64,000 bases of DNA from Providencia manganoxydans (GTDB taxonomy: Bacteria; Pseudomonadota; Gammaproteobacteria; Enterobacterales; Enterobacteriaceae). Where the stretch lies: contig NZ_CP067099.1 of the NCBI RefSeq assembly GCF_016618195.1, positions 2,356,001-2,420,000 of the forward strand. The letters run 5' to 3'. The translations under genes were made by a program, and so were the position numbers. Positions 1-64,000 of the stretch are shown piece by piece. The stretch's first letter is position 1; every line of letters begins with the position of its first letter. The notes beneath the pieces are model-generated. The model saw only the letters and a program-made list of their open reading frames with translations. It had not been told where the DNA came from and ran no database searches.

Positions 1-641
1 GCGAATGCAACCATATCTGGCCCTGTTGCCGTTACAGGCACCACAACCAGTTCAATATGATAAATCTTCGCTAATGCTTTAAAACCTGGATAAGTTAGCG
101 CATCAACAGCAATCACATCACCCGGGCTAAAAATACCTAACACAATCGTTGCAAGGCCATGTTGGGCGCCACCGACAATTGCAATTTGATCAGGATCTAT
201 CTGCTTTATTCCTCTTTGAGCCAGATAGTTAGCAAAAATAGCCCTTTCATGACGACGCCCCACATGAGGTAAATAATGAAGAAAACCTTCTATATCTCCT
301 CCTGAAGACAAATGCCGTAATGCTTCTCTTAACCTTTGTGTTTGCTCATTTTCGACTGGATAAATGTAATTAAGATCTAACATTGTTGGGACAACATCAT
401 GTTCAATGCTTGATGTAGGCAATAAGCTTACGTCACGTACAAATGTTCCTCTTCCTGTCTCACCACTCACTAATCCTTGTTTGATCAGTTCATTATAGAC
501 ACGTGACGCTGTCACCAATGAAATGCCATTTTGCTTAGCAAACGCACGATGTGTCGGCAATCTGGTACCGGGTGCTAATTCACCACTATGGATCCTATTC
601 GCTAAATCATCTACATAGCTTTTATACCGAGCCTGTGTCAT
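1..641 (-). CDS. MocR/PdxR-type GntR regulator with aminotransferase domain (C-terminus off window)
   Basis: The ATG lies at 639-641 on the minus strand and the frame stays open to the left edge, so about 213 N-terminal residues are present. Residues 1-70 form a GntR winged helix: a basic first helix, a PGTRLPTHRAFA stretch and a GETGRGTFVRD wing. A PLP-dependent class I aminotransferase-like domain follows, with a YLPHVGRRHER stretch, the GGAQHGL segment and a TYPGF motif. The PLP-binding lysine would lie outside the window. MocR regulators usually sense PLP or an amino-acid adduct and often control a divergent neighbour. Here the neighbour is an EamA transporter starting 99 bp away, so a shared control region at 642-740 is likely. 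The ligand cannot be told. Confidence 0.9.
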   Translation of the reverse strand, partial: MTQARYKSYVDDLANRIHSGELAPGTRLPTHRAFAKQNGISLVTASRVYNELIKQGLVSGETGRGTFVRDVSLLPTSSIEHDVVPTMLDLNYIYPVENEQTQRLREALRHLSSGGDIEGFLHYLPHVGRRHERAIFANYLAQRGIKQIDPDQIAIVGGAQHGLATIVLGIFSPGDVIAVDALTYPGFKALAKIYHIELVVVPVTATGPDMVAF

Positions 642-740
642 GCAATTGTACCTATGACAATTTTTTGATTGTCATGATTATCTCGATTAGTTTAGCTGAA
701 TACAAGTCGCAATATAGGCATAAATTATTAGGTAATTAAA

Positions 741-1613
741 ATGAAATCGTATTCTCATACTACTCGCGGTTGGATAAACGGCTTTATTGGAGTCGCTATT
801 TTCAGTGGTTCACTGCCCGCAACTAAAGCAGCTTTAATTGGCTTTTCTCCTGACTTTTTAACTGCCAGCCGAGCCGCTATCGCAGGGTTACTCTCTGTGC
901 TGATTTTAATACTGTTTCGTCAAAAATTACCAAATAGACAACAAATTATTGGATTGTCTGTTGTTGCATTAGGTGTCGTCGTTGGTTTTCCATTTTTAAC
1001 CGCCCTCGCCTTAAAACAGGTAACTTCTGCGCATTCTATGGTCTTTTTAGGGCTACTGCCTTTATCTACCGCTATTTTTGGTGTGTTGCGTGGTGGTGAA
1101 AGACCCCATAAAGCATTTTGGTTCTTTTCTGTATTAGGTAGTCTGTTTGTTATGGGATTTGCCTATTTTCAGGGAGGAAACAGCACATTAATCGGTGACT
1201 TATATATGCTCGCTGCTGTTTTAGTCTGTGGCCTTGGTTATGCCGAAGGCGCAAAGTTATCAAAGCATTTAGGTAGCTGGCAGGTCATTTGTTGGGCATT
1301 AGTTATTTCATTACCGGTCATGCTTATTCTCTGCCTATTACTTTGGCCTGACAGTTTGGAGGCTGTTCCTGCTTTTGCATGGGGTGGGCTTGGCTATGTC
1401 GCATTATTTAGCATGCTAATTGGCTTCTTCTTTTGGTACAGCGGATTAGCGGAAGGAGGTATTGCAGGTGTAAGCCAATTACAACTACTACAACCTTTTA
1501 TGGGATTAATGATTTCAGCATGGATACTTAAAGAATCAATTAACACATTGATGGTTATCTCAACAATAGGCGTTATTATTTGTGTTATCGGTTCAAAACG
1601 TTTTAGCCACTAA
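741..1613 (+). CDS. EamA/DMT-family inner-membrane transporter
   Basis: This 290-residue, almost entirely hydrophobic protein has ten likely membrane helices arranged as two EamA repeats (about residues 12-135 and 150-286), typical of drug/metabolite transporters. The first repeat carries the usual GSLPATKAALIGFSP-type opening and the second the EGGIAGVSQLQLLQP stretch. The gene starts 99 bp from the divergent MocR regulator and ends in a good Rho-independent terminator. Family members export amino acids, purines or drugs. The pairing with a PLP-linked regulator hints at an amine or amino-acid substrate, but this is inference only. Confidence 0.85.
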   Translation: MKSYSHTTRGWINGFIGVAIFSGSLPATKAALIGFSPDFLTASRAAIAGLLSVLILILFRQKLPNRQQIIGLSVVALGVVVGFPFLTALALKQVTSAHSMVFLGLLPLSTAIFGVLRGGERPHKAFWFFSVLGSLFVMGFAYFQGGNSTLIGDLYMLAAVLVCGLGYAEGAKLSKHLGSWQVICWALVISLPVMLILCLLLWPDSLEAVPAFAWGGLGYVALFSMLIGFFFWYSGLAEGGIAGVSQLQLLQPFMGLMISAWILKESINTLMVISTIGVIICVIGSKRFSH

Positions 1614-1622
1614 CAACAAGCA

Positions 1623-1660
1623 AAATGGTGAAGTTCAATCACTGAACTGCCCATTTTTTT
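1623..1660 (+). terminator. Rho-independent terminator of the EamA gene
   Basis: An AAATGG arm at 1623-1628 pairs with CCATTT at 1651-1656, and AGTTCA pairs with TGAACT inside it. A run of seven T residues follows immediately. It lies 10 bp after the EamA stop codon. Confidence 0.75.
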
Positions 1661-1757
1661 ATTAAAAGAGCCAGTTAATGCACTTAAAGCGCGATCATTT
1701 GATCCACGTTTAGCTAAGATGAAAAGATTATTACAATCGCATTGGAATTATCTATGA
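1632..1757 (+). pseudogene. Possible 3' remnant of a lost gene
   Basis: A frame without start codon is open from 1632 to a TGA at 1755-1757, about 41 codons. Its last 30 residues look protein-like, with a basic FDPRLAKMKRLLQSHW stretch. The TGA overlaps the ATG of the grpB-like gene as ATGA, the arrangement seen in coupled operon genes. The frame begins inside the EamA terminator, so any original start has gone. I do not recognise the sequence and it may be chance. Confidence 0.25.
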
Positions 1758-2383
1758 CAATATCAATCGAGCAGCTCAAGCAACAAATAATGACATTTCT
1801 GGATGGTGATCCTAATGAAAACCCATGGGTAAAAGGAAAACCTCAACCTGAACAGATTGATGTTGTTAAATATAATAATGAATGTCCATTAATTTTTACT
1901 GAGCAAAAACAAGCAATTAGTAATGTACTTGCTAATCAATTTATAAGTATTGAACATGTAGGTTCAACCGCAGTACCTAAATTAGCGGCAAAGCCTGTTA
2001 TTGATATTGATCTGATTGTTCAATCACCTAATGATGAAAGTCGCTATCTAGCGGCCTTAGAAAGCTTAGGTTATGAGCTGACGGTAAGAGAGCTATCATG
2101 GTATCAACATCGGATGTTACGCTTAGCTGAACCCCGAGTGAATCTACATATCTTCCCACAAAATTGCCCTGAACATATACGCCATCTCTTGTTTCGTGAT
2201 TGGTTAATCACACATCCAAAAGATTGCGCTTTATATGAGGAAACTAAACTGTCGGCGAAAATGGGTACCAATGATGTTGTGACCTATAACCTGAATAAAA
2301 ATGAAGTAGTTAAACAAATCTATCAACACATATTTGCTGAACTGGATACCCTTTTACCTGCATTACTTATTACTAATTATTAG
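1754..2383 (+). CDS. GrpB-family (UPF0157) nucleotidyltransferase-like protein
   Basis: The protein has 209 residues from the ATG at 1754; an upstream in-frame TTG at 1742 would add four residues but has no better ribosome site. The GrpB core is present: an EHVGSTAVPKLAAKP segment at about 67-81 followed by DIDLIV at 83-88. This is the G-S plus D-x-D pattern of the nucleotidyltransferase fold shared with CoaE-associated GrpB domains. About 60 residues further on is a WYQHRMLRL stretch and a NLHIF motif, also typical. The cellular role of the family is unknown. A GNAT acetyltransferase starts 7 bp downstream, so the two are probably one transcript. Confidence 0.85.
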   Translation: MTISIEQLKQQIMTFLDGDPNENPWVKGKPQPEQIDVVKYNNECPLIFTEQKQAISNVLANQFISIEHVGSTAVPKLAAKPVIDIDLIVQSPNDESRYLAALESLGYELTVRELSWYQHRMLRLAEPRVNLHIFPQNCPEHIRHLLFRDWLITHPKDCALYEETKLSAKMGTNDVVTYNLNKNEVVKQIYQHIFAELDTLLPALLITNY

Positions 2384-2390
2384 GTCACCT

Positions 2391-2852
2391 ATGCACTTTA
2401 TTACGTTAAATGAACACCATACTCACCTTATCGAGCAAATTACCCATACTCTGCATACTGAATGGCACGAACTCAAATCATGGAGTGATCTTGATAATAT
2501 TCGTCAGCGCTTAATCACACGTATTACAGCGCCTAGCCCACAAACCGTTGCTTGCTTTATAGATGATAACGAGCAATTACTTGCTACCGCCAGTATCATT
2601 TTGAATGAGCTCATTGGCATTAAAGATAGCAAATGGTGGATTGGTGAAATCGTTACGGTGCCCTCTGCTCGTGGTAAGGGTATCGGTAGTCAGCTCATTG
2701 AGCAGCTTTATCACAAATTTAAACAACATACTGATGAATGTCTGTACTTATACACACCAGATATGCAAGCGCTTTATCGCCGAATGGGATGGCGTGATGT
2801 ACAACACACTATCGCTAATAATGAGCAAGTAACTGTAATGAAACGCGGCTAG
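2391..2852 (+). CDS. GNAT-family N-acetyltransferase
   Basis: The gene encodes 153 residues. The start at 2391 was chosen because a TTAGG sequence lies at a suitable distance and the GNAT fold begins directly after it; a longer frame from 2334 would overlap grpB by 50 bp. The acetyl-CoA-binding motif A is clear: a WWIGEIVTVPSARGKGIGS block at 82-100 with the R-G-K-G-I-G pyrophosphate loop. The C-terminal YRRMGW segment is the usual motif B. The substrate is unknown. It is closely linked to the grpB-like gene and followed by a long inverted repeat. Confidence 0.85.
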   Translation: MHFITLNEHHTHLIEQITHTLHTEWHELKSWSDLDNIRQRLITRITAPSPQTVACFIDDNEQLLATASIILNELIGIKDSKWWIGEIVTVPSARGKGIGSQLIEQLYHKFKQHTDECLYLYTPDMQALYRRMGWRDVQHTIANNEQVTVMKRG

Positions 2853-2853
2853 G

Positions 2854-2884
2854 CTGTTGCCAAACGTATTATGTTTGGCAACAG
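2854..2884 (+). terminator. Inverted repeat after the GNAT gene, probable terminator
   Basis: A perfect 12-bp stem (2854-2865 with 2873-2884) encloses a 7-nt loop and starts 2 bp after the GNAT stop. The T-tract behind it is interrupted (TGACTAATGTTTT), so termination strength is uncertain. Confidence 0.5.
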
Positions 2885-3031
2885 TGACTAATGTTTTGAC
2901 ATAAACGAGAAAAATCAATTGATTGATTTTCGGCTGATAACACGAAGCGGGAGAAAGCACGCTTTTATTCCGTTTCGCAGCCATTTACCGACCATAAAAT
3001 GGCCGGCAAAGAATAAGCGATATGTAAGATT

Positions 3032-3673
3032 TTAAGCGGCTAATGCAAGTTTAGCACCAAACATTAAGAACACGGCACCAATACAGCTATTAGATAGCTT
3101 AGAGAGTTTTTGGTTATGTTTAACCATATTCGTAACAGCGACGGCACCAAAGATTAATAATGACAAGTAAATCATGCTACATATTTCCAAAATACTACCC
3201 AGTATAAAAAATGGGATCCCCGCATTCGGGTAAGTAGGCTCAATAAATTGGATAAAGAATGACACATAAAAAATAATCATTTTAGGATTGAGCAAGCTTA
3301 AAAATACCGCTTTTTGATACGTCCCTTTTGTCGCTAGGACAATTGCATCCACATCTGCGGCTTGCTCTTTTTTATGGAAAACACTGTAAAGCGTTTTCAC
3401 TCCTAAATAAAATAAATAAGTTGCACCAACATACTTAATAACACTAAAGAAGATAGGCGATGTTTTTACTAATGAAGCAACCCCTAAAAATGATAAAAAA
3501 ATCAGTATCGCATCACCTGAAAACACACCTAACGCCGCTTTATAGCCATTTTTGATGCCATATTTTGCACTGCTTGTTAATACAAATAAAGAATTAGGGC
3601 CTGGAACAAGTGTAATGAAAATCACACCAATTAAATAAGTCCATAAGTTTGTGATACCAAAATTTTCAAGCAT
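3032..3673 (-). CDS. LysE/RhtB-family amino-acid exporter
   Basis: This 213-residue membrane protein has about six helices and the family hallmark VPGPNSLFV at residues 23-31. The KYGIKNGYKAALGVFSGD stretch that follows and the LLNPKMIIFYVSFFIQF segment are also LysE/RhtB features. Members export basic amino acids, homoserine, threonine or other neutral amino acids; the substrate here cannot be assigned. It is transcribed away from an AraC regulator gene that starts 514 bp to the right, and the AzlCD exporter lies beyond that, so this corner of the chromosome is concerned with amino-acid efflux. The ribosome-binding site is weak. Confidence 0.9.
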   Translation of the reverse strand: MLENFGITNLWTYLIGVIFITLVPGPNSLFVLTSSAKYGIKNGYKAALGVFSGDAILIFLSFLGVASLVKTSPIFFSVIKYVGATYLFYLGVKTLYSVFHKKEQAADVDAIVLATKGTYQKAVFLSLLNPKMIIFYVSFFIQFIEPTYPNAGIPFFILGSILEICSMIYLSLLIFGAVAVTNMVKHNQKLSKLSNSCIGAVFLMFGAKLALAA

Positions 3674-4186
3674 AAGGAACCCGCTAACTTAATAAAAGTT
3701 ATAACAAAAAATAAACATATCTACTTGATGACACCTATGATACACGGGTTTATTAAACTGTAAAAGATATCACTATATGCAATACAAAATACAGTCATAT
3801 GAACTAGTTATAAATACACAGATATACATTTTAAACCTAAAAACACCCTTAAGTTAGAGTTATATTTCACTTTATCTGTGAGAAATAGAACCCTGTTGTT
3901 TTCAATCTTAAAACAGTTTTTTATTCCAATTTATTTATTTTTATTGAATTTATAAACTAATTAAAAATATTTGAAAGTGATAGTGAAACTCATAACGATT
4001 AGCGGTATAACTATTCTGGATTTAATCGCATCGATACTCTAAATAATTCGAGGGGCAGCTAGGCGACAAGTGAGTGACTCGCTAGGAGAATATACATGTA
4101 TGTGATTAGTGCGAATGAGCATAATCAACAGCGCTGCAACTTGAAGTATCACGAGTATATTTATTTGAATTTTGTAGGAACCCACT
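3674..4186. other. Intergenic region between lysE-like and araC-like genes
   Basis: About 510 bp with no convincing ORF. The left 360 bp are very AT-rich and must hold the divergent promoters. The right part is an ERIC-like repeat (4035-4159). No RNA gene was recognised. Confidence 0.6.
4035..4159. repeat. ERIC-like intergenic repeat, copy 1 (full length)
   Basis: A 125-bp element starting TACTCTAAATAATTCGAG and ending TTGAAGTATCACGAGTATA, so the two ends are imperfect inverted repeats. The size, the ends and the internal GAATGAGC segment match the ERIC/IRU family as found in Yersinia and Photorhabdus. Related copies occur at 5031-5096, 6213-6338 and 19721-19845. Confidence 0.8.
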
Positions 4187-5026
4187 TTGGATAGCGCCAA
4201 CTATTTTCATCTACAAGAGCTCAATGGGCTAGAAATGATCCAAGCTCAATACCATCATCAAAAATTTTCCCGACATACTCATGAAGGCTTTTGTATTGGT
4301 GTAATGGAGGATGGCGCACAACAGTTTTTTCGTACTGGTGAAAATCATTATGCACCAAAAGGCGACATTATTATTATCAATGCTGATGAAATTCACACTG
4401 GCTCTTCTGCTGTTGCAAATGGCTGGGCTTATAAAGCTATTTATCCCACACCTGAAATGTTTGAACGTTTAACATTAGATCTCAACACTGAAAACTATGG
4501 AGTTACCCCTTGGTTTCCAAATGCCGTTATTCATGACTCAGGTTTAGCAAGCCAACTTAGCCTACTCTTCGATTTACTGCTACAACCAAACAATACCTTG
4601 TTAAAAGAAACCTTGTTACTTTCTTCTATGAGTTGGTTAATTTTAAAATACAACAAAAGTAGGTTGCGACTTCAGGACATTACCCCTGCCAAGCAAAGCA
4701 TACAAAATATTTGTGACTTGATGATGAATAGCGCTGAGCAAGAACATTCATTAACTGAATTAGCTACAATAGCAGGCTTTAGCCAGTGGCATTTTTTGAG
4801 ACAATTTAAATTACATACTGGCACTACGCCACACGTTTTTTTAATACAAGCAAGATTATACAAAGCCAAAAAATTACTTCTTCAAGGATTAAAACCTGCT
4901 GATGTTTCAAGTCAATGCGGTTTCTCTGACCAAAGTCACTTCACTCGCCATTTTAAGCAAGCTATTGGTGTGACTCCAGGCCAATATATTCAACATCAAA
5001 TAAATAGGCTAAGTGACCATAAATAG
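4187..5026 (+). CDS. AraC-family transcriptional regulator next to azlCD
   Basis: The protein has 279 residues from a TTG start that is preceded by GTAGGAA at correct spacing; the next ATG would remove 16 residues of the cupin domain. Residues about 10-90 form an AraC-type cupin (SRHTHEGFCIGVMEDG and a GDIIIINADEIHTG strand). Residues 170-272 hold the paired helix-turn-helix domain, with the LTELATIAGFSQWHFLRQFK first helix pair and a GFSDQSHFTRHFKQAIGVTPGQY second one. It lies directly upstream of azlC-azlD on the same strand and is divergent from the lysE-like gene, so it probably controls amino-acid export. The 3' end runs into a truncated ERIC-like repeat. Confidence 0.9.
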   Translation: MDSANYFHLQELNGLEMIQAQYHHQKFSRHTHEGFCIGVMEDGAQQFFRTGENHYAPKGDIIIINADEIHTGSSAVANGWAYKAIYPTPEMFERLTLDLNTENYGVTPWFPNAVIHDSGLASQLSLLFDLLLQPNNTLLKETLLLSSMSWLILKYNKSRLRLQDITPAKQSIQNICDLMMNSAEQEHSLTELATIAGFSQWHFLRQFKLHTGTTPHVFLIQARLYKAKKLLLQGLKPADVSSQCGFSDQSHFTRHFKQAIGVTPGQYIQHQINRLSDHK

Positions 5027-5030
5027 CTTA

Positions 5031-5096
5031 TTAGCACGAATGAGCGAACTCACCAGACCTTAATAAAATGCGCGGCAGCTTGAAGTCTGACGAGAA
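5031..5096. repeat. Truncated ERIC-like repeat, copy 2 (right half)
   Basis: The segment TTAGCACGAATGAGCG followed by a GCGCGGCAGCTTGAAGTCTGACGAG end aligns with the right half of copy 1, with a small insertion between them. The left half is absent; the AraC stop codon lies 4 bp before it. Confidence 0.6.
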
Positions 5097-5172
5097 AAGA
5101 GCAATTTTATTCTATAACCTTTATAACAACACCAGTATGATAAAGAAAACGGTCAAAAAGGGTATTAAATCA

Positions 5173-5874
5173 ATGCAGTTACAACAAAGTCGCCATTGGC
5201 GGCGTGCTTTTATTGATGGATCAATACATATGACACCATTAAACTTAGCCGTTATTCCATGGGGTATTTTAGCGGGTTCAATGGCTGTAGAGGCTGGACT
5301 TTCGTTTTGGCAAAGTATCTCTATGTCGATCATGATCTTTGCGGGAGCGGCTCAGCTTGTGACTTTAGGTTTATTAAATTCAGGAGCGGGCTATCTAACC
5401 ATTATTATTTCTGTGTTTTTCATTACATCGCAGCATCTACTGTACGGTCTCACCATGCGCCCCCATGTAAAAAATTTTACTACAGCAGAACGCCTAAGTA
5501 TTGGTTTTTTATTAACTGATGAATTATTTGCCATCAGTGCAGCTAAGCGGCAGCCATTAAGTTTCCCTTACTTATTTGGTGCGGGGTTTAGTTTTTATAT
5601 CGTGTGGTTAATCACTAGCCTCTGCGGCATCGTCATGGCTAATTTCATTACTGATCTTAGCCGATTACATTTAGATTTTTCTGTTGTCGCAACATTATTA
5701 GCAATTGTTGTCCCCCTGACTAAAAAAGTCAGTACGATTTGTGGTGTCCTCTTCTCACTGATTGTTGCGGTGGTACTTTCACTTTACTCAATTAGCAGTG
5801 CAATTGTCATTGCTGGGGTTGGTGGAATGTGCGTATCAGTTTTAGTTTCTCGTTTACTTAAGGAAGAAAAATGA
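5173..5874 (+). CDS. azlC: AzlC-family branched-chain amino-acid exporter, large subunit
   Basis: The protein has 233 residues from the ATG at 5173, which matches the usual AzlC length. Earlier in-frame ATGs at 5068 and 5137 would add ERIC-derived or poorly conserved residues. The N-terminal RRAFIDGSIHMTPLNLAVIPWGILAGSMAVEAG-type segment (here residues about 8-40), a SIMIFAGAAQL helix and a LLTDELFA stretch at about 112 are AzlC hallmarks. With the small AzlD subunit it exports branched-chain amino acids or analogues across the inner membrane. Its stop overlaps the start of azlD by 4 bp. Confidence 0.88.
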   Translation: MQLQQSRHWRRAFIDGSIHMTPLNLAVIPWGILAGSMAVEAGLSFWQSISMSIMIFAGAAQLVTLGLLNSGAGYLTIIISVFFITSQHLLYGLTMRPHVKNFTTAERLSIGFLLTDELFAISAAKRQPLSFPYLFGAGFSFYIVWLITSLCGIVMANFITDLSRLHLDFSVVATLLAIVVPLTKKVSTICGVLFSLIVAVVLSLYSISSAIVIAGVGGMCVSVLVSRLLKEEK

Positions 5875-6185
5875 TTTGGGTATTAATTATTTCGCTTTCC
5901 ATCATCGTTTTTTCTCTGCGTTATATTTTTTTGATCCCGCAGTTACCTGTTAGGTTACCACTGTTTATTAAACAAGCCTTAAGCTACTCGGCTCCTTGTC
6001 TTTTAACTGCTATTTGCGCGCCGGTGATCCTTTTAGAAAATCACCAGCTACGCGACTTTCCTGATAACCCCTATCTATGGGGTGCCCTTTTCTGTGTCAT
6101 CACGGCATCACTTATTCGAAATATGTTAATGACAGTTGGACTCACATTGCTCTTTTTCTATAGCTTGATTTACTTTATTGGCTGA
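5871..6185 (+). CDS. azlD: AzlD-family small subunit of the exporter
   Basis: A 104-residue protein with about four membrane helices, typical of AzlD (PF05437). A PVRLPLFIKQALSYSAPCLL block near residues 25-45 is characteristic. The ATGA overlap with azlC indicates translational coupling, and the two subunits are expected to form one transporter. An ERIC-like repeat follows 27 bp after the stop and may act on the 3' end of the mRNA. Confidence 0.88.
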   Translation: MIWVLIISLSIIVFSLRYIFLIPQLPVRLPLFIKQALSYSAPCLLTAICAPVILLENHQLRDFPDNPYLWGALFCVITASLIRNMLMTVGLTLLFFYSLIYFIG

Positions 6186-6212
6186 TTTCATAAGGTATGT
6201 ATCGCTAATATA

Positions 6213-6338
6213 GACTCTAAATAATTCAAGATGCAGCGAAACAAGAAGTGAATAAGTCGCTAAGATCATGTGCCAATATGTGACCCGCGCAAATGGCCAC
6301 TTAATGCAAAGCGCTGCAACTTGGGTATTACGAGTATA
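6213..6338. repeat. ERIC-like intergenic repeat, copy 3
   Basis: A 126-bp element starting GACTCTAAATAATTCAAG and ending CTTGGGTATTACGAGTATA. It keeps both ends of copy 1; the centre is diverged. It sits between azlD and yehS. Confidence 0.75.
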
Positions 6339-6461
6339 AAACAACAAAATCGCTAGCTTTACATACCCCTCTATTCCTTCTAATATCCTCACCTCAAAAT
6401 TACACTATTTTTAAATTTCAGCCTTGGTGGTTGATTTGAAATACAGATGAGATCATTAAAT

Positions 6462-6932
6462 ATGCTGAATAATTATGTGTTACGTAGTGTCCGTTACATG
6501 CTAGATCTGAGTGATAACCAGATGGTTGAAATTATTAAACTTGCTGATTTAACTGTAACTAAAGCTGAAATGGTAGGTTGGTTAAAAAAAGACGACGATC
6601 CTGACTATGTTGAATGCAATGACAAATTACTTGGCCATTTCTTGAACGGTTTGATCTATTTCCGCCGTGGTAAAGATGACAATAACCCAATGCCTGAAGT
6701 AGAAACTCGTATTACCAATAATATTATCCTAAAAAAACTACGAGTTGCTTTTGCATTAAAAGACACTGATATGATCGAGATCTACCAAAAAGTTGATTTT
6801 CGTGTTTCAAAACCTGAACTTAATGCCATATTCCGCAAACCTGATCATAAAAACTACCGTGATTGCGGCGATCAGTTATTACGCTATTTTCTGAAAGGCA
6901 TGACGATGCAACTGCGTAATTTATCCAAGTAA
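6462..6932 (+). CDS. yehS: YehS, DUF1456 family protein
   Basis: From the ATG at 6462 the protein has 156 residues, the length of E. coli YehS; an ATG at 6447 adds five unmatched residues. Two DUF1456 repeats are visible: one at about 1-70 (NNYVLRSVRYMLDLSDN, then FLNGLIYFRRGKDD) and one at about 85-152 (NNIILKKLRVAFALKD, then DCGDQLLRYFLKGM). The family is small, soluble and of unknown function. It stands alone between an ERIC-like repeat and a convergent lysR gene. Confidence 0.92.
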   Translation: MLNNYVLRSVRYMLDLSDNQMVEIIKLADLTVTKAEMVGWLKKDDDPDYVECNDKLLGHFLNGLIYFRRGKDDNNPMPEVETRITNNIILKKLRVAFALKDTDMIEIYQKVDFRVSKPELNAIFRKPDHKNYRDCGDQLLRYFLKGMTMQLRNLSK

Positions 6933-6946
6933 TTTACTTACATTAA

Positions 6947-7837
6947 CTACGCGAGCCGTTGCAATAGATATTGCAAAAATACATCTATTTTCGGTGATAA
7001 TGAACGACGGCTCGCATAAATAGCTCGTAATTCAATCGGAGCTGGCTGCTCATCAAACTCAATCACCTCAAGTAATCCTTGTGCAATTTCCTGTTCACAA
7101 GGCTCTTTGGCCAAAATAGCGTAACCGACCCCTTTAAGAGCTGCAACATTGGCTAAAATACCGCTATTCACTCGATATTGGCTATTAATATTAATTTTTT
7201 GCTGGCATTGTTGTTGATCAATAAACACCCATGGCTGGCCTGATAAGGCACTTAAACTAGAAATACATGGCATATTGGCGAGGTCTGCGATTGTTTGAGG
7301 CCGCCCTGTTCGCTCAATAAGTTGTGGTGATGCGACGACCACACTTTGCCACGTTTTAATTAGCCGAGAGTGATAGCTGCTATTATCCAATTCACCACGA
7401 TGAAAGGTAAACAGTAAGTCGATATCATCATTTATCACATCCAAGGGCATAAGCTGTGTATCACAGTGAATCGCTAATTTCGGATGCTGTAATGCAAATT
7501 CAGCGATTATCTCGGCTAATAATAGGCTCCCCGCTTCACTCGGAATAGTAAGACGTAAAGCACCCGATAATATTTCACGGTGACTAATTTGATCTAAAGT
7601 CTCATCGAGTTCTTCATAAAGCCTTTGGCTCTGCTTTAATAAAATATCACCTTGTTCGGTTAGCCTCATACTGCGCGTTGTTCGTTCAATTAAGCGACAA
7701 TTTAGCTGTTGTTCTAACTGTTTTATACTACGGCTAACATTCGATGTCGGCATTGATAATTGCTGTGCTGCTCGCGCAAAGCTCCCTTGAGAGGCGACGG
7801 ATATAAATACTTTTAATAAATTTAGGTCAACTGACAT
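6947..7837 (-). CDS. LysR-family transcriptional regulator
   Basis: A 296-residue protein with an N-terminal LysR helix-turn-helix (residues about 1-60: GSFARAAQQLSMPTSNVSRS, then LIERTTRSMRLTEQG) and a substrate-binding domain with the LRLTIPSEAG opening at about 96. The LNCRLIERTTRSMRLTEQG type of helix is common in the AaeR/DhcR-like group that regulates oxidoreductases or aromatic-compound genes. A GAAGGA ribosome site precedes the ATG. It begins 26 bp after the end of yedJ on the same strand, so it may be co-transcribed with it. No divergent target gene is present, so its targets are unknown. Confidence 0.9.
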   Translation of the reverse strand: MSVDLNLLKVFISVASQGSFARAAQQLSMPTSNVSRSIKQLEQQLNCRLIERTTRSMRLTEQGDILLKQSQRLYEELDETLDQISHREILSGALRLTIPSEAGSLLLAEIIAEFALQHPKLAIHCDTQLMPLDVINDDIDLLFTFHRGELDNSSYHSRLIKTWQSVVVASPQLIERTGRPQTIADLANMPCISSLSALSGQPWVFIDQQQCQQKININSQYRVNSGILANVAALKGVGYAILAKEPCEQEIAQGLLEVIEFDEQPAPIELRAIYASRRSLSPKIDVFLQYLLQRLA

Positions 7838-7863
7838 TAAGGATCCTTCACCACGATTTATGA

Positions 7864-8562
7864 TTAAACATCGAGTACAAACCTATCAATAATGTGTTGA
7901 TCAACTTGCAGTGGATCACCGTTTAATTCAGCACTTAATTTTGCCATAAATTGCACAAGATAATTTGCGTTATGCGTCGCTAGAATTTTACCAGCTTTAG
8001 TTTGCATTGTTTCTGGCAATTTCAGTAATTTTTCCTGAAAATGGTCAAGTGCCCATAAATTATCATTTAAAGGCCTATTTTTCGCAAAAGGATCATTGGC
8101 ATCAAACAGCGCTCGATTTAATTGGCCACTTACTGCAAACACGCGCGCTAAACCTATCGCGCCTAATGCTTCCAATCTATCAGCATCTTGTACAATTTTT
8201 GCTTCAATTGTAATTGGCTCAATATTAGCGCTAAAACTATGAGCAATAATACAATGTCTAACTGGGACATAATAATATTCAGGAAAGCTTGGAAAATAGT
8301 TTTGTAATACCTTGATTGTCTTATCCGCACTCAGAGAGGATGCTTGATGTCTTTGTGGATGATTTTTGGGGAGAGTTACAAAATCATGAAAATAACATGC
8401 AGTAAGTACAATTAAAGGATTTACGTTACTGTCATTTTCCATCAAATGCCGCGCAGTTCCCCAAACTCTGCGTACATGGGAAATATCGTGGCTATTATCA
8501 GTTATCGTCCAGTTTTTCTGCAAATAATTATCAAATAAGGTTGCCCATTTATGAATATCCAT
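7864..8562 (-). CDS. yedJ: YedJ-like HD-domain phosphohydrolase
   Basis: The 232-residue protein matches E. coli YedJ along its length. It carries the HD metal-binding set: H29 in a HDISHVRRVW stretch, H59-D60 in ACYFHDFV, H108 in IIAHSFSA, and D127 in QDADRLEALGAIGLAR. HD proteins are metal-dependent phosphohydrolases acting on nucleotides or nucleotide second messengers; the YedJ substrate is not known to me. A lysR gene follows closely, and accA with its terminator lies just upstream, ending 82 bp before the start. Confidence 0.9.
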   Translation of the reverse strand: MDIHKWATLFDNYLQKNWTITDNSHDISHVRRVWGTARHLMENDSNVNPLIVLTACYFHDFVTLPKNHPQRHQASSLSADKTIKVLQNYFPSFPEYYYVPVRHCIIAHSFSANIEPITIEAKIVQDADRLEALGAIGLARVFAVSGQLNRALFDANDPFAKNRPLNDNLWALDHFQEKLLKLPETMQTKAGKILATHNANYLVQFMAKLSAELNGDPLQVDQHIIDRFVLDV

Positions 8563-8634
8563 TCAAATCTCGACTCTGATTTTGTTAGATAAATCAATAT
8601 AACATGAACAGCCTTTTGAAGTATTAAAACAACC

Positions 8635-8668
8635 GTTATGGCTATCAGCAATAACCAATAGCCATAAC
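8635..8668 (-). terminator. Terminator overlapping the 3' end of accA
   Basis: A perfect 11-bp stem pairs 8658-8668 (inside the last accA codons) with 8635-8645 (from the stop codon on). Read on the minus strand it is followed by GGTTGTTTT. The coding end and the terminator therefore share sequence. Confidence 0.65.
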
Positions 8669-9604
8669 TTTTTGATAACGTTCCGCCAGCAAAGTTTCAA
8701 TATCCAATTGTTTTAATGCTACTAAATCAGTAATCAATTGCTGCTTTAAATTTTTTCCCGCTTGTTCATAATCACGGTGTGCACCACCTAATGGTTCAGG
8801 GATCACCGTATCAATGATTTTCAATTCTTTAAGGCGATTTGCAGTCATTCCCATAGTTTCTGCTGCAATTTGAGCTTTCTGTGCGTCTTTCCACAAAATG
8901 GATGCGCAACCTTCAGGTGAAATTGCAGCGTAAGTACTATATTCCAACATATTAATACGATCACCGACACCAATACCAAGTGCACCACCAGAACAACCTT
9001 CACCAGTAATCACACAAATAATCGGCGTTTTTAAGCAAGACATTTCCATAATATTCCGAGCAATGGCTTCTGCTTGCCCCCGTTCTTCAGCGCCAATTCC
9101 TGGGTAAGCACCTGCTGAATCAATAAATGTCACTACGGGTAAATGGAAACGTTCAGCCATTTTCATTAAACGCAGTGCTTTGCGATACCCTTCAGGGGAA
9201 GGCATACCAAAATTACGTAACACTTTTTCTTTTGTCGTACGCCCTTTTTGCTGTCCTATCACCATAACTGGTTGGCCTTCAAGCCGTGCTAATCCACCAA
9301 CCAAAGCCTTATCATCCGCAAATGCGCGATCACCCGCGAGTTCTTGAAAATCTGTAAAAATCAAAGAAATATAGTCCAATGTATACGGACGCATTGGATG
9401 TCTTGCTAACTGAACAATCTCCCATGCACCCAACTGAGAAAAAATCTTCTTAGTGAGAGTAAGACATTTTTTTTCTAACAGTTTAATTTCTTCATCAAAC
9501 TCAATGTCGGGCTGTTGACCACTTTGTTTAAAAGCGGCTAAAGCGTCGATTCTTTCATTCAATTCGACTATCGGTTTTTCAAATGCTAAAAAATGAGTAG
9601 ACAT
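8645..9604 (-). CDS. accA: Acetyl-CoA carboxylase carboxyltransferase alpha subunit, diverged and isolated copy
   Basis: The 319-residue protein aligns end to end with E. coli AccA, which pairs with AccD to transfer the carboxyl group from biotin to acetyl-CoA. The [12 protein letters not shown] stretch at about 67-78, the [17 protein letters not shown] block and the [12 protein letters not shown] segment are conserved. Two active-site loops differ from the usual sequence: DSAGAYPG at 162-169 in place of DTPGAYPG, and GEGCSGGA at 201-208 in place of GEGGSGGA. In enterobacteria accA normally follows dnaE; here it stands alone between yedJ and a merR gene. It may be a second copy or the only one; the window cannot decide. 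Confidence 0.9.
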
Positions 9605-9720
9605 AAGACCCTTTGAATCAATGAGGCGATGACTTTAAGTGTAGTTAAGATTTTCAGGGCTTTCTATGCAGGAAAATGGGATAGATTACTATCTGAAATG
9701 GGATAATAGGAAGGTAATTA

Positions 9721-10140
9721 CTATTTATTCAGCTTTCGATTATTTCGCAATCCTATAGACATGATTTTCTGAAATTTTGGACAAAGTAGGTGATCCTCTT
9801 CTGGACAATTAGCAATATGCAAGAGGGCATTTTTTAATGTCATTAAATTATCAATAGTATTTTGTAATTCACTGGCTTTTGCTTGTAAATGGCGACGTTC
9901 GATACTTGGTCCTTTCTCTTTATTCAACATGACGTTAATTTCATCAAGTGTAAATTGAGCTTCGCGGCCTAAAGAAATTAATGATAAGCGAGTCATGACA
10001 TCTTTTGCATGATAAACACGTTTTAGTCCCTTACGACCAATAGGTTTAATCAACCCTCTCTCCTCATAATAACGAAGAGTGGATGCTGGTAAACCTGATA
10101 ATTCACTCACTTCTGAAATATCTAATTCATCTACCATCAT
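9721..10140 (-). CDS. MerR-family transcriptional regulator with C-terminal cysteine pair
   Basis: A 139-residue protein with a MerR winged helix at residues 8-75 (ISEVSELSGLPASTLRYYEE, then GLKRVYHAKD) and a dimerisation coiled coil at about 80-108. Near the C-terminus are C112 and C120 in NCPEEDHLLCPKF, which might bind a metal or sense thiol stress. It begins 22 bp after the stop of a GNAT gene on the same strand, so the two are probably one operon. The isolated accA lies downstream, in the same direction, 117 bp further on. The inducer is unknown. Confidence 0.88.
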   Translation of the reverse strand: MMVDELDISEVSELSGLPASTLRYYEERGLIKPIGRKGLKRVYHAKDVMTRLSLISLGREAQFTLDEINVMLNKEKGPSIERRHLQAKASELQNTIDNLMTLKNALLHIANCPEEDHLLCPKFQKIMSIGLRNNRKLNK

Positions 10141-10162
10141 GTTAATGACTCGCTAATTTTAT

Positions 10163-10699
10163 TTACAGTTTTTTCTCAAGTAATACTGAACTCGTACCAT
10201 TCATAATAACATCTTTTTGTACGATATAGCCCAACTTTAGAGCTACTCGTAGAGATGGCGTATTCTCTGAAGCAACAAAGCAAATTGAACGCTCAAATTG
10301 ATTCAAGTCGCTTAGCCAATTTAGTGCGGCTTGCATGGCTTCTGTCGCATACCCTTTGCCTTGAAACTCAGGAGCGATCACCCAACCCGCTTCAGGAATA
10401 CCTTTTACTGGTGGTTGGATTATACGATGAAAATCTGCAAATCCGAGATCCCCAACATAACGCCTTGTATGCTTTTCTCTTACAGCCCAATAGCCAAAAC
10501 CAAGTATTGGCCATAAACCACCGTATGCCAACATTCGCATCCACGATTCACGTTCGGTAGAAGGTACGCCACCAATATGCTGAACCATCGCTTCAGTGGC
10601 CCATAATTGTGTTAATGCAGCAAAATCACTTTGTTGGTGCCCAGATAAAATTAACCTTTCGGTTTCAAGCTGAGGAATAGTACCGCTGAAACTTGTCAT
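10163..10699 (-). CDS. RimJ/RimL-type GNAT acetyltransferase
   Basis: The 178-residue protein has the Acetyltransf_3 layout: an opening LETERLILSGHQQSDF at about 11-26, a long WATEAMVQHIGG segment, motif A (GWVIAPEFQGKGYATEAMQAAL, around 125-146) and motif B (NTPSLRVALKLGY near 161-173). Relatives acetylate ribosomal-protein N-termini or small molecules and often give protection against toxins. It is followed after 22 bp by the merR gene, and a MerR-controlled acetyltransferase is a plausible reading. Confidence 0.87.
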   Translation of the reverse strand: MTSFSGTIPQLETERLILSGHQQSDFAALTQLWATEAMVQHIGGVPSTERESWMRMLAYGGLWPILGFGYWAVREKHTRRYVGDLGFADFHRIIQPPVKGIPEAGWVIAPEFQGKGYATEAMQAALNWLSDLNQFERSICFVASENTPSLRVALKLGYIVQKDVIMNGTSSVLLEKKL

Positions 10700-10908
10700 T
10701 ATTTTTCCTTCCCCCGATCACTTAGCGAGTTATGGTTAATTCATTCTCATTCATAAGCCTAACAACAACTCAAACATTTTATTTATTACAAATACGCTAA
10801 AAACATATAGATATCATAATAAATGACAGAAATGTAACCTTCCCGTAAGGTAAATTCCACACTCTTATAGTTAAAATATTCTCTCTTGATTAATGAAAGG
10901 ATATCAAA

Positions 10909-11322
10909 ATGAACAAAAGTGCCTTATATTTACTGCTCACCCCTTTAATGATGGCTCCTGCTCTTTCTATTGCAGCCAGTGACATACTAAGTGTTCATAT
11001 ACTCAATCAACAAACAGGAAAACCTGCATCTAACGTTGAAGTCACATTAGAAAAAAAACAATCAAATACATGGGTCCGACTAAACTCAGAAAAAACGGAT
11101 AATGATGGTAGAATTAAGTCGATCTGGCCAGATAATACAGAAACTCCGACTGTTGGTGACTATAGAGTTGTTTTTAAAACGGGCGAATATTTTAAAGAGC
11201 AAGGCAAAGAAAGTTTTTTCCCTGAAATTCCCGTCGAGTTTCATATAAATAATGTGAATGAGCACTATCATATTCCATTACTTTTAAGCCAATATGGCTA
11301 CTCTACTTATAGAGGCAGTTAA
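10909..11322 (+). CDS. hiuH: Periplasmic 5-hydroxyisourate hydrolase (transthyretin-like)
   Basis: This 137-residue protein has a signal peptide of about 22 residues (cleavage near SIA-AS) and then a transthyretin-like fold, the same layout as E. coli HiuH (YedX). The catalytic set is present: H30 in LSVHIL, R68 in DGRIKSIW, H121 in YHIPLLLS, and the family C-terminal tetrapeptide YRGS at 134-137. It hydrolyses 5-hydroxyisourate from urate oxidation to OHCU. A good AAAGGA ribosome site precedes the ATG. No urate oxidase or OHCU decarboxylase gene lies nearby. Confidence 0.95.
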
Positions 11323-11756
11323 TTTTTAATTAAGCTATTTAACTTGAGTGCTGGTCATCACGATTAGCACTTTTAGTTGCTTGTTATGTGGGTTGTCATC
11401 CACATAATGATACGTGCAGAACCAGCTGCTCTAAAAATAAAATATGTGCCCTACCAGATACCCTCTTTAAATATTTAGAATTGATTACTTACACAGTAAA
11501 ACAACTTTCTTATTCAAATGTTAACGATAACAAAGCATAATTATTCACTTCAACTTATATTTATTCTACTTGAATAACCTATCCTTAAACTCAGTTATCA
11601 AGTAATCTATGATTAGCCACCTTATTAAGGTGGCATTTTTCTAAAATGCAGAAATTATCTTACGGGTAGGCTAGCACAAAATCAGTGCCTCTTTTTTAAT
11701 CAATTATCCAAACATTGAACTTGTAAGAGCGCTCGGCCATAAATGCTTACCCTTCT
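11323..11756. other. Intergenic region with inverted repeats and an orphan terminator
   Basis: About 430 bp with no ORF. It contains an inverted repeat TTATGTGG (11384-11391) with CCACATAA (11400-11407) and, 290 bp after the hiuH stop, a strong terminator (11616-11640). A terminator so far from the gene could mark the end of a long 3' UTR or of a small RNA. Confidence 0.5.
11616..11640 (+). terminator. Strong Rho-independent terminator, no adjacent gene
   Basis: GCCACCTT at 11616-11623 pairs perfectly with AAGGTGGC at 11627-11634 around a 3-nt loop, followed by ATTTTT. The orientation is plus. Confidence 0.75.
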
Positions 11757-13223
11757 CTACCTAAAAGGTGGTTCATCGAACGTTCTTAATTTTCTTGAAT
11801 GCAGCTTATCGCCTTCTTGTCGTAAAAGATCTATCGCACGGATCCCTATCTGCAAGTGCTCAGAAATAGCTCCTTCATAAAAGCTGTTGGCTTGACCTGG
11901 TAATTTTATTTCGCCATGTAATGGCTTATCAGAGACACATAATAATGTTCCATATGGGACTCTAAAACGATAACCTTGAGCTGCAATGGTAGCACTTTCC
12001 ATATCAACAGCTACCGCACGACTTAAGCTAAAGCGACGTGCTGTTGCAAAAAAACGCAACTCCCAGTTACGATCATCGGTTGTCACAACAGTACCAGTGC
12101 GTAAACGCTGTTTGACTAATTCACCAGGCATATTACTGACTTGCTTAGTTGCATCGTATAACGCTCTTTGCACTTCAGCGATACTTGGAATTGGAATGTC
12201 AGGTGGCAACACGTCATCTAAAATATGGTCATCACGCAAATAAGCATGAGCCAACACATAATCACCAATTTTTTGACTTTCACGTAACCCACCACAATGA
12301 CCAATCATTAACCATGCATGTGGGCGTAATACGGCTAAATGATCACAAATATTTTTGGCGTTGGATGGCCCAACACCAATATTCACTAATGTTATTCCTA
12401 TACCGTCTTTCGCTAATAGATGATAGGCCGGCATTTGGAATTTTTTCCACGTTAGGTCAGATGTGGCAATTTGTGGATCCGCATTTTCTGCGGTTAAATA
12501 ATTATGCCCAACACAGGATAGTGCTATGTATCGACTATCAGGATCCTTAATTTGCTCACATGCCCAACTAACAAACTCATCGACATAACGATTATAATTA
12601 GTGAACAAAATATAAGGTTGTACATGCTCCGGCGGTGTACCCGTGTAATGCTTTAACCGAGCTAGAGAAAAATCAACCCGTAATGCGTCAAAATGAGAAA
12701 GCGGCATTTCACCTTTAAATTGAACTAAACCATCAGTAATATCATCACTGATATCAGCTAAATCAGTAATAGGAAAATGTGCAGCTAAACTACTGCTCAT
12801 ACTGCGGTCTAAAACAAGATCTGAACCGTCAATGACAAAAGGATAAGGCACTTCTGTTTTAGATGGACGAACAGAAAAAGTAACATCATAATCTTGCTGC
12901 AATATAGCTAATTGCTCAGTAAGATATTGGCGAAACAAATTTGGTTGGGTAATAGTAATGCAGTAGTTACCTGGCTTGACAAACCGAGCATATGCTCTTG
13001 TTTTTTCACAACGATCAACTTTACCACGCCATTCAACACATAATTCAGGGTAAGCAAATAAACCTTTTTCACGTGCATCTACTTCGGGAAGTTGCCCATT
13101 ATTAATATAAGCCGCTATCGCATTGCGGAGTGACTCGATAGCATTACCGTATAATAAAGAAAGTTTGTCTAAAACGTCATCAATAGATAGATTTTCATAG
13201 CTTTTACATTTTTCTAAAGACAC
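11757..13223 (-). CDS. amn: AMP nucleosidase
   Basis: The enzyme cleaves AMP to adenine and ribose 5-phosphate. From a GTG at 13221-13223, preceded by AAGGGG at six bases, the protein has 488 residues, close to the 484 of E. coli Amn. A longer frame from 13325 has no ribosome site and no homology. The N-terminal regulatory domain contains SHFDALRVDFSLARLKHYTGTPPEH-type sequence around 200-225. The C-terminal phosphorylase domain has GVGPSNAKN, MIGHCGGLRESQKIGDY and VDMESATIAAQGYR, the last being the nucleoside-binding acid segment. It stands alone, upstream of nothing in the same direction. Confidence 0.93.
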   Translation of the reverse strand: MSLEKCKSYENLSIDDVLDKLSLLYGNAIESLRNAIAAYINNGQLPEVDAREKGLFAYPELCVEWRGKVDRCEKTRAYARFVKPGNYCITITQPNLFRQYLTEQLAILQQDYDVTFSVRPSKTEVPYPFVIDGSDLVLDRSMSSSLAAHFPITDLADISDDITDGLVQFKGEMPLSHFDALRVDFSLARLKHYTGTPPEHVQPYILFTNYNRYVDEFVSWACEQIKDPDSRYIALSCVGHNYLTAENADPQIATSDLTWKKFQMPAYHLLAKDGIGITLVNIGVGPSNAKNICDHLAVLRPHAWLMIGHCGGLRESQKIGDYVLAHAYLRDDHILDDVLPPDIPIPSIAEVQRALYDATKQVSNMPGELVKQRLRTGTVVTTDDRNWELRFFATARRFSLSRAVAVDMESATIAAQGYRFRVPYGTLLCVSDKPLHGEIKLPGQANSFYEGAISEHLQIGIRAIDLLRQEGDKLHSRKLRTFDEPPFR

Positions 13224-13374
13224 ACATAACCCCTTATTGGATGGCGTAGTTAACTGTAGAGCAGTGTATGTCTTTAGCATTCCGCAAACAAGGTATAAAA
13301 CCTGTAGCGCCACAAGATAAACCAAATTAATGCGCTGTTAAATATGTATAATAGTAAGGTTAAGCTTAATTCTT

Positions 13375-13626
13375 TTATCGGTTAATTTCATAGCTAGTTA
13401 TTCTAGCAAGCCACTTAACTTCACTTGATGATAAATGATATTCTTTCCCATTCTCTCCACGAACAATCCGTACATCAATATCCCGATATCCAAGTAAAGT
13501 GTTATTAGTTTTCTTTATTTGGTCGGCTATTGAAACATTAGTCGACCCAGTTAAAGTTGGAACTCCAATGTCTAACTTAGGTAAAGATGGACGTGATATA
13601 CATGCTAAATTAATGTTTAAATGCAT
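13375..13626 (-). CDS. Small hypothetical protein
   Basis: An 83-residue ORF in the gap between amn and the AEC carrier gene. A GAG ribosome site eight bases before the ATG supports it. The protein is soluble, with no signal peptide or membrane helix. The C-terminal half (GYRDIDVRIVRGENGKEYHL, then SSSEVKWLARITSY) looks like a folded beta-alpha segment rather than random translation. I do not recognise the family. Confidence 0.5.
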   Translation of the reverse strand: MHLNINLACISRPSLPKLDIGVPTLTGSTNVSIADQIKKTNNTLLGYRDIDVRIVRGENGKEYHLSSSEVKWLARITSYEINR

Positions 13627-13765
13627 ATTTAAATCTCTAATGTAAAATATAAAACAAGTGAAATCTTTGTCTAAGGGTATCTTTTTTGCAAAAGATCACG
13701 ATAATCTTACATTAGCGATTATTTATATCTTCAATAAAACGATTATTAGCTAAAAAATGAAAAAT

Positions 13766-14674
13766 TTAATCCAACATTAAAGAGAGTATCACTGGTAATG
13801 TTATTACTGCCATTACCGTTTGCAGTGTGATGATCCCTGCCATCAGCTGGCTATCACCTTTTAGCTGCCGTGTTAAAATATAAGCTGTTGGCGCTGTCGG
13901 TATAGCGAAAAAAATGACCAATAATACCGATTCAAGCGTTGGTAAAGAAAATAACTTGGCCGTAAAAATAGCAAGTGCAGGCATCGCTAATAGCCGAACT
14001 AGGCTTGATATCATTAATGGTTTAAATTCAATTCTAAGTGTAGCCGTTTGTAGTGCTGCGCCAATACAAATTAACCCTAATGGTAAACTCGCGGCGGCAA
14101 GTAATTTAAGTAATTGGTCCGTTCCAAAAGGTAATCCGATGGGTAATAGATTAAGTAATATTCCTATCACACACGAGATAATTAATGGATTTTTAATAAT
14201 AGGTAAGATGAGCTGCTTAATGGAAATTTTTGCTCCTGATGTTAGTGATAATACGGCTATCACATTACAACTGGGTACCAATATTGCCATAAGAACTGCA
14301 GCAATCGCTATTCCTTCGGTACCAAATAAATCAGCGACAATAGCTAACCCCAAATACGTATTAAATCGGGTAATACCTTGAATATGCGCACCAAAACGAG
14401 GTATTGGCATTTTAGAGAATATTTTAGTCACTAGAACTAATGCGCTGCTTATCCCTAAAATAAAAAAAATTGCGGCGGCAAGATATGGCAATTTAGGGTT
14501 ATCAAGCGGTGCACTCGCCAAACTGTTAATTAGTAAAGCTGGAAATAAAATAAAGTAGTTTAATTTTTCAGCACTTGGCCAAAAGTCAGCAGCAAATAAT
14601 GATACGCGACGTAATATAAAACCCATCGCTATCAAAGCAAACAACGGCCATAAAACTAATAATACCTGTTCCAT
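13766..14674 (-). CDS. AEC (auxin efflux carrier) family transporter
   Basis: A 302-residue membrane protein of about ten helices in two inverted halves, as in AEC/BASS-like carriers (PF03547). An ALLINSLASAPL stretch near residue 47, the RFNTYLGLAIVADLFGTEGIA segment around 105-125, a PLIISCVIGILLNLLPIG helix, the ASLPLGLICIGAAL helix near 190 and the IPTAPTAYILTRQLKGD segment near 258 are family features. Bacterial members transport malate, malonate or other organic anions; the substrate is not known here. The gene has no close partner. Confidence 0.88.
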   Translation of the reverse strand: MEQVLLVLWPLFALIAMGFILRRVSLFAADFWPSAEKLNYFILFPALLINSLASAPLDNPKLPYLAAAIFFILGISSALVLVTKIFSKMPIPRFGAHIQGITRFNTYLGLAIVADLFGTEGIAIAAVLMAILVPSCNVIAVLSLTSGAKISIKQLILPIIKNPLIISCVIGILLNLLPIGLPFGTDQLLKLLAAASLPLGLICIGAALQTATLRIEFKPLMISSLVRLLAMPALAIFTAKLFSLPTLESVLLVIFFAIPTAPTAYILTRQLKGDSQLMAGIITLQTVMAVITLPVILSLMLD

Positions 14675-14925
14675 ATTTTTATATTTTAATCTCTCTAAAC
14701 TTCATTAATGATACTAGTTAACTGTAAAGATTAAAGAAATGTAATGGTTAGGTAAAAAAGGCTTTATATTTCATCTGGTCAGTTTTTTGTAGAAAGTGTT
14801 TAGTTCCTCACATTTTTAAATTGCTACATCTATTATACACTTTCTCAATTAAGGGAATTTCTGATGGTATACTGGTCATTATTTCTATAACCTAATGATA
14901 AACCTAACTATGAATAATTTTTATT

Positions 14926-15474
14926 ATGGATATTAAAACACTTTGTAAACACTATCGCGCTGGCAAAAAATTTAAATACCTCTTTTTTTGGGGACATCAA
15001 TCCAAATCAAATACCGTTACTAAAAGCTGTTTTAGCCAATGGTACCCTGCTCCTTTTATTGTTAGCGGTAACCGTTTTGCTAGCGCCGAACATTTTATGA
15101 TGGCAGAAAAAGCTCGGTTATTTGATGACCAAGAAACACTAACAAAAATTATTAATGCACCAAACCCAGGAGCAGCGAAAGCCTTTGGTAGAGAAGTTCG
15201 TGGCTTTAAACAAGAACATTGGGATATGCATAAATTTGATATTGTTATTAACGCTAACTTTGCGAAGTTTTCTCAAAATGAGATGTTGTTGCAGTTTTTG
15301 CTTAATACCAATGAAAGAATTCTTGTTGAAGCTAGTCCTGTAGATAAAATTTGGGGGATTGGTCTTGCTGAAGATGCAGAAAACATTGAAAACCCACTAA
15401 CATGGAAAGGCTTAAATCTACTGGGTTTTGCTTTAATGGAGGTCCGTAATCGTTTAAAAGCCCAAAATAACTAA
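14926..15474 (+). CDS. NADAR-family protein (YbiA/RibX-like)
   Basis: The 182-residue protein has the NADAR fold. Visible are a FFWGHQSK opening near 20, SGNRFASAEHFMMAEKARLF at 47-66, the NPGAAKAFGREVRGF block at 80-94, a NANFAKFSQNEML segment and a C-terminal KIWGIGLAEDAENIENP-type loop followed by GLNLLGFALMEVRN. NADAR enzymes are glycosidases; YbiA-type members act on riboflavin-pathway intermediates, and others remove ADP-ribose and occur in phage-defence settings. No riboflavin or defence gene adjoins it, so the specific role is open. Confidence 0.87.
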   Translation: MDIKTLCKHYRAGKKFKYLFFWGHQSKSNTVTKSCFSQWYPAPFIVSGNRFASAEHFMMAEKARLFDDQETLTKIINAPNPGAAKAFGREVRGFKQEHWDMHKFDIVINANFAKFSQNEMLLQFLLNTNERILVEASPVDKIWGIGLAEDAENIENPLTWKGLNLLGFALMEVRNRLKAQNN

Positions 15475-15613
15475 TTTCTTTCTAAACATCATTATGAGTT
15501 AACAATAAAAGTAGTATGAGGAGACGAGACATCTAACGGTTTATTTGTTAGCTAATTCGCTCCCCTTAATATTTTTACTGTCTAACTGCTCTGCAAATAA
15601 CGATTAAATGTTA

Positions 15614-16195
15614 TTACGTGGTACTCTCGATATTTGAACAATTCGTTCTTTTCTTACGATTACTGAGTATTTTTTTAGTAATCGCTTCAACTTGCTGTAA
15701 TTCAGAACAAGCACTTGCTCGTAATGCTAAATTCCACTTGCTTAAAACCTGGGCATTAGAAACTAATTCGGTATGACTATCTAGCCGACCGCTCTTTAGA
15801 AGCCAGTTTGCCACTTCAGCCCAATCCCATAGCGGTGATTGGCCTTTAATACGCTGAATTGGGCTAGGAAAATCCCCAGAACCGCGCGTACCATCTTTTA
15901 ACATTGCAATCGCTTGTCGCGATAAATGAGTTAATTCAGCAATGTCACTTAAACCAACTAATGCTGAATCAACCGAATTAACTTTTGCCCCAATCCCCGC
16001 CATTTCAATATTATCGATCGCTGATTCAATTGCTTTATCTAATGATTGGGATTCCCTGTCAAATTCTAAATAAACAGATTTCCCATAAAAACAAACTAAT
16101 GCATCGCTGCAACCACTTTCATACAGGGCATCTTCAAGTCTAGGTGTGTCAATATTTACACCTGATAGCATTAATGTGAAATTATATAAAGTCAT
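15614..16195 (-). CDS. HTH DNA-binding protein, probable antitoxin-type partner
   Basis: This 193-residue protein begins after a TGAGG ribosome site. Residues 1-75 form a compact alpha-beta domain (LYNFTLMLSGV, then VYLEFDRES and SLDKAIESAIDNIEMAG) that recalls the HicB-type or ferredoxin-like antitoxin fold. Residues 80-135 hold an AlpA/MerR-like helix-turn-helix: GLSDIAELTHLSRQAIAMLKDG, then FPSPIQRIKGQSPLWDWAEVANWL. A basic tail follows. The gene lies 58 bp after a small HicA-like gene on the same strand with a hairpin between them. I read it as the DNA-binding partner of that protein; the pairing is known to me as recurrent but not as characterised. Confidence 0.75.
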   Translation of the reverse strand: MTLYNFTLMLSGVNIDTPRLEDALYESGCSDALVCFYGKSVYLEFDRESQSLDKAIESAIDNIEMAGIGAKVNSVDSALVGLSDIAELTHLSRQAIAMLKDGTRGSGDFPSPIQRIKGQSPLWDWAEVANWLLKSGRLDSHTELVSNAQVLSKWNLALRASACSELQQVEAITKKILSNRKKRTNCSNIESTT

Positions 16196-16220
16196 TGTGC
16201 CCTCATTGACGCTACTAAAG

Positions 16221-16240
16221 TAGGCGGCTTCAGCCGCCTA
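16221..16240 (-). promoter_or_regulatory. GC-rich hairpin between the two module genes
   Basis: TAGGCGGC at 16221-16228 pairs perfectly with GCCGCCTA at 16233-16240 around TTCA. It has no T-tract on either strand, so it is more likely a processing or translational element than a full terminator. It may set the ratio of the two proteins. Confidence 0.55.
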
Positions 16241-16253
16241 AGCCAACTGATGA

Positions 16254-16478
16254 TCAAATACAACTATCAACCTTCCGTTTGATCTGTTTAGCATGGTTCT
16301 CAGGACTACTTGGTGTCGACCAAACACTCATTTGATGATTTTGATGCTCCCTATTTGGGTCACCACAACGTAAACGACAAAATGCATGTGAGCTCTGACC
16401 TGCTTCTACTAAGGTCGAGCCTTTTGAGACAGCATATTCTATAGCCATTTGAATATGTTTATTAGGGTGTCTCTTCAT
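16254..16478 (-). CDS. Small HicA-like protein, candidate toxin
   Basis: From the ATG at 16476-16478, just behind a perfect AGGAGG, the protein has 74 residues; a start at 16517 lacks a ribosome site. It opens MKRHPNKHIQMAIEYAVSKG, then a SSHAFCRLRC strand with H31, and ends in SVWSTPSSPENHAKQIKRKVD. The order helix, histidine-containing strand, strand, basic helix is that of the double-stranded-RNA-binding-like HicA mRNA interferase fold. The sequence belongs to a widespread family of unassigned small proteins that share the SVWSTP-ENHA motif. It is followed by the HTH gene. Toxicity is inferred, not shown. Confidence 0.7.
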   Translation of the reverse strand: MKRHPNKHIQMAIEYAVSKGSTLVEAGQSSHAFCRLRCGDPNREHQNHQMSVWSTPSSPENHAKQIKRKVDSCI

Positions 16479-16891
16479 CATCCTCCTGTATTTATACTTT
16501 ACCCAATTCGTTGACATTCATCAACATTCGTGGGTATTGATTATTTCATTGCGTTTAACTGTTATTTGTTATTTTTCAATAACAGACAAACATAACTTAG
16601 CAAAAAGAGACTTTGAACTTTGTCTGAAATTAATCAAAAGGATAACTTGGGCGCAAACAAAAACCCCATCGTTACATAACCGACAGGGATGGGAAGAGCC
16701 CACAAATATAATCGTCATGATTCATTTTTGACGTCATTAACTTGCGCTGGTTACACAATTCTCTATGCATCCAGCTATATTTCGAATAATTTAAAGCATC
16801 GATTTACAAAAAATATAAATATTAGCTACATATCATCTGGCTTTATTTGCGATCTTTATATTTGTCCCAAGAGTTGGGAAAAATATCCGTA
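16479..16891. other. Intergenic region upstream of the module
   Basis: About 410 bp. It must hold the promoter of the HicA-like/HTH module. Overlapping short frames on the plus strand at 16537-16731 and 16689-16955 lack ribosome sites and look random. No RNA gene was recognised. Confidence 0.5.
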
Positions 16892-17350
16892 TTACAACGG
16901 CATTCTATACTCAATCACCCCTGGTTTTTCAGCAACCCAATCATATAAACGCTGACCACGTAAATTTGTTTCCTGTGTATGCCAATATAGACGTCCACAG
17001 GATTGTTTTTGAGCCTGATCTTGTACAAATTCAATCAGGTGTTTGCCTATTTGACGTCCGCGAACATCAGGAGAGACAAAAAGATCTTCTAAATAGCAAA
17101 AATCATTTTTTGACCATGTTGAACGATGGTAAAGATAATTAACAAAACCAAGTACTTTGTCTCCTTCGAGAGCTACAGCACAATACATTGGCTCATTCTT
17201 ATCAAAAAAGCGCTCCCAGGTTTTTAAAGTAATATCTTCTTTTAAATCAACCTGATAAAACTCTTGATACTGTAACCAATATACTAACCATTGAGCATAA
17301 TGATCTGGTGATACAAACTGAACAGTAACAGGTAACACATTGTTATTCAT
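16892..17350 (-). CDS. GNAT-family N-acetyltransferase
   Basis: The 152-residue protein starts at the ATG of MNNNVLPV, which follows AAAGGA at correct spacing; an ATG at 17374 adds eight residues without a ribosome site. Motif A is clear (CYLEDLFVSPDVRGRQIGKHLIEF, roughly residues 84-107), with a C-terminal WHTQETNLRGQRLYDWV segment. This is the SSAT/thialysine-acetyltransferase-like branch of GNAT, similar to the gene at 29319. It is divergent from a MocR regulator, 106 bp apart, which may control it. Confidence 0.87.
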   Translation of the reverse strand: MNNNVLPVTVQFVSPDHYAQWLVYWLQYQEFYQVDLKEDITLKTWERFFDKNEPMYCAVALEGDKVLGFVNYLYHRSTWSKNDFCYLEDLFVSPDVRGRQIGKHLIEFVQDQAQKQSCGRLYWHTQETNLRGQRLYDWVAEKPGVIEYRMPL

Positions 17351-17456
17351 AATATATCCTTTAAAATGAGACATGTAAAAACAATGGCGTTATATTACAT
17401 ACCAATCTGGTACTTAATAAGATACACTTTTGATATTTATTTAGGATCCACTTTTT

Positions 17457-18944
17457 ATGAAGCGTAAGCCTCAAGCTCAATTTCCGCATTTATTATTAGA
17501 AGCGGGCTACATTAAAGAAAGTGTTTATCACACTATCCGAAATGCCATTCTTGATGGGCGACTTACGTCTGGTATTAAATTGCCATCAAGCCGAGCTTTC
17601 GCTGAAATGATGTCTATTTCACGCAACTCAGTGATTGCGGGTTTTGAACGACTCACTGATGAAGGTTACTTGGTCACTAAACAAGGCTCAGGAACTTATG
17701 TAGCAACAACCATCCCTGATGAATTAATTCGCTTCACAACAAATCCCAAAAACAACAATAAATCACAATATTCTGCATTAAAACTTAGCCCTGTACTCAA
17801 TCATTTAACGACATTATGGGAAAACTCTCGACCGAATACCAATAAACGTCAATTTTTTAATATTGGCATTGGATGCGTCGATCAATTTCCTCATGATTTA
17901 TGGGGTAGGCTTTTAGGCCGTGTTTGGCGAAAATCTAAACATGAAATTACACATTATAATCACCCTGATGGTTACCTCCCCCTTAGAAAAATCTTAGTTG
18001 ACTACGTCCGTTCTACACGTGGTGTCAACTGCCGTGAAGAGCAAGTTATTATCGTCAATGGAACTCAACAAGCGATTAATTTAGCTGCTAAAGTACTGTT
18101 ACAACGGGGTGATTGCGTTTGGCTAGATGATCCTGGTTATGACAGTGCTCGTGCAATCTTGGCGGCATCTGAAGCAACAATATCACCTATTCCCTCTGAC
18201 AGTGATGGAATGGATATTGATTATGCCGCTGAGCACTGCCCCGATGCTAAATTGATTTATACCGCACCATCACATCAATTTCCTCTTGGGACCACACTGA
18301 GCTTAGCTAGACGATTAACGATGTTAGAGTGGGCACATCAAAATAATGCATGGATTTTTGAGGATGATTACAACAGTGAATTCCGTTATCTTTCTAAGCC
18401 TATTCAAGCACTTCAAGGATTAGATACCCACCAGCGTGTTATCTATGCAGGCACATTTTCTAAAATGATGTACCCAGGTTTTCGCCTTGGTTTTTTAATT
18501 GTACCGGAAATACTGATCGAACCCTTTACGATGGTAAAATATTACAGTGATAGTCATTCGGGGTATTTAGAACAAGCTGCGTTAGCACAATTTATTCAAG
18601 AAGGGCATTATGCACGGCATGTACGAAAAATTCGCAAAATATGCTATTCACGCCAACACACATTAATTAACGCAATAAACCAATATTTAGCCCATATATT
18701 TGAAGTAACGCCAACTGATTCAGGGATCCATGCTGTATGTTGGTTAAAACCGGATATCAATTTACAATCTATTTTATCTGCCTGTCATCAGTTGCAATTT
18801 GGCGTACAGCCGTTGTCTCGTTATTGCATAAATAACCAAAACAACAATGCTATTTTATTTGGTTACGCCGCGCATACTGAATCTGAAATTACAAAAAATA
18901 TCATTGCATTGAGTCAATTATTGGAAAGCACAATAAAAATATAA
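17457..18944 (+). CDS. MocR/PdxR-type regulator with complete aminotransferase domain
   Basis: The 495-residue protein combines a GntR winged helix (residues 18-85: VYHTIRNAILDGRLTSG, LPSSRAFAEMMSISRNSV, TKQGSGTYV) with a class I aminotransferase-like domain. The PLP site is intact: NHPDGYLPLRKIL near 168-180, YTAPSHQFPLG near 268, a EDDYNSEFRY segment at 302-311, and the Schiff-base lysine K336 in GTFSKMMYPGFRLGFL. It is transcribed divergently from the GNAT at 16892 and presumably controls it. The effector is unknown, but the fold points to PLP or a PLP-amine adduct. Confidence 0.93.
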   Translation: MKRKPQAQFPHLLLEAGYIKESVYHTIRNAILDGRLTSGIKLPSSRAFAEMMSISRNSVIAGFERLTDEGYLVTKQGSGTYVATTIPDELIRFTTNPKNNNKSQYSALKLSPVLNHLTTLWENSRPNTNKRQFFNIGIGCVDQFPHDLWGRLLGRVWRKSKHEITHYNHPDGYLPLRKILVDYVRSTRGVNCREEQVIIVNGTQQAINLAAKVLLQRGDCVWLDDPGYDSARAILAASEATISPIPSDSDGMDIDYAAEHCPDAKLIYTAPSHQFPLGTTLSLARRLTMLEWAHQNNAWIFEDDYNSEFRYLSKPIQALQGLDTHQRVIYAGTFSKMMYPGFRLGFLIVPEILIEPFTMVKYYSDSHSGYLEQAALAQFIQEGHYARHVRKIRKICYSRQHTLINAINQYLAHIFEVTPTDSGIHAVCWLKPDINLQSILSACHQLQFGVQPLSRYCINNQNNNAILFGYAAHTESEITKNIIALSQLLESTIKI

Positions 18945-19075
18945 GTTAATATTGGAAGTTAACAAAATATAAACGAAAGCAAAATATACACGGTTTTCAT
19001 CCAAGCTCTGATTGTTGACTCAGCTAACTATGCACTAGTATCAATCAAATTCATGATAAATTTTGAGGTGTATTG

Positions 19076-19657
19076 ATGATAGATAGTAGCGATCTGGGCA
19101 AGCTCGAAATTGGCGATATTATCTTTACCTGTATTGGAACGACCTTGTTTCGCCAAATCGCCTCAGCCTCTTTATGTTGGAGTAATCATGTTGGCTTGAT
19201 TATTGGCCATAATGGGCAAGACTATTTAGTTGCAGAAAGTCGAGTTCCCTTCTCAACCACGACGACTTTAACCCGTTTTATTCAACGCTCAGCTGATCAC
19301 CGTTATGGTATCCGTAGGTTATCAACACACCTTAGTGACCAGCAAAAAGCGGCTTTAATCGCACAAGTCCCTTCAAGATTAAATAAATTTTACCATACAG
19401 GGTTTGACTATAATTCATCTCGGCAATTTTGCTCAAAATTTGTATTTGATATTTATCAATCCGCCCTTTCTATTAAAATTGGTGAAATTGAAACCTTCGA
19501 AGAATTGTTAAGTAAAAATCCCAATGCCAAACTTAATTTTTGGAAATTGTGGTTTATTGGACAAATCCCATGGGAACGAGCAACAGTAACACCCGCAAGT
19601 TTGTGGAGCCACCCTCAATTAGAATTAATCTATCGTAGTCATGATGACATTCACTAA
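19076..19657 (+). CDS. yebB: YebB, permuted papain-like (NlpC/P60-type) hydrolase
   Basis: The protein has 193 residues from the ATG at 19076, behind GAGGTG at seven bases. It matches E. coli YebB closely: [16 protein letters not shown] at 10-25, [10 protein letters not shown] with H38, [22 protein letters not shown] at about 52-73, and [14 protein letters not shown] with C119. The histidine-before-cysteine order is that of the circularly permuted YiiX/YaeF group of papain-fold amidases. There is no signal peptide, so it acts in the cytoplasm; the substrate is not known. An ERIC-like repeat follows. Confidence 0.92.
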
Positions 19658-19720
19658 TGAAGTATTTTAAGCCGTAACGTGGTAAATGAACGAAAAACAG
19701 CCATAGATACGTAAATTATC

Positions 19721-19845
19721 TACTCTAAATACTTCAAGGTGCAGCTAAGCAACATGCTCATAAATTGCTAGGAACATAGAGAAATCTGTAGCTAATACGA
19801 ATGAGCTTACTCAACAACGCTGCACCTTAAATTATGACAAGTATA
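19721..19845. repeat. ERIC-like intergenic repeat, copy 4
   Basis: A 125-bp element from TACTCTAAATACTTCAAGG to CCTTAAATTATGACAAGTATA, with inverted ends and the internal ACGAATGAGC segment of copy 1. It lies between yebB and the convergent racemase gene. Confidence 0.75.
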
Positions 19846-19864
19846 TTGATCGCGACTTAATATC

Positions 19865-21094
19865 TCAGTCGACTAATATACGAGGGTTAGTTGCCCCCCA
19901 AAGGATAGACATTTCAGTAAATAATGCACCACTAATATCTTCTACCTGTTCTGCCGTAATTTCAGCATTACCTTGTTGACCAAAAAAGACTACTTCATCC
20001 CCAGGTTTTACTTGTTTTAGATCGGTAACATCGACCATCACTGTATTCATCGAGGTCTTCCCTAATACAGGTACCCGCTGCCCATCAATTAAAGCAAATC
20101 CAGCATTACTAAATACACGACGATAACCATCAGCATAGCCCACAGGAATATTTGCTAACACGGAATCACGTTTTAATGTATAGGTGCGATCATAGCCAAC
20201 TGTATTACCTTTAGGGTAATGATTAAGAGCCGCAATATTTGATTTAAATGTCATGACACGCTTATATTCATCCGTTGCAACCGTATCTCCGTAGAAAATA
20301 CCACCTACACGAACCATATCTAACCAAGATTCAGGAACCGTAATTGTTGCAAAGGTATTCGCAACATGTAGTGTGACATCTTTGCGGTCTAAACCGGTAA
20401 CCTCTAATACCTGTTTTGCTTGTTTGTTAAAGCGAGCTAAATCCGCTTTGATTTGCGCAGCATCTTCTTCTGGATAATGAGACATGATCCCAACAATTTT
20501 CAATTGTGGTAATAGCGAAATTTGCTTTGCTTCATTTAAACCAGCGGCATTACCGACTTCTAGTCCATTACGTGACATTCCGCCTGAGTTTAAAGCTAAA
20601 TGTATCGCTATGGTTTTACCTTGTTTCTTAGCGATTGCATTAAGCCGTTCCGCCATCTCAAGATTACCAATTAGCTCTTCAACATCATACTGGGTTGCTT
20701 GCGCCATTTCTTGCTCAGTGGCGTTACGCACACGCATCAAGCGCCCTTTAAAACCTAACTCTCTGACAGTCTGTAATTCTTGATTATTTGTCACACCAAT
20801 ACATTGGACATTGTTTGCTATCATGATAGGTGTCACTAAAGTTAAATCGTGGCCATATGCATCCCCTTTAAGGACAGCACAAAGAGCCGATTTATCCCCT
20901 AGCAAGTTTTGAACTTTCTGAATATTAAATTCGAGAGCACTACGAGAAATTTCTATCCAAGCGTTGTTAACAACCTCAGGCTGTACCTGAACATTCGGTA
21001 TTGTATTCGTTTTGGTGTTGATATGGCTAGATTGCTGACAAGCCGTCACGACAAGTAGAGGCAATAACGCAAGATATCGCAGCTTAAAAGACAT
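19865..21094 (-). CDS. Broad-spectrum amino-acid racemase (alanine racemase family) with export signal
   Basis: From the ATG at 21092-21094 (AAGG at eight bases) the protein has 409 residues. The first 19 form an export signal ending LVVTAC, a possible lipobox with C19, so the enzyme is periplasmic or membrane-anchored, unlike cytoplasmic Alr/DadX. The PLP lysine is K76 in [11 protein letters not shown] and the catalytic tyrosine lies in VGYADGYRR. The residues R121 and R123 (MRVRNA), A167, N169 and N176 ([12 protein letters not shown]) agree in spacing with the signature I recall for Vibrio BsrV-type broad-spectrum racemases. Such enzymes release non-canonical D-amino acids into the periplasm that modify peptidoglycan. 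Confidence 0.88.
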
Positions 21095-21565
21095 CACATT
21101 TACCTTAAGTAACAAATTAAAATTACCCTTAAATCATTTTTTGATTAAATAGGATGAAAACATGCGATAGGCATTGTTCAATCAATTGATAGTTAGCTTA
21201 TTATTTATCGCATGAATTATATATATAGAGGTTATTGCATTCCGTGACAAATCTTTCTTCGCGATTTGAATGAGTTAAGAGGAAATGTACTCAATGAGCA
21301 AAATAGCTAGGATATTGAACTGAAGTATTCAATGAAAGGTAGCGATAACATGAAAGAACACCACATTTTCGCGTGTTACCACACAAATGACATTAGATTC
21401 GTTTGTGCGATGAGCAATCATTGTTAGCTACATGTTTCAGCTAACCTCACACAATAAATGGTTCCGCCTGCTTGCTCCTAGAAAATGGTGTAATATTGAC
21501 AAAAAAAGGCACTCGCCCCCGAGTGCCTTTTGACTACAACTCACTGAATATAAAGTAAATTACAC
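21095..21565. other. Intergenic region between racemase and ahpF
   Basis: About 470 bp without a convincing ORF. It holds the racemase promoter on the left and the ahpF terminator (21501-21531) on the right. No RNA gene was recognised between them. Confidence 0.5.
21501..21531 (-). terminator. Rho-independent terminator of the ahpCF operon
   Basis: GGCACTCG at 21508-21515 pairs with CGAGTGCC at 21520-21527. Seven A residues precede it and TTTT follows, so it works for the minus strand and possibly for both. Confidence 0.85.
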
Positions 21566-23140
21566 CTATTCAGCGGTTCTGGTACTTGTGCGGATGAGGT
21601 AATCAAAGGCGCTAAGTGCGGCTTTGGCTCCTTCACCTGCTGAAATAATAATTTGTTTATATGGGACAGTAGTACAGTCACCCGCGGCAAAAATACCTTT
21701 CACACTGGTTTCTCCGCGAGCGTCGACTTCAATCTCACCCATACGGTTACGGGCAACAGTATCACCTAACCAATTCGTGTTTGGCAGCAGGCCAATTTGA
21801 ACAAATGCACCTGCAACATCCAGTGAATGAACACTTTCATCCGTACGATCTTTGTATTCAAGACTGGTCATTTTGGTACCATCACCCTTCACTTCTAAAG
21901 TTTGGGCATTGACGATAATATCAACATTTTTCAGACTACGAGCTTTGTCTTGTAATACAGAATCAGCTTTTAATTCAGGTGCAAATTCAAGAACGGTTAC
22001 GTGCTCAACAATACCCGCTAGGTCAATCGCAGCTTCAATTCCTGAGTTACCGCCACCAATCACCGCAACGCGTTTGCCTTTAAATAATGGGCCATCACAG
22101 TGTGGGCAGAATGTTACACCTTTAGTGCGATACTCTTGTTCACCCGGTACCCCCATATTACGCCAGCGAGCGCCAGTTGCGATGATAATGCTACGTGATT
22201 TCATCACGCCGCCTGATGCGGTTTCAATTTGATGTAAGCCACCCGCTTTTTCTGCTGGGATCAGTTTAGTCACTGATTGCCCATCAATCACATCAACACT
22301 ATAGTCATCAACGTGATTTTTTAATGCTCCTGCAAATATCGCCCCTTCAGTTTTGATCACTGAAATATAGTTTTCGATATCAACAGTATCCATGACTTGC
22401 CCACCAAAGCGTTCACCAATAACACCAGTGCGAATACCTTTACGTGCAGTATAGATAGCCGCCGATGCACCCGCAGGACCACTTCCGATGATTAATACTT
22501 CAAACGGTTCACGCTCTGTTAATGCTTTTGCTGCACGAGCATCTGCGTTGCTATCCACTTTATTAACGATTTCACTTAGCGTCATACGACCTTGGCCGAA
22601 CTCTTTTCCGTTAAGGAAAACAGCTGGTACGCCCATAACATTACGTTCATCTATTTCTTTTTGGAATAATGCGCCATCAATGGCTGTATGCGTAACATTT
22701 GGGTTTAACACTGCCATTAAGTTCAGTGCCTGAACAACATCAGGGCAATTATGACAAGACAGTGAATAATAAGTCTCAAAGTGGAACTCTCCTTCAAGAG
22801 CTTTCACTTGATCTAACAGTTCTTGTGCCTCTTTGGATGGGTGACCACCAATTTGCAATAATGCCAACACAAGAGAGGTAAATTCATGACCCAATGGTGA
22901 GCCAGCAAAACGCAGTCCACTATCAACACCTGGGTTTGTGATTAAAAATGATGGTGTTCTTTCATTGCTATCATGCGTTTCGCGAACAGTAATTTTATCT
23001 GATAAAGTAGCGATTTGATTTAGCAGTTGTTTGATTTCATTTGATTTATTACTACTATCTAAATTCGCCACTAATTCAACTGGCTTGGTTAATTTTTCTA
23101 AGTAAGCTTTTAATTGCGCTTGCATATTGTTATCGAGCAT
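21566..23140 (-). CDS. ahpF: Alkyl hydroperoxide reductase subunit F
   Basis: From the ATG at 23138-23140 (AAGGGG five bases before) the protein has 524 residues; the longer frame to 23176 adds a sequence not found in AhpF. The N-terminal paired thioredoxin folds carry the CHNC disulfide (C129, C132). The FAD-binding motif is [12 protein letters not shown] at 217-228. The thioredoxin-reductase-like redox centre is CPHC (C345, C348), and [11 protein letters not shown] is the NAD(P)H-binding loop. The flavoprotein transfers electrons from NADH to AhpC. It follows ahpC on the same strand across a 90-bp gap with a hairpin. Confidence 0.96.
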
Positions 23141-23160
23141 ATGATCCCCTTGGTCATAAA

Positions 23161-23181
23161 ATCGGGTGCATAGCACCCGAT
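23161..23181 (-). promoter_or_regulatory. Hairpin in the ahpC-ahpF spacer
   Basis: ATCGGGTGC at 23161-23169 pairs perfectly with GCACCCGAT at 23173-23181 around ATA. It has no T-tract on the minus strand and probably acts as a partial terminator or mRNA-stabilising stem that lets AhpC exceed AhpF. Confidence 0.6.
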
Positions 23182-23230
23182 AACATAAACATTTTCGAAT
23201 ATCGTTTTTACTTTCGAAATTTATTTTAAA

Positions 23231-23794
23231 TTAGATCTTACCGACTAAATCTAAAGATGGAGACAGTGTTGCTTCACCTTCTTTCCATTTAGCTGGGCAA
23301 ACTTCACCTGGGTGGCTAGCAACGTATTGCGCTGCTTTCACCTTACGTAACAGGTCAGCTGCATCACGGCCAATACCTTCAGCAGTGATTTCAATTGCTT
23401 GGATAATACCTTGTGGGTCAACAACGAAAGTACCACGGTCAGCCAAACCTTCTGCTTCACGCATATTTTCAAAGTTACGAGTCAGAGCACCAGTTGGGTC
23501 ACCAATCATGGTGTATTTGATTTTACCGATGGTTTCTGAGCTCTCATGCCATGCTTTATGGGTAAAGTGGGTATCAGTTGAAACAGAATAAATCTCAACA
23601 CCCATTTTTTGGAATTCTGCGTAGTGGTCTGCTACGTCACCAAGTTCGGTTGGACAAACAAAAGTAAAGTCAGCTGGATAGAAGAAAAATACGCTCCATT
23701 TTCCTGCTACGTCTTTTTCGGTAACTTCGATAAATTTGCCGTCTTTAAACGCTTGGTTTTTAAATGGTTTGATTTGAGTATTAATTAAAGACAT
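23231..23794 (-). CDS. ahpC: Alkyl hydroperoxide reductase subunit C (peroxiredoxin)
   Basis: A 187-residue typical 2-Cys peroxiredoxin. The peroxidatic cysteine is C47 in [10 protein letters not shown] and the resolving one C166 in EVCPAKW. It reduces H2O2, organic hydroperoxides and peroxynitrite in the cytoplasm and is recycled by AhpF encoded just downstream. A strong GGAGAAC ribosome site precedes the ATG. An OxyR-like half-site lies about 80 bp upstream of the start. Confidence 0.97.
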
Positions 23795-23874
23795 TTTTAC
23801 GTTCTCCTGTTTGGTTGCTTATTAAGTTACTGGTTTACAGACTTTTTATCCAATCAGTTGCTACTATCAATTTG

Positions 23875-23889
23875 ATAGGTAATACCTAA
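23875..23889 (-). promoter_or_regulatory. OxyR-like half-site upstream of ahpC
   Basis: ATAGGTAATACCTAA fits the OxyR half-site pattern ATAGnTnnnAnCTAT at all but the last fixed base. It lies 81-95 bp before the ahpC start codon. The second half-site expected 22 bp away is poor, so the call is tentative. Confidence 0.4.
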
Positions 23890-23920
23890 TAATTGTTTAA
23901 TTATTGATAGGAATAACATT

Positions 23921-23954
23921 AAAACGCTTGCTATAGATTTCAGCAAGCGTTTTT
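23921..23954 (-). terminator. Rho-independent terminator of the yhiI-rbbA-yhhJ operon
   Basis: AACGCTTGCT (23923-23932) pairs with AGCAAGCGTT (23942-23951), flanked by AA and TTTT. On the minus strand it follows the yhhJ stop by 22 bp and ends in TTTTAATG. Confidence 0.75.
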
Positions 23955-23976
23955 AGTCATTTTATACCTAGATACG

Positions 23977-25104
23977 TTATGCCATGGTGGCAATGGTTTT
24001 ACGGAAGCGCATTAATGCAAATGAAAAGAACACCATACCGATGATTAATAACACAACAAATTGCGGCCATACTATTTGGAAACCAGCACCTCGGTACAAA
24101 ATAGCTTGTGCAAGACTAACAAAATGGGTTGTTGGCATGGTTAACATAATATCTTGAACCAATTGAGGCATACTTTCCCTCGCGGTCATCCCACCCGATA
24201 GCATGTTTAAAGGCAGCAGGACTAAGATCATCAATAAACCAAATTGTGGCATTGAACGCGCGATCGTTCCCATAAAAATACCGATTGACGTGGTTGCAAA
24301 TAAACTTAAAGCCACTCCGCACATAAATAGCAATATTGAACCTTCAATAGGGACTTGTAGTAATGTTTTGACCACTAACAACAATGAAACCGCTGATGCA
24401 ATCAATACCACTAACCCCATAGACCAAATCTTAGAAAGCATGATCTCGAAAGGTGTTAATGGCATCACCATCAAGTGTTCAACCGTACCATGTTCCCGTT
24501 CTCTGATTAGCGCAGCACCAGTTAATACAATCGATAGCATCGTGATGTTGTTAATAATCGCCATCACTGAGCCAAACCATGATTGTGTTAAATTTGGGTT
24601 AAAGCGCATACGAACTTCAAGATCTACCGGCAAACTTGTATTACTACGATATTTGGCAAGAAATTCATTTACTTCACCAAGGGTAATATTTTGAATATAG
24701 CTATTGCCCAAAAAAGCTTGGCTCATACGTGTTGCATCAATATTGACCTGAATTTCAGGATGACGCCCAGCGAGCACATCTCTTTGAAAATTAGGTGGAA
24801 TATCTAATGCAAAGGTGTAAGTTCCCCTATCAAGCAAACCATCAATTTGTTCAGGAATGATATCAGCAGGCGCCTTAAAATAAGGAGCATAAAAGCTATT
24901 AATAATACGATTAGATAACTGTGATTTATCTTGATCGGCCACAGCAATTGGGGCATTGTGCAGTGAACCCGGCGTCACCGTGGCCGATGAATAGATTGAT
25001 ACAGTAAAAGCAAATACAATCAATGCCATCATCGCTTTATCACGCCCCAAGCTGCGCAGCTCTTTAACCCCCAAATGAAATATGTTCTGTAACTTACGTA
25101 TCAT
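23977..25104 (-). CDS. yhhJ: ABC-2 type permease (YhhJ-like)
   Basis: A 375-residue inner-membrane protein with one N-terminal helix (residues about 22-42), a large periplasmic loop to about 175 and five C-terminal helices, the ABC2_membrane_3 layout. The middle has LIREREHGTVEHLMVMPLTPFEIMLSKIW, the coupling-helix region shared by the family. It is the last gene of an operon with rbbA (3-bp gap) and yhiI, the same order as in E. coli. With RbbA and YhiI it resembles a MacB/Ybh-type tripartite exporter. Confidence 0.92.
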   Translation of the reverse strand: MIRKLQNIFHLGVKELRSLGRDKAMMALIVFAFTVSIYSSATVTPGSLHNAPIAVADQDKSQLSNRIINSFYAPYFKAPADIIPEQIDGLLDRGTYTFALDIPPNFQRDVLAGRHPEIQVNIDATRMSQAFLGNSYIQNITLGEVNEFLAKYRSNTSLPVDLEVRMRFNPNLTQSWFGSVMAIINNITMLSIVLTGAALIREREHGTVEHLMVMPLTPFEIMLSKIWSMGLVVLIASAVSLLLVVKTLLQVPIEGSILLFMCGVALSLFATTSIGIFMGTIARSMPQFGLLMILVLLPLNMLSGGMTARESMPQLVQDIMLTMPTTHFVSLAQAILYRGAGFQIVWPQFVVLLIIGMVFFSFALMRFRKTIATMA

Positions 25105-25107
25105 CAG

Positions 25108-27867
25108 TTAAGACTCCTGTTTTTTCAGGAAAATGACACTGAGGCCAATCACAATTGGAATTGTTATCAATAAAGGAATAAAGGAGGCTTGTAAGTCAAA
25201 CAAATTTAATCCTTTAGAGAAAGTTCCTCGCGTGATCGTCAAAAAATGTGAAGTTGGATAAACCATACCAACCCAACGACCAATACCCTCCAATGATGAT
25301 ACTGGATCAATCATGCCTGAAAATTGGGTGGCTGGGATCAGTGTGATGATAGCAGTACCGAAAATCGCCGCAATTTGGCTTTTCATAAAACAGGAAATCA
25401 AAAGCCCCATTCCTGTTGCAATCGTGATATATAAAAATGCGGCTAATGTTAGAGTTAAGAAGCTACCTTTAAAACTCACGCCAAATACAAAAACACTGAG
25501 CGCACACAGCATCAAAAAGTTAAACATCCCTAATAAAATATAAGGAAGCTGTTTACCCAATAAAAACTCCAATTTGGTGATCGGGGTAACATAAAGGTTA
25601 ATCATCGAACCCAGCTCTTTTTCCCGTACCACGCTAAGAGCACTGAGCATTGCAGGGATCATCATCAACAATAATGGAATGACTGCTGGAACGATCGCCG
25701 GTAAGCTCTTAACATCTGGGTTGTAACGATAGCGCGTTTGAATATCAATCACTGGCATACCAGCGACACCCACTGGTTGTTTGGCCGCCATTGTACTTAA
25801 CCATGCTAAATGCATCGCTTGCACATAACCACGTACCGTTTCAGCTCTATTAGGCATTGCCCCATCAACCCACACACCGATTTTTACGTTATGCCCTTTA
25901 GCAACATCACGAGCAAAATTAGGCGGAATTTCAAGCGCAACGGTGACTTTGCCGCTACGTAAAGCGGTTTCTAACTCGTCATAATCTTTCAGCGGAGGTT
26001 GCTCAATAAAATAACGCGAGCCAGCAAGGTTCAATGTATATCCTTGGCTAAGTCCTGTTTGGTCACGATCAAGGACGGAAAAACGTAAATTCTCTACGTC
26101 CATACTGATCCCATACCCCATGATAAACATCAAAATCACAGTACCCAGTAATGCTAATGTTGAACGTACAGGATCACGACGCAGCTCCATACCTTCTCGA
26201 ATGCTATAACTAAACAAGCGACGCAAGCTAAAACGACTTTTTAGCGCCTCATCAGTTTGTTTTTTGAGTTCAGGGTCAACATGGAATTCGGGAACAGTAT
26301 CATCTTTTGTTGACCCAGCATCTCCAACCGCCTCTTGTAGATAAACAATAAATGTTTCTTCTAGTGTATCCAGTCCACGTTTTTTAATCAGGTTATTTGG
26401 TGTATCACAATCAAGTACCTTCCCTGCATGCATCAGTGAAATACGGTCACAACGCTCCGCTTCATTCATAAAGTGAGTGGAGATAAAAATAGTGACGCCG
26501 TCACGTCTGGAAAGGTCTACCATCAAGTTCCAGAACATATCCCTCGCAACTGGGTCAACACCCGACGTCGGTTCATCTAGAATGAGCATTTCAGGCTTGT
26601 GGATCACAGCCACAGCTAACGATAACCGTTGACGGATACCTAGCGGTAGGTCATCTGGCATAGTGTCACGTACATCTTCTAATTCGAAACGCTGACACAT
26701 TTCATCGACACGTTGCTTAATTTGTTCTTCGGGAATGTGAAATAATTTAGCGTGTAGGACTAAGTTTTGCTCTACACTCAATTCACTATAGAGTGAAAAC
26801 GCTTGCGACATGTAACCAACGCGCTTACGCGTTTCAATATCTTTAGGATCGATTTCTTGTCCAAACAACCATGCTTGCCCTTCGCTTGCTTGTAGCAAAC
26901 CTGTCAGCATTTTCATGGTCGTGGATTTACCACAACCGTTAGAACCTAGAAAACCAAAGATTTCCCCTTTAGGTATTTTGAAATTAACATGGTCAACAGC
27001 AACAAATTGTCCAAAACGCATCGTGAGATCTTGTGCTTCAATCGCTATCACATCATCCGCTGAAGTATCTCGTGGTGGAATAACCACTTTTTTATGACCA
27101 CTACGTTTTTCTTCTGGTAGCAATGCAATAAACGCAGCCTCTAAATCGTCACATTGAGTTTGCGACTTAAGCTCTGAGGCATGGCCTGTTGCCATCACTT
27201 TGCCATCATCCATTGCCACTAACCAATCAAAACGTTCCGCCTCTTCCATATACGCGGTAGCTACGAGCACGCTCATATTTGTTTGTCGCTCACGAATTCG
27301 TTCAATCAGATCCCAAAACTGAGCACGCGATAAGGGGTCAACACCAGTGGTTGGTTCGTCAAGTATCAATAAATCGGGGTCATGAATTAACGCACAGCAC
27401 AAACCAAGTTTTTGTTTCATCCCGCCAGAAAGTTTACCTGCTGGGCGGTCTTTAAATGGCGCTAACCCTGTACTTTCAAGTAAGTCATTGATTCTATATT
27501 GACGTTCTTCTTTGGATTGCCCAAATAAACGACCAAAAAAATCCACGTTTTCATAAACTGAAAGTGTGTGATAGAGGTTTTTTCCTAACCCTTGAGGCAT
27601 ATAGGCTATTTTCGGGCAAACAGCACGACGGTGCTCTTTGTCTGCCATATCGCCCCCTAACACAATTACCGTTCCTTGTTGGATCTCTCTTGCACCTGCA
27701 ATCAAAGAAATCAAACTAGATTTACCCACACCATCAGGGCCAATTAAACCAACCATTTTCCTTGCAGGTATTGATAACGTAATGTCATCCAACGCACAAT
27801 TATCACCATAATGTTGGCTGACATGGCTTAAATCTACGATCACATCATCCATCAAATTATAGGTCAT
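25108..27867 (-). CDS. rbbA: RbbA, fused double ABC ATPase and ABC-2 permease
   Basis: The 919-residue protein matches E. coli RbbA. Two ATPase domains come first: Walker [10 protein letters not shown] near 43 with [11 protein letters not shown] and [12 protein letters not shown], and Walker [10 protein letters not shown] near 310 with the degenerate signature [10 protein letters not shown] and [13 protein letters not shown] permease domain starts near 545 with a large periplasmic loop and five helices. E. coli RbbA is described as ribosome-associated and linked to release of deacylated tRNA, yet the permease half and its partners look like an exporter. It overlaps yhiI by 4 bp and precedes yhhJ by 3 bp. 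Confidence 0.94.
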
Positions 27868-28934
27868 TGTGGGAGCCTCACCTCAAGATCGGTTGGCCAT
27901 TGAACATCAGGATCTAAACGAACATAAGCTTTGCCCGGCAAACCCGTTTTAACATATTCAAGATGCTGTTCTAATAATTCAGGTGAAATGCGTGCACGCA
28001 CACGGAACATTAACTTCAAACGTTCATTTTGAGTTTCTACTGTTTTTGGTGTGAATTGAGCAACGCTTGCCACAAATGTCGTTTTAGCAGGGATCACAAT
28101 ATTCGGTGCCGCATCTAATACAATATGGACTTCACTACCCAATGCGACTTTTCCTGCATCTTCGGTTGGTAGAAAGAAAGTCATGTAAACATCACTGAGA
28201 TCAACCATATTTAGTACACGACCACCTGCACCTAATACTTCTCCGGGCTCTGCAACGCGATATTGAATACGTCCATTACGTGGTGCTTTAAGTACACTAT
28301 CATCTAAATCAGCAGTGATACGTCGTTCTGTAGCAGTCGCAGCATCAACACGGGTTTTTGCTTGTACAACACCCGCTTTTGCTGAATCAATCGCGGCAAG
28401 TGAAGCGGCCACTTGGGCTTTCGCCGCTTCTAATGCGGCTCTAGCGCCTTGCATTTGAGCGGTATCATCATCGACTTGTTGTTGTGAAACGGCTTTAGTT
28501 CTTACAAGTGCGCGAGAGCGATTCAAGCGTTTTTGAGCAGCATCGAGTTCTGCTTCACGCTGACGAACCACGGCTTGTGCGGCTAATCTTTCACTTTGAC
28601 GCTGAACCAAACCTGACTCAGCCGTTGATACGTTGCTAATTGCTTGACGTAATTGCGCTTGAACTTCATGAAGCTGCTCTTGCAATGCTCGGGTATCCAT
28701 TTTAGCAAGAATTTGCCCTTCTTTAACAAAATCCCCTTCTCTTACTGTAATGGATTCAATCCGCCCTGCCATTTTAGTCGCAATATCGATTTCTGTTGCC
28801 TCTATACGGCCATTGCTTTGAGCAAAACCGGCAGGTAAGTTGCTGGAGTTAACGCTCCAATAATAATAACCACCCAAGGCAATAATCAAAATAATGACAA
28901 CATAAAAAACGATCTTCTGTTTATTTACTTTCAT
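27864..28934 (-). CDS. yhiI: HlyD-family membrane-fusion protein (YhiI-like)
   Basis: The 356-residue protein has one N-terminal signal-anchor helix (residues 8-26), a biotinyl-lipoyl-like half motif ([24 protein letters not shown], near 56-79), a long coiled-coil hairpin (about 85-200, rich in A, Q and R) and a beta-barrel domain with [21 protein letters not shown] at about 213-233. It would bridge the RbbA/YhhJ pump to the outer membrane. It is the first gene of the operon; the spacer upstream (28935-29318) holds the promoter. Confidence 0.93.
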
Positions 28935-29318
28935 ACCATCCCTTCTTTTCTCTTTTGTGAAAGAAAATAACTAATTTTTAATTTAATATTTCAGTATTGC
29001 GTAACTAATTTAGTTGTACTTAAAATAATAAAACAAAGAAAATAAAAAATGACTAAAATATATTATTATACAACCCTCTTATTACGACACTCCACTTTAG
29101 ATCTGTAAGAAATCAATTTCTATCTATTTAATTTAACAGCATTTTACCTTAATTCACCTTAAGTAAAATAGCACATATATCACAAATTGCCATATTCAAA
29201 ACATTAATTTCCCGACTTGGCACTTATTGCATAAAAAATAGATTAAACACAAAAAAAATAATGCTAACAAAAAAAATTGTTAGCATTATTTTGTTATAAA
29301 ATTAACTTTGGGTGGAAA
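28935..29318. other. Intergenic region upstream of yhiI
   Basis: About 380 bp, very AT-rich, with no ORF. It holds the yhiI operon promoter on the left and the terminator of the GNAT gene (29250-29290) on the right. Confidence 0.55.
29250..29290 (-). terminator. Rho-independent terminator of the GNAT gene at 29319
   Basis: A perfect 14-bp stem pairs 29257-29270 with 29277-29290 around six A residues. On the minus strand a run of T residues follows the stem. Confidence 0.85.
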
Positions 29319-29795
29319 TTAGTTTACGAATTTAGCAATAGACTGCTCATCCATACGATAACGGATCCATTCAGCTTGAGGCTCAGCACCAATACTATTA
29401 TAAAAGTCAATTGCTGGTTGGTTCCAATCCAATACGCTCCACTCTAAACGCTGGCATTTTCTTTCGCTGGCAATTTCAGCAATATATTTTAATAGTTTTT
29501 TACCCGCACCTGCTCCACGATAATTCGGAGAAACATATAAATCTTCCAAGTAAATTCCATTGTTTCCTAACCATGTGGAATAACTGGAGAAAAATACAGC
29601 ATAGCCAGCAGGCTTACCGTCAACATAACAAATTAGTGCTTCAGTGTTTGAATTATCACCAAAAAGTGAGTTTTCGATATCTGTCACTGATGCTTTAACT
29701 TCATGGCGTGCCTTTTCATATTCCGCGAGTTCGATGATCATATCGAGGATCAAAGAGGCATCTTTTAATGTAGCAGGTTTGATTTCAACGTTCAT
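29319..29795 (-). CDS. SSAT-like GNAT acetyltransferase
   Basis: A 158-residue protein resembling spermidine/spermine or thialysine N-acetyltransferases: IKPATLKDASLILDMIIELAEYEK at residues 5-28, NSLFGDNSNTEALIC near 43-57, a GIYLEDLYVSPNYRGAGAGKKLL motif A around 80-102 and LEWSVLDWNQPAIDFYNSIGA near 118-138. The conserved tyrosine and acidic residues of the SSAT active site appear kept. It probably acetylates a diamine, polyamine or lysine analogue. An ACTAAGGGAAC ribosome region precedes the ATG; the gene is monocistronic. Confidence 0.9.
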   Translation of the reverse strand: MNVEIKPATLKDASLILDMIIELAEYEKARHEVKASVTDIENSLFGDNSNTEALICYVDGKPAGYAVFFSSYSTWLGNNGIYLEDLYVSPNYRGAGAGKKLLKYIAEIASERKCQRLEWSVLDWNQPAIDFYNSIGAEPQAEWIRYRMDEQSIAKFVN

Positions 29796-29934
29796 TTTTT
29801 GTTCCCTTAGTGTATCTGAATAGATTTTACTTCATTATTTCTTTTCTCTATAACGACTAGTAGTTTTATTAATGAAATAACTCAACGTATTAGAACTATT
29901 TACAACAGTAATTAAACACCATGACACATTGCCA

Positions 29935-29964
29935 TTGATAATAATTTATTTAGTTTGTTATCAT
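29935..29964 (+). promoter_or_regulatory. Predicted sigma-70 promoter of the ABC-F leader
   Basis: TTGATA at 29935-29940 and TATCAT at 29959-29964 are 18 bp apart. Transcription would start near 29971, some 35 bases before the leader ORF. Confidence 0.55.
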
Positions 29965-30005
29965 GTAAACATTGTTCAACACAGGAAAAAACAAGGAGGC
30001 TTATT

Positions 30006-30089
30006 ATGATGTTGTGTGATCTTATTGACTATTCACACTTCTTTGGTAATCGCCAAAGCTCAGGCTTTCACAGTGATACACTGCGATAA
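30006..30089 (+). CDS. 27-residue leader peptide of the ABC-F gene
   Basis: A perfect AAGGAGG (29993-29999) sits six bases before ATG-ATG at 30006-30011. The ORF runs for 27 codons to TAA at 30087-30089. The peptide begins MMLCDLIDYSHFFGNR and ends SDTLR. Its ribosome site is far stronger than that of the following ABC-F gene. Codons 18-20 form segment 1 of a four-segment attenuator, so ribosome position on this ORF should decide folding downstream. It resembles in layout, not in sequence, the leaders of erm, msr and vga-type resistance genes. I know no described homologue. Confidence 0.7.
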   Translation: MMLCDLIDYSHFFGNRQSSGFHSDTLR

Positions 30090-30194
30090 CCCTGCCTGAG
30101 CGAAGTGACTCAAGGAAACCTTCCTCAGCTTACTGGGTTGTCGTTCTGACTATACCCTGGCATTGCTATGCCTAAAAATTGAGTAAGCTATGAG
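30058..30194 (+). promoter_or_regulatory. Translational attenuator controlling the ABC-F gene
   Basis: Segment 1 GCTCAGGC (30058-30065) pairs with segment 2 GCCTGAGC (30094-30101). Segment 3 CTCAGCTTACT (30124-30134) pairs with segment 4 (AGTAAGCT at 30182-30189 plus GAG at 30192-30194), burying the ABC-F start codon. The alternative 2:3 pairing is also good: CTGAG at 30096-30100 and GAAG at 30102-30105 with CTTC at 30120-30123 and CTCAG at 30124-30128. A ribosome stalled on segment 1 would favour 2:3 and free the start. The pairings are seen; the switching is inferred. Confidence 0.65.
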
Positions 30195-31926
30195 CACATT
30201 ATTATCTGTAAAATCATTAAACTATGATACATCTACCACATCATTACTGAGCGATATCGATTTCACCTTAAAAGCAGGCGATCGTATTGGCTTAATTGGC
30301 CATAATGGTAGCGGTAAAAGTACATTATTAAAGCTATTAACTGGCAAATTGTCCCCTCGCAGCGGTAGCATTGTTTACGCAACTCAATGCGTGACTAGCT
30401 ATATTGAGCAACATTTACCTGATGACGTCGCTTGCCTGTCATTGATCGATGCCATCATGCATCAGTTGCCAATTCATGAACGACAAACAGAACGCTGGCG
30501 AGCAGAAATCTTATTAACGGATTTAGGCTTCAATGAAAGTCAATGGGAACAAAAAGCGAATCAAATTAGTGGCGGTCAACATACACGTTTGCTGTTAGGT
30601 CGTGCTTTAATTCAACAACCTGATTTAATGCTATTAGATGAACCAAGCAACCACTTGGATCTACCAACATTAATTTGGCTAGGTAACTTCTTGCATAATT
30701 GGAAAGGTAGCTTTGTTTTAGTATCACATGATCAAGAACTACTTGATAAAGTGACGAACAGCACATGGATCCTACGCGATAAAACATTGCATTTCTTCCG
30801 ACTTGCTTGTACTGCGGCACGTCAAGCGCTGAATCAAAAAGACATCAGTGATGCACAACGCCACCAAGCAGAACAAAAAGAAATTGACCGTATAGCTTCA
30901 AGCGCCAAACGTTTAGCAATATGGGGGCATGTTTATGACAACGAAGGTCTTTCCCGTAAAGCTAAGCAAATGGAAAAACACATTGATAAACTAAAAGATG
31001 CACAAACAGAGCTAACTGAAGGTTATCAATGGAAACTAGCACTAAACGGTAAGTCGATTCCGGCTGACAGAGTATTAGAGCTTGATAACGCTCACATTGA
31101 AACCCCCAATGGAAATCCTCTGTTTACGACTGGATTTCATCAAGTAAAAAGTGGCGACCGTATCGCGATTATTGGAGCTAATGGCTGTGGTAAATCGACG
31201 TTGTTACGTTTGTTATGGCAACGTTTTCAACATGATATGCGTTATGGCTCACAAGTTAAGTTTCATCCAGCAATCAGTACAGGCTATTATGACCAACAAC
31301 TACACCAGTTGAATGATGATGATAGTTTGTCAGACGCTTTGAGGCCATTTGCTACCTTAGTCGATGAACAACGTAAAATGGCCCTCATTAGTGCCGGTTT
31401 TGCTTACAACCGCCATCAACAAAAGGTGGCGACATTAAGTGGTGGAGAGCGTGCAAGGCTGTTATTTATTGGCTTAAGTCTCGCTCAATATGAGCTAATT
31501 TTGTTAGATGAACCTACTAACCATCTTGATTTAGAAGGGAAAGAAGCTCTAAGTGAACAAATTTCACAATTCGAAGGTGCACTACTGGTGGTTAGCCATG
31601 ATAAATGGTTAATCGAAAATAGTTGCCAACGTTTTTGGTATATCAATGATAATCGGCTAGAAGAATATCTTGATGTGAATGAAATATATCAGCAGATAGA
31701 AATGCAATCTCAGTCAAATAATATTACTGAAGCTAGCCGTTTCTCTCCAGCTGAAACAACAATCACTGAAATGGCTTCCCATGAAGATGAACTGTTAGAA
31801 ACATTATTACAACTTGAAGAAAAGCTGCAAGCTGATAAGCAACGTAAATTAGCACATCAAAAACCACAACTTCAGCAACAATGGATGGATGAAATAGAAA
31901 AAATACAGGCACAATTAAACCTCTAA
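30190..31926 (+). CDS. ABC-F family ATPase (ribosome-protection type)
   Basis: A 578-residue soluble protein with two ABC domains and no membrane helix. Domain 1 has Walker A GHNGSGKST (37-45), signature ISGGQHTRLLLGRAL near 125 and LLLDEPSNHLDLPT. A basic, helical linker (about 200-280) corresponds to the P-site tRNA-interaction motif. Domain 2 has GANGCGKST near 331, LSGGERARLLF near 417 and LILLDEPTNHLDLEG. A charged C-terminal coiled coil follows (about 525-578). It is none of the four standard E. coli ABC-F proteins (EttA, YbiT, YheS, Uup) as far as I can tell. The inducible leader upstream suggests antibiotic-resistance function. Confidence 0.88.
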   Translation: MSTLLSVKSLNYDTSTTSLLSDIDFTLKAGDRIGLIGHNGSGKSTLLKLLTGKLSPRSGSIVYATQCVTSYIEQHLPDDVACLSLIDAIMHQLPIHERQTERWRAEILLTDLGFNESQWEQKANQISGGQHTRLLLGRALIQQPDLMLLDEPSNHLDLPTLIWLGNFLHNWKGSFVLVSHDQELLDKVTNSTWILRDKTLHFFRLACTAARQALNQKDISDAQRHQAEQKEIDRIASSAKRLAIWGHVYDNEGLSRKAKQMEKHIDKLKDAQTELTEGYQWKLALNGKSIPADRVLELDNAHIETPNGNPLFTTGFHQVKSGDRIAIIGANGCGKSTLLRLLWQRFQHDMRYGSQVKFHPAISTGYYDQQLHQLNDDDSLSDALRPFATLVDEQRKMALISAGFAYNRHQQKVATLSGGERARLLFIGLSLAQYELILLDEPTNHLDLEGKEALSEQISQFEGALLVVSHDKWLIENSCQRFWYINDNRLEEYLDVNEIYQQIEMQSQSNNITEASRFSPAETTITEMASHEDELLETLLQLEEKLQADKQRKLAHQKPQLQQQWMDEIEKIQAQLNL

Positions 31927-31944
31927 ATTGAGCTCATAAAATAA

Positions 31945-31976
31945 AGGCCTCCTGTAGAATATTTATCAGGGGGCCT
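31945..31976 (+). terminator. Terminator of the ABC-F gene
   Basis: AGGCCTCCTG (31945-31954) pairs with CAGGGGGCCT (31967-31976) with one G-T pair, 18 bp after the stop. The T-tract behind it is poor. Confidence 0.6.
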
Positions 31977-32158
31977 ATTAGTTCTAATAATGCTTCATTT
32001 TATAGCGTATCTTTCCACTAAAAATTTAATTAATATATCGATAATAAAGGATATGTTAAGCATCTTGCGTCGGTGACAACAACATCACTTTAATTGAAGT
32101 GAGTTCATTCAAATAAAAACTCTATTTATACGTAAAACATAAAATCAGTGGGACAAAA

Positions 32159-33088
32159 ATGATCGGTATTGGCGTTATAATTGCTATAGTTATTGCTATT
32201 ATTTTCTATTTTTTGAAAAAATATACATCAGAAACATCAACAATCACATCTTTTTCCGAAGCAGAACCTCAGCTCGGTCATATATCCGAATCTCTTGAAA
32301 TTGACACTCCAACGCTAAAACCAAATGAATGGGGGCTGATTTTAAGCCTACCGTATTCATGCTTTAATGGACATGCCTATAACGATTATAATAAAGGACC
32401 ACATGACGGTGGACTATCACAGGCTTGGGGAGTATTTGATCGCTACAGCCTCATCCAGCAACTTTATTGGTTAATAACATCAGGCCATACAAATAATTAT
32501 TATTTATTACGTGACCAAGTGTCATATGCAAATAAAGTTGAGTTACAAGACATCATTCAAGAAGTAGAAAACTCATCCGATTCTGAAGAAAATAAAAAAG
32601 AACAACTTTGGCGTATAGAAATGATGGATAAGAACGTCAATGATATCTGTAACGTCAAATATATTGCTTGGGATTTTGTCCGCTTCAGCAAATTGTGTCT
32701 TGATGGGTGCCGCGCGGGTTATATTACGATACAAGAAGCACAAGATTGGTCACTGATGAGCGCGTCTATGATCAAACGTATTTATACTGGATGGGAGGAT
32801 TTTTGGGGAAATTTCCTTCAAACACGCTGGCTATGGGCGGCTAATGATAGTAATTGGTCCGAAAGTCAGCAAGAGTTTGCAGATAAAATTCAAGAAATAT
32901 TATTTGATACCAGTTACCCGATAACCCAAGAGACTTGGGATCTCAATCTACCCGCTATGGATTTAGAGTCTTTTACCCGAGCAGTGGCTGGGGTGGGCTT
33001 TACAACTGAAGACGGTACGCCTGTTTCATTATCACAACTTGAAGCATCTATATCACAGCGTTTAATCTCAAGCCGACTTGATAGCTAA
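32159..33088 (+). CDS. DUF1266 domain protein with N-terminal membrane anchor
   Basis: The 309-residue protein has one hydrophobic helix at residues 2-20 and then a long soluble part. The region 55-240 carries DUF1266 features: a EWGLILSLPYSCFNG opening, the QAWGVFDRYSLIQQLYWLITSGH block, a NVKYIAWDFVRFSKLCLDGCRAGYI-type stretch and AQDWSLMSASMIKRIYTGWEDFWGNFLQTR-type helices with many tryptophans. E. coli YbeR and YbeU belong here; they have no known function. The topology suggests the domain faces the cytoplasm if the anchor is reverse-signal type. It is monocistronic. Confidence 0.82.
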   Translation: MIGIGVIIAIVIAIIFYFLKKYTSETSTITSFSEAEPQLGHISESLEIDTPTLKPNEWGLILSLPYSCFNGHAYNDYNKGPHDGGLSQAWGVFDRYSLIQQLYWLITSGHTNNYYLLRDQVSYANKVELQDIIQEVENSSDSEENKKEQLWRIEMMDKNVNDICNVKYIAWDFVRFSKLCLDGCRAGYITIQEAQDWSLMSASMIKRIYTGWEDFWGNFLQTRWLWAANDSNWSESQQEFADKIQEILFDTSYPITQETWDLNLPAMDLESFTRAVAGVGFTTEDGTPVSLSQLEASISQRLISSRLDS

Positions 33089-33255
33089 TTACCCAATGAC
33101 AATGATGGTTTTTTTTCAAAAAAGCCAATTAGCCTCTGCGAGATTTGACAGCTCCATCTAAAGAATTGAGAGTTACTAGCTTTGATATGGGTATCAACTC
33201 CTAATACAAAATACAAAGCAACTCTCATCTACCATACTAATTTTATTTTCATAGC

Positions 33256-33317
33256 CTCTTATCCTCTTATTAGGATAAGAGCTTTCATAACAAAATAACG
33301 ATACGATATTTTGTTAT
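33256..33317. terminator. Two hairpins between the DUF1266 and the small basic gene
   Basis: CTCTTATCCT at 33256-33265 pairs with AGGATAAGAG at 33272-33281, and ATAACAAAAT at 33287-33296 pairs with ATTTTGTTAT at 33308-33317. They separate convergent genes and probably terminate one or both. Confidence 0.5.
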
Positions 33318-33364
33318 GTACAAAACCCAGCCATGAATAATAAATTTATTGGCTAGTGGCTCTG

Positions 33365-33571
33365 CTATTTACCGTTGCGCTGACGCTTTGCTCTTTTAAA
33401 GTAAGAAGTCGGTACTTTAGGACACACAACCTCTTTAAAAGTAGCTTTTTTGCTTGAAAATTCTTCCGTATTTTCTTTTGCGACTTCTTTATGCTCTTCC
33501 GAGGTTTTTTTTACAGTATCTTTCATATAAGAAGGCCCTTTAGCTTGAATAATTTCATTGGTTTTTGCCAT
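33365..33571 (-). CDS. Small lysine-rich hypothetical protein coupled to padR
   Basis: From an ATG at 33569-33571 (AAGGA seven bases before) the protein has 68 residues. It overlaps the padR coding end by 17 bp, so it is probably translated by coupling to it. It is highly charged, with a central helical TSEEHKEVAKENTEEFSSKK segment and a basic tail (YFKRAKRQRNGK), and has one cysteine. No membrane helix or signal is present. I do not recognise it. Basic, disordered-looking small proteins may bind nucleic acid, but that is speculation. Confidence 0.6.
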   Translation of the reverse strand: MAKTNEIIQAKGPSYMKDTVKKTSEEHKEVAKENTEEFSSKKATFKEVVCPKVPTSYFKRAKRQRNGK

Positions 33572-34115
33572 GTTCATTTCCTTCATTTGTCAACACGGAG
33601 TTCACCTGTTCGATACGCTCTACTGCGCGATTAATAATTTCAACAACTTGCTTTGACTGATCTAAACTCAGTTGTTGCAAAACAATTTTATGTCTCAACA
33701 ACGACTTAAATTTCTCTACGGCAAGCTCTATCTCTTTGGCGTGCTGATTGCCTGCTTTTAACTCTTGTGCATAGTTCAGCTTATGTTTGACTTGTTCTAA
33801 AATATCAGCCTTTAGCAATAAGAAACATTTACCTTCAGGGGTCAGTGAAAAGCATTTTCGTCCTTTCCCTTGCTCTTTTTGAGCCACAATAAAACCCAAC
33901 TCTTCCAGTAATGTTAAGGTTGGATAAATGACCCCAGGACTTGGACAATAAAACCCTGCTGTTTCTGCTGCTATTTTTTTGATTAACTCATAACCGTAAT
34001 TCGACCCATCCGCTAATAAATACAGAATATAAATACGCAGCTGTTTCGGGTTAAACATTCTGCTTAAACTTTTACCATCGCAAGCACACTGCTCTGCCGG
34101 TTGTTCATCTGTCAT
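33555..34115 (-). CDS. PadR-family transcriptional regulator
   Basis: The 186-residue protein has a PadR winged helix at about 20-100: FNPKQLRIYILYLLADGSNYGYELIKKI, SPGVIYPTLTLLEELGFI, then GKGRKCFSLTPEGKCFL. The C-terminal half is helical and serves for dimerisation. The N-terminus (residues 1-18) holds C9, C11 and further on a few more cysteines, so a redox or metal role, as with the iron-responsive YqjI, is possible. It overlaps the small basic gene downstream. Two palindromes in front of it are candidate autoregulatory sites. Confidence 0.88.
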   Translation of the reverse strand: MTDEQPAEQCACDGKSLSRMFNPKQLRIYILYLLADGSNYGYELIKKIAAETAGFYCPSPGVIYPTLTLLEELGFIVAQKEQGKGRKCFSLTPEGKCFLLLKADILEQVKHKLNYAQELKAGNQHAKEIELAVEKFKSLLRHKIVLQQLSLDQSKQVVEIINRAVERIEQVNSVLTNEGNEHGKNQ

Positions 34116-34148
34116 TTGTACTCTCAGTTATCTATACAGCTTTAAAAC

Positions 34149-34202
34149 CGATATATCGATATCATAGTCTAATTTGCAAAAAATACCAGTTTAGATATAT
34201 CT
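34149..34202 (-). promoter_or_regulatory. Paired palindromes, candidate PadR operators
   Basis: CGATATATCG at 34149-34158 and AGATATATCT at 34193-34202 share the core GATATATC and are 44 bp apart centre to centre, about four helical turns. They lie 34-87 bp before the padR start codon. Confidence 0.5.
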
Positions 34203-34440
34203 GTTTTTTTGCATAAAATGCTAATGAGAATTATTATTATATGGATGCATGAAAAATGCGGTGACGAGAGTGCACATTCAATTGATAACTATCTTTTTAT
34301 CTACTTGCTTACTCTACCAAAATAAGCTTCTTTTCTATAGCTATCATTTCAATTGTTCATATTGATAGCTGAAAAGCCCTCCAATATATACATAATACCA
34401 GTAATCAAATTTTGACCATGACGATTAGATTCTAGAAATA

Positions 34441-34475
34441 AAAAACCAATCGCATTCTAATTGCGATTGGTTTTT
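34441..34475 (-). terminator. Rho-independent terminator of the tyrosine operon
   Basis: AAAAACCAATCGCA at 34441-34454 pairs with TGCGATTGGTTTTT at 34462-34475, 22 bp after the tyrP stop on the minus strand. The T-run is present on both strands. Confidence 0.85.
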
Positions 34476-34497
34476 ACCTTAATAAACTATTTTACTA

Positions 34498-35706
34498 CTA
34501 ACCAATATTCGGCAATAAGTTAAATGCAATCCCAAACTGAACACCAATAACGATTATGCCGCATACAAAGACAATAAATAACGCAGGTGCCCCACCTTTA
34601 ACTTGATATTTTTTATCGTTAGTTAATCGTGATTTGAATGCCATTGCACTCGGTAATAATAAAGCAAGAATCGATAATGCAATAGCGGCGAACCCTAATG
34701 CCATCACAAACCCTTTAGGGTAAAACAAGGCAAACACTAATGGAGGGATAAAAGTCAGTAATCCTGTTTGTAGACGGCCTGACATATTGTCTTGACGCTT
34801 AAATAAATCAGCAAGGAAATCAAATAGCCCTAATGCCACACCTAAAAATGAGGTTGCTAAAGCTAAACTCATAAACATCTGAGCGATAAATTCCGTTCTA
34901 CCTGACATAACCACATTACGAATAGCATCAAGTAAACCATTTAAACCTGAATTCTCTGCCAATATGCCAACGAAAGTGGTGGTATCAATACTACCTAATG
35001 TCGCTATTTGCCACAGAATATAAGCAATCAACGGGATAGCACTACCGATAATAAAAATTATCCGTAATTTTTTCACGTTGCCACCCATATATTTGACAAT
35101 ACTTGGCACACTACCATGAAAGCCAAAGGAAGTGAAAAAGACAGGAATAGCAGACAGAATAAGCACTTTTTCTGTTGGCGCTGATAATAAATTTTGTTGC
35201 TCAACATGTGGCATCATTAGAGCCAAAATAATTACTAAAAAAACGATTTTTGCAGCGAATAATATACGGTTGATAAAATCGACGGAAGAAGTCCCAAAAC
35301 AGACGACACCGCCTCCGATAACAGTGAAAATAACAATCCCCATCCAATCAGCCATTTCAATCGCGAAACTGCTTTTTAAATTAGACGTGATAATTTCACC
35401 TGCTCCACTAACATAAGCCGCGGTAAGTGCATACATCAAAAACATCATGCTAAAACCAGTAATGAATTTACCGCCTGAGCCTAAATAACGCTGTGCGACA
35501 CTGCCTATACCAGTTTCATAAGACTCATGTTGATACACTTCAACTAATAACAAAGCGGTATAACACATCAGTGCCCATAGCGCGAACAGCATCACTAAGC
35601 TAACTAATGAACCGTTACCTGCCGCTGCGATAGGCATCGCAAGCATACCTGCACCGATTGTCGTACCTGCAACAATAAAAACACTACCAAGTGTACGATT
35701 CTTCAT
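34498..35706 (-). CDS. tyrP: Tyrosine-specific permease (TyrP-type)
   Basis: This 402-residue inner-membrane protein has eleven helices of the aromatic amino-acid permease (HAAAP) family. The N-terminal [24 protein letters not shown] at residues 7-30 and a [22 protein letters not shown] stretch near 190-205 are diagnostic of TyrP/Mtr/TnaB. It follows the tyrosine decarboxylase gene by 23 bp on the same strand and precedes a terminator, so it supplies tyrosine to the enzyme or exchanges it with tyramine. Transport uses the proton gradient in TyrP. Confidence 0.92.
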
Positions 35707-35729
35707 ATTGAGTTCCTAAACCAAATGGC

Positions 35730-37670
35730 CTATAGAGTTATTTTTTGTTTTGAATGAGTGACTTTATTTTCTTCATCTATAAGTTGCTGTAATTTGCTTA
35801 CGAAAATCCCCTTTAGCTCTTGCCAAAAATCGCTAAAGTGCTGCTTATCACGCAAGCAATGAGTCATAATGGCGGCACGCAAAACATACAGTGAGTGTGT
35901 TTTTTCCCATTCCTGATCGCTAAACCCCATGAGTCGACAAAAATTTTGAGGGTTATCACCATACTCTTCAGCGGTTAGCGACGTCGATGAAGTGAGAAAA
36001 TCGTTTGTATAAGAACGGCCAGCAGCATAGGAACATAATTCATAAAGTCGTTTATTAAGCTGATTTTGCTTTTCTAAGGAACGATTCCCCACTTCCTTGA
36101 ACATAAAATTAACCATATGAAAATCAGGGGCTGGCATCGTCACAATTTCAAATTTACGCTCTTCGATTTCAAGTGGCGCGGAGGCATTCATGCTTTCGAT
36201 CAACCAGTTTGCCGTGGTGAGTCCAGCGGCTATCACCTTGCCATAACCAAGTATATTTAAAGGTACTAAGCGGTGAGCAGCCCATACTGCCGCAGCAGTT
36301 GCCCCCGCTTTTGAGCCTTCCATGATCGAAGAACCTAACAAAACATTTTGTGGTTTTTCTGTTTTTCGCCCTTTTTCTACAACTTCTTCGAAAACATAAG
36401 CCGCATGGTAAGAAATAAGATCAACAATACGTTTATCTTTCATGCAAATAGCGCCAGCTGCATAAGGAATAAAGCCGACTTTGTGAGGATCAACGGTGAT
36501 GGAATCGGCTTCCTGCAAAGCTCTAAAACTTTGGTAGACATCCCGCTTAGGCCAAACAATATCTGGGGGAAAAATACCTTCATTATGATAACGCTGGATC
36601 AACATCTCATATTCAATAAATTGATTGTTTTCATCTCTGAACATGGCACATGCGTAACCTGCATAAGCAGCATCAATATGTATATAAAAAGAGATGCCAA
36701 AACGCGACTCACATTCTTTACGTAAAGCAATCAGTTCAGCTACATTGTCAATTGCACCGGTTTCCGTTGTTCCAACCACAGCGACAACGGCTAAAATAGG
36801 CTCACCTTGCTCAATTAATGAAAACACAATTTGCCTCATTTGAGCTGTATCGGTGCGGTAGCTATCATCAACAGGCAGTTGAACGATATTTTGCTGCCCT
36901 AATCCCAAGATATCCATCGCTTTTAGCCATGAGTAGTGCTTCGACTGTGGAACAAGCAATTTACCTAATTTGCCTTGTTCAACCCCCTCACCTCGGCACG
37001 TCATATCTCTAACTTCTTCGAAGATACCTTTTTTCTTTAATTCATCAATCAAATCTAAAACAGCATTAGTTGGCATATTTAATAATGCCCTTTCTGTTTT
37101 ATCTTTTAACAAATGCTGTGCCTGTGGGTGTTTAGACATTGCTAATGGTAACGTTTTAATATTACGAGCAACCCATAGCCCCTCATAATTAGCAACGGTC
37201 CCCCCCGAGGTAATATGCCCCCAAGAGCGATTTACGTCATAACCAAACATAGCACACAGATCTAACCCTGCTTCTAGCTCTAATTGAGTTGTTGTCGGTG
37301 AAGATTCTTGAGCACAATTATTTGGGTTATACATCATTGCCATAACATAGGCGAGATTGGAAATCATCAAGGTGTCCGCATTCATGTGCCCCATATAACG
37401 CGGTGAAAACCAAGGAATTGACGTTGTTTTTAGCTTTGAGGATAGTTGATTTAAAATACCTTCGGTACGATATAAAGTATCCCGGTAATCGGGGGCATAA
37501 CGGTCAACCGTAGTCACATATTCAGGATCTTCAGGATGGTAACCAGAGCGCCAATGCATATGTTCAGTGACTGCGTATTCCATCATCTCTTTGAAAAACA
37601 CTGCATTTTCAGATTTAGGCCCAAGGAATAACGCATCTACGTTCATTTTTGAGTTATTAAAATTTGTCAT
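35730..37670 (-). CDS. tyrDC: PLP-dependent tyrosine decarboxylase
   Basis: The protein has about 646 residues from the ATG at 37670; a GTG six bases upstream is an alternative, closer to the AAAGG. It is of the bacterial tyrosine decarboxylase type known from Enterococcus and Lactobacillus: YMGHMNADTLMISNLAY near 92, an ITSGGTVANYEGLW loop, HIDAAYAGYA with the PLP-binding aspartate near 333, and the Schiff-base lysine in VDPHKVGF near 397. It converts tyrosine to tyramine with CO2 release, consuming a proton. It forms an operon with tyrP. Providencia tyrosine decarboxylase is known to supply tyramine in the Caenorhabditis elegans gut. Confidence 0.93.
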   Translation of the reverse strand: MTNFNNSKMNVDALFLGPKSENAVFFKEMMEYAVTEHMHWRSGYHPEDPEYVTTVDRYAPDYRDTLYRTEGILNQLSSKLKTTSIPWFSPRYMGHMNADTLMISNLAYVMAMMYNPNNCAQESSPTTTQLELEAGLDLCAMFGYDVNRSWGHITSGGTVANYEGLWVARNIKTLPLAMSKHPQAQHLLKDKTERALLNMPTNAVLDLIDELKKKGIFEEVRDMTCRGEGVEQGKLGKLLVPQSKHYSWLKAMDILGLGQQNIVQLPVDDSYRTDTAQMRQIVFSLIEQGEPILAVVAVVGTTETGAIDNVAELIALRKECESRFGISFYIHIDAAYAGYACAMFRDENNQFIEYEMLIQRYHNEGIFPPDIVWPKRDVYQSFRALQEADSITVDPHKVGFIPYAAGAICMKDKRIVDLISYHAAYVFEEVVEKGRKTEKPQNVLLGSSIMEGSKAGATAAAVWAAHRLVPLNILGYGKVIAAGLTTANWLIESMNASAPLEIEERKFEIVTMPAPDFHMVNFMFKEVGNRSLEKQNQLNKRLYELCSYAAGRSYTNDFLTSSTSLTAEEYGDNPQNFCRLMGFSDQEWEKTHSLYVLRAAIMTHCLRDKQHFSDFWQELKGIFVSKLQQLIDEENKVTHSKQKITL

Positions 37671-38064
37671 TATCACTACACCTTTAAATTATCACCCATG
37701 ATGAAAGGTCATATTTAATTTAGGTAACTACTATCATTGGAAAGTGATATAACGGAATACATGTCTTTAAAAGACAAGAATATATTAATAATATTGTTGT
37801 CAGTTAGAAATTTTTGATAGACAAACCGTTAAAAAGCCAACTTAGGTATAGATATAATCCATATTTATTAAAATATTAATAAACGTTTCTTTATTTAAAT
37901 CGGATTTGTGCGCAAGAACAAAATTTAGAAAAATTGTCTGCTGTAAAGAGATATTTACGCCAAAATAGCTTGAAAATGTAAAAGAATTGTTATAGATGAG
38001 GCATGTAAACCAACCATGATAACACGAGTTTACCATGGTTTTCAAAAAGTAAGATTAAATTTAA
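37671..38064. other. Long regulatory spacer upstream of the tyrosine decarboxylase operon
   Basis: About 390 bp. It contains two TyrR-like boxes (37942-37994) and, at 38012-38040, an AACCATG...CATGGTT inverted repeat that may end the quinone oxidoreductase transcript. A 67-codon frame at 37842-38045 has no ribosome site and overlaps these signals. Confidence 0.6.
37942..37994 (-). promoter_or_regulatory. Two TyrR-like boxes
   Basis: TGTAAA-N6-TTTACG at 37942-37959 matches the TyrR consensus TGTAAA-N6-TTTACA at 11 of 12 fixed bases. TGTAAA-N6-GTTATA at 37977-37994 matches at 10 of 12. The centres are 35 bp apart. They lie about 270-325 bp before the decarboxylase start, as upstream activator sites do. 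Confidence 0.6.
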
Positions 38065-39075
38065 TCAGTTGTTTGTTAACACTATTTTTCCATATAAATC
38101 GCCTGATTCCATATACAAATGCGCATCAATCACTGCACTCAATGGATATATTTTGTTAACAAAAGGTTTTAATTCACCTTTTTGCAACATGCCCCATACC
38201 TGCTCTTTTAATTCCTGAGCGATACTCGCCTTCTCGGCGATAGTACGGGAACGCATCGTTGAACCGGTGTGAATCAATCGTTTTAACATTAATGGCATTA
38301 AATTAAGGTTTTTAGGATTTCCCTGCATCATACCAATCTGTATGATCCTGCCGAACTTAGCAGCAACCTGATAATTTTTAGCTACATAATCACCACCCAC
38401 AATGTCAACAACCATATCAACGCCTCGTGAATGGGTATATTCAAGCGTTTTTTGAACAAAATCATCATTTCGGTAATTAATGATACAATCAGCACCTAAT
38501 GATTTAGCGACTTCCGCCTTCTCGACAGAACCAACGGTAGTTATTACTGTCGCACCAAACGCTTTCGCCAGCATAATAGCCACAGAGCCTATCCCAGATG
38601 TTCCGCCATGGATCAAAACGCTTTCGCCTTTAGATAATTTACCTATTTGAAATACATTGGCCCAGACAGTAAAAAAGTTTTCAGGTACCGCAGCACCTTC
38701 AATAAAAGATAAATTACCTAAAGGTAATGCGATGTCTTTATGTACCAAACAGTATTCTGCGTAACCCCCTCCAGCTACTAGCGCACAGACTCGCTCTCCA
38801 ATCTGCCACTGCTCTACATCATCGGCTTTGGCAACAATAACCCCCGCAATTTCTAACCCTAAAATTGGCGATGCATCCGAAGGCGGTGGATAAGCTCCCA
38901 TACGTTGCAAAACATCCGGTCGATTAACCCCAGCGGCTTCAACTTTAACTAGTAAATAGCCTTCAGTAACAACAGGTAAAGGTTGCTCAATAATTTGCAA
39001 TTTATCTGCACTACCAGGAGTAATAACGTCGACGACTTTCATCGTAGTGGGAATATTTAATTGGTTATTTTCCAT
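38065..39075 (-). CDS. Zinc-independent quinone oxidoreductase (MDR superfamily)
   Basis: The 336-residue protein is of the QOR/PIG3 type: an N-terminal GroES-like domain with AAGVNRPDVLQRMGAYPPP at about 52-70 and a Rossmann domain with VLIHGGTSGIGSVAIMLAKAFGATVI near 153-178. The GADCIINYRNDDF and GVDMVVDIVGGDY stretches are also typical. No zinc-binding cysteine cluster is seen. It should reduce quinones or enals with NADPH. An AGGAG ribosome site precedes the ATG. It is divergent from fnr, 339 bp apart. Confidence 0.88.
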   Translation of the reverse strand: MENNQLNIPTTMKVVDVITPGSADKLQIIEQPLPVVTEGYLLVKVEAAGVNRPDVLQRMGAYPPPSDASPILGLEIAGVIVAKADDVEQWQIGERVCALVAGGGYAEYCLVHKDIALPLGNLSFIEGAAVPENFFTVWANVFQIGKLSKGESVLIHGGTSGIGSVAIMLAKAFGATVITTVGSVEKAEVAKSLGADCIINYRNDDFVQKTLEYTHSRGVDMVVDIVGGDYVAKNYQVAAKFGRIIQIGMMQGNPKNLNLMPLMLKRLIHTGSTMRSRTIAEKASIAQELKEQVWGMLQKGELKPFVNKIYPLSAVIDAHLYMESGDLYGKIVLTNN

Positions 39076-39414
39076 TTATGGCTCCTAGGAACTTTCAATT
39101 TAAACCTAATATTACAAGTTTGTTTAAATATTAGGGGGAATGTTAATTTTATGATTGTCAAAATATGAATTTCAAATAAATATGAGTGAGACTATCCATT
39201 TTACCTATTAGCGTTTTTTCTGTTTTATTACCGCTTAAGTTAAATTAATAATATCATAAAGTTATTTATATTTGTGCGTAATTGCTCAACTCTTTTGTTT
39301 TTATACGATTTTCTTTTCTAGATAATTCTGTTTTATCTTTCTACTTATCAGTCGCTTTATCTTATGTTAAAATTGACTCATATCAATAATTTTAACTTGT
39401 ATTGAGCATTTAAT
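39076..39414. other. Intergenic region between qor-like gene and fnr
   Basis: About 340 AT-rich bp with the divergent promoters. An FNR-type box lies 28 bp before the fnr start. No ORF is seen. Confidence 0.55.
39373..39386 (+). promoter_or_regulatory. fnr: FNR box, autoregulatory
   Basis: TTGAC-TCAT-ATCAA at 39373-39386 differs from the consensus TTGAT-N4-ATCAA at one base. Its place just before fnr fits the known negative autoregulation of that gene. Confidence 0.75.
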
Positions 39415-40173
39415 ATGATCCCAGAAAAAAGAGTTGTTCGTCGCATCCAGTCTGGTGGCTGTGCTATTCATTGTCAGGATTGTAGTATTAGCCAACTATG
39501 CATTCCTTTCACATTGAATGAACACGAACTGGATCAACTTGATAATATTATCGAACGTAAAAAACCTATCCAAAAAGGCCAAGCATTATTCAAGGCTGGC
39601 GATGAATTACGTTCTTTGTATGCCATCCGCTCAGGAACAATCAAAAGCTATACCATCACTGAAGAAGGTGATGAGCAAATTACCGGTTTCCATTTAGCAG
39701 GTGATTTGGTTGGTTTTGATGCAATTATACATACACAGCACCCAAGTTTCGCACAAGCCCTTGAAACATCAATGGTTTGTGAAATTCCATTTGAAACACT
39801 TGATGATTTGTCAGGCAAAATGCCGAATCTGCGTCAACAAATTATGCGTTTGATGAGTGGAGAAATAAAAGGTGATCAAGAAATGATCCTTTTATTGTCT
39901 AAGAAAAATGCTGAAGAACGTTTAGCTGCATTTATTCTTAATTTATCTCATCGTTTTGCAGAACGTGGTTTCTCTCCTAGAGAGTTCCGTTTGACCATGA
40001 CTCGTGGTGATATTGGTAACTATTTAGGCCTTACCGTTGAGACCATTAGCCGTCTTTTAGGACGTTTCCAAAAAAGCGGTATGTTAAGTGTGAAAGGTAA
40101 ATACATTACTATCGAAGATATGGAAAAACTAACTGATATTGCTGGTAAAGTTTCCACTGTCTCCTGCCCATAG
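39415..40173 (+). CDS. fnr: Oxygen-sensing regulator FNR
   Basis: The 252-residue protein is nearly identical to E. coli FNR in its core. The [4Fe-4S] ligands are C20, C23 and C29 ([13 protein letters not shown]) and C122 (MVCEIP). The cyclic-nucleotide-like fold spans about 30-140, the dimer helix about 140-170, and the DNA-recognition helix is [11 protein letters not shown] near 207. It activates anaerobic respiration genes when the cluster is intact. The start [10 protein letters not shown] matches the E. coli N-terminus. An FNR box precedes it and uspE follows, as in E. coli. Confidence 0.98.
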
Positions 40174-40184
40174 TGCTATTTCAC

Positions 40185-40210
40185 AGGTCACAAATTTCAA
40201 TTTGTGACCT
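40185..40210 (+). terminator. Terminator of fnr
   Basis: AGGTCACAAATT pairs with AATTTGTGACCT over 40185-40210, 11 bp after the stop, followed by CTCACTATTATTTTTT. Confidence 0.65.
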
Positions 40211-40305
40211 CTCACTATTATTTTTTATCAATCCTTGCCTATTTTTCCTCAATACCTTAGTTTATCTTTAGTTAAGGAATGTCCAGCCGTTATGAGGATT
40301 TTAAT

Positions 40306-41247
40306 ATGGCAAACTATAGAAATCTCCTAGTTGCAATTGACCCAAATCAGGATGATCAACCTGCATTACGACGTGCTGTCTATATAGTGCAACGTAATGG
40401 TGGACGGATTAAAGCATTCTTACCTATCTATGATCTTTCCTATGATATGACGACCTTACTCTCCCCAGAAGAGCGGGACGCTATGCGTAAAGGGGTCATT
40501 AACCAAAAAGCTGCGTGGATCAAGCAACAAGCTCATTTCTATCTCGAAGCAGGTATTGAGATAGAAATTAAAGTTATTTGGCACAATAAACCTTATGAAG
40601 CAATTATTCAGGAAGTTATTAGCGGTGAACATGATCTGTTATTAAAAATGGCTCACCAAACAGACAACTTTGAATCGATTATTTTTACACCTCTAGATTG
40701 GCATTTATTAAGAAAATGCCCTTGCCCTGTTTGGATGGTGAAAGATAAAGTTTGGCCGGATCATGGCTCTGTTGTGGTTGCCGTCAATTTATCGAATGAA
40801 GAGTCTTACCATGATGACCTTAATATCAAATTAGTTGAGAAAACTAAAGATTTAGCAACACGTATTGTCAAAGAGCAGGAAATTCATTTAGTCAGTGCTT
40901 ACCCTGTTGCACCGATGAATATCGCTATCGAATTACCTGATTTTGACCCAAGCCTCTATAACAATGCTTTACGTGGTCAGCATCTCATCGCAATGAAAGA
41001 GCTACGCCAAAAATTTTCAATTGATGAAAAATATACCCATGTTCGTGAAGGCTTACCTGAAAAAATCATCCCTGAAATGTGCGAAGAGCTACATGCAGGG
41101 GTTGTAGTACTTGGAATATTAGGTCGCACAGGTATTTCTGCGGCTTTTCTAGGCAATACTGCCGAACATGTGATTGATAAACTGAAATGTGATTTATTGG
41201 CAATCAAACCAGATGGTTTTGTATGTCCTATCACTATTGATGATTAG
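40306..41247 (+). CDS. uspE: Universal stress protein E
   Basis: From the ATG at 40306 (GAGG eight bases before) the protein has 313 residues, the usual UspE length; a frame from 40279 adds nine unmatched residues. Two tandem Usp domains are visible: residues about 3-135 ([24 protein letters not shown]) and about 155-305, the second ending in the ATP-binding-like [21 protein letters not shown] stretch. UspE is linked to stress survival, motility and adhesion. It lies downstream of fnr and is known to depend on growth phase and stress. Confidence 0.96.
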
Positions 41248-41270
41248 TCTTACATAACTTTTAGCGTTCT

Positions 41271-41305
41271 AAAAAGCTCTGTAGCTAATCAACTACAGAG
41301 CTTTT
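41271..41305. terminator. Bidirectional terminator between uspE and pntB
   Basis: AAAAGCTCTGTAG at 41272-41284 pairs with CTACAGAGCTTTT at 41293-41305. It has A and T runs at the two ends and lies between convergent genes. Confidence 0.85.
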
Positions 41306-41310
41306 ATTAT

Positions 41311-42702
41311 TTACAACGATTTCAAAATTGCATCAACACTGGCTTTTGCATCGCCAAACAACATCTGTGTATTTTCTTTAAAGAATAATGGATTTTGCAC
41401 ACCTGCGTACCCAGTATTCATTGAACGTTTAAATACAATCACGTTATTTGCTTTCCACACTTCCAAAACAGGCATACCTGCAATTGGGCTATTTGGATCT
41501 TCTTGCGCTGCTGGGTTAACCGTATCGTTAGCTCCAATCACTAATACTGTATCTGTATCAGAAAAATCATCATTAATTTCATCCATTTCTAATACGATAT
41601 CATAAGGTACTTTGGCCTCAGCCAATAGCACGTTCATATGGCCGGGTAAGCGCCCTGCAACGGGATGAATACCGAAACGGACGTTAATACCGCGCTCACG
41701 TAATTTCGCGGTAATATCATGCACAGGGTATTGTGCTTGAGCCACTGCCAAACCATAACCTGGAGTGATAATAACAGAAGTGGAGTTTTTCAATAATTCA
41801 GCGACTTCTTCAGCGGTTGTTTCACGGTACTCACCCATTTCTTCTTCGTTGCCCGTTGATGAGCCATCTGTACCAAACCCACCAGCAATAACACTAAAGA
41901 ACGAACGATTCATTGCCTTACACATAATATAAGACAGTATTGCCCCTGATGAACCAACTAAAGCCCCTGTGACAATCAACAGATCATTACTTAACATAAA
42001 GCCTGCTGCCGCCGCTGCCCAACCTGAATATGAGTTCAACATTGAAACAACAACTGGCATGTCTGCGCCACCGATTGATGCCACTAAGTGCCAACCAAAT
42101 GCTAATGCAATCACTGTCATGATCAACATCGTAAAGACTTGTAGACCAACACTATTTGTCTTTACAAAGATCAGCAACAGAACAAACGAGACAACCAAAG
42201 CCGCTAGATTCAATTTATGGCGATTTGGTAGCATCATTGGTTTGGATGAGATCTTACCAGAAAGCTTACCATAGGCGACAATCGACCCCGTAAAGGTTAC
42301 TGCCCCAATGAAAATACCCAGAAAAACCTCAGTGAGATGGATATTTTCCATCACGGGTTCCAGATGCCCTTCACTGGCAATAAAGCTATTGAAACCGACA
42401 AGTACTGCCGCTAAACCAACGAAGCTATGTAAAATAGCAACTAATTCAGGCATTTCTGTCATTTCAACTTTTTTGGCTAAACGGATACCGATTACGGCAC
42501 CAATCACCATAGCCACGATCATCCAACCGATATTGGCACTATCTGGTCCAAGGATCGTTGCCAATAAGGCAATAGCCATTCCTGCAATACCATATGTATT
42601 CCCTCGTTGAGAACTCTCATGACGCGATAGCCCTGCAAGACTAAAAATAAATAGGATAGCAGCAACGATATAAGCTGCTGTCACAACTCCACTTGACAAC
42701 AT
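41311..42702 (-). CDS. pntB: NAD(P) transhydrogenase subunit beta
   Basis: The 463-residue protein has about nine membrane helices (residues 1-260) and a cytoplasmic NADP(H)-binding domain III (about 285-463) with the [15 protein letters not shown] nucleotide motif, a [20 protein letters not shown] loop and [13 protein letters not shown]. With PntA it couples hydride transfer from NADH to NADP+ to proton entry and so supplies NADPH. It follows pntA by 10 bp and ends 5 bp from a terminator. Confidence 0.97.
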
Positions 42703-42712
42703 AAGTTACCCC

Positions 42713-44628
<1,916 letters not shown>

Positions 44629-45579
44629 ATGAAGCTGAAAACTACGGCCATCGCAGCCGCGGTGTTATCATTAATCAGTATTACTGCTACACAGGCAGCT
44701 GTTGAACTGACGCCCAAACAGGCAGAAGAGTTAAAACCTTATGAGCGCATAACTGTGACTGGGCGCTTTAATGCTATTTATGAAGCATCCGATGCCGTTT
44801 CACGTCGAGCTGATAAAGTGGGCGCTTATGCCTTTTATATCCAAAGCTTAGATGATGTAGGTGATAGCGGTAATATGCGAGTTGTTGCAGATCTTTACCA
44901 AAAAGATGCTAAATCAGTAGAAGAAACTAAGCGCCGTGTATTTGGCGGTGTTGAAGAAATGTCAAAGGCAGATGCTGCACAGTATGAACCGTTTGATGCT
45001 GTAACTGTAAATGGTTTTTACCCTTCTCAGCCTGACCTATACGAAGCCATTGCTAAAAAAGCCAAAGAAAAAGATGCAGCTTCATTCTATGTGGTGCGTA
45101 ACGTCGCAGTAAACGATGGTGGTAATACCCTCGCAACTGCTTATATTTACAAAAAAGATGCTCCTAAACGCCAAGTTCAACTTGAAGACGCTGTTGTTCC
45201 CGCAGATTCAGAAGCAGGTAGAGCATTACTCGCTGAAGGTGGCGAAGCCGCTAAGAAAGTACGTATTCCAGGTGTAGCGTCATCAGAGGAGCCTACTGTT
45301 GCTGTTGGTCGTTTCTTTGAAACTTCAAGCAGCGCTCCGGGTAAAACCAGTGTAACGTTACCTAGTGGTTATGTAATTGAAGAAGTCAATAAAATGGCAG
45401 CTGCACAAATGGTACCATTTGATTCGATTACCTTCTCTGGCTATTACACCAATACACCTGAAGTTCGTTACCAAATCGCCAAGCGTGCTGAAGCGAAAGG
45501 TGCTAAATACTTCCATATCACTCGTGAGTGGCAGTCTAACGGTGGTAGTGTGACAATTAGTGCTGATTTATTCAAATAA
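44629..45579 (+). CDS. ydgH: YdgH, periplasmic protein with BhsA/McbA-like repeats
   Basis: From the ATG at 44629 (GGAAGGA before it) the protein has 316 residues, near the 314 of E. coli YdgH. A signal peptide ends near TQA-AVE at about residue 23. Three DUF1471/YhcN-like repeats follow (about 24-100, 110-180, 235-315), each with a F...V.G.Y/F-type strand and a KA...GA..F.I/V pattern (for example KVGAYAFYIQSLDD and KGAKYFHITREWQSN). It is a periplasmic protein linked to envelope stress in E. coli. The neighbour ydgI follows as in E. coli. Confidence 0.94.
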   Translation: MKLKTTAIAAAVLSLISITATQAAVELTPKQAEELKPYERITVTGRFNAIYEASDAVSRRADKVGAYAFYIQSLDDVGDSGNMRVVADLYQKDAKSVEETKRRVFGGVEEMSKADAAQYEPFDAVTVNGFYPSQPDLYEAIAKKAKEKDAASFYVVRNVAVNDGGNTLATAYIYKKDAPKRQVQLEDAVVPADSEAGRALLAEGGEAAKKVRIPGVASSEEPTVAVGRFFETSSSAPGKTSVTLPSGYVIEEVNKMAAAQMVPFDSITFSGYYTNTPEVRYQIAKRAEAKGAKYFHITREWQSNGGSVTISADLFK

Positions 45580-45594
45580 ATCATATCACGCTTT

Positions 45595-45628
45595 AAAAAG
45601 AGCCAGCTTCGAAAGAACTGGCTCTTTT
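45595..45628 (+). terminator. Terminator of ydgH
   Basis: AAAAGAGCCAG pairs with CTGGCTCTTTT across 45596-45628, 16 bp after the stop, with a T-run in the 3' arm. Confidence 0.85.
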
Positions 45629-45857
45629 ACTTTCTAGATTAATTACCCCACATTCACAATCTCTTATCTGAATAAAAATCTTCTAGAAGTGCATATTTTC
45701 CCATTGCATAACTGCCATTTCCTTGTAGAATCCCTGCACTTTATCGTACTAATAGATGAACTATCTATAATTTAAAACCGTTTTAGTTTAAATGCGCAGA
45801 CAAATTATAGATTTAACGTTATTTTAACTTCTGATTGTAGAATAACCAGGAAATACA

Positions 45858-47249
45858 TTGAAACATACACTTAGTCTCACTGCCCTTACCGCTCTCGTTC
45901 TTAGTTCCATGGTAGGCGCCGGTGTATTTAGCCTGCCACAAAACATGGCTGAAGTTGCTAGTCCACTAGCGTTGATTATTGGATGGTCGATCACGGGTAT
46001 TGGTATCCTATTTCTTGCTTTTTCACTGCTACTACTTTCGCGTATACGTCCAGACCTTGATGGCGGAATTTTTACCTATGCAAAAGAAGGCTTTGGTGAG
46101 CTGGTTGGCTTTTGTTCGGCTTGGGGATATTGGTTATGTGCGGTTGTCGCCAATGTTTCCTATTTAGTCATTGTCTTTGCTGCCATTAGCTTTTTTACTG
46201 ATACCCCTGAAAGAGTCATTTTTGGTGATGGTAATACTTGGCAAGCATTGATTGGCGAATCGATTTTATTGTGGTTTGTGCATTATCTTGTGTTACGTGG
46301 TGTACAGACCGCTGCGGGTATCAACAAACTCGCGACTATGGCAAAACTGATCCCATTAGGTTTGTTTATTGTTTTGGCATTCATTGCATTTAAACTTGAT
46401 ATTTTCGACGCAGATTTTAGTGGGATTAGCCTTGAAGTGCCTGTATGGCAACAAGTCAAAGACACAATGTTAATTACCCTATGGGTATTTATTGGTATCG
46501 AAGGCGCTGTTGTCGTTTCAGCGCGTGCTAAAAATCGCCGCGATGTCGGCTTAGCCACTGTTTTTGCCGTCAGCTCTGCATTAATTATCTATATTTTAGT
46601 CACACTGCTCTCACTAGGCATTATGCCAAGAGCTGAACTTGCCGAGATAAAAAATCCATCAATGGCAGGTTTGATGGTAAATCTGATTGGATCTAGCGGT
46701 GAAATTATTATCGCCGCAGGGCTGATCATTTCTGTGTGTGGTGCCTACCTTAGTTGGACCATTATGGCAGCAGAGGTGCCTTATATCGCAGCACAACATC
46801 AATCGTTCCCAAAGATCTTTAACAAATTAAATAATAACGATGCCCCTTCATCCTCTTTGTGGCTAACAAATGGTGCAGTACAGCTCTCTTTAGTTCTGAT
46901 ATGGCTAAGCGGTAGTAACTATAATACATTGTTGACTATTGCCTCAGAAATGATTTTGGTACCCTACTTTTTGGTTGGGGCCTTTTTGATTAAAGTGGCT
47001 TTTGAACGTCACAATAAGCCACTATTAATGGTCGGCATTGTCGCAAGCTCTTATGGCCTTTGGCTATTGTATGCTTCTGGACTTATTAATTTGATGTTAT
47101 CCGTTGTACTCTATGCTCCAGGAATACTTGTTTTTTGGTATGCACGTTCACAACAATCAAATCAAGTCGCTTTAAGCAGCATTGAAAAAATAACCGCGCT
47201 TGCCATCATAGCTGGAGCCATTCCTGCTACGTACTATCTTTTTGTATAG
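45858..47249 (+). CDS. ydgI: Basic amino-acid permease YdgI (ArcD-like)
   Basis: A 463-residue APC-family membrane protein of about twelve helices that matches E. coli YdgI closely, beginning KHTLSLTALTALVLSSMVGAGVFSLPQNMA. The start is TTG at 45858, with AGGAA five bases before it; the next ATG falls inside the first helix, and homology confirms the TTG. The GGIFTYAKEGFGELVGF and VGAGVFSLPQNM segments are the substrate-binding helix breaks of the arginine/ornithine antiporter group. The true substrate is not established. It follows ydgH with its own spacer. Confidence 0.93.
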   Translation: MKHTLSLTALTALVLSSMVGAGVFSLPQNMAEVASPLALIIGWSITGIGILFLAFSLLLLSRIRPDLDGGIFTYAKEGFGELVGFCSAWGYWLCAVVANVSYLVIVFAAISFFTDTPERVIFGDGNTWQALIGESILLWFVHYLVLRGVQTAAGINKLATMAKLIPLGLFIVLAFIAFKLDIFDADFSGISLEVPVWQQVKDTMLITLWVFIGIEGAVVVSARAKNRRDVGLATVFAVSSALIIYILVTLLSLGIMPRAELAEIKNPSMAGLMVNLIGSSGEIIIAAGLIISVCGAYLSWTIMAAEVPYIAAQHQSFPKIFNKLNNNDAPSSSLWLTNGAVQLSLVLIWLSGSNYNTLLTIASEMILVPYFLVGAFLIKVAFERHNKPLLMVGIVASSYGLWLLYASGLINLMLSVVLYAPGILVFWYARSQQSNQVALSSIEKITALAIIAGAIPATYYLFV

Positions 47250-47706
47250 TGCTTCACTAGGTCACTACATGGGTTATTCCATGTAGTGACCTCTTCTACT
47301 CACCTTTGTTTACTATTTACTCCCACTCCTCACATTTTTCCCTTGATAGCCTTTTTATATACTTACATTCCGCGCTTTTGCTGCATTAGGTTAACGCCAC
47401 CCACTAGCATGTTGTAACTAAACTACCTTATTTAAATGAAGTGGTAATGGTTAACTAATTTAGTATTAGTACCCTTTTCTTGTTTTTCACAAGAAAATTA
47501 TCAGCATATTAACCTAAAAAAATATCTAGTTACTAATTCAAATAATAGAAAGTAGTTACTACTGATAAAAAAATATGCGTAAATTTCTTGATTTAGTTTA
47601 TCTAAAAATACCTCTTTTTCGTTCTCTAAATGGCCTTATTATATTGCGCACAATTCGTTGGTTATTTTAAATAAACATAGCAATACATCATTTACAAGGT
47701 TATATA
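47250..47706. other. Intergenic region upstream of the fimbrial operon
   Basis: About 460 bp, strongly AT-rich towards the fimbrial gene. It contains the ydgI terminator, a hairpin TTTTCTTG (47475-47482) with CAAGAAAA (47490-47497), and presumably the operon promoter. I looked for long inverted repeats of a phase-variable switch and for a recombinase gene and found none. Confidence 0.5.
47260..47291 (+). terminator. Inverted repeat after ydgI, probable terminator
   Basis: A perfect 13-bp stem (47260-47272 with 47279-47291) with a 6-nt loop, 10 bp after the stop. The following sequence TCTTCTACTC is only partly T-rich. Confidence 0.6.
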
Positions 47707-48234
47707 ATGAAAAATATATTAAAATACGTACTAATTATTCTATCTTTTAGTTCTTCTTTGTCTTTCGCTGTTGATGGTGAAATAAAGTTTGTAGGTAGTA
47801 TAATACCCACAGCTTGCTCCATTGATACTGACTCAGTTCATAAAGTTGTTAATATGGGCAAAGTTTCAGCCTCCTCTTTCAATAATAAAAATAGTGTTGC
47901 AGCAGCAACACCTTTTAGGATCACGCTATCCAATTGCCCTACTGACTATAAAAAAATTCAGTTTAAATTTGATGGAAAAACCGATCAATCTAACCCAAGC
48001 TTATTAAGCCTTTCAAATAATCCAACCTCTACGCCAGCAACTGGTGTAGCAGTTGCCCTTTATGAAGAAAATAGTATTCGCCGTATTCCTTTAAATGGTA
48101 GCACCCAATTTAAGGAAATATCACCGAGTAAAACAGTTGAAATGAATTTTGTCGCTAAATACATCGCGACTAGCGATCAAGTAACGCCAGGTTCCGCAGA
48201 TGCATTAGCACATTTTAGTATTATTTATCAATAA
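47707..48234 (+). CDS. Fimbrial major subunit (type 1-like pilin)
   Basis: The 175-residue protein has a signal peptide ending near SFA at residue 21, then the FimA-type layout: GEIKFVGSIIPTACSID at 24-40, the disulfide C37-C77, and a C-terminal donor-strand-accepting end FSIIYQ with the penultimate tyrosine. It is the first gene of a four-gene chaperone-usher operon. The strong expression expected for a pilin fits with the palindrome behind the gene, which should reduce read-through. Confidence 0.9.
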   Translation: MKNILKYVLIILSFSSSLSFAVDGEIKFVGSIIPTACSIDTDSVHKVVNMGKVSASSFNNKNSVAAATPFRITLSNCPTDYKKIQFKFDGKTDQSNPSLLSLSNNPTSTPATGVAVALYEENSIRRIPLNGSTQFKEISPSKTVEMNFVAKYIATSDQVTPGSADALAHFSIIYQ

Positions 48235-48246
48235 AGTGGAGAGAGG

Positions 48247-48270
48247 AAGGAGAGAATATATTCTCTCCTT
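48247..48270 (+). promoter_or_regulatory. 24-bp perfect palindrome between pilin and chaperone genes
   Basis: AAGGAGAGAATA and its exact inverse TATTCTCTCCTT form a hairpin 13 bp after the pilin stop and 7 bp before the chaperone ATG, followed by ATTTATT. It probably acts as a partial terminator or processing stem. It may also hide the chaperone ribosome site, since AAGGAG lies in the 5' arm. Confidence 0.65.
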
Positions 48271-48277
48271 ATTTATT

Positions 48278-48949
48278 ATGAAAAATATATTATTGATTTT
48301 ATTTTTTATAACTTTTAATTGTTATAGTGGTATCGTAATTAATGGCACGCGTTTTATTTATTCACAAAATGAACGTGAAATTGCCTTATCTATAGAGAAT
48401 CCAGAGGAAAATACAACCTATCTTATCCAATCATGGATTGAAAAAGAAAACTATAAAACTAATGATTTTATACTCACTCCCCCATTATTTAAACTAAATC
48501 CCCAAGCAATAAATAAGTTAAGAATAATAAAAACTAAACCATCACTTCAAGATAATAAAGAAACACTATATTGGCTACATATTAAATCATTACCCTCTCT
48601 TAGTGAAAATATTGAAAACAGTCTTCATATTGTTGTGAAATCAAGTTTTAAACTTTTTTATCGTCCTGAATCATTAAGTAAAACTGCCGACTCTGCCTTT
48701 AAAAAATTATTATTCAATTACCGAAACCACTCTCTAACTGCGAAGAACCCAACAGGTCATTACATTACACTTAGGGAGTTGAGGATTGATGGTATTGATA
48801 TCACTGACCCAGGAATGATTGCTCCTTTTAGTGAATTATCATGGGAAATTCCCATTTCCAAGCCTAACACTGTATATTGGAATGCATTAAATGACTATGG
48901 TGGGAAAACACAATTAACATCACAAAAACTATTATTAAACAATGAATAA
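48278..48949 (+). CDS. Periplasmic fimbrial chaperone
   Basis: From the ATG at 48278 the protein has 223 residues with a signal peptide of about 17 residues (ILFFITFNCYSG). The PapD-like first domain shows IVINGTRFIYSQNEREIALSIEN near 18-40, an YLIQSWIEKE strand, the PPLFKLNPQAINKLRIIKT edge strand used for donor-strand complementation, and a ETLYWLHIKSLP motif. A longer frame from 48236 would include the palindrome. It overlaps the usher gene by 8 bp. Confidence 0.9.
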   Translation: MKNILLILFFITFNCYSGIVINGTRFIYSQNEREIALSIENPEENTTYLIQSWIEKENYKTNDFILTPPLFKLNPQAINKLRIIKTKPSLQDNKETLYWLHIKSLPSLSENIENSLHIVVKSSFKLFYRPESLSKTADSAFKKLLFNYRNHSLTAKNPTGHYITLRELRIDGIDITDPGMIAPFSELSWEIPISKPNTVYWNALNDYGGKTQLTSQKLLLNNE

Positions 48950-51410
48950 AAATAAAATATCTCTATTACTAGCAATAATAATTTCCTTTTCTACTCAAGC
49001 AGAACATTTTAACTTAGAAGCTCTAGATCACATTGAAAATACAAATGAAGTAGAAAATATATTATTCCATTTAGATAATCAACCCGAAGGGTTTTATTCT
49101 GTTGATATTGTTATTAACAACCAAAAATCATTCACAGAAAACATTCAGTTTAAACGTATGAAAAATCGATTATCCCCAACGTTTACTAAAAAACATCTTA
49201 TACGTATGGGCTTAACTAACCATATTATTAATACTCTGTTTTCTATTAATAATGATATCACGAGTAATAATCTAGAAACAGTTATTGATGGTTATTCTGA
49301 TTATTTTGATTTTAATCATTTAGTATTGAATATCAATATACCACAAATATACCTCAATCAGTTGCCTTATGGAAATGAGGGGCAAGAACATTGGGATCAT
49401 GGAATAACATCCGCCTTCATTGAATATGATATTTCTGGTAGTCACAATACAAATAATAAACTAAAAAAAAACAACCATATTAATCTCTCACTACAAAATG
49501 GCTTTAATTATCTTGGTTGGCGATTACGTAACAACTTTACCTATTCACAAGAAAATAAATGGCAATTTTATAACACCACCTTGTCTTATCCACTTGCTTT
49601 ATTAAAAAGTCAATTAATTATAGGTGAGTATTATCTAGCTTCATCATTTTTTATGCCCTTCACATTTAAAGGGATATCACTATCAAATGATGAGTTAATG
49701 TATCCTGATTATGATTCTTATTTTTCTCCTATTTTACAAGGCATTAATTATAGTCCATCCCAAGTAACCGTGACACAAAATAATATTGTTATTTATAATG
49801 AGCACTTACCTGCTGGTCCTTTTACATTAAATAGATTAAAACCTCTTAGCCATAAAGGTTTTTTTGAAATGACGATCACTGAAACCAATGGTAAAGTACG
49901 TAAATATCTTTACCCATACTCATCTACTCCATTAATGATAAAGTCAGGCCAATTTCGTTATGCTTTAAATAGTGGAAAAACCACAGAAAAACAAGGAACA
50001 TTAACACCCTATTTTATTCATGGTGAAATAAAATATGGAATTAATAATCACTTAACAACCTATACAGGCGCAATTCTGTCATCGCCTTTTAAATCTTTAA
50101 CCGTAGGAGGTTCATTTACTAACTATTTAGGCGATTTTACTCTTGATTGGAGCCATGCATATAGTCATAAGGAGCGTTCAAATACCTATCAGATAGAATA
50201 TTCGCGAACATTTGTTTCAACAGGTAGCGATATTTCGTTCAGTACACAATGGATAGATAACCCGAAAATTCGCCAAATATCTGATGTGATCAAAAGAATG
50301 CCACCTTATTATCCCCATTACCCCCAACAAACATTTAAGCTACATATATCACAGCCTATTAGCCATTATGGTAATTTATCATTATCAGCTTCCCAACAGA
50401 AATTTGCTAATACCGATAATTATCATTGGTTATACAATATTGGCTATTCTGGAAATATTCACGAATATCATTTTAGTCTCAATTACCAATCGAATTACTC
50501 TTTTATTGATAAAAAGAGTGAACATGCCATCTCCGCTGCTCTGATTATTCCAATTAGTGCTTGGTTACCCAATACACATTTTAGCTATCAAACTCAGTTC
50601 ATTCAAAATAGTTATCATAATCATCAAGCGACTCTAACAGGAACAACTGAGGGTGATCATTTCATGGCCTATACCTTACAACATAACTACCGTAACCCTC
50701 TTTGTTGCTCAACATCAGCTCCCAATTCAGAAACACGCGTTTATACCCAATACCAACATCATCAATTTTCGTTGAATGCAGGTTATGGTTATAACCAACA
50801 CCATCAAATTAACTATGGCTTACACAGCGCCATTGTGGCTCACCCTTATGGGGTGACATTCACTCCTAGTCGAGGCGATACGGCCGCTCTGATCATTGTA
50901 CCTGAAACTAAAAATGTTCATTTAGATCATCATACAAACAATATTACTGACAGTGCGGGGCATACTATCGTTAATTACCTTCAACCATATCGGAGAAATA
51001 GTTTTGCTATTGATACGCAGACTTTACCTTTAGAAGCTGAAATTGATGATAGTAATCAATCTATTCTGCCGACGAAAGGCGCCCTAGTTGCTGTTCATTT
51101 CCCCGTGAAACTTGGTAAACGTGTATTTTTTACCATCCAACTTACTGATGGTTCACTTGCACCATTTGGTGCCATCGCCAGCTTAAGTACTAAAGACGTT
51201 ATTGATACAAAAACAGATATCAATGTTGGGATTATTAGTGACATGGGGCAAGTTTACTTAAGTGGGCTTGAATCCTCAGGTACTATTAAATTGAAATGGG
51301 GAGAACAACAATCTCAACAATGTGAGTTTGAATATCAATTATTAGCGTCGCACTTTGATCAAGGGTTTTACCACCTACCCGCCATATGTCAACGTAAGGA
51401 AGCTTTATGA
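48942..51410 (+). CDS. Outer-membrane fimbrial usher
   Basis: An 822-residue FimD/PapC-family usher. After a signal peptide (residues about 1-20) come the N-terminal chaperone-binding domain (FNLEALDHI at about 23), the 24-strand barrel with a plug region, a SPSQVTVTQNNIVIYNEHLPAGPFTLNRL-type stretch near 268-297, and two C-terminal domains. The last carries the usual cysteine pair (QQCEFEYQLL and AICQRK). It is slightly shorter than FimD. The start overlaps the chaperone and the end overlaps the adhesin gene by 4 bp. Confidence 0.93.
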   Translation: MNKNKISLLLAIIISFSTQAEHFNLEALDHIENTNEVENILFHLDNQPEGFYSVDIVINNQKSFTENIQFKRMKNRLSPTFTKKHLIRMGLTNHIINTLFSINNDITSNNLETVIDGYSDYFDFNHLVLNINIPQIYLNQLPYGNEGQEHWDHGITSAFIEYDISGSHNTNNKLKKNNHINLSLQNGFNYLGWRLRNNFTYSQENKWQFYNTTLSYPLALLKSQLIIGEYYLASSFFMPFTFKGISLSNDELMYPDYDSYFSPILQGINYSPSQVTVTQNNIVIYNEHLPAGPFTLNRLKPLSHKGFFEMTITETNGKVRKYLYPYSSTPLMIKSGQFRYALNSGKTTEKQGTLTPYFIHGEIKYGINNHLTTYTGAILSSPFKSLTVGGSFTNYLGDFTLDWSHAYSHKERSNTYQIEYSRTFVSTGSDISFSTQWIDNPKIRQISDVIKRMPPYYPHYPQQTFKLHISQPISHYGNLSLSASQQKFANTDNYHWLYNIGYSGNIHEYHFSLNYQSNYSFIDKKSEHAISAALIIPISAWLPNTHFSYQTQFIQNSYHNHQATLTGTTEGDHFMAYTLQHNYRNPLCCSTSAPNSETRVYTQYQHHQFSLNAGYGYNQHHQINYGLHSAIVAHPYGVTFTPSRGDTAALIIVPETKNVHLDHHTNNITDSAGHTIVNYLQPYRRNSFAIDTQTLPLEAEIDDSNQSILPTKGALVAVHFPVKLGKRVFFTIQLTDGSLAPFGAIASLSTKDVIDTKTDINVGIISDMGQVYLSGLESSGTIKLKWGEQQSQQCEFEYQLLASHFDQGFYHLPAICQRKEAL

Positions 51411-52375
51411 CAATATTAAATTCTCGTTTATGGATTGGTTGTATTTTAGTCTCAAAAAGCGTTTATGCATCACAATGCCAGTATGAGCCCAACTTTACTC
51501 CACATCATAATTCTCTCTCCCTCGGTGATGTCATCATACCTCACCGACTCCCAGCAGGATCGGTGATCAAAGAAATTACACTTAATGAGATTGATCAATA
51601 CCCACCGATGGTAAGTTGCCCGACACCAACTAGCGCTCAATGGGATAATAGTCTGTTTCCTTTATTATCAGAGCAACACCACGCAACACATCAAACTAAT
51701 ATTGATGGTATTGGTATTCGTTTTATTCCCCAAGAACACACGTTTAGTCATGCTAAGCTCCCTTTTATCAATCATTCACCCTACTTTTGCGACAACACTT
51801 CATATCGTTATCGCTATTGTGGGAATGCATTTAGAGGGATCCGAGTTCAATTAATTAAAACCAAGTCATCTACAGGCTCTGGTGAACTCGATTCACATCA
51901 ATTAATTGCTGCTTCAATAGGTAATTTGATCGTGCAAAGTTATCGTTTTCTCAACACTCGAATTATTACCCCAAGCTGTGAATTACAAGAAAAACATAAG
52001 CGCGTCAAAATGAATAAAGTTAAGCAAAGCCAATTTCGAGGCGTCGGTAGCCACTCATCACCGATCCCCTTTTACTTAACTTTAAACTGTAATGGCGCAA
52101 CAGCTGTTGGTGCTATTTTTAGTGGACGATCTGCGGGTTACTTTGATGATTCAGTGATAGCACTAGACAACCGTTCGGACAGTGCTGAAGGTATTGGCCT
52201 ACAAATCCTTTTTGAAGGTCAAGCAATTCCCCTAAATAAGCCATTCCATTTAGGAACTAGTTTTGATAAAAGCCCCTATGCCGTCTATTTCTCCGCGCAA
52301 TATACCCAAACTCAACCTCATATTCGTGCTGGCAAGGCTAATGCAACAGCAACACTACAAATTATTTACCCATAA
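51407..52375 (+). CDS. Fimbrial tip adhesin-like protein
   Basis: The 322-residue protein has a signal peptide ending near YAS at about residue 22, an N-terminal receptor-type domain with several cysteines (SQCQYEPNF, PPMVSCPTPT, SPYFCDNTSYRYRYCGNAF) and a C-terminal pilin domain (about 185-322) with a TPSCELQ, FYLTLNCNG disulfide and the end TATLQIIYP. This two-domain layout is that of tip adhesins of chaperone-usher fimbriae. The receptor cannot be predicted. It is the last gene of the operon and is followed by a terminator. Confidence 0.85.
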   Translation: MTILNSRLWIGCILVSKSVYASQCQYEPNFTPHHNSLSLGDVIIPHRLPAGSVIKEITLNEIDQYPPMVSCPTPTSAQWDNSLFPLLSEQHHATHQTNIDGIGIRFIPQEHTFSHAKLPFINHSPYFCDNTSYRYRYCGNAFRGIRVQLIKTKSSTGSGELDSHQLIAASIGNLIVQSYRFLNTRIITPSCELQEKHKRVKMNKVKQSQFRGVGSHSSPIPFYLTLNCNGATAVGAIFSGRSAGYFDDSVIALDNRSDSAEGIGLQILFEGQAIPLNKPFHLGTSFDKSPYAVYFSAQYTQTQPHIRAGKANATATLQIIYP

Positions 52376-52381
52376 ACGCGA

Positions 52382-52405
52382 AGCCCTCGCGATAAAACGA
52401 GGGCT
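52382..52405. terminator. Terminator between the fimbrial operon and hrpA
   Basis: AGCCCTCG at 52382-52389 pairs with CGAGGGCT at 52398-52405, 6 bp after the adhesin stop and 20 bp from the convergent hrpA end. T-runs are weak. Confidence 0.6.
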
Positions 52406-52424
52406 CACAGGCTTATACTAATCA

Positions 52425-55400
52425 TTAAAGGGATTGGCTCAAGCTTTCCATTGCTTGAATAATCCGTTTATCTGAGATTGGATATGGTGTTCCTAATTGC
52501 TGCGCAAATAAACTAATACGCAATTCTTCTATCATCCAGCGAATTTCTTGAACTTCAGGTAGCTTCAACTGCGCTGGTGTTAGCTTGGCTTTCCATTGCT
52601 GCCACATATTCGTCACGTGCTCAACTTTACTTAATTGAGCACGGTCTCTATTTGGATCTATCGCTAACTTTTCTAATCTACGTTCAATTCCATTTAAGTA
52701 CCGTAACACATCAGCTAAGCGCTTCCAGCCATGCTCGGTGACAAAGCCTTTAAAGACTAAACCTGACATTTGTGCTTTTATGTCAGAAAGTGCCATTGCC
52801 ATTGAAAAATCAACGCGACCTTTCAAACGCTTATTAATAGCAAATACAGCGGTGAGAATTTGTTCAACCTGTTTAGCAATATGAACAACCGCATCATTCA
52901 ACTCAGCACGGACAAAATCTTGCAGCTGATTAAAACCCTCTTCTGACCATACTGGTCCGCCATAGCTATCAATAAGTTGGTCAATACCACAAGCGATACA
53001 GTCATCAATTAATTCTAATACTTTACCATAAGGGTTAAAGTACAAACCGAGTTTAGATTTATTCGGTAACTTCTCATGTAAATATTTAATTGGCGATGGA
53101 ATATTTAGTAATAGTAATCGGCGAACACCTGCCCACATTGCTTGTTGTTGTTCAAACTCAGTTTCAAATACTCGGATCCCAACACTATTTTTTTCATCAA
53201 CTAATGCAGGGTAAGCTTTGACTGAATATCCGCCACGTTTTTGTTCATAACGCTGCGGTAGCTCACCGAAACTCCATATATGTAAGCCACTTTGTTCTAT
53301 ACCATCATCAACCACTTCCGAAAGTGTTTCTTGCACTTTCTCTTTCAAGCTATTTTTTAATACATCAAGGTCTTGTCCTTCGGCGATGGTTTTATTCTTT
53401 TCACCAACCACACGGAAAGTCATTTTTAAATGAATAGGTAACTGTTCTAACTGCCAAGCTTCACGATCAACGGTGACTCCCGTCATTCTGCGCAATTCAC
53501 GCTCTAGCTTATCTAAAATGCTACCGTCGGGTACTGGTACTCGCTCAAGAAATGCTTCGGCATAGTTTGGCGCAGGTACAAAATTACGTCGTATGGGTTT
53601 TGGTAAAGACTTAATTAACGCAACAACCAGCTCTTGTCGCAAGCCCGGTACTTGCCAATCAAAACCTGAATTTTGTACCTGATTCAAAATAGCTAAAGGA
53701 ATATGTACCGTTACACCATCTGCATCAGTGCCCGGCTCGAATTGATAACTTAAACGGAATTTTAACTCACCTTGGTGCCAATAATTAGGATAATCCAGCG
53801 TGGAAACATTCGCCGCATCTTCTTTAATCAACATGTTTTTTTCAAAACTAAGCAGATCAGGTTGCAGCTTAGATGCTGATTTCCACCAGCTATCAAAATG
53901 ACGAGCAGAAATGACATCATTTGGAATACGCTGATCATAAAAGGCAAATAAGGTCTCATCATCAACCAAAATATCACGACGACGTGATTTATGTTCTAAG
54001 TCCTCAACTTCAGCAAGTAGTTTATGGTTTTCTCTAAAAAATGCATGACGAGTAACCCAATCCCCTTCCACTAAGGCGTGGCGAATAAATAACTCACGGC
54101 ATAATAATGGATCTATCGTACTATAGTTAACTTGTCGCGCTGTAACGATTGCTAAACCATATAACGTCACTTTTTCTGATGCCATCACAGCACCTTGCGA
54201 CTTAGACCAATGAGGTTCACTGTAATGGTGTTTGACCAAATGTTCCGCTAGCGGCTCAATCCATTCAGGTTCAATTGATGCAGCAACTCTTCCCCACAAT
54301 TTTGTTGTTTCCACAAGCTCCGCAACCATTGCCCATTTAGGTGGTTTTTTGAATAATCCAGAGCCTGGAAAAATAGTAAATCGTGCATTTCTAGCGCCTG
54401 TAAATTCTGGTTTTTCTACATCTTTTTGGCCAATATGGGAGAGTAACCCCGCCAGTAATGATGTGTGGATCCCGCGAAAATCAGCTGCGACGCTATTAAT
54501 CGCGAAGCCCTGTTCTTTAATGACTTGTCGTAGTTGGGTGTAAAGATCTTGCCATTCACGGATCCGCAAATAATTCAGGAAGTCTTGACGACACATTTTA
54601 CGAAATTGGGCGTTAGATAACTCTTCTTGCTGCTCTTTTAAATAGTTCCATAGATTGAGAAACGCCAAAAAATCAGATTGTTTGTCATGAAAACGACGAT
54701 GTTTTTCATCCGAAGCCTGCTGTTTATCCAATGGACGTTCACGCGGATCTTGAATCGATAGAGCAGAAACAATCACCATGGTTTCACGTACTGCACCATG
54801 CTTTCTTGCTTCAATTACCATTCGAGCCAAACGAGGATCCACAGGTAATTGGGCTAATTGGCGACCAATATCTGTGAGTGTATAACCTCGCTCTGTTTGT
54901 TTATGTGGTTTAATACCACCTAACTCTTCTAATAGTTTTACACCATCCTGAATATTGCGTTTATCTGGCGCTTCGACAAATGGAAACGCAGCAATATCCC
55001 CTAGACCAATTGAGGTCATCTGTAAAATAACTGAGGCTAGATTAGTTCTTAAAATTTCAGGATCGGTGAATTCTGGGCGGCTTAGGAAATCTTCTTCTGA
55101 ATACAAACGAATACAGATACCATCTGATACACGCCCACAGCGCCCTTTGCGCTGGTTAGCCGATGCTTGAGAAATAGGTTCAACCGGCAAACGTTGTACT
55201 TTGGTTCTAAAGCTATAACGGCTGATCCGCGCATACCCAGTATCAATAACATATTTAATACCGGGTACAGTGAGTGATGTTTCTGCGACATTCGTCGCTA
55301 AAATGATACGTCGCCCACCGTGAGGTTGGAATATGCGGTTTTGCTCACTATTAGATAAACGAGCAAATAGCGGTAGGATCTCAGTATGACGTAACTGCAA

Positions 55401-56324
55401 TTTTGTTAATGCATCTGCGGTATCGCGGATCTCGCGCTCACCACTCATGAAAATAAGAATGTCACCCGCACTTTCTTGCCCAAGTTCATTCACTGCATCT
55501 ATGATGCCATCTATCTGGTCTCGCTCGCTATCATTATCATCCCCCATAATTGGGCGATAACGAACTTCAACAGGGTAAGTACGACCAGACACCTCAACGA
55601 TTGGCGCTTGATTAAAATGACGTGAGAACCTTTCAGGATCGATAGTCGCAGAGGTAATGATCACCTTTAAATCGGGACGTTTTGGTAATAACTGGCGAAG
55701 GTAACCTAAGATGAAATCAATATTCAAGCTACGTTCATGCGCTTCATCAATAATAATCGTATCGTATTGCAACAATAATTTATCGTTTTGTAATTCTGCC
55801 AGCAAAATACCGTCAGTCATTAATTTGACTTGGGTATTATCACCGACTTGGTCATTAAAACGAACTTTATAGCCGACAATGGTACCTATTTCGCTTTCAA
55901 GTTCCTGAGCCAAACGCGTAGCGACTGCCCGAGCAGCCAAACGTCTTGGCTGAGTATGACCAATAAATCCTTTAATACCTCGCCCAAGCTCCAGACAGAT
56001 TTTAGGTATCTGCGTCGTTTTTCCTGATCCGGTTTCACCGGCAATAATCACGACTTGATGTTGTTTTATCGCATCATAAATAACTTGTTTCTTTTGGCTA
56101 ACAGGTAAATTTTCTGGATAGATAATTTTGGCTGGATTTAGCAGTTTATTGGCTATTTTTTGCTTAGCTGTTTCAATATCTATTTTAATCGTATTTAATA
56201 CCGCGGCGCGTGACTTTTCATTAGTAATTTTAGTCATCCCATGGAGGCGCTTTTTTAGCAACCACTGATCACGCAATGAAGTTTGTCCAATATCAGCTTC
56301 TAGAGCTGTCAGTATGGATTTCAC
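52425..56324 (-). CDS. hrpA: ATP-dependent RNA helicase HrpA
   Basis: A 1299-residue DEAH/RHA helicase, matching the 1300 residues of E. coli HrpA. The motor has GETGSGKTTQIPK near 95 (motif I), TQPRRLAARAVA (Ia), DEAHERSLNID (II), TSATIDPERFS (III), TNVAETSLTVPG (V) and QRKGRCGRVSDGICIRLYSE (VI). It continues with the HA2/OB-fold region and a long C-terminal DUF3418 domain. HrpA acts in mRNA processing and in resolving stalled or collided ribosomes. It is monocistronic here and convergent with the fimbrial operon. Confidence 0.97.
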   Translation of the reverse strand: MKSILTALEADIGQTSLRDQWLLKKRLHGMTKITNEKSRAAVLNTIKIDIETAKQKIANKLLNPAKIIYPENLPVSQKKQVIYDAIKQHQVVIIAGETGSGKTTQIPKICLELGRGIKGFIGHTQPRRLAARAVATRLAQELESEIGTIVGYKVRFNDQVGDNTQVKLMTDGILLAELQNDKLLLQYDTIIIDEAHERSLNIDFILGYLRQLLPKRPDLKVIITSATIDPERFSRHFNQAPIVEVSGRTYPVEVRYRPIMGDDNDSERDQIDGIIDAVNELGQESAGDILIFMSGEREIRDTADALTKLQLRHTEILPLFARLSNSEQNRIFQPHGGRRIILATNVAETSLTVPGIKYVIDTGYARISRYSFRTKVQRLPVEPISQASANQRKGRCGRVSDGICIRLYSEEDFLSRPEFTDPEILRTNLASVILQMTSIGLGDIAAFPFVEAPDKRNIQDGVKLLEELGGIKPHKQTERGYTLTDIGRQLAQLPVDPRLARMVIEARKHGAVRETMVIVSALSIQDPRERPLDKQQASDEKHRRFHDKQSDFLAFLNLWNYLKEQQEELSNAQFRKMCRQDFLNYLRIREWQDLYTQLRQVIKEQGFAINSVAADFRGIHTSLLAGLLSHIGQKDVEKPEFTGARNARFTIFPGSGLFKKPPKWAMVAELVETTKLWGRVAASIEPEWIEPLAEHLVKHHYSEPHWSKSQGAVMASEKVTLYGLAIVTARQVNYSTIDPLLCRELFIRHALVEGDWVTRHAFFRENHKLLAEVEDLEHKSRRRDILVDDETLFAFYDQRIPNDVISARHFDSWWKSASKLQPDLLSFEKNMLIKEDAANVSTLDYPNYWHQGELKFRLSYQFEPGTDADGVTVHIPLAILNQVQNSGFDWQVPGLRQELVVALIKSLPKPIRRNFVPAPNYAEAFLERVPVPDGSILDKLERELRRMTGVTVDREAWQLEQLPIHLKMTFRVVGEKNKTIAEGQDLDVLKNSLKEKVQETLSEVVDDGIEQSGLHIWSFGELPQRYEQKRGGYSVKAYPALVDEKNSVGIRVFETEFEQQQAMWAGVRRLLLLNIPSPIKYLHEKLPNKSKLGLYFNPYGKVLELIDDCIACGIDQLIDSYGGPVWSEEGFNQLQDFVRAELNDAVVHIAKQVEQILTAVFAINKRLKGRVDFSMAMALSDIKAQMSGLVFKGFVTEHGWKRLADVLRYLNGIERRLEKLAIDPNRDRAQLSKVEHVTNMWQQWKAKLTPAQLKLPEVQEIRWMIEELRISLFAQQLGTPYPISDKRIIQAMESLSQSL

Positions 56325-56437
56325 TTGTTAAATCCTTATTATTTATATTATTTCTATAATTGAGCAAGTTTGAGCGCATCTATTCACAGTCAAAATGTAT
56401 CAATATTATTTAATCAACAAATGATTTCATATAGCGA

Positions 56438-56764
56438 CTATTTTTTCTTAAGCCATTGCCCATTAATACCGCGAACATATTCGCCACTACCGGCTCGCTC
56501 AACTAACTTTTGTCCCGCAATTCTACCAACATCTTTAGTCTGTAGGTTATTTTTTGCTGCTATTTCACTGTATTTAATTTCACGTTCGCGATTTATATCA
56601 TCCACCAATTGAGTCACTGTAGAATTATTGGTGTTAACCACCGCTAAATAACCTGACAATGTTTCGCCAACTAAGCCTTGATCTTTCGCTTCATCAACCG
56701 TTAGTGCGTAAGCAGAGAATGTGAATAAGCTAGATAAGAGCAGTACTCGAAAAAAATATTTCAT
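56438..56764 (-). CDS. ydbL: YdbL, periplasmic DUF1318 protein
   Basis: The 108-residue protein has a signal peptide ending near AYA at residue 20 and the DUF1318 body: LTVDEAKDQGLVGETLSGYLAVV-type start, a REREIKYSEIAAKNN stretch and the ending GIRNGQWLKKK-like sequence (GEYVRGINGQWLKK). It overlaps ynbE by 4 bp. In E. coli the YdbH-YnbE pair forms an intermembrane bridge for lipid homeostasis and YdbL modulates it. Confidence 0.93.
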   Translation of the reverse strand: MKYFFRVLLLSSLFTFSAYALTVDEAKDQGLVGETLSGYLAVVNTNNSTVTQLVDDINREREIKYSEIAAKNNLQTKDVGRIAGQKLVERAGSGEYVRGINGQWLKKK

Positions 56765-56967
56765 TGCGTATCCACCTTACCAAAAAGGTCACTGTTTTCT
56801 TTAAGTAGATCTTCAACCTGTCTATCTGCTTTGATCTGTATTTCATGTTCAATCTTAACATTCATATTGATATTAATAGGCTTATCAGGTGTCGCAACCT
56901 CGACCCTTAAGCACCCTGTCAGCATCATACTCATTAACGTGAATGCGCATAGATTTAAAGTTTTCAC
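56761..56967 (-). CDS. ynbE: YnbE, small outer-membrane lipoprotein
   Basis: A 68-residue lipoprotein with the lipobox MLTGC (C19) and a short mature part with the PDKPININMNVKIEHEI stretch typical of YnbE. It is thought to oligomerise by beta-strand stacking and to cap the periplasmic YdbH bridge. It lies between ydbH (16 bp) and ydbL (4-bp overlap), so the three are one operon. Confidence 0.93.
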   Translation of the reverse strand: MKTLNLCAFTLMSMMLTGCLRVEVATPDKPININMNVKIEHEIQIKADRQVEDLLKENSDLFGKVDTQ

Positions 56968-56983
56968 TTTTATTCCTTTTCCT

Positions 56984-59572
56984 TTAGAGGTTCTTTTCTA
57001 ACCATTCTTCCAAGTTGCTACCAAAACGTAAGCTACGCCACAGCTGAAAAATGTTCTCTTCGTGTGTATAGTTTAAGTGAACTTCACGTTTTTTAGACTC
57101 TTGTGAATTAAAACCTTGAATGATCGTTTTCATCGTTAATAGGCCTAAATTAGTGATGTTGACATCAGTGCGACTGCGTGAAATTTCTAGGTATTGTAAC
57201 CAGCCCATCGCTGAACCCGCAGAAATATTATCTTTCTTAATCGATTCAACAAATTGAGTATCAAGGCGTAAAGCAAGCGGGCCGCTATTTTCCATCCAAC
57301 CATTGCGTACAATCCATTCGGGATTATTCAGATAAAAAGGCAATTCACCATCAACTTTGCCTGAAGCGGCAAACTGCGTAACTTTCAATATAGTAAATAG
57401 TCTGCTCAATTCAATTTGATGTAATCGAATGGTCGCGGGCTGTTTTTGAGGCCAACGTAATAAATCTAGGCTAACCTCTCCTCCAAGCATCTTAAACCCT
57501 ACATTGCTCAGTTTTAAGGGTTTTATCTCTGTCGGTGGATAGGTTCCTGATAAATCAGCACGAATTTCGGTTAATTCAAACAAGTTGGTTAGCTGTTTTA
57601 TGCGTAACTTTACTGGTGATTTTTCACCTAACGTCCAAGTACTATCTTGCAACTTCCAAGGTAAAACAAAATTTAGGCCACTAACCTCACCATCTTTAAG
57701 CCACAATCCAGTATTTTCCACTCGCCAGTGCCCACCCGCGATAAATCCTGTTTCTGGATCAATGGAAAATGCTGCCTGCGAAAATAATTTACCCTCTCGC
57801 AAGGTTATCCCAAGATCGCTAGGTATCAAGGTCTGAAATGCACTAACTGACTGCTCTGGCCAACGTGCTTGCCCTCTAAAACGTTCACCATCCCAACGGC
57901 TAAAAATCACAATTGGCCCGACTTCTTTCGTGCTTAAATCCGCTTTCAATAGAAAATCAGCAGGTGATTTCCCATTAAGCGCTGCATTGGTGGTAATTTT
58001 AGGTAAATAACTCGCAGAACCAAATTGCATACGATCGCTGGTGAGCTGTAATTCGCCTTGAAAATGCTCTTTAATTGGATCACGCTGCCACAATAAAGGT
58101 TTCGTTAAAATTAGGCGGGTAGCCTTCATCGAAAGTAACCCATATTTGATCTGATCAAAACCTGTATTCAATGTATTCAGAGTAATTAAGGTATCTTGCC
58201 AGCTACCTTGACCTTTTATATCCCAATTTGCGGCTAGTGAAGGTAAATGAGCATTTCCCCAGTAATTCCAAAACCACTTACCTTGGTCAGGCGTAAATTT
58301 GTTCGCTTTCCCATCTAAATGAATAGCAAAACTCCCCCAATACTGCTCTTTTACTTTCAAAATAGCTTGTAGGCGCCCAGAAATACCTTCAGCACTCAGC
58401 ATTGTTCCAGCTAATGGCAAGCGAGCCTCTTGTAAAAGTAACGTTGGCGATACTCGACCGTAAGCTCTTAAGAGTGAGCCAGAACGAAATGAAATAGCCG
58501 GAGCAACAATCGGCCCTGTAATTTGAGAAGGCAAATGAATATCCAAGATCATATCATCATATTTCAGCTGCCCATTTAGCCCAAACGTAATCGCGGTCTC
58601 AAGTAAATTAATTTTATTTTCAGGAAGCGTTAGCACAATGTTTGCTTTCCCTTTTTTACCCTCGGTCACCATATTTGTGCGGCCACTGATGACCATATCA
58701 GCAATATCTGCCTGCCAATTTTTTATTTGGAATGCTATGCCACCATGTAATGGAATACCACTTTCTTCCCATTGCCAGCGTCCATCGACAACACGAAAAA
58801 CATTTGCATCAAATTGCCAAGGCAAATGTGCAATCTCATCCCCCGTACTTTTATCATAAAGGGAAATACTCCCCTGCTTATCTTGCCAATGTAATTTAGC
58901 TTGTAACAATTTTGCAGGATGAGATAAAACAAATTCCGCATCTAGCACACCTGTAGAAGGAAGCTCATCGGTGGTTAACGGCAAACCAAATTCACCATTG
59001 AGATAAAGACGTTGTTCTTGATCTGGTAATTGAACAGAAAAACGTTCAATCACTAGCTGATTAGTTGGCGTGATATAAGCGGATAAATCAACATTTTCAC
59101 CATGATAGTCTAGTGCTAGTGAAGCCCCTTTACGATTATGTAACCAAAAACTCCCTTGATATTGCCCCCAAGGAGAGACTTCTACGTTTTCAATTACAAC
59201 AGAAAACGCAGGGAGACTATCAATAATATCAATAATTGAAATGGGTGAGTCATCAGTATGTTCATTTTTCGATAATTGGCTAAGGCATTGGTTATCCTCA
59301 GACAGTGTTTTCACCAATAAATGCATGGGAAAAAGAGAAAAACGACTATCTTTAGCATCAAACCACAAGCAATTACCCACTTTCAGTTGTATGTTAGCAA
59401 CCAGTAGCTGCTGGTTGTTCAAAACAGGTTGGCTTAATGACAACGTCACATTCTCAGGTAGATAAACTTTAGCGACAACAGGAAGCCAACGGGTTACCGT
59501 TACCCATAAAACTGATAAGAGCACTAAGCACCCGATCACGCTTAACAATAAATATTTCAGTGCCCTTTTCAT
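56984..59572 (-). CDS. ydbH: YdbH, AsmA-like intermembrane lipid-bridge protein
   Basis: The 862-residue protein has one N-terminal membrane anchor (residues about 7-29) and a long beta-rich periplasmic part, as in AsmA-like bridge proteins. The segments NVEVSPWGQYQGSFWLHNRKG near 140 and, near the C-terminus, SAGSAMGWLQYLEISRSRTDVNITNLGLLTMKT-type sequence match YdbH. It is redundant with TamB and YhdP in phospholipid transport to the outer membrane. It is the first gene of ydbH-ynbE-ydbL and divergent from ldhA, as in E. coli. Confidence 0.94.
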   Translation of the reverse strand: MKRALKYLLLSVIGCLVLLSVLWVTVTRWLPVVAKVYLPENVTLSLSQPVLNNQQLLVANIQLKVGNCLWFDAKDSRFSLFPMHLLVKTLSEDNQCLSQLSKNEHTDDSPISIIDIIDSLPAFSVVIENVEVSPWGQYQGSFWLHNRKGASLALDYHGENVDLSAYITPTNQLVIERFSVQLPDQEQRLYLNGEFGLPLTTDELPSTGVLDAEFVLSHPAKLLQAKLHWQDKQGSISLYDKSTGDEIAHLPWQFDANVFRVVDGRWQWEESGIPLHGGIAFQIKNWQADIADMVISGRTNMVTEGKKGKANIVLTLPENKINLLETAITFGLNGQLKYDDMILDIHLPSQITGPIVAPAISFRSGSLLRAYGRVSPTLLLQEARLPLAGTMLSAEGISGRLQAILKVKEQYWGSFAIHLDGKANKFTPDQGKWFWNYWGNAHLPSLAANWDIKGQGSWQDTLITLNTLNTGFDQIKYGLLSMKATRLILTKPLLWQRDPIKEHFQGELQLTSDRMQFGSASYLPKITTNAALNGKSPADFLLKADLSTKEVGPIVIFSRWDGERFRGQARWPEQSVSAFQTLIPSDLGITLREGKLFSQAAFSIDPETGFIAGGHWRVENTGLWLKDGEVSGLNFVLPWKLQDSTWTLGEKSPVKLRIKQLTNLFELTEIRADLSGTYPPTEIKPLKLSNVGFKMLGGEVSLDLLRWPQKQPATIRLHQIELSRLFTILKVTQFAASGKVDGELPFYLNNPEWIVRNGWMENSGPLALRLDTQFVESIKKDNISAGSAMGWLQYLEISRSRTDVNITNLGLLTMKTIIQGFNSQESKKREVHLNYTHEENIFQLWRSLRFGSNLEEWLEKNL

Positions 59573-59786
59573 TAAACTGCGTCCTTGTTTTCGTGTTGAC
59601 TAATATTGTTTATCTCTAAACGACTATTATTAAGAGTCAAAGTTTAATAACTCATTATTTTCCGTATTTTTTTGGTGATTTACAGTAATAATTATCTTAT
59701 TCTGATTTAAGTTTTGGTAGCTACCGGCTTTTACTACCTTATTATTTTTTGTTTTGGTTCCTAAAATAGTACACGGAGTTCCTTAG

Positions 59787-60785
59787 ATGAAAATCGTTTC
59801 TTATAGTACTAAGCAGTATGATCGCAAACATATGGATCAAGTCAATCAAGGATCCGCTTTTGATTTTAATATCGAATACTTTGATTTTCCATTAACCGTA
59901 CAAACTGCAAAAAATGCTGTTGGGGCTGATGCTGTTTGTATTTTTGTTAATGATGATGCCAGCCGTGAGGTTTTAGAAGAGCTAGCGGCACTGAATATTC
60001 ATATTTTAGCTTTACGCTGCGCAGGGTTTAACAATGTTGATTTAGTGGCCGCGGAAGAACTCGGGATCCAAGTCGTTCGCGTACCAGCCTACTCACCCGA
60101 AGCTGTTGCAGAACATGCTGTGGGCATGATGTTATGCCTTAACCGCCGTATTCACCGCGCTTATCAACGTACTCGTGACGCAAACTTCTCTCTAGAAGGT
60201 TTGACCGGTTTTAACATGCATAACCGTACGGCTGGTATTATTGGTACAGGTAAAATTGGTCAAGCAGCACTACGGATCCTAAAAGGGTTTGGCATGCGCT
60301 TACTGGCACATGACCCATACCCAAATCAAGCTGTTCTCGATTTAGGTGCAGAATACGTTGATTTAGACACATTATATAAAAACTCTGATGTCATTTCACT
60401 ACACTGCCCTTTAACACCTGAAAATCACCATTTATTAGATGAACAAGCGTTTAAAAAGATGAAAGATGGTGTCATGATCATCAATACTAGTCGAGGTGCG
60501 TTAATTGATTCAGTTGCTGCAATCAATGCTCTAAAAGCACAAAAAATAGGTTCTCTTGGTATGGATGTTTATGAAAATGAACGTGAACTATTTTTTGAAG
60601 ATAAATCAAATGATGTGATCCAAGATGATATTTTTCGCCGCCTTTCATCATGCCACAACGTATTATTCACAGGCCATCAGGCATTTTTGACCGATGAAGC
60701 ATTAACTAGTATTAGTGAAACAACATTAGGGAATATCCGCCAATTAGCCCGTGGTGACACTTGTCCTAATATAGTCAAATCCTAA
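59787..60785 (+). CDS. ldhA: Fermentative D-lactate dehydrogenase
   Basis: The 332-residue protein is a D-2-hydroxyacid dehydrogenase close to E. coli LdhA. The NAD-binding loop is GIIGTGKIGQAAL near 150-162, the catalytic arginine lies in INTSRGALIDS near 235, the glutamate in DVYENERELF near 264 and the histidine in FTGHQAFLTDEAL near 296. It reduces pyruvate to D-lactate with NADH during fermentation. A GGAG ribosome site precedes the ATG. hslJ follows after 15 bp. Confidence 0.96.
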   Translation: MKIVSYSTKQYDRKHMDQVNQGSAFDFNIEYFDFPLTVQTAKNAVGADAVCIFVNDDASREVLEELAALNIHILALRCAGFNNVDLVAAEELGIQVVRVPAYSPEAVAEHAVGMMLCLNRRIHRAYQRTRDANFSLEGLTGFNMHNRTAGIIGTGKIGQAALRILKGFGMRLLAHDPYPNQAVLDLGAEYVDLDTLYKNSDVISLHCPLTPENHHLLDEQAFKKMKDGVMIINTSRGALIDSVAAINALKAQKIGSLGMDVYENERELFFEDKSNDVIQDDIFRRLSSCHNVLFTGHQAFLTDEALTSISETTLGNIRQLARGDTCPNIVKS

Positions 60786-60800
60786 CAGAGACTGGAAATA

Positions 60801-61238
60801 ATGAAACGGATTATTCCTTTAATGTTACTAGGATTTTTATTAACCACTTGCCAAACTGCAAAGGTCAGCGCAGATAATAATGATTACGTGACTGAGCAAC
60901 AACTCATTCATCACAGTTTTGTGTTGACTGAAATGGACGGCAATACCATTACGGGTAAAGTTGGCGTGCCAACACTCTCTTTCGGTGAAAAAATGTTTAT
61001 TTCGGCAACAATGTGCAATGATTTTTATGGCATGGGACGCATCAGCGACTCCGTTCTGACAGTTAAACACTTATCCAAAACCGAACTAGAGTGCGTTGAT
61101 GAAGATTTATCGAAGTGGGATAAGTTAATTAAACGAATGCTAACTGATGGCTCAGTGGTTTCCTATCATGGTAAAAAGCTAATTTTGACTCAAGGTAGAA
61201 ATAAGCTGGTATACACACTACGCGATTATATTAATTAA
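60801..61238 (+). CDS. hslJ: HslJ, META-domain heat-shock lipoprotein-like protein
   Basis: The 145-residue protein has a hydrophobic leader ending LLTTC (C17), a near-lipobox, followed by a META domain (about 35-140): HHSFVLTEMDGNTITGK, then PTLSFGEKMFISATMCNDFYGMGRIS and a C-terminal LILTQGRNKLVYTLRDYIN. HslJ is heat-inducible and linked to novobiocin resistance in E. coli. The ldhA-hslJ order is conserved; a strong terminator follows. Confidence 0.92.
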   Translation: MKRIIPLMLLGFLLTTCQTAKVSADNNDYVTEQQLIHHSFVLTEMDGNTITGKVGVPTLSFGEKMFISATMCNDFYGMGRISDSVLTVKHLSKTELECVDEDLSKWDKLIKRMLTDGSVVSYHGKKLILTQGRNKLVYTLRDYIN

Positions 61239-61270
61239 ATCTATTACTTATCATTAGTGTAAAGACGACA

Positions 61271-61302
61271 AAAATCCCATTATAAAAAAATAATGGGATT
61301 TT
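61271..61302. terminator. Bidirectional terminator between hslJ and grxB
   Basis: AAAATCCCATTA at 61271-61282 pairs with TAATGGGATTTT at 61291-61302. It lies between convergent genes with A and T runs on both sides. Confidence 0.85.
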
Positions 61303-61324
61303 AACCATTTGAATAATCAGAAAA

Positions 61325-61963
61325 TTATTTGGCTTGGTCAAATAACAAACTCACCCCTGTTATTTTCGCAATATCTTTCATGTAATTGAGTATTACTGTA
61401 CTAAATGGGATATCGTTCACAATAGATAAGCTGCGTAATAACGGAAAAATCATGATATCGTCAATATTATAACTGTTTGTCCGTTTTTCTAGCCATATAT
61501 CAAGGGCATCCATATGAGGTTCTAATTCTACAATCAAGGTATGTGTTTCCTTTAGTAGCATATTCAGATCACCAAATGCCTTTTCTTCTCGCTCAACATA
61601 CGCGGCTCTAGCCTCTTTCGTACTTAATTCAGGAAATTCAGCCTGAGTAAAACGAGGAACAACTAATTTATATACCGTTTCAGAAACAGCTTGATACCAT
61701 CTATCAATTTCAGGTGAAACCTCGGACTGAATGATTTTAGGCTCTGCTAACTGATCAACATAATGAACAATATCTAAGCTTTCTGGTAAGTAACTTCCAT
61801 CCTCTTTTTGTAGAATGGGTAGCATCTTGCGGCCAATCATTTTCGTTGGCGTTGCTTTATCATCTTCCATCAAAAAGATCTGCTCAACGTCAATGTTTTT
61901 AAGTCCAAAAATCATTCTGGCTCTAACACAAAATGGGCAATGATCATAAATATAGAGTTTCAT
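61325..61963 (-). CDS. grxB: Glutaredoxin 2
   Basis: From the ATG at 61961-61963 the protein has 212 residues, near the 215 of E. coli Grx2; an ATG at 62002 adds 13 unmatched residues. The redox centre is CPFC (C9, C12), where E. coli has CPYC. An N-terminal thioredoxin fold and a C-terminal all-helical GST-like domain (about 85-212) are visible, with the NIDDIMIFPLLRSL helix. It reduces disulfides with glutathione. Confidence 0.94.
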   Translation of the reverse strand: MKLYIYDHCPFCVRARMIFGLKNIDVEQIFLMEDDKATPTKMIGRKMLPILQKEDGSYLPESLDIVHYVDQLAEPKIIQSEVSPEIDRWYQAVSETVYKLVVPRFTQAEFPELSTKEARAAYVEREEKAFGDLNMLLKETHTLIVELEPHMDALDIWLEKRTNSYNIDDIMIFPLLRSLSIVNDIPFSTVILNYMKDIAKITGVSLLFDQAK

Positions 61964-63099
61964 TATGGGAACCTCTTTAGTTGAAGAGTTATAGCTATAC
62001 ATTACATTCCGTTACTTTCACTATAGTCTATAATGTGAGAAATTTGTAAAATTTATTGTTTAGCCTAATAATTAATTATCGCTATTAGTTCTATTTCAAC
62101 AAAAGTTTAATTTAATCGACTCCCCTTACCTATAAATTCAATTAGATTAAAGAAAATTAGATTTTTGTTACAATTTGAAATAATCAAGATTATGATCATA
62201 AATATTAAGCTAACCACCACCAAAACAAATCGAGTTAAAACCTTAAAAACAATAAAATTCAAAAGGATACAAACAAATAAAATACAGAAAGGCTATTTTA
62301 TAGATTAAGTTCCTAGAAACGTATGTTTACATAATTACCCATTTTTCATAATCTAATTCGGTTATACTTAATCTATCCATTTATACTATCAACGAAGCAT
62401 AAGTAAGCTAGTTATGACAAATTTGCTTTCTTTTAGTGCATTCACATTAATGCTGATCCTGTTACTTATTATAGGAACATATGATGAACTGCTTTATATA
62501 TTACATTTTTTTATCATAAAAATGTAATAAAATAACGTATTTATACTTAATTAATATACACTAACTCAAATAATAAAATTTACTTAACTTTTTTATAAAA
62601 TTATTTAGCGGCATCTTAATATACTCAATTTACGTGTATTCTCATTTTATGCTATATTCAAGCTCCTCTTTATTTGATGATTAGCATAATACTATATAGA
62701 AAATAATCATTAGTAACTCACATCAATTAACAAAAAAATCTAACTAAGACCTTCCCAAAACGAATTTAAACTAAAATTTAATTCATTATATTTTATTTCA
62801 TGTAGATACCCATAAAACACTCCTTATATAATATTTTTTATATTTTAATTTTCCCATCATAAAATTAACTGCCAAAAACAAAAATAAAAACCTAAAACAT
62901 TACATCGCCTCACTATTACATGTGTAAATTATCAGCACCTGATGATTCCAACTAAAAAAATCGCTCATTCCCTTTCAGACATACACAAATTAAATATTGT
63001 CGATATTGAAATTAATTGTTTTTTTAATATTTTATATATTGTATAATTTTATTATGCATTAGCATTCACTATAATCCCTTTATCAATCGAGGGTGTCAC
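61964..63099. other. Long AT-rich intergenic region between grxB and the XRE gene
   Basis: About 1.1 kb, among the most AT-rich stretches in the window. Apart from one 37-codon hydrophobic ORF (62414-62527) no coding or RNA gene was recognised. The base composition suggests an H-NS-silenced region, which fits the neighbouring fimbrial locus. Confidence 0.5.
62414..62527 (+). CDS. Candidate 37-residue membrane peptide
   Basis: An ORF from ATG at 62414 to TAA at 62525-62527. The peptide has one strong membrane helix (residues about 9-21, LMLILLLIIG) and a second hydrophobic part near the end (LLYILHFFIIKM). The ribosome site is weak (TAAG), and a TATACT hexamer lies about 50 bp upstream. Small single-helix proteins of this size include transporter subunits and type I toxins. 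There is no homology I recognise. Confidence 0.3.
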   Translation: MTNLLSFSAFTLMLILLLIIGTYDELLYILHFFIIKM

Positions 63100-63408
63100 A
63101 TGGACATTCATTATTTTATTGGAATCAAGATAAAAGCAAGGCGAAAAGAATTAGGACTCTCGGGTGCTAATTTAGCCAAAATATTAAATATTAGCCAACA
63201 GCAAATATCTCGCTATGAAAACGGAATCAACAAAATACCTTTAAATCATCTAGTTAGTATAGCTATCGCCTTAAAGTGCCCTATAGACTGGTTCTTTCAA
63301 GGCTGTATTTCTGATGAGGATTATTCAATTCAAGATAGTAATACGGGTATCAAAAATCAAGAGTTAAAATATACAGCAGAAAGCGTTATCATCCATAATA
63401 AAATGTAA
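63100..63408 (+). CDS. XRE-family regulator resembling MrpJ
   Basis: The 102-residue protein has an XRE/SinR-like helix-turn-helix at about 5-65: FIGIKIKARRKELGLSGANLA, then ISQQQISRYENGINKIP and LVSIAIALKCPIDWFFQG. The short size, the opening, the QISRYE recognition helix and the WFF-type end are those of MrpJ and its paralogues, which in Proteus repress flagella when fimbriae are made. A GAGGGTG ribosome site precedes the ATG. It lies tail to tail with a fimbrial gene that runs off the right edge, rather than in the same operon as in Proteus mrp. Confidence 0.8.
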   Translation: MDIHYFIGIKIKARRKELGLSGANLAKILNISQQQISRYENGINKIPLNHLVSIAIALKCPIDWFFQGCISDEDYSIQDSNTGIKNQELKYTAESVIIHNKM

Positions 63409-63494
63409 TTTAATATTTTATTTAAAATTATCATAGTTCTCATTACTCTTTTTGAACCATACAATCATACCGTCAAAAATTTGAAATCAAATAT

Positions 63495-63531
63495 AAAAAT
63501 AACATAGCAAATTGAACGCTATGTTATTTTT
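63495..63531. terminator. Bidirectional terminator after the XRE gene
   Basis: AAAAATAACATAGC at 63495-63508 pairs with GCTATGTTATTTTT at 63518-63531, with a 9-nt loop and A/T runs on both sides. Confidence 0.75.
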
Positions 63532-63549
63532 ATTTTATTATCTAACAAT

Positions 63550-63583
63550 AAAAAACACTCCTAACTATACATTAGAAGTGCTT
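63550..63583 (-). terminator. Terminator of the fimbrial gene at the right edge
   Basis: On the minus strand CACTTCTAA pairs with TTAGGAGTG (one G-T pair) over 63556-63580, followed by TTTTT. It begins 35 bp after the fimbrial stop codon. Confidence 0.65.
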
Positions 63584-63615
63584 TATTTATTTTAAATTAA
63601 ATATTTTTTATATTT

Positions 63616-64000
63616 TTAATTATACTGTACTTCATAAGTGGCATAACTTGCCATTAAACCTGTTGTCACCGTTTTAGGGGATCCTGTTGTATATCCGATA
63701 TAATATTGAAATATAGCATCCTTATTATCGGAAACTTTAGGAATGACTTTAAGCTGAGCAGGATCAGCTGGCACAATTTTATTATCTGCATCTAACGTTG
63801 TATTATTATTAATCGATAGTGCAAAGTTAATATTTTGAGCTCCATCTGCTAACATATTTTTTAGCAATCCTGATGTTTCAAAATTAGTTTTAGGTACCAA
63901 GTAACCATTTGACCACGCTACACTAATTTTATTTAAATCAGCATCAACGACTTCACCATTATGACTAATCGATTGGCACTGTGATAGTTTAATGGTAAAC
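63616..64000 (-). CDS. Fimbrial subunit, C-terminal part (gene continues off window)
   Basis: The frame is open from the right edge to TAA at 63616-63618, about 127 residues. It contains IKLSQCQSISHNGEVVDAD at the visible start, then KISVAWSNGYLVP, FETSGLLKNMLADGAQNINFALS and a C-terminal MASYATYEVQYN with the penultimate tyrosine of a donor-strand-accepting pilin. The alignment of Q-x-N-F/I-x-L-S before the variable loop is that of MrpG/MrpE-like minor subunits. The codon at 63900 is an internal TTG, not the true start. It is the last gene of a second fimbrial operon. Confidence 0.8.
   Translation of the reverse strand, partial: FTIKLSQCQSISHNGEVVDADLNKISVAWSNGYLVPKTNFETSGLLKNMLADGAQNINFALSINNNTTLDADNKIVPADPAQLKVIPKVSDNKDAIFQYYIGYTTGSPKTVTTGLMASYATYEVQYN

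Follow-up and report, generated by a model that had tools for sequence, protein, structure and literature searches.

The window (the whole stretch of DNA analysed here, 64,000 nucleotides of Providencia manganoxydans) contains an ABC-F gene and, directly 5′ of it, a leader ORF that is retained as a coding sequence, to judge by the coding constraint among the loci compared. The features are collected in Table 1. A divergent GNAT acetyltransferase gene lies upstream (29319–29795), and a DUF1266 protein is encoded downstream (32159–33088).

Table 1. Features of the leader and its ABC-F gene (positions in the window)
Feature	Position	Strand	Remarks
Promoter-like site TTGATA-18-TATCAT	29935–29964	+	TG before second hexamer; 10/12 match
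Shine-Dalgarno AAGGAGG of leader ORF	29993–29999	+	
Leader ORF, MMLCDLIDYSHFFGNRQSSGFHSDTLR	30006–30089	+	27 codons + TAA
Candidate arrest motif [S/A][H/R]xF[G/S]	30033–30047	+	Codons 10–14 (S H F F G)
Segment 1, GCTCAGGC	30058–30065	+	In codons 18–20
ON helix, 5′ strand, CGATAACCC	30084–30092	+	Last leader codon, stop codon, three bases
Segment 2, GCCTGAGCGAAG	30094–30105	+	Pairs with 1 (OFF) or 3 (ON); GCCTGAGC = 30094–30101
Segment 3, CTTCCTCAGCTTACT	30120–30134	+	Pairs with 2 (ON) or 4 (OFF)
ON helix, 3′ strand, GGGTTGTCG	30135–30143	+	
Hairpin GGCATTGCTATGCC	30159–30172	+	Between segments 3 and 4
Segment 4	30181–30192	+	Includes GAG ribosome site (30181–30183) and ABC-F start codon
ABC-F gene, ribosomal protection-like	30190–31926	+	578 codons; possibly PAF1 subfamily

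A sequence-only reading of this DNA had described a consensus-like promoter, a perfect AAGGAGG and a 27-codon leader ORF in front of an ABC-F gene with a poor ribosome site, and each of these is present as described. The promoter scan alone is weak evidence because it finds four such sites against a mean of 2.3 in shuffles. AGGAGG precedes the leader in all 35 loci inspected (29 from the first search described below and 6 from a plasmid collection), and the ABC-F gene itself has a GAG core alone. No Rfam family matches at the leader, even at E up to 1.

Four segments of the leader RNA can pair in alternative ways, and the pairings 1:2, 3:4 and 2:3 of the earlier reading are all located in the RNA, with segment 1 inside the leader codons that it had named. 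In the OFF fold, segment 1 pairs with segment 2, and 30127–30134 of segment 3 pair with 30182–30189, reaching around the ABC-F start codon. In the ON fold, 30096–30105 pair with 30120–30128 through nine pairs and one bulge. Two elements are additions to that reading: a 9-bp helix of the leader end (30084–30092 with 30135–30143), which encloses 2:3 to give one long ON stem, and the conserved hairpin between segments 3 and 4. The RNA thus has the two sets of pairings, 1:2 with 3:4 or else 2:3, of an ErmC-type attenuator. From 29971 to 30204 it folds with −69.0 kcal/mol, against −51.9 ± 4.5 in 200 shuffles (z −3.81), none of which is as stable. A small hairpin in the 1:2 loop (30071–30083) reads CAGT/ACTG in Providencia and ATCG/CGAT in many other loci.

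The ABC-F protein scores 417.1 bits with NCBIfam NF000355 (ribosomal protection-like ABC-F; cut-off 380), a pass that confers a name and is not a functional test. Together with two ABC_tran stretches, this gives the protein the sequence features of a Resistance (ARE) ABC-F, with resistance as a prediction. All other ABC-F models, resistance or housekeeping, stay below their cut-offs among the best 25 of 200 models; these include Uup, EttA and two more that we take to be YbiT and YheS. In a profile search of solved structures, YheS is best, in pieces (253.8 bits), and ExpZ (8buu; 233.6 bits, residues 3–511) is one of two structures that match in a single stretch. The gene is probably a ribosome-protection factor, as its sequence suggests. 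A role in phage defence is set aside, as the best model, mad3 (149.7 bits, four partial stretches), is taken to reflect a general likeness of ABC ATPases.

The protein may belong with the PAF1 ABC-Fs, for which a role in resistance was predicted in 2019 on the grounds of phylogeny and patchy distribution (PMC6723617). Relatives of the window's gene are found in Vibrio, Serratia and Enterobacter records, a genus pattern that fits PAF1 (PMC6723617), and it is by this distribution rather than by a tree that the two are set side by side. A protein recorded as Providencia stuartii (P0016) is 99% identical to the window's ABC-F, and another record under that name (L077) has an ABC-F that is 83% identical.

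Distribution of the gene and its leader

The first search (99 genomes, E up to 1e-80) finds the gene in 29 genomes, namely its own, 21 of 23 of the same genus, 7 of 36 from other genera of the family, and none of 39 from other families. A second search finds it in 47 of 394 genomes of the order (E up to 1e-120). The third, through 369 genomes of the class with a few of the same order, returns the own genome only (E up to 1e-110). Searched as DNA, positions 29935–30400 have no match in 20,395 E. coli records. The 77 loci analysed comprise the 29 of the first search, 6 of 36 matching plasmid-collection records, 40 new ones of the second search and two new records; 12 Providencia loci met twice are counted once.

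Of the 77 loci, 74 have a common-type leader in front of the gene, in genera that include Providencia, Proteus, Morganella, Serratia, Rahnella, Pantoea and Vibrio. Seventy-three of these leaders have 25–28 codons (45 of 27, 15 of 28, 12 of 26 and one of 25), and that of L004 has 33. Upstream of an ABC-F gene whose protein is 39% identical (L075), a leader was looked for and not found.

A covariance model of the element matches 45 of the 394 genomes, 44 of them among the 47 with the ABC-F gene, and matches once in the own genome. All 44 matches end at the start of the ABC-F match or within 15 bases of it (G058). The 45th (G261, E 6.4e-4) has no ABC-F overlap, adjoins or partly covers a response-regulator gene, and is taken as chance. 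The result of this search is linkage, not detection, because the model was trained on most of these sequences or their close kin, and stricter filters lose weak matches.

Several loci depart from the usual arrangement. In one genome of the same genus (L029, G011), an intact leader precedes an ABC-F match that is incomplete and interrupted by a stop. Four loci of the second search (L036, L041, L055 and L056) have one stop within each matched stretch. Leader and gene occur together on plasmids or megaplasmids, in Morganella morganii (p48659_1, L031) and in Pantoea, Rahnella and Ewingella (L032–L034). The Ewingella plasmid pB61a (L034) carries a second annotated ABC-F gene (L034 1–389) about 2.7 kb from the leader-bearing one. 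Two Proteus mirabilis records filed as plasmids in PLSDB, NZ_OL790811.1 and NZ_OL790812.1, are of chromosome size (~4.1 Mb).

Constraint on the leader peptide and on its RNA

The leader falls into two parts. Among 15 distinct Providencia leaders (21 loci), codons 2–17 differ by 238 synonymous and 106 non-synonymous changes (pN/pS 0.11), and codons 18–27 by 3 synonymous and 144 non-synonymous ones, counted as pairwise differences that are not independent. The 28-codon group (13 distinct leaders) gives a pN/pS of 0.15 in the front part and 1.00 in the end part. The other 27-codon leaders (22, diverged) are less telling, with 0.74 in codons 2–17 and 1.42 in the end part. This difference indicates selection on the peptide in the first half and on the RNA in the second, with the change at the start of segment 1. 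L004 is left out of the constraint and motif counts.

The peptide part contains a putative arrest motif. Its distance from the stop codon is the same whether the leader has 26, 27 or 28 codons, despite a variable front end; in the 25-codon leader (L058) it is displaced by one codon. Across 73 leaders, position −18 is S in 46, A in 19 and P in 6 (71 together), position −17 is H in 40 and R in 23 (63 together), position −15 is F in 61, L in 7 and Y in 5, and position −14 is G in 59 and S in 8. The codons of the motif vary synonymously (TTT 45, TTC 16; GGT 34, GGC 25; CAC 25, CAT 15), in contrast to the RNA-bound end codons, which are nearly fixed (CTG for 68 of 71 Leu at −2 and CGA for 70 of 72 Arg at −1). 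Across the genera of these 73 leaders, no single regulatory codon recurs as a conserved run, and the His at −17 gives way to R, L, Q or S. The arrest caused by phenicol drugs follows a context rule. Ser 19 lies at the peak of the computed opening, but because the RNA dictates this residue it does not count as evidence for a phenicol-type arrest, and none is claimed.

For the pairings, 71 distinct sequences were aligned, with the exact duplicates L007, L021 and L040 counted once and three loci excluded (L073 and L074, which have a 22-codon leader and other downstream sequence, and L075). The OFF helices and the hairpin are paired in 87.9% of 1317 cells, against 18–43% when slid by 1–3 columns, a control that is biased toward a structure drawn from the very sequences tested. 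No shuffle out of 500 reaches either the 67 cells with two-sided changes (shuffled value 24.5) or the covariation score of 0.187 (shuffled value 0.135). Two of the five measures do not clearly exceed the shuffles. Pairs with two-sided changes number 9 (shuffled value 7.0), which 74 of 500 shuffles reach, and the 22 further pair types lie below the shuffled value of 25.2 and are equalled or surpassed in 497 of 500.

The hairpin has changes on both sides in four of its five pairs. In helix 1:2 a typical change leads from GCTCAGGC/GCCTGAGC to GCTCAAGC/GCTTGAGC, at a pair that is A-U in 31 sequences, G-C in 26 and no standard pair in 14. The six aligned pairs of the ON end helix are paired in 99.5% of 426 cells, against 17–68% when slid; its changes are mostly between G-U and A-U, with a single two-sided one. 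This helix is marked by conservation more than by covariation, because its scores are reached by 75 of 500 partner shuffles. In the 28-codon group the stop is TAG, not TAA, and the extended helix CGATAGCGG/CCGTTGTCG still pairs (L059, read by eye). RNAalifold on the 71 sequences returns six pairs of helix 1:2 only, as expected from alternative folds and a gapped alignment.

A swap of helix partners between species gives a further comparison, with 21 representatives less than 85% alike drawn from the 74 loci. The native pairing exceeds the average stability of its swaps in 20 of 21 for 1:2, 19 for the end helix, 15 for 3:4 and 14 for 2:3. Single foreign partners are on average at least as stable as the native one in 30%, 44%, 37% and 36% of swaps, respectively. 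Read from these sequences, 2:3 and 3:4 are only moderately supported by the swaps.

When the relatives of the first search are compared for loss of the leader ORF or of the pairing, both are kept in 28 of 29 loci. In the 29th, L004, the reading frame is changed to a 33-codon ORF and segments 1 and 2 pair through other bases, CTGGCAGG/CCTGCCAG; the predicted opening described below is lost.

Computed switching between the two folds

The model of a ribosome on the leader masks the RNA as far as 15 bases beyond the first base of the P-site codon, and its readout is the openness of the ABC-F start and ribosome site. Means are over the 21 representatives, with five extra loci outside the means. Mean opening is 0.38 for the whole RNA, 0.45 and 0.53 with the P site 15 and 14 codons before the stop, 0.64 at its peak 8 codons before the stop, and 0.40 at the stop. 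The computed ON window is broad, with the P site from about 14 to 6 codons before the stop. In 252 leader shuffles the mean curve stays at 0.38–0.40, and the mean gain in opening is 0.015 shuffled against 0.224 native, a native mean reached by 1.6% of shuffles. Little opening is predicted for L004 (0.02), L032 (0.05) and L026 (0.09), and L030, outside the representatives, is flat. When 24 further bases of the gene are included, a scan of 35 loci gives a curve of the same shape with weaker values (means 0.41 to 0.54).

The window's own RNA opens later than the mean: with the P site 14, 11 and 10 codons before the stop, the values are 0.42, 0.55 and 0.67. An arrest directly on the motif would thus not suffice in this RNA. 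As a whole, it favours OFF over ON by 9 kcal/mol (−69.0 against −60.0). Before segment 4 is made, and with nothing masked, 1:2 leads ON by only 1.2 kcal/mol (−57.4 against −56.2).

Folding with segment 1 masked, as the sequence-only reading had proposed, gives a divided answer. ON is the minimum (−33.1) while segment 4 is not yet made. With segment 4 present and the mask ending at 30066, 3:4 is still favoured (OFF −37.9, ON −34.4); masking to 30078 brings ON to −32.2 against −31.7 for OFF. The switch would therefore need masking to about 30078 or co-transcriptional folding. In this model the window RNA is a bistable switch, and ON would be favoured if folding is co-transcriptional. A switch between the OFF and ON folds is a computed property of the element.

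Proposed mechanism and its alternatives

The element is probably a cis-acting translational attenuator of the ErmC kind that controls the ABC-F gene through an arrest in the leader. The attenuator logic of the first reading is well supported: relatives keep the leader and both sets of pairings, constraint passes from peptide to RNA along the leader, and the ABC-F start is predicted to open once segment 1 is masked. The leader, its pattern of constraint, the pairings and the linkage to the gene are properties read from the sequences compared, whereas the arrest, the identity of the inducer and ribosome protection are what we infer from them.

With no inducer, ribosomes would run through the 27-codon leader to its end and be released; helices 1:2 and 3:4 would then form and bury the start codon of the ABC-F gene and its ribosome site. 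A ribosome-targeting compound is the likeliest inducer, since the downstream gene encodes a ribosomal-protection-like ABC-F. It would arrest ribosomes after [S/A][H/R]xF[G/S], around codons 14–20, and the arrested ribosome would cover segment 1. Segment 2 could then take segment 3, with the leader end pairing with 30135–30143. Segment 4 would be left free, and the ABC-F protein would be made and would free or protect ribosomes.

Control may instead act on termination, with the RNA switch deciding whether transcription continues, as in many known leaders of resistance ABC-F genes; msrD, vmlR, vgaA and lmrC are examples in the available parts of the published accounts. One weak terminator-like site lies at 30124–30137, where shuffles give 0.2. 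Its stem has only five pairs, however, its T stretch is interrupted (TTGTCGTTCT), no uninterrupted T run occurs there in the aligned relatives, and the OFF helix buries the start codon with no T tract after it. Transcription attenuation is very unlikely and was set aside, as the aligned relatives have no conserved terminator, and for the same reason control is read as translational. That the ORF is there by chance in a structured 5′ UTR, with conservation of RNA only, is almost certainly wrong. Codons 18–27 are indeed constrained as RNA, and L004 keeps the pairing though its frame differs, but a pN/pS of 0.11 and 0.15 in codons 2–17, a strong Shine-Dalgarno sequence and an ORF of 25–28 codons in 73 of 74 common-type loci would be hard to reconcile with a chance ORF.

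The leaders of his, tna and speF are sensors of metabolite or amino-acid supply, and the leader here could be one as well, with the ABC-F protein as a housekeeping factor for difficult sequences. An internal motif and a long leader would suit such a sensor, as compared with the 3–9 codons of the leaders of known resistance ABC-F genes in the portions of the literature available, and the ABC-F protein EttA modulates ribosome pausing, according to the accessible part of PMC11282234. This reading is quite unlikely, given that the genera do not share a run of any single regulatory codon, that only 29 of 99 and 47 of 394 genomes have the gene, a patchiness that PMC6723617 also ascribes to resistance ABC-Fs, and that NCBIfam places the protein as ribosomal protection-like and below the Uup and EttA cut-offs. 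A general monitor of translation, in which any slowing near codons 14–21 induces without sequence-specific arrest, as proposed for toiL, is likewise unlikely. The breadth of the computed ON window is what such a monitor would show, and E. coli toiL responds to several drug classes, as far as the available text of PMC12121999 goes. The peptide constraint on the first leader half argues against it, as does the motif, whose distance from the switch hardly varies, because a non-specific monitor would need neither.

Attenuation by arrest in the leader has several known counterparts. The ErmC attenuator is a four-segment RNA. The shared features are a leader ORF and a stalled ribosome whose effect on the RNA makes the start of a resistance gene accessible, which is predicted here; ermCL is the bacterial example in the part of the uORF4u paper available (PMC10219788). 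The ErmC target is a methyltransferase and the target here an ABC-F, the Providencia leader peptide is different and longer, and its ON stem includes the leader stop codon. ErmC is Gram-positive, whereas the element here lies in chromosomes of Enterobacterales and Vibrio relatives.

Closer in target are cplR, vmlR, vmlR2, lsaA, msrD and tiaA/are5sc, resistance ABC-F genes which, in the available parts of their descriptions, stand behind a short leader ORF and a switching RNA. The leaders of the first four are MR[I/M], MIN, MK[L/Q] and MAGN, with attenuation of both transcription and translation at cplR (PMC10201436, available part); the msrD leader is MYLIFM (PMC10314930, available part). For the leaders MLV and MVGDDDISG, the accessible text of PMC12421871 describes start-codon stalling by lincosamides, pleuromutilins and streptogramins. 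As a group, the leaders of these ABC-F genes are short, many act by transcription termination, and they are Gram-positive in the portions of the published accounts compared, whereas the Providencia-type leader has 25–28 codons, an internal motif and no conserved terminator. In E. coli, toiL of topAI-yjhQP is also an enterobacterial leader ORF at which stalled ribosomes unmask a downstream start; according to the part of that account available (PMC12121999), it differs in its toxin-antitoxin operon target, in pairing along the ORF and in sequence.

A search of the open literature found no description of this leader, in agreement with the earlier statement that none was known. The words leader, upstream and ORF are absent from the main text of PMC6723617, which is the sole paper found that joins PAF1, ABCF and antibiotic resistance, and no later work on PAF1 ABC-F proteins turned up in that search. 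A 2026 Pseudomonas review names, in its available part, only MsrE and four housekeeping-like ABC-Fs (PMC13159725).

The ErmC-like architecture is already known; what is new here is the leader peptide family, the ABC-F target and the occurrence in Gram-negative chromosomes. Together, leader and ABC-F gene point to an inducible antibiotic defence in Gram-negative bacteria. If the reading is true, leader-peptide control of ribosome protection extends to Gram-negative chromosomes, and a new arrest motif becomes available for structural work. If the gene is PAF1, the conserved attenuator would be independent evidence that the protein is produced as needed, in response to stalled ribosomes. Such a gene may escape susceptibility tests done without induction, and the leader offers a ready sensor for finding the inducer by a reporter in E. 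coli.

More tentatively, and with somewhat less confidence than doubt, [S/A][H/R]xF[G/S] at its nearly fixed distance before the RNA switch could define a new class of arrest peptide. It would be an old sensor of Enterobacterales, Vibrio and their relatives for a naturally occurring ribosome inhibitor, which may not be a clinical drug, and it would switch on a dedicated, inducible ribosome-protection factor. In that case the system would parallel the Gram-positive intrinsic ABC-F defences, with an internal, longer and independently evolved sensor peptide on the Gram-negative side. Two loci carry a different leader (L073 and L074). Their ABC-F is only 40% identical, and a 22-codon leader with the string FARYLSN lies about 300 bases upstream. 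This leader, MKLSQLAFARYLSNLR[P/I]QSAVN, has a related motif in front of a different and longer downstream sequence, and it is perhaps an older form of the same sensor.
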